This document shows positions 1-35,555 of a DNA stretch of 35,555 nucleotides, piece after piece. Source of the DNA: Solirubrobacteraceae bacterium (lineage in GTDB: Bacteria > Actinomycetota > Thermoleophilia > Solirubrobacterales > Solirubrobacteraceae); the NCBI GenBank assembly GCA_024711025.1, contig JANJTP010000042.1:1-35555 (forward strand), read 5' to 3'. The notes under the pieces were generated by a model, which searched no databases, was not told the DNA's origin, and saw nothing but the letters and a program-made list of their open reading frames with translations. The position numbers were made by a program, and so were the translations under genes. How positions within the stretch are numbered: the stretch's first letter is position 1; every line of letters begins with the position of its first letter.

Positions 1-1190
1 ACCTTGAACAGCGGCAGGTACATCGAGATGACGATGAACCCGACCATGCCGCCGACGACGACGAGCATCAGGGGCTCGAGGATCGAGGTGAGGGCCTTGA
101 CGGAGGCGTCGACCTGGTCCTCGTAGAAGTCGGCGATCTTGCTGAGCATCGAGTCGAGGGCGCCGGTCTCCTCGCCGACGGCGACCATCTGGACGACCAT
201 GCCGGGGAAGACGGGAGCGCCGCGCAGCGGCTCGGCGATCGTGCCGCCCTGCTTGACCGAGTCGATGACCGCGCCCATCGCGTTCTCCACGACGCGGTTG
301 CCGGCGGTCTTCGCGGTGATGTCGAGCGCCGCGATGAGCGGCACGCCGGCGCTGACGAGCGCGCTGAGCGTCCGCGAGAAGCGCGCCAGCGAGACCTTCT
401 GCACGATGTCGCCGATCTTGAACGGCACTCGCAGGCGGAACGCGTCCCACTGCCCGCGGCCCCGCTCGCTGGTCTTCCAGCGCCTGAACGCGTAGACGGC
501 CGCCGCGACCCCTGCGATCACCGCCCACCAGTAGCCGGTGATCGCATGTGAGACGGCGACCGTGATCTTCGTGATCAGCGGCAGGTCGCCGCCGAACTGC
601 TCGAAGACGCCGATGAACACCGGGACGAGGAACGTGACCAGACCGATCAGGATCGCCCCCGCGAAGGTGATGACGACGATCGGGTACATCATCGCCGACT
701 TCACCTGGCGGCGCAGCGAGTCGTCCTTCTCGAGCTGGTCCGCGACGCGCTGCAGCGACTCCTCGAGCACGCCGCCGGTCTCCCCCGCGCGCGTCATCGC
801 GACGAACAGCGGCGAGAAGATCTTCGGGTGGCGCTCGAGCGCGTCGGACAGCGGCAGGCCGGCCTCGACGTCCTTGCGCACCTGCGTCAGCGCCGTCGTG
901 AGGAGCTTGTTCTCCGTCTGCGCTTCGAGCACGTGCAGCGCGCGCAGGATCGTCATGCCCGAGCTGACCATCGTCGAGAGCTGACGGGTCATGATCGTCA
1001 GGTCGGCCGGCTTCACGCGCTCGAAGAGCGCGATGTTGATCTCCTTGGAGCTGTGCTTGTCGGCGATGTCGAGGACGATCAGTCCGCGCGACTTGAGCTG
1101 GTCGGCGACCTGCTGCTTGCTCTCGGCGTCGACCTCCCCGGTGGCCTTCGCCCCCGTGAGATCCATCGCCTTGAAGACGTACGTCGACAT
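1..1190 (-). CDS. pilC: Type IV pilus inner-membrane platform protein PilC (3' end cut by window)
   Basis: PilC is the polytopic inner-membrane protein that couples the PilB/PilT motors to pilin assembly and retraction. Reading the minus strand from the ATG at 1190 gives about 396 residues starting MSTYVFKAMDLTGAKATGEV, the usual PilC/GspF opening. Two GspF domains follow: the first contains RQLSTMVSSGMTILRAL and GETGGVLEESL, the second SRTLSALVSAGVPLIAAL and GEETGALDSML. Hydrophobic segments follow each domain. The reading runs off the window at GFIVISMYLPLFK, which is within a few residues of the normal PilC C-terminus, so only a handful of codons are missing. The start lies 13 nt after the pilT stop, so it is the distal gene of the pilB-pilT-pilC set. 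A GspF-type secretion role is possible but the PilT neighbour favours pili. Confidence 0.93.
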   Translation of the reverse strand, partial: MSTYVFKAMDLTGAKATGEVDAESKQQVADQLKSRGLIVLDIADKHSSKEINIALFERVKPADLTIMTRQLSTMVSSGMTILRALHVLEAQTENKLLTTALTQVRKDVEAGLPLSDALERHPKIFSPLFVAMTRAGETGGVLEESLQRVADQLEKDDSLRRQVKSAMMYPIVVITFAGAILIGLVTFLVPVFIGVFEQFGGDLPLITKITVAVSHAITGYWWAVIAGVAAAVYAFRRWKTSERGRGQWDAFRLRVPFKIGDIVQKVSLARFSRTLSALVSAGVPLIAALDITAKTAGNRVVENAMGAVIDSVKQGGTIAEPLRGAPVFPGMVVQMVAVGEETGALDSMLSKIADFYEDQVDASVKALTSILEPLMLVVVGGMVGFIVISMYLPLFK

Positions 1191-1203
1191 CGTGCGCTCC
1201 CGG

Positions 1204-2289
1204 TCAGGCGACCATCGACATGCCGGTGGACCCCATCAGCCGGCGTAGCTCGTCGGGCGTGCTCGAGCGCGACTCGGCCATCCGCTGGGTGATCCTGCCC
1301 TGGCGCACGAGAGTCGCCAGCGCCGCGTCCATCGTCTGCATGCCGGCGGCCGCGCCGGTCTGCATGACGGACATGATCTGGTGCGTCTTGCCCTCACGGA
1401 TCAGGTTCCGCACCGCGGGCGTCGGCACGAGCGCCTCGATCGCGGCGACCCGCGAGGAGCCGTCGGCGGTCGGCAGCAGCTGCTGCGTCAGCACGCCCTG
1501 CAGCGCGACGGAGAGCTGCACGCGCACCTGCCCCTGCTGATGGGCGGGGAAGACGTCGATGATGCGGTCGATCGTCTGCGGCGCGTCCTGGGTGTGCAGC
1601 GTCGCGAAGACGAGGTGGCCAGTCTCGGCCGCGGTCAGCGCCGTGGAGATCGTCTCCAGGTCGCGCATCTCGCCGACGAGGATCACGTCCGGGTCCTGGC
1701 GCAGCGCGGCCCGCAGCGCCAGCGCGAAGCTCGGCGCGTCGGCCTCGAGCTCGCGCTGGTTGACCATGCACTTCTTGTGCGAGTGCAGGAACTCGATCGG
1801 GTCCTCGATCGTCAGGATGTGCTCTTCGCGCGACTCGTTGATCTCGTCGACCATCGCCGCCAGCGTCGTCGACTTGCCCGAGCCGGTGGGCCCGGTCACG
1901 AGCACCAGCCCGCGCGGCTTCTTGCACAGCTCGTGTGCGACCGGCGGCAGCCCGAGGTCGTCGATCCGCTGGATCTCCGCGGGGATCAGGCGGAACGCCG
2001 CACTCAGCGAGCCGCGCTGGAAGAAGGCGTTGACGCGGAAGCGCGCGTGGCCGGGGATCGTGTACGCGAGGTCGACCTGCCAGTCGGTCTCCAGCCGCTG
2101 GCGCTGGTCGTTGCTGAGGATCGAGTAGATGATCTCGCGCGTCTCGACGTTCGAGAGCCGCGGATAGCCGTCGAGCGGCGCGAGCCGCCCGCGGGTGCGC
2201 ACCATCGGCGGCACGCCCGCGGTGATGTGGAGGTCGGACGCCTTGCGGCGCATCACCTCGAGGAGCACGTCGGCGAAGTCGAATTGCAT
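1204..2289 (-). CDS. pilT: Type IV pilus retraction ATPase PilT
   Basis: This 361-residue cytoplasmic hexameric ATPase powers pilus retraction (twitching, DNA uptake). The N-terminus has the PilT signature KASDLHITAGVPPMVRTRG. The Walker A motif GPTGSGKST is at about residues 133-141, the Asp box IEDPIE at 161-166, the Walker B motif VILVGEMRD at 202-210 and the His box ATLHTQDAPQTIDR at about 229-242. Length is normal for PilT. It lacks the N-terminal GspE domain and the zinc tetracysteine of PilB, which separates the two motors. The ATG at 2289 has only a weak ribosome site, and 72 nt separate it from pilB upstream. It sits between pilB and pilC on the same strand, so the motor pair and platform are probably co-expressed. 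Confidence 0.96.
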   Translation of the reverse strand: MQFDFADVLLEVMRRKASDLHITAGVPPMVRTRGRLAPLDGYPRLSNVETREIIYSILSNDQRQRLETDWQVDLAYTIPGHARFRVNAFFQRGSLSAAFRLIPAEIQRIDDLGLPPVAHELCKKPRGLVLVTGPTGSGKSTTLAAMVDEINESREEHILTIEDPIEFLHSHKKCMVNQRELEADAPSFALALRAALRQDPDVILVGEMRDLETISTALTAAETGHLVFATLHTQDAPQTIDRIIDVFPAHQQGQVRVQLSVALQGVLTQQLLPTADGSSRVAAIEALVPTPAVRNLIREGKTHQIMSVMQTGAAAGMQTMDAALATLVRQGRITQRMAESRSSTPDELRRLMGSTGMSMVA

Positions 2290-2361
2290 CCCGGCGGGTA
2301 TCGGAAGGCCGGCGGGCGGGCTTGAGCGCGGGCCGGCTCAGGCCGTGGGAAGCGGGGCGCG

Positions 2362-4176
<1,815 letters not shown>

Positions 4177-5013
4177 TGCTGGCTGTCGCCCCGCGGCTCC
4201 GGGCGGCCTGGCGCATCCGCTCCAGCGGCGCCGGCAGGCCGGTCCAGGCCTCGAGGCTGAGCGCCCCCTGGCGCACCAGGATCTCCAGCCCGTCGACGGT
4301 TCGGCAACCCACGCGCGCGGCCGCGCGAATCAGCTCCGTCCCGTCGGGGCGGTAGACGAGGTCCACCACGGTCGCGTATCTCCTCATCTCTTCGGCCCGC
4401 AATGGCAGTTCCTTGAACGAATTCGACGCAGATCGCAGTCCGACCGCCGTGCAGTTGACGAGCAGATCGGCCTCCCCCATCTCATCCCCGCGCTCAACGG
4501 CTGCGGCGCCGAGCTGAGCGGCGAGTCGCTCCGCGCGCGCGGGCGTGCGGTTCCAGACGCGCACGCGCACGCCCGCCTGCGCCAGCGCCCAGACGACGGC
4601 GCGGGCGCTGCCCCCGGCGCCGAGCACCAGCGCCCGCTCGCCGGCCCCCGGCGGCCGCGGGAGCGCGGCGACGAAGCCGGGCGCGTCGGTGTTGTCGGCG
4701 TCGATCCGCCCGTCCGGCAGGAACGTGAGCGTGTTCGCGGCGCCGATCGCACGCGCCCGCTCACTCGCCTCGTCGGCCAGCGCGAGCGCCGCCTCCTTGT
4801 GGGGGATCGTCACGTTGGCGCCGCGGAACCCGGCCGCGCCGAGCGCGCGGACCGTCTCGGCGAAGGCCTCGGGCGGCACCGGCAGGTGCTGGTAGCGCCA
4901 GCCGTCCAGGCCCAGCTCGACCAGCGCGGCGTTGTTCATCGCCGGCGAGCGGCTGTGGGCGACCGGCCAGCCGAGCACCCCCAGGCGATTCGCCGCGGTG
5001 CCCGCCTCCGGGC

Positions 5014-6480
5014 TCACTTCGGGCACACAGAAGGGTCGCGGCCGCCGAGCTGGGCGCGCTTGGCGTTGTAGGCGTCGACGTCACGCTGGAACTCGACGTC
5101 GCTGCTCGAGAAGTTGTGGGCGCCGTTGCCGCACGGCTTGACCACGTAGTACAGGTAGCTGCTGCGCGCCGGACGCGCCGCGGCCTCGATCGACGCCAGG
5201 CCCGGGTTGCCGATCGGTGTGGGCGGCAGGCCCTTGTTGAGGCGCGTGTTGTAGGGGCCGTGGCGCCGCAGCTCGCTCTGGCGCAGCGGCCGCGTCCAGT
5301 TGCCCTCCGCATAGCGGATCGTGGCGTCGATGCCGAGCGGCATCCCCGCCCGCAGGCGGTTGTAGATCACGCTCGCGACGAGCCGTCGCTCGGCCGCTCT
5401 CGCGGTCTCGCGCTCGATCATCGAGGCGATGATCAGCACGTCGTAGGCCGTCAGGTTGCGGCTGCGCGCGGCACTCAGGCTGACCTGGGCGAAGCTGCGC
5501 CGGAACGCCCGAAGCTGCTCGCGGACGAGCGCGTCGGCGCGCGCCGGGGTGCGCAGCTCGTACGTCGCCGGGAACAGGAAGCCCTCCAGGCTCGCGTCAC
5601 GCGGGGCGCCGTAGCGGCGCGGGTCGAGCGCTGCGGAGCGTTTCGAAGCGGCGACGTAATCGCCCACGACGCCCGCCTTGCGCACCAGTGCGGCAGACTC
5701 GCGACGCGAGGGCCCCTCGGGGATCGTCACGCGGATCGTCGCCGCCGCCTTCGGCGCGGCGCTGAGCGCGGCGATCGCCTCGCCGTTGCTCATGTCGCGG
5801 CGCAGCGTGTGACGGCCGGCCCGGAGCCCGTCGCCGTCTCCCCCGATCGACGCCCTGATCGCAAAGAAGAGCCCGGAGCCGACGACGCCGCGTCTGGCGA
5901 GCAGGTCGCCGATCTCCTTCGTGCTGGCGCCCTTCGGCACCTGGACCGCGACCTTCCCGCTTCCCTCTCCCTTGAACGGCGTGAATGTCGAGAGCAGGGC
6001 GAAGGCCAGCGCCGCGGCCAGCGTGGCGCCGATCGTGACGAGCGCGATCACGCCGCCCGGCGCGCGGCGCCGGCGGTGGACGATCAGGGGACGGTGTGGC
6101 AGGCCCGCCGCGCCGGGCTGCGGCCGGTGCCTGCGAACCGTGCCGAGCGGCTGATCGGCGGCGGGGGGCTCGGTCCGGGGCTCGAGCTCGGTGGGGGGCT
6201 CGAGCTCGGTCCGCTCGAATTCGGTTCGGGGCGTGAGCTCGACCGCGGGCTCTACCTCGAACGTCGGCTCGTACGCCGGCTCGAACGTGGGCTCGGCATC
6301 GGTCGCGTCTGCGGTCTCGGCCGCGGGCGTCTCATGCCGGCCGGACACGCTCTCCGGCGCCAGGACCTCGTCCGCCTCGACGCTTGCCGCCGTGAGCGGC
6401 TCGCCGAGCCGCTCCGCGCGGCGTCGCTCACGCTCGATCCGGGCGGCCTCGCGCTCCTGCGGCGTACGCCCGGGGCTCAT
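5014..6480 (-). CDS. mltG: Endolytic murein transglycosylase MltG
   Basis: MltG cleaves nascent peptidoglycan strands at the membrane and sets glycan length. The 488-residue protein has a cytoplasmic N-terminal region of about 140 residues, rich in Glu/Pro/Thr (repeating EPTFEP-like and TELEP-like runs) and ending in a basic HRRRR stretch. One membrane segment follows at about 143-165, then a LysM-like/YceG extracytoplasmic domain. The family signature SMIERETA (catalytic Glu about residue 356) and the PTPIGNPGLASIEAA block near the C-terminus are present. The start ATG at 6480 forms an ATGA overlap with the ruvX stop; longer readings upstream run antisense-like through alaS and are not credible. 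The long acidic cytoplasmic tail is larger than in E. coli MltG. Confidence 0.93.
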   Translation of the reverse strand: MSPGRTPQEREAARIERERRRAERLGEPLTAASVEADEVLAPESVSGRHETPAAETADATDAEPTFEPAYEPTFEVEPAVELTPRTEFERTELEPPTELEPRTEPPAADQPLGTVRRHRPQPGAAGLPHRPLIVHRRRRAPGGVIALVTIGATLAAALAFALLSTFTPFKGEGSGKVAVQVPKGASTKEIGDLLARRGVVGSGLFFAIRASIGGDGDGLRAGRHTLRRDMSNGEAIAALSAAPKAAATIRVTIPEGPSRRESAALVRKAGVVGDYVAASKRSAALDPRRYGAPRDASLEGFLFPATYELRTPARADALVREQLRAFRRSFAQVSLSAARSRNLTAYDVLIIASMIERETARAAERRLVASVIYNRLRAGMPLGIDATIRYAEGNWTRPLRQSELRRHGPYNTRLNKGLPPTPIGNPGLASIEAAARPARSSYLYYVVKPCGNGAHNFSSSDVEFQRDVDAYNAKRAQLGGRDPSVCPK

Positions 6481-6899
6481 GGCGTGCCCACCCCGCGCTC
6501 GTGACCGTGCCGCGCCAGCCAATCGTCGAGCAGCACTGCCGCTGCCCGCGAGTCCTCGGCCGCGCGGTCGCCGGCGGCCGCTGCACGCTGGGCGATCGCC
6601 GTCGTGAAGCGCTCGTCGTATAGCTCGACCGGCACCCCCTGGCCGAGCGCCCCGCGCAGCCGATCGGCGAACGCGCGGGTTGCCCTCGTCTGGTCGGAGT
6701 CCCCGCCCGACAGCGACAGCGGCAGACCGACGACGACCCGCCCCACCTCCTGCTGAGCGACCAGCTCCCGCAGCGCGGCGAGGCCCGCCTTGGAGCCGGC
6801 GCGAAGGACGGGCTCGATCGGCGTCGCGAGCGTCCCCGTCGGGTCGCTCAGCGCGCAGCCGCAGCGCGCCGATCCGTAGTCGAGGGCAAGCACGCGCAC
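6477..6899 (-). CDS. ruvX: RuvX/YqgF family RNase H-fold nuclease
   Basis: This 140-residue Holliday-junction-resolvase-like protein of the YqgF family is implicated in pre-16S rRNA end processing. It shows the family's three acidic sites: Asp in VLALDYGSARCG near the N-terminus, Glu/Asp in LYDERFTT at about residue 96, and Asp in the C-terminal DSRAAAVLLDDWL. VVVGLPLSLSG is the conserved central strand and loop. Length is typical. It lies 9 nt after alaS and overlaps mltG by 4 nt. The alaS-ruvX-mltG-aroE order is common in Gram-positive genomes, which supports the call. Confidence 0.94.
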   Translation of the reverse strand: MRVLALDYGSARCGCALSDPTGTLATPIEPVLRAGSKAGLAALRELVAQQEVGRVVVGLPLSLSGGDSDQTRATRAFADRLRGALGQGVPVELYDERFTTAIAQRAAAAGDRAAEDSRAAAVLLDDWLARHGHERGVGTP

Positions 6900-6908
6900 G
6901 CAGCCAGG

Positions 6909-9509
6909 CTAGGCGAGCGCCGCCTCGATCGCCGCCCTGGCGGCGTCGAGCGCCGCGGGCAGCCGTTCGGGGTCGCGGCCTCCGGCCTGGGCCATCGTGT
7001 CCCGGCCGCCTCCTCCACCGCCGACGATCTGCGCGGCGACCTTGACGACCTCGCCGGCGCGCACGCCGCGGGCGACGAGCGAGGGCGTCACGCTGGCGAC
7101 GAGGTGCACGCGGCCGTCGCCGGCGGCGCCGAGCACGATCGCCGCCTGCTCGCCGAGCTGTCCCTTGACGACGTCGGCGGCCTCCATCAGCGCCTTCGCG
7201 TCCGCGTCGGGGACGACCGCCGTGAGCACGCGGGCGCCCGCGATCTCGATCGCCCGCGAAGCCAGCTCGCCCACGTCGACGTGGCCGTTCGCACGCGCGC
7301 CGCGGCCCGTCGCGCGCCGCGACTCCTCGCGCAGCCGCTCGATCGCCTCCGGCACCCCCTCCGGGCTCGTGCGCAGCTCGACGGCGGCGCGGCGCAGCAG
7401 CTCGTCGTGCTCGCGCATCAGTCGCACCGCCGCCGGCCCCGTGATCGCCTCGATCCGGCGCACGTTCGCCGCGCTCGAGCCCTCGCTGACGATGCGCAGC
7501 AGGCCGATCTCCGACGTGGAGGAGACGTGGGTGCCGCCGCACAGCTCGCGCGAGTAGCCCCCGTCGCCGATCTCGACCATCCGCACGACGTCCCCGTACT
7601 TCTCGCCGAACAGCGCCATCGCCCCCAGCCGGCGCGCCTCGTCGAGCGTCGTCGTCAGCGGGCGGACCGGCAGGCTCTCGAGGATCCGCGCATTGACCTC
7701 GTCCTCGACGTGGCGCCTGTCCTCCTCGCTGAGCTTGGCGGTGTGCGTGAAGTCGAAGCGCAGCTTGTCCGGGCCGACGTACGAGCCGGCCTGGCGCACG
7801 TGGTCGCCGAGCCGGGCGCGCAGTGCCGCGTGCAGCAGGTGGGTGGCGGTGTGGTTGCAGGCGGTGGCGTGCCGCGCGGCGCGGTCGACGCTCGCCACGA
7901 CCCGCGTGCCCGGGCTCATCTCGCCCTCGAGCACGTCGACGACGAGCGCCTGATCCTCGCCGGCGCGCAGCACGTCGACGACCTGGGCGACGCAGCCGCC
8001 CCGCTCGCAGCGCACGAGCCCCTCGTCCGAGACCTGGCCGCCGCCCTGCGCGTAGAACGGCGACTCGGCGAGCTTCACGATCGTCCGTCCGTCCTGCTCC
8101 CCGACGCCGGCCACGGCGGTGTGTACGTCGAGCTGCTCGTAGCCGACGAACTGCGACGGCTCGGCCGCGACCTCGCGGACCAGCTCCTCCGAGCGACCCA
8201 CCTTCTTCGACGTCGATGCGGCCGCCGAGCGGGCGCGCTGCTCGTCCATCAGCCGCCGGAAGCCCTCCTCGTCACCGAACGGGACGCCGCGCTCGCCGGC
8301 GATCTCGCGCGTCAGCTCGATCGGGAAGCCGAACGTGTCGTGCAGGCGGAATGCGTCGACGGCCCCGATCTCGCCGGCGGCCAGCAGGTCGTCCAGCAGG
8401 CGCGTGCCCTGCTCGAGCGTGCGCCTGAAGCCGTCCTCCTCGGCGCGAGCCCACTTGAGGATCGTCTTCCGCTGGCGCTCCAGCTCGGGGTAGGCCCCGC
8501 GCATCAGCTCGATGACCTGCTCGACCAGACGCGGCAGGAAGACGCCCTCGATGCCGATCCGAGTGCCCTGCTGGATCGCACGGCGCATGACCCGGCGCAG
8601 GATGTAGCCGCGATCCTCGTTGCTCGGGACGACGCCGTCGCCGATCAGGAACGCCGTCGCACGCGAGTGGTCGGCGATGATCCGCAGCGCGCGCTCGTCG
8701 TCCTTGCGGGTCGCCAGCTCGCGGCCGAGCGCCATCAGCGGCGCGAACTGGTCGGTCTCGAAGATCGTCGGCACGCCCTGCTTGATCAACGCCATCCGGT
8801 TCAGCCCGAGGCCGGTGTCGATGCTCGGCGCCGGCAGCGGCGCGAGCGTCCCCGGCGGATCCTGGTCGAACTGCATGAAGACCAGGTTCCAGTACTCCAG
8901 GAAGCGCTCGTTCTCGCCACCGGGAAGGTCGTCGGCCGAGCCGAAGTCAAGCCCGCGATCGAGGTAGAGCTCGCTGCACGGGCCGCACGGCCCCGTCGCG
9001 CCGGCCTGCCAGAAGTTCTCCGAGCGCGGGCACAGGACGATCCGCTCGCGCGGCACGCCGACCGACTCCCAGGCGGCGATCGCCTCCTCGTCGGGCCCGA
9101 GCCCCAGCTCGTCGTCACCCTCGAACACTGTGATCCAGATGTCCTCGGGGCTGAAGCCGAAGCCCTCGAGCGAGAGCCTCCAGGCGAGCTCAATCGCTCC
9201 CGGCTTGAAGTAGTCGCCGATCGAGAAGTTGCCGAGCATCTCGAAGAACGTCAGGTGGCGGGCGGTGTTGCCGATGTTCTCGATATCGGTTGTGCGGAAG
9301 CACTTCTGGCAGCTCGTCAGACGCCGCGACGGCGGCTCCTCGATGCCGAGGAAGTAGCCCTTCAGCGGATGCATGCCGGCGGTCGTCAGCAGGACGGAGG
9401 CGTCGAACGTCGCCGGGACGAGCGAGGCCGACTCGAGGCGCCGGTGGCCCTCGCGCGCGAAGAACTCCAGGAAGGTCTCGCGGATCTCGTCCGACGTCGT
9501 GCTGCTCAT
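6909..9509 (-). CDS. alaS: Alanyl-tRNA synthetase
   Basis: AlaS charges tRNA-Ala and edits mischarged Ser/Gly. The 866-residue protein opens with the class II catalytic domain (FLEFFAREGHRRLESASLVP, then TTAGMHPLKGYF). It carries the editing-domain zinc motifs HTATHLLHAAL and CGGTHVSSTSEIG, and ends with a C-Ala/DHHA1 region containing the glycine-rich GGGGGGRDTMAQAGG. The start at 9509 (MSSTTSDEIRETF) forms an ATGA overlap with the mnmA stop; another in-frame ATG lies 18 nt upstream at 9527 inside mnmA and is less likely. All expected domains are present and no frameshift is visible. Confidence 0.97.
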   Translation of the reverse strand: MSSTTSDEIRETFLEFFAREGHRRLESASLVPATFDASVLLTTAGMHPLKGYFLGIEEPPSRRLTSCQKCFRTTDIENIGNTARHLTFFEMLGNFSIGDYFKPGAIELAWRLSLEGFGFSPEDIWITVFEGDDELGLGPDEEAIAAWESVGVPRERIVLCPRSENFWQAGATGPCGPCSELYLDRGLDFGSADDLPGGENERFLEYWNLVFMQFDQDPPGTLAPLPAPSIDTGLGLNRMALIKQGVPTIFETDQFAPLMALGRELATRKDDERALRIIADHSRATAFLIGDGVVPSNEDRGYILRRVMRRAIQQGTRIGIEGVFLPRLVEQVIELMRGAYPELERQRKTILKWARAEEDGFRRTLEQGTRLLDDLLAAGEIGAVDAFRLHDTFGFPIELTREIAGERGVPFGDEEGFRRLMDEQRARSAAASTSKKVGRSEELVREVAAEPSQFVGYEQLDVHTAVAGVGEQDGRTIVKLAESPFYAQGGGQVSDEGLVRCERGGCVAQVVDVLRAGEDQALVVDVLEGEMSPGTRVVASVDRAARHATACNHTATHLLHAALRARLGDHVRQAGSYVGPDKLRFDFTHTAKLSEEDRRHVEDEVNARILESLPVRPLTTTLDEARRLGAMALFGEKYGDVVRMVEIGDGGYSRELCGGTHVSSTSEIGLLRIVSEGSSAANVRRIEAITGPAAVRLMREHDELLRRAAVELRTSPEGVPEAIERLREESRRATGRGARANGHVDVGELASRAIEIAGARVLTAVVPDADAKALMEAADVVKGQLGEQAAIVLGAAGDGRVHLVASVTPSLVARGVRAGEVVKVAAQIVGGGGGGRDTMAQAGGRDPERLPAALDAARAAIEAALA

Positions 9510-10918
9510 CGAACGATTGTCGCGCATCCCACGACGCGGTCGCCGCTACGCAGGACGGCAACCTGCCCTGGTGCGACCGCCCACGCCGGCTCGCGCAGCT
9601 CCAGCAGCTCCCCCCGCAGCACGCAGGGCAGCGGCCGCGCCCGGTAGCGCAGCTGCACCAGCTCGACCTCGTCGGCCGGTCGATGCAGGCGCAGATCGGT
9701 CAGGCGAACGGTGTCGGCGACGAGCGCCTCGCGCGGCGCGACGGCGACGGTGTTCGCGCTCACGTCGGTCGCGCGGACGTAGCGCGGCTCGTCGGTCCCG
9801 CCGATCCCCAGACCGCGCCGCTGGCCGACGGTGTAGGCGTGCGCCCCGCGATGGCGCCCGATCCGCCGGCCGCGCTCGTCGACGATCGCGCCTGGACGCT
9901 CGCGCGGGCCGCCATGGCGCGCGAGGAAGGCCTCGCGCCCCGTGCCGGCGAGGAAGCAGAGGTCCTGGGAGTCCGGCTTGTCGGCGACGGTCAGGCCTGC
10001 CCGCGCGGCGATCGCGCGGACCTCGGGCTTCGTCAGCTCGCCCAGCGGGAAGCGCAGGCGCGCGATCTTCTCCGGAGAGAGCGCGGCGAGCACGTAGCTC
10101 TGGTCCTTCGCGGGATCGGCGGCTGTGCGAAGCAGGCCGTCGGCCGAGATCCGCGCGTAGTGCCCGGTCGCGAGTCGCGCCGCGCCCAGCCGCGCGGCCA
10201 GCTCGAGCATCCCGTCGATCCGCACCGCGCCGTTGCAGCGCACGCACGGGTTCGGCGTCAGCCCCCGGGCATGATCGGCGACCCACGGCTCGACGACTCC
10301 CGCGCGGAAGGCGTCCCGCAGGTCGAGTGTGAGATGCGGCAGGCCGAGCCCGTGGGCAAGCGAGCGAGCGGCGAGCACCGCGCTCGCCGAGCAGCATGAG
10401 CGCTCCGCGTCGTTGTGCTCGTCGCGCCACAACTCGAGCGTCACGGCAACGGGCTGCGCGTCGCGCCCGGCGAGCAGCGCAGCGACCGCGCTGTCGACGC
10501 CGCCGCTCATCGCGACGAGCACGCGGTCGGCGCGCGGCGCAAGCGCGGCGCCGGCGATCGCGGCGCCGCCGAGCGCACGGGCGAGCGCGTCGGCGGCAAG
10601 ATCGGCGGCGTGGAGCTTGCCGGCCGTCAGGCCGCCGAGCTCAGCGGCGACTGCGGCCGCGTCGATCCGTGCGGCGTCGAGCAGCGAAGCCCCCTCGGCG
10701 AGCTCGACGGCGGCGCTCGCCGCCGCGATCGTCGCACCGCAGCCCTCGGCCTCGAAGCGGGCGCTGGTAACGCGATCGCCATCGACGGCGACGGCGAACC
10801 GCACGAGGTCGCCACAGGCGACCGAGCCGGCGCTTGCGGCGTGCGCGCCCTCGACGGCGCCCGCGATCCCACGGCCACGCGGGTGGCGCAGGTGCTCCTC
10901 GAAGCGCTCGTCGGCCAT
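9506..10918 (-). CDS. mnmA: tRNA-specific 2-thiouridylase MnmA with N-terminal IscU/NifU-like domain
   Basis: The C-terminal part (about residues 130-470) is MnmA, which thiolates U34 of tRNA-Lys/Glu/Gln. It has the PP-loop SGGVDS at 138-143, a catalytic Cys in TPNPCVRCN (Cys225/Cys228) and the second Cys in DSQDLCFL (Cys321). The first about 115 residues resemble the IscU/NifU-N scaffold: HLRHPRGRG, Cys35 in ACGDLVRF, Cys60 in EGCGATIAAASA, and KLHAADLAADAL at 101-112, where IscU has an HC pair. Here the third cluster cysteine is Ala104, with His103 kept. The gene is 30 nt downstream of a membrane-anchored thioredoxin-like protein and overlaps alaS. A sulfur-relay role for the extra domain is my inference. 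Confidence 0.9.
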   Translation of the reverse strand: MADERFEEHLRHPRGRGIAGAVEGAHAASAGSVACGDLVRFAVAVDGDRVTSARFEAEGCGATIAAASAAVELAEGASLLDAARIDAAAVAAELGGLTAGKLHAADLAADALARALGGAAIAGAALAPRADRVLVAMSGGVDSAVAALLAGRDAQPVAVTLELWRDEHNDAERSCCSASAVLAARSLAHGLGLPHLTLDLRDAFRAGVVEPWVADHARGLTPNPCVRCNGAVRIDGMLELAARLGAARLATGHYARISADGLLRTAADPAKDQSYVLAALSPEKIARLRFPLGELTKPEVRAIAARAGLTVADKPDSQDLCFLAGTGREAFLARHGGPRERPGAIVDERGRRIGRHRGAHAYTVGQRRGLGIGGTDEPRYVRATDVSANTVAVAPREALVADTVRLTDLRLHRPADEVELVQLRYRARPLPCVLRGELLELREPAWAVAPGQVAVLRSGDRVVGCATIVR

Positions 10919-10948
10919 CGCCGGCGAGTCTAGGAGCCGTCCCGCTCG

Positions 10949-11584
10949 TTAGCGAGCGGCGCGGCGGCGCACGTCGCCGACCGCCTGGGCGATCTCGCCG
11001 GCGGTCGTGAAGCCGACGATTACGCGAGCGCGCCGCGACGGCCCGACGACGAGCGTCGTGGGCGCCTGCGAGACGGATGCCGAGCGCGTGAAGACGGCGT
11101 AGCGACCGACGTCGGCGATCGACGCCACCCGCACGACGACTCGGCTCGCCCGTGCCCGGGAGCGTGCCGCGGCCACGACCGCGGCGCTGTCGGCGGAGCC
11201 GTTGCGAAAGACGAGCACGACCGTCCTGCCGCGATCCAGCGCCGCGACCAGCGAGCGCGACGGACCGGAGCCCAGCCGGGCCCGTCGGCGCGCGCCGCGC
11301 TCGGACGTCTTCTCGGCCGCGCCCGCGCCGGATGCGGTTCGCGGCGTCACGTGCCGCTCGCCGGCCCGGCCTGCGGCGGCCTCGCTGCGTGCCGCAGCCG
11401 CGTCGGCGACCTCCTTGGCGCGCCGCGCCTGCTGGACGTCGCTCGCCAGTCCGCCGGCCGCAACGGGCGGTGGCTCGATCGGCGGCTCCGCGACCTCCTT
11501 GGGGCGCAGGACGACGAGCCACAGAGCGCCGAGCGCGAGCACGGCGACCAGCGCGATCCGAAGCGGCTGCGAGACCTGCTGCAC
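10949..11584 (-). CDS. Membrane-anchored protein with probable thioredoxin-like fold, no CXXC
   Basis: I do not recognise a named family. The 211-residue protein has one N-terminal membrane segment (about residues 8-26), then a Pro/Glu and Ala/Arg-rich linker of about 75 residues. The C-terminal domain is about 100 residues. Its order (LVAALDRGRTVVLVFRNGSA, a strand VVVRVASI, then SVSQAPTTLVVGPSRRARV and GFTTAGEIAQAV) resembles thioredoxin: strand, helix, strand, cis-Pro loop (APTTLVV), strand pair, terminal helix. The position of the CXXC pair reads NGSADSA, so it cannot be a classical oxidoreductase. It may be a structural or binding variant exposed outside the membrane. It lies between aspS and mnmA on the same strand, 58 nt after aspS. 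Confidence 0.7.
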   Translation of the reverse strand: MQQVSQPLRIALVAVLALGALWLVVLRPKEVAEPPIEPPPVAAGGLASDVQQARRAKEVADAAAARSEAAAGRAGERHVTPRTASGAGAAEKTSERGARRRARLGSGPSRSLVAALDRGRTVVLVFRNGSADSAAVVAAARSRARASRVVVRVASIADVGRYAVFTRSASVSQAPTTLVVGPSRRARVIVGFTTAGEIAQAVGDVRRRAAR

Positions 11585-11642
11585 GGCTCTTCCATCGGCC
11601 GAGCGCGCCCCCGGCTTGAGCCGGGAGCGGCCCCTGCCGGGA

Positions 11643-13417
11643 TCAGCCGCGCGCCTTCACCGCCACCGGGCGGAGCGCCAGCTCGCGCAGCTGCTGCTCC
11701 TCGACGGTGGCCGGGGCGCCGGTCATCGGATCGTGTCCGCTCGCGGTCTTGGGGAACGCGATCACGTCGCGGATCGACTCGCGGCCCGCGATCAGCGCCG
11801 CGATGCGGTCGATCCCCATCGCGATCCCGCCGTGCGGCGGCGCACCGTAGCGCAGCGCGCCCAGCAGGTGGCCGAAGCGGGCCTGGGCCTCGTCGGGCCC
11901 GAGGCCGAGGACGTCGAAGACCGCCTGCTGGACGTCGAGCGTGTTGATGCGGATCGAGCCGCCGCCGATCTCCACGCCGTCGAGCACGAGATCGTAGGCC
12001 CGCGAGCGCAGCCCCGCCGGGTCGGACAGGTCGCCGCGTGGCGCCGTGAACGGGTGGTGCAGGGCCGTCCAGCCGCCGCTCTCCTCGTCGCGGGCGAACA
12101 TCGGGAAGTCGGTGATCCAGACGAGGTCGTGACGGCCCTCGGGAATCAGGCCGAAGCGCTCCCCGAGGTGCAGGCGCAGGCCGCCGAGCGCGGGCGCGGT
12201 GACGTCGACCTCGTCGGCGACGAACAGCAGCAGGTCGCCGTCGGTGGCGTCGAGCGCCTCGTTGACGGCCGCGACCTGCTCGGCGGCGAAGAACTTCGCG
12301 AGGTTGCCGGTCCAGCCGCCGTCGCCGACGACGATCGGCGCGACCGCCCGCGCGCCGTGCACGCGGACGACGTCGTTCAGCCCCTCGAGCTCCGAGCGCG
12401 ACATCTCCCGCGCGCCCGCATTGATCGCCCGTACGACGCCGCCGCTGCCCAGGACGCCCTCGAATACACGGAAGTCGCTGCCGCGCACGAGCTCCGAGAC
12501 GTCCCGGATCTCCAGCCCGAAGCGCGTATCGGGGCGGTCGAAGCCGAACCGCGCGATCGCCTCGTCGTAGTGCATCCGCGGCCAGGGCGTCGGCGCCACG
12601 GGGAAGTCGGCGGCCGCGAAGACGGCGGCCATCACGGCCTCCATGAGCTCGAGCACGTCGTCCTCGGAGACGAACGCCATCTCCACGTCAAGCTGGGTGA
12701 ACTCCGGCTGGCGATCGGCGCGCGTGTCCTCGTCGCGGAAGCAGCGCGCGATCTGGTAGTAGCGCTCATAGCCCGCGATCATCAGCAGCTGCTTGAAGAG
12801 CTGCGGGCTCTGCGGCAGCGCGTAGAAGGATCCCTGCGCGGCGCGGCTCGGCACGAGGAAGTCGCGCGCCCCCTCCGGCGTCGAGCGCGTCAGGATCGGC
12901 GTCTCGATGTCGACGAAGTCGCGCGCGTCGAGGATGTCTCGCATCGTGCGAACGACGAGCGCGCGGGCGAGCATCGCGTCGAGCATCCCGCGCCGGCGCA
13001 GGTCGAGCCAGCGGTAGCGCAGGCGCAGGGTCTCGTCGACCGGCGTGTCCTCGTCGATCGGGAACGGTGGCGTCTCGCTGTGGGCGAGCACGTCGCAGGC
13101 GCTCACGCCGATCTCGATCTCGCCCGTCGGCAGCGCGGGGTTGACGTTGCCCTCCTCGCGGCGCTCGACGCGCCCGGCGACGGAGATGACGTGCTCGGCG
13201 CGCAGGCGCTCGGCGAGCGCGAACGCGTCGGCGCTCGTCTCCGGATGGAAGACGAGCTGGACGATCCCCGAGCGGTCGCGCAGGTCGATGAAGATCAGAC
13301 CGCCGTGGTCGCGGCGGCGATTGACCCAGCCCGCCACGCGCGCCTCGGTGCCCTCGCGCGAGGCGTCGAGGTCGCCGGCCCAGGTGTCGCGGTAGGCGTT
13401 CGGCCGCGGCGGAGCGA

Positions 13418-13421
<4 letters not shown>
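11643..13421 (-). CDS. aspS: Aspartyl-tRNA synthetase (bacterial GAD-domain type)
   Basis: AspS charges tRNA-Asp. The 592-residue protein has an N-terminal OB-fold anticodon domain (VAGWVNRRRDHGGLIFIDLRDRSG, shown in part), class II motif 2 in ARCFRDEDTRADRQPEFTQL and motif 3 in GIAMGIDRIAALIAG. The bacteria-specific GAD insertion sits between motifs 2 and 3 (region of VVRAINAGAREMSRSEL). The GTG start at 13421 makes a GTGA overlap with hisS; the longer upstream reading is a shadow of hisS. Whether it discriminates Asp from Asn tRNA cannot be judged without an alignment. Confidence 0.96.
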
Positions 13422-17298
<3,877 letters not shown>

Positions 17299-17389
17299 GC
17301 CCGAGCGCGTCGCGCAGGGCGCGGGGCACGGAGCGCGCCTGACGTGGTCAGCCGGTCCGCGGCGGTCCGCGGCGCGTGGTCGCGTGGTG

Positions 17390-17573
17390 GTGTCGCGCCG
17401 TGGCGGTTCCGCGGCGCTCGTGTCGCGTCGTGAGCGCCGCGGCCGTCCGCCGCGCTCGTGTCGCGTCGTGAGCGTCCGTGGCCGTCCGCCGCGCACGCGT
17501 GTCGCGTCGTGAGCGCCGCGGCCGTCCGCCGCGCACGTGTCGCGTCGTGAGCGCCGTGGCCGTCCGCCGCGCC
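17390..17573. repeat. Degenerate tandem repeat, about 38-bp unit, five copies
   Basis: Units beginning GTGTCGCG(T/C)CGTG start at 17390, 17420, 17458, 17499 and 17537. The last four share GTGTCGCGTCGTGAGCG followed by GGCCGTCCGCCGCGC, with period 38-41 bp; the first copy is shorter and divergent. There is no spacer diversity as in CRISPR. It lies downstream of gdhA in noncoding DNA. Confidence 0.8.
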
Positions 17574-17582
17574 GGCGAAACC

Positions 17583-17600
17583 GTGTGAGCACCGTCACAC
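17583..17600. promoter_or_regulatory. CRP/FNR-family-like dyad
   Basis: GTGTGA at 17583-17588 and TCACAC at 17595-17600 are separated by 6 bp, which gives an exact TGTGA-N6-TCACA, the consensus form bound by CRP-type regulators. No gene start lies close downstream (the next is at 18311), so function is doubtful. Confidence 0.3.
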
Positions 17601-17787
17601 GCCGTGACCCGCGACATGACGTGCCTCGGCCCGTGCCGGCGCCGTCACGCCGTCGCGCGCGGGGAAGCGTGAGCCCGTGCCGACCTTCGACGCGACCCCG
17701 GGTCACGCCGTCGCGCGTGTTGGAAACGCCGACCTCGAGCTCCCGCGCCACCACCGGTGAACGTCGACCACGCTCCGGTGTGGCCTT

Positions 17788-17906
17788 CGCCGAGCCGTGC
17801 CGTGGCGATCACGCCAGGTCGACGTTCCCCACACTCTCGACATAGACGACGACATCCTCGACGCCGAGCCGTGCCGTGGCGATCACGCCAGGTCGCCGTT
17901 CCCCAC
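17788..17906. repeat. Pair of 45-bp direct repeats
   Basis: Copy 1 (17788-17832) and copy 2 (17862-17906) share 44 of 45 bases, starting CGCCGAGCCGTGCCGTGGCG and ending CGTTCCCCAC. The period is 74 bp. The only difference is A versus C at 17822/17896. Near-identity suggests a recent duplication or a conserved element. Confidence 0.85.
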
Positions 17907-18202
17907 GGTTATCACTCGAGGAACGCCTCCCGAAGCCCGCCGCGACGGCGCCCGAACGGCGCTCGACGCTCGCGGTCCCGGCACGGGCCCGCGCGCCGCG
18001 CCGTCCCGCAACCGCGCGCCGCGCCGTCCCCACGCCGGCCGGTGCTCCGGCCGCGGCCGACCAACCCGGTCCGCACCGTCCACCACCGCCGTGGTCTGCA
18101 GCAACCCACCGCCCGAGAGCGCCCCAAGACGCTGTTGCGAAGCGGGCTGACGCGGGCTGACCGGGGGCCGCACACGACCTCTGACTTGCCAACCCCCGCA
18201 AG

Positions 18203-18214
18203 ATTTGATCAAAT
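18203..18214. promoter_or_regulatory. Operator palindrome ATTTGATCAAAT, site 1
   Basis: This is a perfect 12-bp palindrome 97 bp upstream of the flavin oxidoreductase ATG at 18311. The core TTTGATCAAA recurs at 33051-33060 and, with one or two changes, at 23969-23980 and 33179-33188, each ahead of a block of the catabolic island. The likely reader is a single dimeric regulator that is not encoded in the window. Confidence 0.7.
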
Positions 18215-18310
18215 ATGACGCAGCGGCAGGCAGGCGCGGCATTGCGGCGCGAGCCAGGCAGCACGCAATCGCGATCTCCGCAACCGACACGACGAGGGAG
18301 AGTTACGAGA

Positions 18311-19402
18311 ATGACCAGCGTCCCGTTCCGCATCGGGGTCATGCAGCTCACGATGGAGCCGGTGGACGAGATCCTCGAGCATGCCCGCCAGCTCGACCGC
18401 CACGGCTTCGACACCATCTGGCTTGCAGAGGCCTACCCCTGGTGGCGCAAGCACCAGATGGAGGCCCGCTCCTCGACGGCGCTCTCGCCGCTGATCGCCC
18501 GCGACACCGAGCAGCTCGCCGTCGGCTGGGGCATCATCTCGCCCTATACCCGCCACCCGATCCAGGTGGCGATGGACGCGCGCGTCGTCCAGGAGGTGAC
18601 CGAGGGCAGCGATCACCCGCGCTTCCTGCTCGGCTACGGCGCGTCGAAGATCTTCATGAACCACGCCGCGATCGGCAAGCGCGAGCCGGCCAAGCCCTAC
18701 ACGGTCACGCGCGATGCGCTGACGATCGTCCGCGGGGTGCTCGAGGGCGAGCAGTTCGACTACGACGGGCCCGCCTTCTCGGCGCACGTCCCGGCGCTGT
18801 CCGATGAGGCCGAGTCGCCCCGCGGCTCCGTGCCCCTCTACGTCGCCGGCACCGGCCCGCGCATGCAGGAGCTCGCCGGCGAGCTCGGCGACGGCCTGCT
18901 GACGGCGAGCATCACGACGCCGGCGTTCGCCGAGTATTCGCGCGCGAACATGCGCGCCGGAGCCGAGAAGGTCGGACGCGACCCCGACGCGCTCGACCTC
19001 GGCTGCACGATCGTCGCCTCGATCGACGAGCACGACTCCGACAAGGGTCGCGCCGGGGCGCGCGAGATCGCCGGGATGTACCTCGCCAACAAGGTGCAGA
19101 ACATCAAGGGCTCGGCCGACGTCCTGCTCGAGAAGGCCGGTATCGACCCCGAGGAGATCCAGCCGATCGCGGACGCGATGGAGAGCGGCGGCCGCCTCGC
19201 CGCGGCGGCTGCGGTCAGCGACGACCTGCTCGACCGCTGCAAGCCGATCGCCGGCACGCCGGATCAGTGCATCGAGGCGATCGAGGAGTACCGCGCCGCC
19301 GGCTGCACGCACATCATGCTCGAGCTGTGGGGCGACGACCGCGCGCGCCAGATCGAGCTGTTCGGCACCAAGGTCCTCCCCGCCGTCAAGCAGCACGCCT
19401 GA
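18311..19402 (+). CDS. LLM-class flavin-dependent oxidoreductase
   Basis: This 363-residue TIM-barrel protein of the bacterial luciferase-like family uses FMN or F420. The N-terminus PFRIGVMQLTMEPVDEILEH, GFDTIWLAEAYPWW and the ARDTEQLAVGWGIISPYTRHP block follow the family pattern. FLLGYGASKIFMNH and VPLYVAGTGPRMQELAGELG are the substrate and cofactor loop regions of Mer-like and monooxygenase members. The start was chosen at ATG 18311 because GGGAG lies at 18296-18300 and upstream residues do not resemble the family. It opens block A, with the operator 97 bp upstream, and overlaps the next gene by one base (TGATG). RutA-type ring opening or F420-linked redox are both possible; no substrate can be assigned. 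Confidence 0.85.
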   Translation: MTSVPFRIGVMQLTMEPVDEILEHARQLDRHGFDTIWLAEAYPWWRKHQMEARSSTALSPLIARDTEQLAVGWGIISPYTRHPIQVAMDARVVQEVTEGSDHPRFLLGYGASKIFMNHAAIGKREPAKPYTVTRDALTIVRGVLEGEQFDYDGPAFSAHVPALSDEAESPRGSVPLYVAGTGPRMQELAGELGDGLLTASITTPAFAEYSRANMRAGAEKVGRDPDALDLGCTIVASIDEHDSDKGRAGAREIAGMYLANKVQNIKGSADVLLEKAGIDPEEIQPIADAMESGGRLAAAAAVSDDLLDRCKPIAGTPDQCIEAIEEYRAAGCTHIMLELWGDDRARQIELFGTKVLPAVKQHA

Positions 19403-20643
19403 TGAGCGGCCACGCGAACGCCGTCACCGCATGCGTCGACGAGGCGCGGCTGGTCGAGACCGCATGCTCGCTGGTCGCCGTCTCGAGTCCGACCGGCAGC
19501 GAGCAGGGCATGGCCGAGCGGATGCGCGAGGTCTTCGAGCAGATGGGCCTCGATGTCGCCTGGCAGGAGGTCGAGGAGGGGCGTCCCAACGTGCTCGGCA
19601 CCTGGGACGGCCTCGGCGGCGGCAAGACCCTCATGTTCAACGGCCACATGGACACCTCGTACTCGGGGCGCGAGCCATGGCTACGTGACAAGCCCGGCTT
19701 CCGGCCCGACCCGTTCGTGCGCGACGGGCGCATCTACGGGCTGGGCATCTCGAACATGAAGGGCGCCCTGGCCTGCTACGTGGAGGCGGTCCGCGCGCTC
19801 CAGGACGCCGGCGTACGCCTGCGCGGCGACGTGATGATCGCCGCCGTCGTCGGCGAGATCGAGAAGACCCAGTGGGGCGAGGACTACCGCGGAAAGGACT
19901 ATCGCGGCTACGCCGCGGGCAGCCGCTACCTGCCCACGCACGGCGGCGCCGCTGACATGTGCATCCTCGGCGAGCCGACCGAGCAGCGGATCGTCCTCGG
20001 CCACTACGGCGCGATGTGGTGCCGCGTCTCCACCTCCGGGCCGTTCGTGCACACCGCGTTCAGCAAGGGGCGTCTGCCGGAGAACTCGATCGTGCGCATG
20101 CGCGAGGTCATGGACGCCGTGATGGAGTGGATCCCCACGTGGGAGAAGGAGGCCGCCTACCGCGGCCTGGACGGCGTCGTCAACGTCGGCGCCGTGAGCG
20201 GCGGCTACCCCTGGCGCGTCAGCCGCACGCCCCATCGCACCGATCTCTTCCTCGACGTGCGCGTGCCGCCGACGATGCCGATGGCGCAGGCGCGCCGGGC
20301 CTTCAAGGACCTCGGCCGCGAGCTCGCCGGGCGGTTCCCGGACTACGGCATCGAGACCGAGGTCTACGTCACCGCGCCGGGAGCCGAGATCTCCGAGGAG
20401 CACCCGCTGATCGCGGCGATCGACGAGAGTCACGCGCACGTCTTCGGAGCCCCGCCCGAGCGCGACACCGTGCGCTGGTTCTCCGACGCCTCCGCGCTGA
20501 CGCGCTACGGAATCGAGACGGTCAACTACGGGACCTCGAGCGGGCTCCCGGGAGCGGAGGGCGAGAACCTCGACATCAAGGGGCTCGTCGACATCGCCAA
20601 GGTCTATGCGCTCGCCGCCGCGAGCGTCTGTGAGGTCGCCTGA
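19402..20643 (+). CDS. M20-family metallohydrolase-like protein with altered metal ligands
   Basis: This 413-residue protein of the ArgE/DapE/carboxypeptidase G2 fold normally hydrolyses N-acyl or N-carbamoyl bonds. The first ligand motif FNGHMDT (His82, Asp84) and ILGEPTE (Glu191) are present. The bridging Asp of the usual DMKG is Asn118 (GLGISNMKGAL), the catalytic Glu pair reads GEIEK (152-155) instead of EE, and the C-terminal AHxxDE becomes GENLDI (387-392), so the usual His is Glu388. A lid/dimerisation domain is visible from about residue 205. The start overlaps the upstream stop by one base. These changes may define a subfamily rather than a dead enzyme. Confidence 0.83.
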   Translation: MSGHANAVTACVDEARLVETACSLVAVSSPTGSEQGMAERMREVFEQMGLDVAWQEVEEGRPNVLGTWDGLGGGKTLMFNGHMDTSYSGREPWLRDKPGFRPDPFVRDGRIYGLGISNMKGALACYVEAVRALQDAGVRLRGDVMIAAVVGEIEKTQWGEDYRGKDYRGYAAGSRYLPTHGGAADMCILGEPTEQRIVLGHYGAMWCRVSTSGPFVHTAFSKGRLPENSIVRMREVMDAVMEWIPTWEKEAAYRGLDGVVNVGAVSGGYPWRVSRTPHRTDLFLDVRVPPTMPMAQARRAFKDLGRELAGRFPDYGIETEVYVTAPGAEISEEHPLIAAIDESHAHVFGAPPERDTVRWFSDASALTRYGIETVNYGTSSGLPGAEGENLDIKGLVDIAKVYALAAASVCEVA

Positions 20644-21536
20644 TGAAGCTAGCCACGTTCACCCACGATGGGATGACGCGGATCGGTGTGGTTCGCGAGG
20701 ACCACGTCGTCGCCATCGAGGGATACGCCGACATGCGCGACCTCTTCGCCCACGGCGATGCCGGTCTGGAGCGGGCGGCGGGCGCCTCGGGGCCCGAGCT
20801 CGCGCTCTCCGCGGTCACGCTCGAGGCGCCGATCGTCCCGCGCAAGTTCTTCCACACCTCCGGCAACTTCCGCGAGCACGAGGAGGAGTCCAAGCGCGTG
20901 AACTGGAGCCACGAGATCGCGCCCTGGATCATCTTCTTCCAGAACATCGACGCGATCGTCGGGCCGGACCAGCCGATCGTCTATCCCGACCATCTCACCT
21001 CGGAGCTGGACTACGAGCTCGAGCTGTGCGTCGTGATCAAGAAGAGCGGCAAGCACTTCTCCGCCGACGAGGCGGCCGACTACATCGGCGGCTACACGAT
21101 CTTCAACGACATCACCGCCCGCGACATCCAGCGTGAGGAGATGCGCTCGGGGGTCTTCTCGTTCTGCAAGTCGGTCGACAGCTTCAGCCCGCTGGGGCCG
21201 TGGATCGTGACCCCCGACGAGCTCGGCGACCCGCACGACCTCGACATGCGCCTGCGCGTCAACGGGGAGCTGCGCCAGGAGTCGAACACCCACCGCATGT
21301 CGGTCACGCTTCCCGAGCTGATCGCCCACTACTCGCCACTCGGCTACAGCGCCGGCGACATCATCTCCACCGGCACCGTGTCGGGCGTCGCGGGCTTCCG
21401 TCCGGACGCCGAGGACTACTACCTCAAGCCGGGCGACATGATCGAGTGCGAGATCGAGCGCATCGGCGTCCTGCGCAACCCGGTCATCTCGTGGGAGCAG
21501 GCCTACGGGAAGCCGGCACCGGCCATGGCCCCCTAG
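20643..21536 (+). CDS. Fumarylacetoacetate hydrolase (FAH) family protein
   Basis: This 297-residue protein has the FAH fold, which hydrolyses C-C bonds of 2,4-dioxo acids, decarboxylates or hydrates 2-oxo-enoates, or hydrolyses related acyl compounds. The metal-binding acidic cluster LTSELDYELELCVVI, the conserved GYTIFNDITARDIQ, and the C-terminal SAGDIISTGTVSGVAGF and LKPGDMIECEIERIG are all present. KFFHTSGNFREHEEESKR forms the N-terminal cap region. The ATG at 20643 overlaps the M20 stop by one base (TGATG). In the island it probably processes a ring-opened 2-oxo acid; this is inference from the family. Confidence 0.9.
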   Translation: MKLATFTHDGMTRIGVVREDHVVAIEGYADMRDLFAHGDAGLERAAGASGPELALSAVTLEAPIVPRKFFHTSGNFREHEEESKRVNWSHEIAPWIIFFQNIDAIVGPDQPIVYPDHLTSELDYELELCVVIKKSGKHFSADEAADYIGGYTIFNDITARDIQREEMRSGVFSFCKSVDSFSPLGPWIVTPDELGDPHDLDMRLRVNGELRQESNTHRMSVTLPELIAHYSPLGYSAGDIISTGTVSGVAGFRPDAEDYYLKPGDMIECEIERIGVLRNPVISWEQAYGKPAPAMAP

Positions 21537-21543
21537 GCTCGCC

Positions 21544-22716
21544 ATGTCGTGGCCGGTCGACGAGCTCAAGCTGGAACGCGTCCGCGCGCTGATGGGGGAC
21601 CGCGGGCTGGACGCGCTCGTCTGCCGCGCGCCGGACAACGTCCTGTACCTGACGAGCTACTGGTGCATGAAGGGCTACGACTACGTGGTGTTCCCGCGGG
21701 TCGGCGAGCCCACGCTGATCGTCATCGAGCCGCAGGAGGCGGACGCTCGCCGGACCGGGTGGGTGGCGGATGTCCGCACCTTCCGCGGCTATGACCCCGA
21801 CGACCCCCGTCCGCCCGTCGCCCGTGCCGTCGACCGCGTGCGCGACGTCCTGCGCGAGCGCGATCTGACCGGCCGGATCGGCATCGAGCGCTCGACCGCC
21901 AGTCAGGCGGCCGACCGGATGGTCGGCGAGCCGACGATCCCGAGCGCCGACTGGTTCGATGCGCTCACGGACATCGCCCGCGAGGTCGTCGACGGCCAGC
22001 CGCTCCTGACCGAGGCCCGCACGATCAAGACCGCCCAGGAGATCGAGCGGATGCGGATCGCGAACGAGCTCGCCGCATTGGCCATGGAGCACGTCGCCGA
22101 GCGGATCCGGCCGGGGATGCGGGAGAGCGAGGTCGCCGCGCTCTGGGAGGGGCACGTCCACGAGGTCGGCGTCGGCTACCAGGGGCGCGTGGAGATGGCG
22201 CGCGGCTTCTCGCTGGTCTGGTCGGGGTCCGGGATCGCGACCTTCACCGCCACCCGCGACAGGCCGATCGTCGCCGACGAGCCGACGCTGCTGGAGATCT
22301 GGGTCTGCGCCGACGGCTACTGGTCGGATCTGACGAAGAACCTGTGCCCCGGGACGCTCGCGCCGCGATATGTGGAGCTGCTCGACGAGCTCCTGGCCGT
22401 CTACCGAGCGGCGATCGGCCATCTGCGGCCCGGCGCCGACATGGCCGAGCTCGATCGGCTGATCCGCAGCGCGATCGCGGACGCCGGCTATCCCGGCCAG
22501 CCCTCTCATCCGGTGGCCCATGGCGTCGGGGCCCGCGCGCACGAGCCACCCTGGCCGCACCAGGCGGGATCGGGGACGATCGAGGCTGGCATGGTCCTCG
22601 CGATCGAGCCCGGCGTCTACTGGCCCGGCGGAGGAGGACTGCGGATCGAGGACAACTTCCTCGTCACGGCCGCGGGCGCCGAGCAGCTCTGCCGCTACCC
22701 GGACGACTTCCGATGA
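21544..22716 (+). CDS. M24-family (creatinase/prolidase-like) hydrolase 1
   Basis: This 390-residue two-domain pita-bread protein has a creatinase-N domain (about 1-150) and an M24 catalytic domain. Of the five dinuclear metal ligands, Asp262 (GYWSDLTKN), His326 (AHGVGARAHEPP), Glu355 (AIEPGVY) and Glu369 (RIEDN) are visible, but the first Asp is Glu251 (TLLEIWV). It therefore has an E/D/H/E/E set instead of D/D/H/E/E. It may be a peptidase, amidase or creatinase-like C-N hydrolase. ATG 21544 is 7 nt after the FAH stop. Its stop forms an ATGA overlap with a 12-codon frame leading to the transporter. Confidence 0.87.
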   Translation: MSWPVDELKLERVRALMGDRGLDALVCRAPDNVLYLTSYWCMKGYDYVVFPRVGEPTLIVIEPQEADARRTGWVADVRTFRGYDPDDPRPPVARAVDRVRDVLRERDLTGRIGIERSTASQAADRMVGEPTIPSADWFDALTDIAREVVDGQPLLTEARTIKTAQEIERMRIANELAALAMEHVAERIRPGMRESEVAALWEGHVHEVGVGYQGRVEMARGFSLVWSGSGIATFTATRDRPIVADEPTLLEIWVCADGYWSDLTKNLCPGTLAPRYVELLDELLAVYRAAIGHLRPGADMAELDRLIRSAIADAGYPGQPSHPVAHGVGARAHEPPWPHQAGSGTIEAGMVLAIEPGVYWPGGGGLRIEDNFLVTAAGAEQLCRYPDDFR

Positions 22717-22751
22717 GCCTGACGCGGCGCGCCCGGCGCGCGCGCCGATGA
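22713..22751 (+). CDS. Twelve-codon bridging frame MSLTRRARRARR (putative coupling leader)
   Basis: The ATG at 22713 overlaps the M24 stop (ATGA), and its own TGA at 22749-22751 overlaps the transporter ATG at 22748 (ATGA). The product would be a 12-residue Arg-rich peptide. This could let ribosomes pass from the M24 gene to the transporter by re-initiation in a gap that has no Shine-Dalgarno. It may be chance, because the sequence is very GC-rich. Confidence 0.25.
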   Translation: MSLTRRARRARR

Positions 22752-23974
22752 GCTCCCCGCGGCACGGGGCGAGCGGGCTCCCGCGGTCGGCGGCTCGCAA
22801 CATCGCCGGCGCCTGCGCGCTGGGCTTCGCGGTCACCTGGCACGTCACGAGCATCGGCGCCATCGCCCAGCCGGTCGCCGACCACTACGGCATCGCGCTC
22901 GCCGCCGTGGGCCTCTTCGCGACGGTCCTGTTCCTCGCCGAGCTCGTCGCGATGGTCCCGGCGGGGCGGCTGATGGACCGCATCGGGCCGTGGCACGTCG
23001 GCATGCTCGCCTTGCTCTTCACGACGGCGGGCAACGCCCTGGGCCTGCTCGTCGACGGCGTCGTCCCGGCGCTCGCGTTTCGCGCGCTCGTCGGCATCGG
23101 CGTCGGCACGGGCTTCATCGCCGGCGCCGCCTACGTGCAGTCCGTGAGCGGGACGGCGCTCGCCCAAGGCGTCTACGGCGGCGTGTCGCTCTCGGCCGGG
23201 GGGCTCGCGGTCGCGGTGGTCCCCGCGCTGCACAACGCGCTCGACTGGCGCAGCCCGCTGATCACCGGCACCGTCGTGTCGCTGATCGGCATCGCGGCCT
23301 TTGCGCCGGCTGCGCGCCCAACGGGCGCGCAACACGCCGGCGGGGCGTCGCCGTACCGGACGTTGATGCTCGACCGCCGTCTGCTGCGCTTCGCGGCGGT
23401 GCACGCCAGCTCGTTCGGGCTGGCGATCGTGCTGAGCAACTGGGTGGTCACGGTGCTCGAGCGCCGCGGCGGCCTGGGAGTCGAGGCGGCGGGCGTGATC
23501 GGCGGGCTGATCCTCGTGATGGGCGTCGTCGGACGCCCGCTGGGAGGCCTGCTGAGCCACCGTAGGCCGGGCTCCGCGCGGTCCGTGCTCCTCGTCGCGA
23601 TCGCCGCCGGCGCGATCGGCACGCTGCTGATCGGCCTCGGCCGGCCCCCCGTCCTGCCGGTGATCGGCGCCTCACTCGTCGGCCTGGCCGCCGGGCTGCC
23701 GTTCGCGCTCGTGCTCGCCGGGGTCGCGCGCATCTTCCCGCGCGAGCCGGGCACGGCCTTCGGAGCGGTGAACAGCTACGCCCAGATGACGATCATCGTC
23801 GGCACGCCACTGCTCGGACTCGGCTTCTCGCTGCCCGGCGACGGCCTGGTGGGCTTCGCCGTCGTCGCGCTCCTATGGGCGCTGACGGCGCTCGTGCTGC
23901 CTCGCGCAAAGCTGCTCGAGTCGGGCGCCCAGCCACAGCCGGGACTCGAGGTTGCGCCGGCCGGCTCCATTTGA
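22748..23974 (+). CDS. Major facilitator superfamily transporter
   Basis: This 408-residue protein has about twelve hydrophobic segments. The loop 2-3 signature is visible as GRLMDRIGPWHVG, with GVVGRPLGGLLSHRRPG at the equivalent place in the second half. The central cytoplasmic loop is around APAARPTGAQHAGG. It is probably the importer (less likely exporter) of the island's substrate or an intermediate. The ATG at 22748 lacks an obvious ribosome site and overlaps the bridging frame. Its stop codon (23972-23974) lies inside operator site 2. The substrate is not predictable. Confidence 0.88.
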   Translation: MSSPRHGASGLPRSAARNIAGACALGFAVTWHVTSIGAIAQPVADHYGIALAAVGLFATVLFLAELVAMVPAGRLMDRIGPWHVGMLALLFTTAGNALGLLVDGVVPALAFRALVGIGVGTGFIAGAAYVQSVSGTALAQGVYGGVSLSAGGLAVAVVPALHNALDWRSPLITGTVVSLIGIAAFAPAARPTGAQHAGGASPYRTLMLDRRLLRFAAVHASSFGLAIVLSNWVVTVLERRGGLGVEAAGVIGGLILVMGVVGRPLGGLLSHRRPGSARSVLLVAIAAGAIGTLLIGLGRPPVLPVIGASLVGLAAGLPFALVLAGVARIFPREPGTAFGAVNSYAQMTIIVGTPLLGLGFSLPGDGLVGFAVVALLWALTALVLPRAKLLESGAQPQPGLEVAPAGSI

Positions 23975-23980
23975 TCAAGT
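23969..23980. promoter_or_regulatory. Operator palindrome ATTTGATCAAGT, site 2
   Basis: The core TTGATCAA is an exact palindrome; the flanks differ from ATTTGATCAAAT by one base (G at 23979). It overlaps the transporter stop and ends 11 bp before the ATG of the acyltransferase gene, so block B could have its own regulated start inside the larger gene string. Confidence 0.6.
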
Positions 23981-23991
23981 ATGCGATTAAT

Positions 23992-25197
23992 ATGATCGAC
24001 AGAGCGAACGTCTGGACGGGGCATCTCAACGAGCTCGCCCTGTCCGAACAGCCGGCCACGCCGAACGCCCGGATCGGCCTGTACGACACGACGCTGCGCG
24101 ACGGCGAGCAGACGGTCGGCGTCGTGCTGGACCCAGAGGCCAAGCTGCGCATCGCCCGCGCCCTCGACCGGCTCGGGATCGCGCGCATCGAGGCCGGCTT
24201 CCCGCGCGTATCCGCCGAGGACACCGACGCCGTCCGGATGATCATGGACGCGGGGCTCGATGCCGAGGTCTGGGGCTTCTCGCGCGCCCACCCGGTCGAT
24301 GTCGAGGCGCTGCTCGACCTCGGGATCAGGAGCGCGGTCATCGAGGCTCCTGTGAGCGAAGGCAAGCTTGCCGCCTACGGGATGAGCCACGAGAAGGTCA
24401 CCGGCCGCGTCGCCGACGCTGTCGCCCACGCCACGCAGGCCGGCATGACGGTGTGCTTCTTCGGCGTCGACGGCTCGCGGGCCGAGCTGGGCTTCCTGGA
24501 GCGCATCTACAACGCCGCGCGCGAGGCGGGCGCGAGCGAGGTGGCGATGGTCGACACGCTCGGGATCGCGACCCCGGAGGCGGCCGCGCTGATGGTCTCC
24601 CGCGCACGCGGATGGCTGGGGCCCGAGGTCCCGGTCCACTGGCACGGCCACAACGACTTCGGGCTGGGGACGGCGGCCGCGATCGCCGCCGTGCGGGCCG
24701 GCGCGACATGGGTCCAGGGCACGATCAACGGGATGGGCGAGCGCGCCGGCAACACCAACCTCGGTGAGGTCGCGATGGCCCTCGAGGCCCTCTACACCGT
24801 GGACTCCGGGATCCGATTCAGCGAGCTGGTAAGCGTCTCGCGCCTCGTCCAGGAGCTGTCCGGCTATGAGCTGGAGCCCTGGAAGCCGATCACCGGCGAG
24901 AACCTGTTCGTGCGCGAGAGCGGCGCCGTCGCGAGCCAGTTCCACGACCCCTCGGCCGTCGAGCCGTTCTCGGCGACGATCCTCGGGGTCCCCCGCGGCA
25001 TCGTGCTGGGCAAGAAGAGCGGCCTGGACAGCATCCGGATCAAGGCCGCCGAGCTCGCGCTCGACGTCGACGAGGAGCACCGCGCGACGGTCCTCGCCGA
25101 GGTCAAGAGCCTGGGTGCCCGCAAGCGAGGCCTCGTCACCGACAACGAGCTGCGTGCCATCGTCGCTCGCGTGGCCGACGAGGCGGAAGGCCGATGA
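23992..25197 (+). CDS. DRE-TIM acyltransferase, homocitrate/isopropylmalate/citramalate synthase-like
   Basis: This 401-residue enzyme family condenses acetyl-CoA with a 2-oxo acid, or cleaves the reverse product. Signatures are DTTLRDGEQTVG (residues 32-43), WHGHNDFGLGTAAAIAAV with the metal-binding His pair (218, 220) and NGMGERAGNTNLGE (246-259). It ends near residue 400 and lacks the C-terminal LeuA allosteric domain. Upstream ATG-less readings run through the transporter gene, so the ATG at 23992 is the best start. It has no Shine-Dalgarno and sits 11 bp from operator site 2, so a leaderless mRNA is possible. It is followed by two ketopantoate-reductase-like genes in 4-nt overlaps. Confidence 0.88.
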   Translation: MIDRANVWTGHLNELALSEQPATPNARIGLYDTTLRDGEQTVGVVLDPEAKLRIARALDRLGIARIEAGFPRVSAEDTDAVRMIMDAGLDAEVWGFSRAHPVDVEALLDLGIRSAVIEAPVSEGKLAAYGMSHEKVTGRVADAVAHATQAGMTVCFFGVDGSRAELGFLERIYNAAREAGASEVAMVDTLGIATPEAAALMVSRARGWLGPEVPVHWHGHNDFGLGTAAAIAAVRAGATWVQGTINGMGERAGNTNLGEVAMALEALYTVDSGIRFSELVSVSRLVQELSGYELEPWKPITGENLFVRESGAVASQFHDPSAVEPFSATILGVPRGIVLGKKSGLDSIRIKAAELALDVDEEHRATVLAEVKSLGARKRGLVTDNELRAIVARVADEAEGR

Positions 25198-26177
25198 GCA
25201 TCGAGCGCGTCTGCGTGATCGGCGCCGGAGCGATCGGCAGCCTCTACGCCGGTCACCTCGCCGCCGTGGCCGACGTACAGGTCCTGACCAGGCGCGAGGC
25301 GCACGCACACGCTCTCAACGAGGAGGGCCTGCGTGTCAGCGGCAAGAGCGAGCGCCATGCCCGACTGCGCGCGAGCGCCGACGCGGGCGACCTCGACGAC
25401 TTCGACCTCGGCATCATCTGCACCAAGGCGCCTGACCTCGAGCAGACTGCGGCACGGCTCGAGGGCCGCTTCCCCGCGGCGACGATGATGACGATCCAGA
25501 ACGGGCTCGGCGCCGAGGAGCTGCTGCGCCGCCATGGATCGTGGAAGCTCATCAGCGCGGTCACGTTCATGAGCGGCCACCGTCACGGCGATGCCCACGT
25601 CGAGTACGAGCTCGACACCGCAACCTGGCTCGGCCCCTATGCCGAGGGCGGCGCAACCTACGAGCTCGCGCGGCAGATCTGCGACCTGCTGCTCTCCTCC
25701 GGCCTGGTCGCGGAGGCGATGCCCGACCTGCGGCCCGCGCAGTGGTCCAAGCTGCTCTTCAACTCGGCGGTCAACGCCGTCGCCGCGCTCACCGATCTGC
25801 CGCACGTGCGGGAGTTCGCCGGCGAACGCGAGCCGGCCGACCTCGGCCACCTCGTCCACGACCTGATCGACGAGGGGCGACGCGTCGCGCAGGCCGCGGG
25901 GATCGAGCTGCACGAGGACCCGTGGGAGATGAACGTCCGCGCGGTGAGCGTCGGCGAGACTCAGCACGGCGAGTACGCGCACCTGCCCTCGATGCTCGAG
26001 GACGTGCGCGCCCGGCGCCGAACCGAGATCGACTCGATCACCGGCGCGGTCGTACGCGAAGGCGTGCGCGTCGGCGTCCCGACGCCGCTGCACACGGCGC
26101 TCTGGCGACTCGTGCGCGGCATGGAGCTGTCGTGGGAACGGAATGCGGCGGCGCCGCGCGAGGAGGCAAGGGCATGA
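25194..26177 (+). CDS. Ketopantoate reductase-like protein 1 (ApbA/PanE family)
   Basis: This 327-residue NADP(H)-dependent 2-oxo acid reductase has the Rossmann loop GAGAIGSLYAGHL at about residues 10-22, the MTIQNGLGAEE block (Asn of the family), the catalytic Lys in AQWSKLLFNSAVNAVAALT, and the C-terminal PSMLEDVRARRRTEIDSITG with the conserved Glu. Unlike other members of the island it keeps all family residues. ATG 25194 overlaps the acyltransferase stop (ATGA). A paralogue follows immediately. Pantothenate synthesis is unlikely here because no panB, panC or panD is present and the genes sit in a catabolic block; reduction of another 2-oxo acid is inferred. Confidence 0.88.
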   Translation: MSIERVCVIGAGAIGSLYAGHLAAVADVQVLTRREAHAHALNEEGLRVSGKSERHARLRASADAGDLDDFDLGIICTKAPDLEQTAARLEGRFPAATMMTIQNGLGAEELLRRHGSWKLISAVTFMSGHRHGDAHVEYELDTATWLGPYAEGGATYELARQICDLLLSSGLVAEAMPDLRPAQWSKLLFNSAVNAVAALTDLPHVREFAGEREPADLGHLVHDLIDEGRRVAQAAGIELHEDPWEMNVRAVSVGETQHGEYAHLPSMLEDVRARRRTEIDSITGAVVREGVRVGVPTPLHTALWRLVRGMELSWERNAAAPREEARA

Positions 26178-27109
26178 GGATCTGCGTAGTCGGATGCGGG
26201 GCGATCGGCAGTCTGTTCGCCGCCCATCTCGCGTCCCTCGATGACGTCGAGGTCTGGGCATACGACCTCTCACAGGCGCACGTCGCGGCGATCAACGCGA
26301 ACGGGCTTCGCCTCAGCGGCGCCAGCGAGCTCCTCTCCCACCTGCGGGCGACGAGCGACGCCGCCGAGATCCCGCCGTGCGACTTCGGGATCGTCGCGAC
26401 GAAGGCGCTGCACACGCGGGCGGCGATCGAGGCGACGGCGCACGCCTTTGCCGACGGCGCGGTCTGCAGCGTCCAGAACGGCGTCGGCAACGAGGAGATC
26501 ATCGCCGAGCACTGCGAGCGGGTGATCCGCGGCACGACCTTCCCCGCGGGGCACATCGTCGAGCCGGGGTGGGTCGAGCAGGACACCGGCGGGGCGACCT
26601 GGGTCGGCCCGTTCGAGCCCCGACCGGCCTCGATCGACGAGGTGCGCCTCCTGGCCGACACGCTGACGCGCGCAGGGATGCAGGCCGTCCCGATGAGCGA
26701 TGCGCGCGGCGCTCAGTGGACGAAGCTGATCTTCAACGCCGCGACGAACCCGATCGGCGCGCTGACCCGCCTGACCCACGGGCAGGCATGCGACGAGGAG
26801 CCCCTGAGGGCGCTGATAAGCCGACTGGTCGCGGAGGGCGTGGCGGTCGCCCACCAGCTCGGCATCGTGCTGGACTCCGACCCCGATGCCCTCGTCGACC
26901 ACGCGCGCGAGGTCGCCTACGACCACAAGGCGAGCATGCTGCAGGACGTGCTCGCCGGGCGGCCGACCGAGGTCGACGCGCTCAACGGCGGGATCGTCCG
27001 CGAGGGCCGCGACGCCGGCGTCCCCACCCCGCTCAACGAGGCGATCTACGCGCTCATCAAGGGGCTCGAGAGCTCCACACGCAGAGACCAGGAGGCCCCA
27101 GCCCGATGA
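26174..27109 (+). CDS. Ketopantoate reductase-like protein 2 (ApbA/PanE family)
   Basis: This is a 311-residue paralogue of the preceding gene. It has the Rossmann loop GCGAIGSLFAAHL, SVQNGVGNEEII, the catalytic Lys in AQWTKLIFNAATNPIGALT, and the C-terminal SMLQDVLAGRPTEVDALNGG and GVPTPLNEAIYALIKG. ATG 26174 has AGGAGG just upstream and overlaps the previous stop (ATGA). The two are clearly divergent over the N-terminal half, so they probably act on different substrates or form a heteromer rather than being a recent duplicate. Its stop overlaps the second M24 gene (ATGA). Confidence 0.88.
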   Translation: MRICVVGCGAIGSLFAAHLASLDDVEVWAYDLSQAHVAAINANGLRLSGASELLSHLRATSDAAEIPPCDFGIVATKALHTRAAIEATAHAFADGAVCSVQNGVGNEEIIAEHCERVIRGTTFPAGHIVEPGWVEQDTGGATWVGPFEPRPASIDEVRLLADTLTRAGMQAVPMSDARGAQWTKLIFNAATNPIGALTRLTHGQACDEEPLRALISRLVAEGVAVAHQLGIVLDSDPDALVDHAREVAYDHKASMLQDVLAGRPTEVDALNGGIVREGRDAGVPTPLNEAIYALIKGLESSTRRDQEAPAR

Positions 27110-28272
27110 CCGAGCCCGCTTGGACACCCAGCGCCGCGGAGATCGCGCGCCGCCACGACGCCATCCGATCCGCCGCCGAGGCTACGTCGCTCGACGCGGT
27201 CATCGTGTGCGGCAGCGAGTACACGGGCTTCGAGGGCGCGATCACGTACGTCTCCGGATTCCGGATCCTGCACCGCTACGCCTACGTGCTGCTGCCCGTG
27301 GAGGGCGAGCCGATCTGCATCTACCCGCGCGAGGCGCGCTGGGTCGGCGATCACGACGAGACGTTCGTCGCCGAGAAGGCATTCGCCGAGAAGCCGGGCG
27401 CCTGGATCGCCGACCACCTCCGCGAGCGGGGGCTCTCGCGCGTCGGCGTCTACGGCATGGACTACGTGATGCCGGTTCGCGACTACGAGGCACTCGTCGC
27501 GGGTCCCGCCGAGCTGGTGCGGTTCGACGAGGAGTTCGACCTGGCGCGGGCCGTCAAGAGCGAGGAGGAGCTCGTCTCCGTGCGCCACTCGATGGACGTC
27601 AACAAGGCCGGCGTCTGGGCGGTGATCGACGCGTACGAGCCGGGACTCACCGAGGCCGAGCTGATGGCCGTCGCCGAGCAGGCATTCGTCTCGCGCGGGA
27701 CGACGCGCCTGACGATGGACATGGTGCTGCTCGGCCCAGACGGGCACGCGGTCCCGCAGATGACGCTGCCGCGCTCCGACCGGCGGGTGCAGGACACCGA
27801 TCTGCTCGTCTACGGCCTGGAGGTCGCCGGTGCCGGCGGCCACTGGGTCGAGTTCTCGCGGCCGCTCGCACCGAGCGGCATGGACGAGGAGACCTCCCGG
27901 ATGATGGAGGCCTACGTCGAGTCCTACGAGATCGCGCGCGAGGTCCTGAAGGACGGGGCGACGGCGCGCGAGGTCCACAGGGCGGTCTCTCGCCCGTTCC
28001 TCGAGCTGGGCCACAGCCTGGGACACGTGACAGGCCACTCGATCGGCATGACGATGATCGAGCACCCTCGGGTCGGCGAGGACTTCGACGTCACGCTGCG
28101 CAAGAACATGGTCGTCTCGATGCACCCGCACGTGATCTCCGCCGACCAGCAGCGGTCCCTCTACTTCCAGGAGACCTGGCTCGTCGGGGAGCATGAGGGC
28201 GAGGCGCTGTCGGGCGTTCCGTGCCGGGCGTTCGACGGGTCCGAGTCGCTCGCGGCGCTGAGCGTCCTCTGA
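27106..28272 (+). CDS. M24-family (creatinase-like) hydrolase 2 with degraded metal site
   Basis: This 388-residue pita-bread protein has a creatinase-N domain (about 1-150) and an M24 domain. His311 in TGHSIGMTMIEHP is present and Glu356 (FQETWLV) is kept. The second Asp is Glu249 (GHWVEFSRP), the first ligand position reads YGLEVAG, and the usual EPG Glu is His340 (VVSMHPHV). A dinuclear metal site is therefore doubtful, and a metal-free creatinase-like C-N hydrolase is a fair alternative. AGGAGG precedes ATG 27106. It is the last gene of block B and is followed by repeats and a hairpin. Confidence 0.85.
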   Translation: MTEPAWTPSAAEIARRHDAIRSAAEATSLDAVIVCGSEYTGFEGAITYVSGFRILHRYAYVLLPVEGEPICIYPREARWVGDHDETFVAEKAFAEKPGAWIADHLRERGLSRVGVYGMDYVMPVRDYEALVAGPAELVRFDEEFDLARAVKSEEELVSVRHSMDVNKAGVWAVIDAYEPGLTEAELMAVAEQAFVSRGTTRLTMDMVLLGPDGHAVPQMTLPRSDRRVQDTDLLVYGLEVAGAGGHWVEFSRPLAPSGMDEETSRMMEAYVESYEIAREVLKDGATAREVHRAVSRPFLELGHSLGHVTGHSIGMTMIEHPRVGEDFDVTLRKNMVVSMHPHVISADQQRSLYFQETWLVGEHEGEALSGVPCRAFDGSESLAALSVL

Positions 28273-28351
28273 GGCGCGCGCTCGGTGGACGGGCCGCCGG
28301 TCATCGGCCGAGCGGGCGCTCGCGGCGCTGAGCGTCCTCCAAGGCGCGCGC
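28247..28351. repeat. 35-bp duplication of the M24-2 gene 3' end
   Basis: Copy 1 (28247-28281) covers the last codons and stop of the M24-2 gene; copy 2 (28317-28351) lies 70 bp downstream. They differ at two bases (28270/28340 and 28271/28341), which turn the TGA stop of copy 1 into CAA. The shared start is CGCTCGCGGCGCTGAGCG. Confidence 0.8.
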
Positions 28352-28415
28352 AGGCGCCTCGGGGACGTACGTCCAGATAGGCGCGCGCCGGCGCCTCGGG
28401 GACGTACGTCCAGAT
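28343..28415. repeat. 36-bp tandem repeat, each with palindrome GGACGTACGTCC
   Basis: Copies at 28343-28378 and 28380-28415 match at 35 of 36 bases (A at 28352 versus C at 28389). Each contains the perfect 12-bp palindrome GGACGTACGTCC (28363-28374 and 28400-28411). It lies in the convergent gap between the M24-2 and CoxG-like genes. Confidence 0.85.
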
Positions 28416-28433
28416 CACGCCCGAGAGAGCAGT

Positions 28434-28470
28434 CGCGCCGCCGGAGCACGAGCGAGGCTCCGGCGGCGCG
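28434..28470. terminator. Strong hairpin between convergent operons (probable bidirectional terminator)
   Basis: A perfect 14-bp stem, CGCGCCGCCGGAGC with GCTCCGGCGGCGCG, encloses a 9-nt loop. It ends 14 bp before the stop of the minus-strand CoxG-like gene and 161 bp past the plus-strand M24-2 stop. There is no U-tract on either side, which is common in high-GC actinobacterial terminators. Confidence 0.65.
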
Positions 28471-28484
28471 TGCCTGCTCGACGC

Positions 28485-29123
28485 TCAGTCGGTCCTGCGT
28501 CGCAGGAGGACGAGCAGCAGCAGGAAGGCAAGCGCGATCGGCGCGATCGCGCGGGCGCGACGGACGAGCTCGGTCTGCGAGAGCACGGCACCCACGTCGA
28601 GCACCTCCGGCGCGGGCTGAGAGGCCGGCCGCGCTCCGTTGACGCTCTCCCCGGCCGCCCCCGGCTCGGGCTCGGGCGGGCCGGTGATCTTCTGCTCCAG
28701 ACGGCTGGAGAACTCCTCGAGCATGCGGCCCGCGACGTCGTCCATGACACCGCGGCCGAAGCGCGCCTGTGGGCCGGTGATGTGGAGGTCCGTCTCGGCC
28801 ATCACCCGCGCGCCGCCGTCCACCGGCTCGACGCGGTTGGTGATCGTCGCCATCGCGGTTCCCTGGCCCTTGGCCTCCCGCGCGCTCAGCGCGATCACGG
28901 CGCAACGGGCGGACTCGTCGATCTCGGCCAGCTTGGCGGTGCCCGAGTAGCTCACCGTCATCGGGCCGATCTTCATCCGCATCGAGCCCTTGTAGACGTT
29001 CTCCTCGTCTGTTGCCTCGATCGTCGCGCCGGGCAGGCAGCTGGCCACACCCTCCATGTCGAGCAGCGTCCGCCAGACCTTCTCGACGTCGGCGCCGACC
29101 GTGAACTCGTTGGTCAGCTTCAT
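28485..29123 (-). CDS. CoxG-like SRPBCC-domain protein with C-terminal membrane anchor
   Basis: This 212-residue protein belongs to the CO-dehydrogenase subunit G (CoxG) group, which in Oligotropha anchors the Mo-hydroxylase to the membrane. The N-terminus KLTNEFTVGADVEKVWRTLL (shown in part) and the block VASCLPGATIE follow the family; GSMRMKIGPMTVSYSGTAKL and MAETDLHITGPQARFGRG continue the SRPBCC fold. A Pro/Glu-rich linker leads to a C-terminal hydrophobic helix (IAPIALAFLLLLVLL) with a basic end. ATG 29123 overlaps the large-subunit stop (ATGA). It is the last gene of block C. Confidence 0.88.
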   Translation of the reverse strand: MKLTNEFTVGADVEKVWRTLLDMEGVASCLPGATIEATDEENVYKGSMRMKIGPMTVSYSGTAKLAEIDESARCAVIALSAREAKGQGTAMATITNRVEPVDGGARVMAETDLHITGPQARFGRGVMDDVAGRMLEEFSSRLEQKITGPPEPEPGAAGESVNGARPASQPAPEVLDVGAVLSQTELVRRARAIAPIALAFLLLLVLLRRRTD

Positions 29124-31606
29124 CGGGTTACGACCTCCACGCCGCGCGGCGCATTCGGCTCGTGGTTGATGAGCCGGTAGATGCGCTCCCACGAGTTGTG
29201 GCTCTCGGACACGACCGGCGCTCCGTCGTCCAGCGCGTTCTGGATGGCAGCGCAGACGGCGTGCAGCGGAGCGCCACCGCCCTCGCCCATGCCCTTCGCC
29301 CCGTTCGGCGTGAACGGCGACGGGGTCTGCACGTGCTCCGTCTTGATGTGCGGGGCGTCGAGCGCCGTGATCGCGTGGTAGTCGTAGAACGACGACTGCA
29401 TGAGCTGTCCCTCGTCGTCGTACTCGAAGGTCTCGAACAGCGCCGCGCCGATGCCGAGCGCCGTGGCGCCGTGAACCTGGCCGTCGACGATCATCGGGTT
29501 GATCACCCGGCCGCAGTCGTCGGCGACCGCGTAGTCGAGGATCTCGACGTGGCCGGTCTCCTCGTCGATCTCGAGCACGCAGACGTGCGTCTGGCTCGCG
29601 TACGTGAGCGTCAGGTTGCCGGTCTTCGCCTCATGGTCTGGAACCTGGAAGGGCGGCACGTAGACGTGGCGGCAGTTCAGGCTCACCGATCCCGCGAGCT
29701 CTGGTGAGAGCACCGCGTTGTTCGAGTACACGAGGTTCGCGATGCCGATGAACGGGATCGCCCGTTCGCGATCGCCGCGCACGAACACCTGGCCGCCACC
29801 GAGATCGAGGTCGGCCTCGTCGGCCTCCAGCGCATACGCCGCGACCTTCAGGATCTCCGCGCGGAGCTTCTCCGCCGCACCCATCGCCGCCCCGAGCCCC
29901 GTCACCGCGAACTGGCTGGCGTAGGTGCCGGAGAACGCCACGTACGTGTTGTGACGCTGGTCGAAGCCGGCGGTGACGTTGACGTCGTCCGGCGACATGC
30001 CGAGGATGTCGGCGACGACCTGCGCCGCCGTCGTCTCGTGACCCTGCCCCTGCGGCGTCGTGCCGAGGTTCAGGTTCACCTCACCGTAGAGGTCGAGCTT
30101 GGCGTATGCCGCCTCGCCGTTGCCCGAGAACGGAAGCTCGGGGTTGATGATCCGCGCTTGGCCGAAGTTGTTCGTGCCGGAGTCGAGCGTCGTCCCGATC
30201 CCGATCCCGATCCGCTTGCCGCTACCGGTGCCGAGCTCCTCCTGGCGCTTGAGCCACGCCGGGTAGTCGACGGCGCCGAGCGCCAGGTCAAGCGCCTTGG
30301 GCAGGTCGCCGGAGTCGTAGACGCACGCGTTCGGCGTCTCGTACGGGTAGTCCTCCGGCTGGATGTAGTTGTGCTTGCGCAGCTCCACCGGGTCGAAGCC
30401 CAGCTCGGTCGCGACGACGTCGACGATCCGCTCGATCAGCCACAGATGCTGCATGCGCGAGTACCCGCGATTGGGGATCGTCGGGCACTTGTTGCTGACG
30501 GTCTCCGTGAAGTCGACCTGGACGTGCTTGATCTTGTAGCAGCCGGGCACGACCTGCGACCAGATCACCGCGCCGAGCGGCTCGTAGTGCAGGTAGGCGC
30601 CGGCGTCGTCGAATGCGCGGACCTTCACCCCGAGGATCGTCCCGTCGGCCATCACCGGAACCTGGATGTCGACGAACGTCCGCTCGTTGCCGTGCCCGGC
30701 GGAGAGCATGTGATCGGTTCGGTACTCGGTCCACTTGGCCGGCCGGCCCAGCTTCTTCGAGAGCAGCGCGAGCGCCGTGATCTGCGGATAGCTGCCGATC
30801 TTGATCCCGAACGCGCCGCCGATGTCCTGCGACTGGAACTGGATCTTGTTGCTCGGGACGCCGAGCGCGGGGCCGATCACGAGCGAGGCGAACATCGGCA
30901 TCTGGTTGTTCGAGAAGATCTCGATCACGCCGGTGCCCTGCTCCCAGTTGACGACCGCCGCGTTGCACTCCAGCGGCGTCGACGAGAAGCGGTGGAAGTG
31001 CAGCCTGTCGATCTTCACGACATGGTCTGCGTTCTCGAGCGCCCAGTCGATGTCGCCGTAGTCGTACACCCCGTGCCACACGATGTTGCTGCCCACCTCG
31101 TCGTGCAGCAACGGCGCGTCCGGGTCGGCCGCCGCAATGCCGTCGACGATCGCCGGCAGCGGCTCGTACTCGACCTCGACGAGCTCCGCCGCATCGCGTG
31201 CGATCTCACGTGACTCCGCGAGCACGACGGCGACGGCGTCCCCCTGGTAGCGGACCTTGCCGACGGCGAGGCACCACTCCTTGAGGTTCCCACCGGGCGG
31301 CGGCGCGATCTGGAAGAACGGCTCGCTGAGGTCCTTGACCTCATCGCCGGTGAGAGTGCCGAAGACGCCTTCGAGCGCTTCGGCCCGCGACGTGTCGACC
31401 GACACGATCCGTGCGTGGGCGTGCGGAGAGCGCACGAAGTGCGCGTAGCCCATGCGGTGCTGCCACTTGTCGTCGGTGAACAGCGCCTGGCCCTTGAGGT
31501 GGCGCCCGTCCTCCTTGCGGGGGATGCTCTTACCCGACCACTCGCCGAGGCGGTCTGGCTTCTCGACGCTCTCCACGGTGGTCTGGGCGACGGGAACGCT
31601 GCTCAT
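29120..31606 (-). CDS. Molybdenum hydroxylase large (molybdopterin) subunit, CoxL/XDH family
   Basis: This 828-residue Mo-cofactor subunit catalyses hydroxylation of aromatic or heterocyclic carbons, or aldehydes. DIGGAFGIK (261-269), QGQGHETTAAQ (519-529) and the catalytic Glu in GAKGMGEGGGAP (Glu775) are present. The loop usually reading AYRGAGR, or AYxCSFR in true CO dehydrogenase, is here PNRGYSR (378-384), so it is not a form I CO dehydrogenase. The start ATG 31606 overlaps the [2Fe-2S] subunit stop (ATGA). It forms a complete L/S/M enzyme with its upstream neighbours. The substrate is probably a ring compound, by inference. Confidence 0.9.
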   Translation of the reverse strand: MSSVPVAQTTVESVEKPDRLGEWSGKSIPRKEDGRHLKGQALFTDDKWQHRMGYAHFVRSPHAHARIVSVDTSRAEALEGVFGTLTGDEVKDLSEPFFQIAPPPGGNLKEWCLAVGKVRYQGDAVAVVLAESREIARDAAELVEVEYEPLPAIVDGIAAADPDAPLLHDEVGSNIVWHGVYDYGDIDWALENADHVVKIDRLHFHRFSSTPLECNAAVVNWEQGTGVIEIFSNNQMPMFASLVIGPALGVPSNKIQFQSQDIGGAFGIKIGSYPQITALALLSKKLGRPAKWTEYRTDHMLSAGHGNERTFVDIQVPVMADGTILGVKVRAFDDAGAYLHYEPLGAVIWSQVVPGCYKIKHVQVDFTETVSNKCPTIPNRGYSRMQHLWLIERIVDVVATELGFDPVELRKHNYIQPEDYPYETPNACVYDSGDLPKALDLALGAVDYPAWLKRQEELGTGSGKRIGIGIGTTLDSGTNNFGQARIINPELPFSGNGEAAYAKLDLYGEVNLNLGTTPQGQGHETTAAQVVADILGMSPDDVNVTAGFDQRHNTYVAFSGTYASQFAVTGLGAAMGAAEKLRAEILKVAAYALEADEADLDLGGGQVFVRGDRERAIPFIGIANLVYSNNAVLSPELAGSVSLNCRHVYVPPFQVPDHEAKTGNLTLTYASQTHVCVLEIDEETGHVEILDYAVADDCGRVINPMIVDGQVHGATALGIGAALFETFEYDDEGQLMQSSFYDYHAITALDAPHIKTEHVQTPSPFTPNGAKGMGEGGGAPLHAVCAAIQNALDDGAPVVSESHNSWERIYRLINHEPNAPRGVEVVTR

Positions 31607-32133
31607 CGCGACGCCTCCTCGGCTGCTCCGGCGCCGGCCTCTGCCGCCGCCTTGATCGACTTGACGATGTTGACGTAGCCCGTGCAGCGGCAGATGTTGC
31701 CGCGGATCCCGTGGCGAATCTCGTCCTCCGACGGATTGGGGTTGCGGCGCAGCAGATCGGTCGCCGCCATCAGCATCCCGGGCGTGCAGTATCCGCACTG
31801 CAGCCCGTGGTTCTCGTTGAACGACCGCTGCAGGACGTTGAGCTCGCCGTCCTGCGCCAGGCCCTCCACGGTCTCGATGCTTGCCCCATCGACCTGCGGC
31901 GCGAGCATCATGCAGCTCTTGATCAGCTGCCCGTCGACGATCACCGAGCAGGCTCCGCAGCTGCCGGTGTCACAGCCGACATGGGTGCCCTGAAGCCCCA
32001 GCGTGTCTCGCAGGAAGTGGACGAGGAGCTGGCGAGCCAGCACGGTCCGCTTATGGGTCTCCCCGTTGATCGTCACCTCGATCGCGTGGGCCGTGCCCTC
32101 GTCGCTCACGACCGGATCCCTCTCATCGCTCAC
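31603..32133 (-). CDS. Molybdenum hydroxylase small subunit with two [2Fe-2S] clusters
   Basis: This 176-residue electron-transfer subunit carries a plant-ferredoxin-type cluster with Cys54, Cys59, Cys62 (GCDTGSCGACSV) and Cys74, and a second cluster with Cys113, Cys116 (CGYCTPGM) and Cys148, Cys150 (NICRCTGYVNIV). All eight cysteines are present. The N-terminus is extended by about 15 residues (MSDERDPVVSDEG) with an internal SDE repeat. It starts with GTG at 32133 in a GTGA overlap with the FAD-subunit stop. Electrons would pass from Mo to FAD through these clusters. Confidence 0.95.
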   Translation of the reverse strand: MSDERDPVVSDEGTAHAIEVTINGETHKRTVLARQLLVHFLRDTLGLQGTHVGCDTGSCGACSVIVDGQLIKSCMMLAPQVDGASIETVEGLAQDGELNVLQRSFNENHGLQCGYCTPGMLMAATDLLRRNPNPSEDEIRHGIRGNICRCTGYVNIVKSIKAAAEAGAGAAEEASR

Positions 32134-33002
32134 GACCGGGCTCCTCTCATCATTGCCTCGTACACGGCGCGCCTCGCCAGGACGCGCGCCACCCTGCGCC
32201 GGTAGTCGGCGCTGCCGTGCGCGTCGGAGATCGGCTCCAGGCCGTCCCCGTCGCCGATGGCCTCGCTCGCGCGCTCGACCGTCTCGGCCGAGGCAGGCGC
32301 TCCGTTGAGCAGGTCCTCCATCGCCGAGTGGCGGACCGGCCGCGGGCCGACCACCGCCAGTACGACGCGCGCGTCCTCGATGGTGTCGCCGCCGCGGACA
32401 TGGGCCGCCGCCCGGACGATCGCCTTCGAGTCGTGGCCCACCGAGAGAGCCTGATAGCCGACGCCGGCGTCGTCGGCGAGCGGCGGGATCGAGATGCTGC
32501 GCAGGATCTCGCCGGGCTCCAGCGCCGGCATGAAGTAGCCGAAGAAGAAGTCCTCGGCGGGAACCTGGCGCCCTCCGCCCGGCCCCTGGACGTTCATCGT
32601 CGCCCCGAGCGCGATCAGCAGCGGCGGCAGGTTGTTCGACGGGTCGCTCAGGCAGCAGTTGCCGCCGATCGTCCCGCGGTTGCGGATCTGGCGGTCCTCG
32701 ATGTGCCCCGCGGCCGACGCGAGCATCGGCTGGGCGCCCCGGATGTCGTCGGATCGCTCCAGCTCGTCGTACGTGACGCAGGCGCCGATCTCCAGCCCCC
32801 CATCCGCGCCGACCTCGATCCGACGCAGCTCATCGAGCCGGCTGACGTCGACCAGGAGGTCGACCGACGCGACTCGGTTCTTGAGCACGTTGACCAGGCT
32901 CTGACCGCCCGCGAGCACCGCGGCGCCCTCCCGCGATGCGAGCGCGCGCAGCGCCTCGTCGAGGTTTCGTGGCCTCGTGTACTCCACACTCTCCAGCAGC
33001 AT
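32130..33002 (-). CDS. Molybdenum hydroxylase medium (FAD-binding) subunit
   Basis: This 290-residue FAD subunit has the two flavin motifs AGGQSL (31-36) and RGTIGGNCCLSDPSNN (109-124; the consensus is TIGGN). The C-terminal CO-dehydrogenase flavoprotein domain follows from about residue 180. The start was taken at ATG 33002 because GAGGGA lies 7-12 nt upstream (rc of 33009-33014) and MLLESVEYTRPRNLDEA is the family N-terminus; the ATG at 33059 would lie inside the operator. It is the first gene of block C, with operator site 3 about 49 bp upstream. Confidence 0.94.
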   Translation of the reverse strand: MLLESVEYTRPRNLDEALRALASREGAAVLAGGQSLVNVLKNRVASVDLLVDVSRLDELRRIEVGADGGLEIGACVTYDELERSDDIRGAQPMLASAAGHIEDRQIRNRGTIGGNCCLSDPSNNLPPLLIALGATMNVQGPGGGRQVPAEDFFFGYFMPALEPGEILRSISIPPLADDAGVGYQALSVGHDSKAIVRAAAHVRGGDTIEDARVVLAVVGPRPVRHSAMEDLLNGAPASAETVERASEAIGDGDGLEPISDAHGSADYRRRVARVLARRAVYEAMMRGARS

Positions 33003-33037
33003 CAGGTTCCCTCGTCTCCGGGGTGGTCTCGGTCGGG

Positions 33038-33066
33038 ACCGTTCCAGAGATTTGATCAAACGTCAA
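33038..33066 (-). promoter_or_regulatory. Tentative promoter of the Mo-hydroxylase operon
   Basis: On the minus strand, TTGACG (33066-33061) is followed after 17 bp by AACGGT (33043-33038). Operator site 3 occupies the first 10 bp of the spacer. The -10 matches TANNNT only in part, so this is a guess supported mainly by the mirrored layout on the other side of the gap. Confidence 0.35.
33051..33060. promoter_or_regulatory. Operator palindrome TTTGATCAAA, site 3
   Basis: This perfect 10-bp palindrome lies ahead of the Mo-hydroxylase operon on the minus strand, identical to the core of site 1. It is 128 bp (centre to centre) from site 4, which serves the divergent operon. Confidence 0.7.
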
Positions 33067-33172
33067 GTCCGGAGCAGAATACCCGGGCCAGGCAAGACGG
33101 GTCGAGCCCGGTCACGGCGCGGCATCGGGGCGCATCGTGGCGTCGCATGTCGGCTGTCCCCCGCCCAAAAAC

Positions 33173-33201
33173 TTGATCTTTGATCAACCGGACGGTAGCG
33201 T
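33173..33201 (+). promoter_or_regulatory. Probable promoter of the Rid-dehydrogenase operon
   Basis: TTGATC at 33173-33178, 17 bp, then TAGCGT at 33196-33201 (fits TANNNT). Operator site 4 lies directly after the -35 within the spacer, so a bound regulator would block RNA polymerase. A start near 33208 would give a leader of about 87 nt before the ATG at 33295. Confidence 0.5.
33179..33188. promoter_or_regulatory. Operator palindrome TTTGATCAAC, site 4
   Basis: The TTGATCAA core is exact and one flank base differs from site 3. A second half-site TTGATC lies 7 bp upstream (33173-33178), giving a tandem TTGATCTTTGATCAA. It precedes block D. Confidence 0.65.
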
Positions 33202-33219
33202 CGCTCGACGGCCATTCCA

Positions 33220-33247
33220 TGACCGGCGCAAATGGCGCCACCGGTCA
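33220..33247. promoter_or_regulatory. Dyad TGACCGG-N14-CCGGTCA in the Rid gene leader
   Basis: Perfect 7-bp inverted arms (33220-33226 and 33241-33247) flank 14 nt that contain a second small inverted pair, GGCGC/GCGCC. It lies between the predicted transcription start and the ribosome site. It may be a hairpin or a second protein-binding site. Confidence 0.35.
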
Positions 33248-33294
33248 GACGAGAAGGCCACGACGATCTTCCTACAACCGCAACAGGAGAGGCA

Positions 33295-33696
33295 ATGGCA
33301 ACCACACGCGAGGTGCTCACGCCCTCGGAGATCCATCCGGCTCCGGGCTTCAGCCACATCGCGATCGCGCCCGAGGGCGGGCGGATCGCCTACATCGCCG
33401 GCCAGGTCGCGCTCGCGCCCGACTTCAGCCTGATCGGCGGAGACGACCTCGGCGAGCAGACGAAGGCCGCGATGCGCAACGTCAAGATCGCGCTCGACGC
33501 GATCGGGGCCGACTGGGGCGACGTCGTCCGGCGGACCATCTACACGCTGCACCCGACCGAGTACGAGACGATCACGGCGGCGATCGAGGAGGTCCAGGGG
33601 TCGAACGAGCACCCCGCGCAGACGATCGCGGGCGTCACCGGACTGGCCGTGCCCGGTCTCCTGATCGAGATCGAGGTCACCGCACACCTGCGGTAG
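33295..33696 (+). CDS. Rid (YjgF/YER057c/UK114) family protein lacking the deaminase arginine
   Basis: This 133-residue trimer-forming family hydrolyses reactive enamines/imines (RidA) or assists catabolic steps (RutC-like). The family core is clear: IAYIAGQVALAPDFSLIG, EQTKAAMRNVKIALDAIGADWGDV (in part), YTLHPTEY, and the C-terminal VPGLLIEIEVTAHL with the conserved Glu. The catalytic Arg of RidA (in PAR) is Gln109 here (HPAQTIAGVTG), as in the Rid4-7 groups, so imine deaminase activity is not expected. ATG 33295 has AGGAGAGG at 33285-33292. It is the first gene of block D. Confidence 0.9.
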   Translation: MATTREVLTPSEIHPAPGFSHIAIAPEGGRIAYIAGQVALAPDFSLIGGDDLGEQTKAAMRNVKIALDAIGADWGDVVRRTIYTLHPTEYETITAAIEEVQGSNEHPAQTIAGVTGLAVPGLLIEIEVTAHLR

Positions 33697-33745
33697 CAGC
33701 GCGACCGAGCCCCCACGCACAGCAAGACCCGATGAAGGAGATGAC

Positions 33746-34774
33746 GTGAGAGCCGCGAGGATCCACGAACACGGCGGGCCCGAGGTCCTGCGCGTCGAGG
33801 ACTGCGACGATCCGCGGCCAGGGCCACGCGAGGCCCTGATTCGCCAGACCGCGACGTCGGTCAACCACCGCGACATCTGGATCCGCAAGGGGCTGCCGGA
33901 CGACACGTTCCAGTACCCCCTGCCGACGATCCTCGGGATCGACGTCTCCGGCGAGATCGTCGCGGTCGGCGACGAGGTTGGGGACCTGCGGGTAGGCGAT
34001 CGGGTGATCTGCAACCCGTACATCGCCTGCGGACGCTGCCACGCCTGCCTTCGCCAGCACCCGCATCACTGCGCGCGCATCGACATCTCGAACGGTGCCT
34101 ACGCGCAGCTCGTCGCGGTCCCGGAGGAACGCCTGATCAAGCTCGATCCCTCGGTCCCCGCCGAGCACGCCGCATGCTTCGCGAACACGTACATCACCGC
34201 CTGGGAGATGCTGATCACCAAGGCGCGCATCATGCCCGACGACGTCGTGTTCGTCTGGGCGGGCACCAGCGGGCTCGGCAGCGCCGCGATCGACATCGCC
34301 AAGGTCGTCGGCGCGACGGTCATCGCGACCGCCGGCCGGTCCGAGAAGCTCGAGGTGCTCAAGGGACTCGGCCCGGACCTCGTCCTCGACCACTACAACG
34401 ACGACATCGTCGCCCGAGTCAACGAGCTCACCGGCGGGATGGGCGCGAACGTCGTCTTCGAGCACGTCGGCCACGCCACCTGGCAGCGCTCGATCGATCT
34501 CGCCGCCTCGGGCGCGCGAATCGTCAGCGCCGGGCTGACGAGCGGCCAGATGCTCGAGATGGACGTCGTCCAGATGATCATGAAGCAGTTCACGATCACC
34601 GGCTCGTGCCTCGGCACGATGGCCGCGGCGCGGGGCGCCGTGAGCCAGCTCAACAAGGGGCGGCTCAGGCCGCTGATCGGCAAGACCGTCCCGCTGAGCG
34701 AGATCGTCTCGGCGCACCGGATGCTCGACGAGGGCGAGATCGCCGGGAAGCTGATGATCGACCTGGAGGCCTGA
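33746..34774 (+). CDS. Zinc-type medium-chain dehydrogenase/reductase
   Basis: This 342-residue MDR-superfamily oxidoreductase has the structural zinc lobe Cys95, Cys98, Cys101 and Cys109 (CGRCHACLRQHPHHC). The catalytic-zinc Cys is replaced (SVNHRDIWIRKG) and the GHE motif is GID, as in the quinone-reductase-like NHxD branch. The nucleotide-binding loop is WAGTSGLGSAAID. It probably oxidises an alcohol or reduces an enone or aldehyde intermediate. GTG 33746 follows AAGGAG at 33735-33740. A five-codon frame MKEMT (33732-33749) ends in a GTGA overlap with this start. Confidence 0.88.
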   Translation: MRAARIHEHGGPEVLRVEDCDDPRPGPREALIRQTATSVNHRDIWIRKGLPDDTFQYPLPTILGIDVSGEIVAVGDEVGDLRVGDRVICNPYIACGRCHACLRQHPHHCARIDISNGAYAQLVAVPEERLIKLDPSVPAEHAACFANTYITAWEMLITKARIMPDDVVFVWAGTSGLGSAAIDIAKVVGATVIATAGRSEKLEVLKGLGPDLVLDHYNDDIVARVNELTGGMGANVVFEHVGHATWQRSIDLAASGARIVSAGLTSGQMLEMDVVQMIMKQFTITGSCLGTMAAARGAVSQLNKGRLRPLIGKTVPLSEIVSAHRMLDEGEIAGKLMIDLEA

Positions 34775-34802
34775 GCCGACGAGCCGACCGACCGCTCGAC
34801 AT

Positions 34803-34861
34803 CGGGCCCGCACGCTGATGGACCAGCCGGCGCGCCTACCCGCCGATCGCGTGCGGGCCCG
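34803..34861. other. Long inverted repeat between the dehydrogenase and YdhR-like genes
   Basis: The perfect 13-bp arms CGGGCCCGCACGC (34803-34815) and GCGTGCGGGCCCG (34849-34861) are separated by 33 nt. It begins 28 bp after the dehydrogenase stop and ends 52 bp before the next ATG. It could be a terminator, an mRNA-stability hairpin or a regulatory dyad. Confidence 0.6.
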
Positions 34862-34913
34862 CGAGACCTCAACCTGGGCGCGAAAGCGCCCTTGCGCATC
34901 GGGAGCAGCCGCT

Positions 34914-35219
34914 ATGAGCCTCACCCTCCTGCAGATCGACTTCCCTCACGAGGGCCCGTGGGGCGACGAGATGGCCGGTGCCTTCGAAGGGCTGGCGCGC
35001 GACATCGCGGCGACCCCCGGTCTGCGTTGGAAGATCTGGACCGAGAGCCGCGACGCCGGCCGCGCCGGCGGGATCTACCTCTTCGACGACGCCGCGAGCG
35101 CGGCCGCGTACCTCGCGATCCACGTTCCGCGCCTGGAGAGCTTCGGCGTGCGCGACATCCGCACGCTCGAGATGCAGGTCAACGAGCAGCTCGACGAGAT
35201 CACGCGCGCGCCGCACTGA
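34914..35219 (+). CDS. YdhR-family putative monooxygenase (dimeric alpha-beta barrel)
   Basis: This 101-residue protein matches the E. coli YdhR pattern over its whole length: LLQIDFPHEGPWGDEMA, then ATPGLRWKIWTESRD, GGIYLFDDAASAAAYLAIHV, and RLESFGVRDIRTLEMQVNEQL (in part). The family forms dimers of ferredoxin-like folds and is annotated as a putative cofactor-free monooxygenase; the activity of YdhR itself is not settled. ATG 34914 follows GGGAG at 34901-34905; the longer reading from 34818 has a random N-terminus crossing the inverted repeat. It sits on the same strand as the Rid and dehydrogenase genes, separated by 139 bp with a hairpin. Confidence 0.87.
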   Translation: MSLTLLQIDFPHEGPWGDEMAGAFEGLARDIAATPGLRWKIWTESRDAGRAGGIYLFDDAASAAAYLAIHVPRLESFGVRDIRTLEMQVNEQLDEITRAPH

Positions 35220-35555
35220 CGTTCACCGGCGGAGACCGGCTGCTCTCCGGAAGTCAATCGCCGGGCGGCAACCTCCCGGCGGCAATCTCCCGGCGGCACA
35301 GTGTGGTGTCTGCCGAGCTCGCGGCTGGCGTCCATCACGAGTCTGCGTTGCCCACACCGGAGCGGGGTCTTCGCAGAGCCGTGCGCCCGAGACGCCTCGA
35401 ACCTGACGTTCACCACACCGCTACGCCGTCCCCTCACGGGATGGCGCACGCTCGCACGCGCCGTGACTCGCGCGCCGCGTCCCGCGCGGCGCCCGCGCGG
35501 CGCGGCGCACCTCACCCCCCGCGTCCGCGCGGCGCGCCCCCGCCGGTGCCCCATC
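35220..35555. other. Gene-free end region with a short tandem repeat
   Basis: I see no credible coding frame in these 336 bp. A 14-bp motif CGGCGGCAA(C/T)CTCC is repeated about three times at 35262-35302 (first copy imperfect, last truncated). A stretch near 35353-35390 loosely resembles the direct-repeat region at about 17770-17800 (CTTCGC/AGAGCCGTGC). No tRNA or IS end is visible. Confidence 0.5.

Follow-up and report, generated by a model that had tools for sequence, protein, structure and literature searches.

The fusion gene and its neighbours

The window analysed here is a stretch of 35,555 nucleotides. An open reading frame on its minus strand, at positions 9506–10918, starts with ATG, stops with TGA and encodes 470 amino acids, in which an IscU-like domain precedes the tRNA 2-thiouridine synthase MnmA. 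In the following entries, f1–f5 and f73 are families, and the class is that of the window's genome.

9506–10918, minus strand: IscU-like::MnmA fusion gene, 470 amino acids, TGA stop at 9506–9508 (sequence, profile searches, AlphaFold2 model)
10568–10906, minus strand: IscU/NifU_N-like domain, residues 5–117 (Pfam NifU_N match, IscU fold in the AlphaFold2 model)
10814–10816, minus strand: Cys35, metal ligand in ISCU and sulfur acceptor in SufU (Cys in 146 of 146 non-stub, non-truncated fused domains of the class sample; Asp in the single f73 fusion)
10808–10810, minus strand: Asp37, metal-ligand position (114 of 114 in f1–f5)
10739–10741, minus strand: Cys60, metal-ligand position (114 of 114 in f1–f5)
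10610–10612, minus strand: His103, metal-ligand position (114 of 114 in f1–f5)
10607–10609, minus strand: Ala104, in place of the persulfide-receptor Cys of ISCU (Ala 84, Gly 28, Val 2 of 114 in f1–f5)
9509–10534, minus strand: MnmA part, residues 129–470 (NCBIfam NF001138, 334 bits; Z 35–39 to MnmA structures)
10235–10246, minus strand: MnmA Cys225-x-x-Cys228, NPCVRCN (both Cys in 180 of 180 class genomes)
9956–9958, minus strand: MnmA Cys321, which aligns with Cys199 of E. coli MnmA (180 of 180 class genomes)
6909–9509, minus strand: alaS, the next gene downstream (sequence; alaS also lies downstream in many relatives)

Pfam NifU_N (PF01592) matched residues 8–116 of the fusion protein (E = 7.5e-23; 81.5 bits against a cut-off of 22), followed by tRNA_Me_trans (132–324), tRNA_Me_trans_M (330–394) and tRNA_Me_trans_C (420–468). 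Both MnmA equivalog models of NCBIfam were passed, NF001138 with 334 bits against a cut-off of 284 and TIGR00420 with 274 against 237. The best NCBIfam scores of the N-terminal domain, NifU_clost (70.6 bits) and NifU (55.7 bits), each fell under their own equivalog cut-offs, and the domain missed the cut-offs of the IscU equivalog domain (54.5 against 192.4 bits) and of SufU (34.3 against 92.5 bits). The AlphaFold2 model of the whole protein had a pLDDT of 94.5 and a pTM of 0.92; its N-terminal domain superposed on Archaeoglobus fulgidus IscU (4eb5_C) with Z 21.7 and an rmsd of 1.9 Å over 131 residues, and the rest superposed on MnmA structures with Z 35–39. Like known MnmA/TrmU enzymes, the C-terminal part is full-length, scores over the cut-off and keeps the catalytic cysteines and the P-loop (SGGVDS); unlike them, the fusion is extended at its N-terminus by about 128 residues, which contain a second domain. 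That domain resembles IscU/ISCU in fold, in profile and in four of the five assembly-site residues, which stand at nearly the same numbers (mature ISCU 35, 37, 60/61 and 103), but it lacks the persulfide-receptor residue 104, is joined to MnmA and reaches neither the IscU nor the NifU equivalog cut-off.

Judged by its sequence, the window protein is an MnmA with a captured IscU as its N-terminus. The sequence-only reading had described an IscU/NifU-like N-terminus of about 115 residues fused to MnmA. The profile match to the IscU family, on which that reading staked the domain assignment, was found at the E value given above and, together with the predicted IscU fold, bears the assignment out; the fusion is confirmed by Pfam, by NF001138 and by its recurrence across the class.

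An alaS start at 9507–9509 would overlap the stop codon of the fusion gene (ATGA), and the listed alaS frame reaches an earlier ATG at 9527. This suggests, from the sequence, that the fusion gene and alaS form one operon. The upstream frame, previously described as membrane thioredoxin-like, contains zero cysteines and has no convincing Pfam or NCBIfam match; as a thiol partner it is ruled out by its lack of cysteine, and this neighbour lends no support to a sulfur-transfer role.

Site residues and their distribution

In ISCU, Cys35, Asp37, Cys60 and His103 are metal ligands and Cys104 is the reported persulfide receptor (PMC8924461). Only five of the 113 columns of the fused domain are invariant in the families f1–f5, and these include the four metal-ligand positions. 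Position 104 is never Cys in the 114 genomes of these five families, whose sequences share ancestry and do not amount to 114 independent events. Since the lost residue is the persulfide receptor and the kept residues are the metal ligands, the conservation speaks first for a metal site, not for a persulfide site. Cys35, Cys60, His103-Ala104, Cys228 and Cys321 had been placed correctly in the sequence-only reading, and one cluster cysteine is indeed lost; that reading recognised the two kept cysteines of the site and overlooked a fourth kept ligand, Asp37. It had also raised the constancy of Ala104, which proved not to be constant (84 Ala, 28 Gly and 2 Val); what is constant in f1–f5 is a residue other than Cys. 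In the MnmA part, the equivalents of E. coli MnmA cysteines 102 and 199 are Cys228 and Cys321 (alignment to 2der), both kept in 180 of 180 class genomes. The three-cysteine MnmA type with NPCxxCN is common (68 of 80 loci).

The question of how widespread the fusion is can be answered by counts. Of 180 genomes sampled from the window's class, 146 carry it and 30 more have a ligand-free stub; the 180 are those fetched from 289 genomes with a match among 299 searched and constitute a non-random draw. Outside the class, the fusion was present in 9 of 10 genomes read in family f23 of another class, where the two parts of one locus (L326) lie in different reading frames, so that it was counted as unfused. 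A frameshift, misassembly or chance as the origin of the fusion is ruled out by the same continuous frame in 146 of the 180 class genomes.

The full C-D-C-H-C set occurred in none of the fused domains read and in 16 of 16 standalone IscUs from the class and other groups (locus L059 was left out of the standalone counts). A complete Fe-S scaffold is ruled out, the residue set being incomplete in every fused domain read. The mirror set C-D-C-x-C, in which Cys104 is kept and His103 lost, was found in f10, f11 and 4 of 6 f8 domains, and all 17 local SufUs share it, with Cys at 104. The two f8 exceptions read C-G-C-S-S in one genome and C-S-C-Y-T in L325, a sixth f8 member added to the five sampled; f6 (n = 3) and f12 (n = 3, one truncated) are likewise small samples. 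Cys35 is the sole kept site residue in f9 (13 of 13) and f12 (2 of 2 readable), and the single f73 fusion lacks it.

In f7 (30 of 30 genomes), every ligand is gone and the domain has shrunk to about 70 residues. This stub is conserved like MnmA itself (mean majority frequency 0.80 vs 0.81), and its predicted fold, a helix and three strands packed within a single chain, is confident (pLDDT 94.0, pTM 0.91). The IscU descent of the stub rests on alignment and gene position, because no IscU stands among the best 50 PDB matches of the model. The loss of all ligands in f7 indicates that the site chemistry is not universally needed, and the conservation of the ligand-free stub indicates that a non-chemical role exists at least in f7.

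Origin of the fusion and sulfur donors

Unfused iscS-iscU-mnmA operons occur in relatives (Coriobacteriia, Negativicutes and Clostridia), and an iscS-mnmA pair occurs in other Actinomycetota. The same partners stand side by side there; the operons differ from the fusion in encoding separate proteins, with an IscU whose C-D-C-H-C set is intact. On gene order, these operons point to a fusion of neighbouring genes. In the tree, the class falls together with f23 into a single starred group (98), which also holds three unfused f6 members; the tree required at least three changes between fused and unfused states, a count from a quick tree with open deep forks; the fusion may have arisen once or several times. 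The gene immediately upstream encodes a desulfurase in f6 (3 of 3), f10 (8 of 8), f11 (3 of 4, the fourth flank being too short) and f23 (10 of 10). No dedicated desulfurase adjoins the gene in f1–f5, neither in the 75 genomes whose sequence extends 1 kb or more beyond the MnmA part on the upstream side nor in 38 with shorter flanks. A tie between the loss of Cys104 and the loss of an adjacent iscS is ruled out by f23, which has iscS adjacent yet lacks Cys104.

Among the three Aminotran_5 proteins of the window's genome, only SufS scores strongly as a desulfurase (501 bits, above the cut-off). The remaining two were rejected as desulfurases, their best matches being sub-cut-off sufS (65 bits) and sub-cut-off pyridoxamine-pyruvate transaminase (419 bits). 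A type-I desulfurase exceeded 200 bits in only 1 of 40 genomes of f1–f4, the window's order, leaving SufS in the other 39. The suf operon of the window's genome encodes SufS, SufU and two SUFBD proteins. All 11 SufS copies found carry a His 19 residues before the Cys, a spacing that agrees with the ligand-swap His354 and catalytic Cys373 of Mycobacterium tuberculosis SufS (PMC10216065). Type-II desulfurases rely on a dedicated acceptor (PMC8300815).

A search covering TusA matched none of 10 candidates in the window's genome; a TusA relay is ruled out there, and an E. coli-type relay is therefore unlikely. Bacillus subtilis MnmA is not known to have an acceptor domain. In that species, sulfur is transferred directly from the desulfurase YrvO to MnmA (PMC11784392), which resembles the present case in having no Tus relay and differs in using a dedicated desulfurase. 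The earlier proposal that the fusion replaces the TusA-E relay thus agrees with the missing TusA, but the comparison itself does not hold, the relatives having an iscS-iscU-mnmA operon and B. subtilis its direct transfer. No paper on an IscU::MnmA fusion was found by title or abstract start in the open-licence literature.

Function of the fused domain

We tentatively favour, as plausible though not yet probable, a metal-bound, SufU-like module that would pass sulfur in cis from SufS via Cys35 to MnmA Cys321 and would not be an Fe-S scaffold. What the sequences show is an iscU joined to mnmA in this lineage, with Cys35, Asp37, Cys60 and His103 retained and the persulfide-receptor position lost. 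The four residues would coordinate a single Zn or Fe ion, not a [2Fe-2S] cluster. The metal-bound domain would dock the cysteine desulfurase of the cell, apparently SufS alone in the window's order; Cys35 would then leave the metal, as in SufU, and take the persulfide, which would go within the same polypeptide to Cys321 for thiolation of U34. By this comparison, the domain would act as a SufU incorporated in its client protein, although its ancestry is that of an IscU. The in-cis sulfur feed of the sequence-only reading is possible, most plausibly via Cys35, the sulfur acceptor of SufU, but the reported persulfide receptor of ISCU is residue 104, which is lost here.

The likeness to SufU lies in a mononuclear-metal ligand set with a displaceable equivalent of Cys35 (B. 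subtilis Cys41, M. tuberculosis Cys40), in the match of Cys35, Asp37 and Cys60 to the acceptor Cys, the Asp and the second Cys of the Zn site, and in the presence of SufS with its ligand-swap His as the sole strong desulfurase. The fused domain differs in that its fourth ligand would be His103, not the Cys that all 17 local SufUs have at 104 (in M. tuberculosis SufU the fourth Cys is placed elsewhere), in its score of 34 against 92.5 bits, and in the separate encoding of a real SufU. We know of no IscU-type domain that works with SufS. Several observations stand against the favoured reading: the f7 stub is conserved although all its ligands are gone, Cys35 is absent from the one f73 fusion, the sequence of the domain is nearer IscU/NifU than SufU, and a separate true SufU adjoins SufS.

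A somewhat unlikely alternative is that the metal-bound domain only recruits and positions the desulfurase, with persulfide passing straight from the desulfurase to Cys321 and the domain thiols being mere metal ligands. The invariant residues coincide with the metal ligands and leave out the receptor Cys, the metal of ISCU is bound by the cysteine of the desulfurase in exchange with Cys35 (PMC8924461), YrvO transfers sulfur directly to MnmA (PMC11784392), and a desulfurase gene is adjacent in f6, f10, f11 and f23. Pure metal docking, however, does not predict that Cys35 is kept in f9 and f12 after the other ligands are lost, and type-II SufS normally needs a thiol acceptor.

It is improbable that the domain is a structural appendage which stabilises MnmA or helps to hold tRNA, with at most a structural Zn and with f7 as the bare skeleton: the conserved, confidently folded f7 stub and the high pTM of the full fusion are in keeping with this, but structure by itself does not readily account for four invariant ligands in an otherwise variable domain or for the retention of Cys35 alone in f9 and f12. 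We give equally little credence to a supply of iron or an Fe-S cluster to Cys225/Cys228/Cys321 for a [4Fe-4S]-dependent thiolation, in line with the invariance of these cysteines (180 of 180), the retained iron-ligand residues and a reported, disputed [4Fe-4S] on E. coli MnmA (PMC11784392), but at odds with the incomplete IscU set of every fused domain read, the ligand-free f7, the presence of a suf operon (SufS, SufU and two SUFBD genes), and the commonness of the three-cysteine MnmA, which calls for no special donor.

Returning to the favoured sulfur hand-over via Cys35, a possible but rather doubtful history is that the fused domain, at first a five-residue Fe-S scaffold, was converted repeatedly into a sulfur acceptor that binds a single metal ion through four ligands, with His103 or Cys104 dropped by lineage. 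SufS would thus have become able to thiolate tRNA after the loss of IscS, and in one lineage the site would later have been excised, leaving a conserved, catalytically empty skeleton.

The results suggest that the scaffold fused to MnmA, which has lost one of five key residues, no longer works in Fe-S assembly and now serves within the enzyme as a metal-bound module for docking or for handing over sulfur. It is disputed whether MnmA acts through a persulfide or through a [4Fe-4S] cluster (PMC11784392). The graded natural series C-D-C-H, C-D-C-C, Cys only and nothing constitutes a mutant panel for the residues that an acceptor domain needs, and the fusion suggests a testable route by which bacteria whose only evident desulfurase is SufS could supply tRNA thiolation with sulfur.

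Architecture of the fusion protein

The two reading frames considered in the window are as follows.
9506-10918, minus strand: MnmA (tRNA thiolase) with an N-terminal IscU/NifU_N-like domain, 470 aa
10949-11584, minus strand: the reading frame upstream of the fusion, with a hydrophobic N-terminal stretch

The assignment of the N-terminal domain as IscU-like, proposed in the sequence-only reading, was borne out by a Pfam NifU_N match over residues 8–116 (E 7.5e-23) and by the AF2 model, in which this domain superposed better on IscU (4eb5_C, Z 21.7) than on SufU (Z about 15). Three MnmA Pfam domains covered residues 132–468, the product scored above the NCBIfam MnmA cut-off, and the remainder of the model, which was confident over its whole length (pLDDT 94.5, pTM 0.92), superposed on MnmA with Z 35–39. 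The NCBIfam NifU, IscU, and SufU equivalogs gave matches below their cut-offs, the clostridial NifU model being the best of them. The gene is single-copy in its genome, and in the stretch ATGA its stop codon shares bases with what may be the start of alaS. The upstream protein, previously read as thioredoxin-like, contains no cysteine and loses that assignment; weak relatives of it also lie upstream of the fusion in several genomes of the same family.

Distribution and origin of the fusion

A match was present in 289 of the 299 Thermoleophilia genomes, and 180 of these genomes were fetched and read, one sequence each. MnmA bore the domain in 146, which, together with 9 of the 10 loci read in f23 (a family of another class, reached by screening 396 genomes across the phylum with the domain profile), answers how widespread the fusion is. 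The other class genomes carried a short stub instead (30, all family f7), an unfused MnmA (3, family f6), or a truncated sequence (1, f12). Among 80 named loci, 9 were fused (L101-L108, L130), 5 had stubs (L109-L113), and 66 were unfused; the named relatives include Solirubrobacteraceae, Thermoleophilaceae, and Gaiella, the last with the stub. The gene at L103, 67% identical to that of the window, stands in a public record titled Bifidobacterium breve, which looks like a mislabelled metagenome bin.

In f6, an IscR-like frame (read from translation), iscS, an intact iscU, and mnmA are separate genes. The order iscS-iscU-mnmA also occurs in Coriobacteriia, Sporomusa, and a Ruminococcus bin, and iscU-mnmA in a Pseudomonadota bin. 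A type-I desulfurase gene lies directly upstream of the fused gene in f10, f11, and f23 (iscS in 10/10 f23 loci). The simplest history is that adjacent iscU and mnmA fused and that the neighbouring desulfurase was then lost in f1–f5, f8, and f9. The MnmA tree, in which a single starred group unites the class with f23 and contains f6, is compatible with one fusion or several. One f73 genome with a fusion falls elsewhere in this tree; its locus (L322, G550), apparently a separate fusion, has Asp at 35 and retains Cys60 and Cys104.

Ligand residues of the fused domain

Residues are quoted in the order 35/37/60/103/104. Families f1–f5 have C-D-C-H in 114/114 sequences. The constancy of Ala104, a point that the sequence-only reading asked to be checked, held as absence of Cys (114/114) and failed for Ala itself (Ala 84, Gly 28, Val 2). 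The f23 sequences (9/9) likewise keep C-D-C-H, residue 104 being Gly or Ala, and C-D-C-x-C without His occurs in f10 and f11 (12/12) and in 4 of 6 f8 sequences, the remaining two being C-G-C-S-S and C-S-C-Y-T. Cys35 is the sole ligand residue retained in f9 (13/13) and f12 (2/2 readable). The controls were uniform, with C-D-C-H-C in 16/16 standalone IscUs and C-D-C-K-C in 17/17 SufUs. In f23 (L311-L318, L327), an extra conserved Cys lies 3 residues past Cys60 (GCAAC or GCVAC, 9/9), giving three cysteines again.

Invariant columns in f1–f5 numbered 56/339 in the MnmA part and 5/113 in the domain (residues 35, 37, 60, 103, and 111). The chance that five random invariant columns include 35, 37, 60, and 103 is about 8e-7, the true figure being larger because the sequences are related and Cys and His tend to be conserved anyway.

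The f7 stub (~70 residues) has no ligand residues (30/30). It aligns with the strands and last helix of IscU, both ligand loops being excised, and is predicted to form three strands and one helix. Since it is ligand-free yet as conserved as MnmA itself, a role other than ligand chemistry, probably structural, can stand alone. Stub-bearing loci, comprising f7 and named look-alikes, are L091, L109-L113, and L181-L210.

The Fe/Zn ligands of ISCU are Cys35, Asp37, Cys61, and His103, with Cys104 as the persulfide receptor (review PMC8924461). Residues 37, 61, and 104, which in the precursor are Asp71, Cys95, and Cys138, are reported to be required for persulfidation, whereas SufU accepts on Cys41, the Cys35 equivalent (PMC11021402). 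The M. tuberculosis SufU acceptor, Cys40, is released when a SufS His takes its place on zinc (PMC10216065). Given these roles, the fused domain of f1–f5 and f23 cannot use the ISCU receptor and possesses the residues that a SufU-type acceptor requires, with His as the fourth ligand.

Desulfurase content and a proposed sulfur route

In the window's genome, SufS and SufU, both above cut-off, are encoded in a suf cluster together with two SUFBD genes; the genome's two remaining Aminotran_5 proteins look like other enzymes. We set the NifS/IscS profile line at 200 bits, above the 114–152 bits of all hits in f1–f4, the families of the window's order (the window's SufS included), except the best hit of G200. 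This genome, where the gene begins at contig base 51, was the only one of 40 in f1–f4 to exceed the line, which was passed in f5 (9/10), f6 (3/3), f7 (1/7), f8 (7/7), f9 (5/5), f10 (4/4), f11 (3/3), f12 (1/2), and f23 (5/5). TusA was present in 11 of the 23 genomes tested and was not found in the window's genome, one of the 23. In the f5 genomes G007, G122, and G001, a type-I-like desulfurase gene adjoins that of TusA, at a separate site from the fused mnmA. His occupies Cys-19 in each of the 11 SufS motifs found. Type-II desulfurases rely on a dedicated acceptor (PMC8300815).

We found no prior description of an IscU-MnmA fusion in the open-licence literature, judged by titles and abstract openings. 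Precedent exists for joining a sulfur carrier to the enzyme it serves, as in the rhodanese domain of ThiI. A thiol role of the fused domain is favoured because f9 and f12 retain Cys35 alone. Beyond the observed fusion, ligand pattern, gene neighbourhoods, and desulfurase content, we propose that the fused domain would hold a single metal ion, that SufS would dock on it, and that a persulfide would form on Cys35; the sulfur may then, in the conjectural step, pass in cis to the catalytic Cys321 of MnmA.
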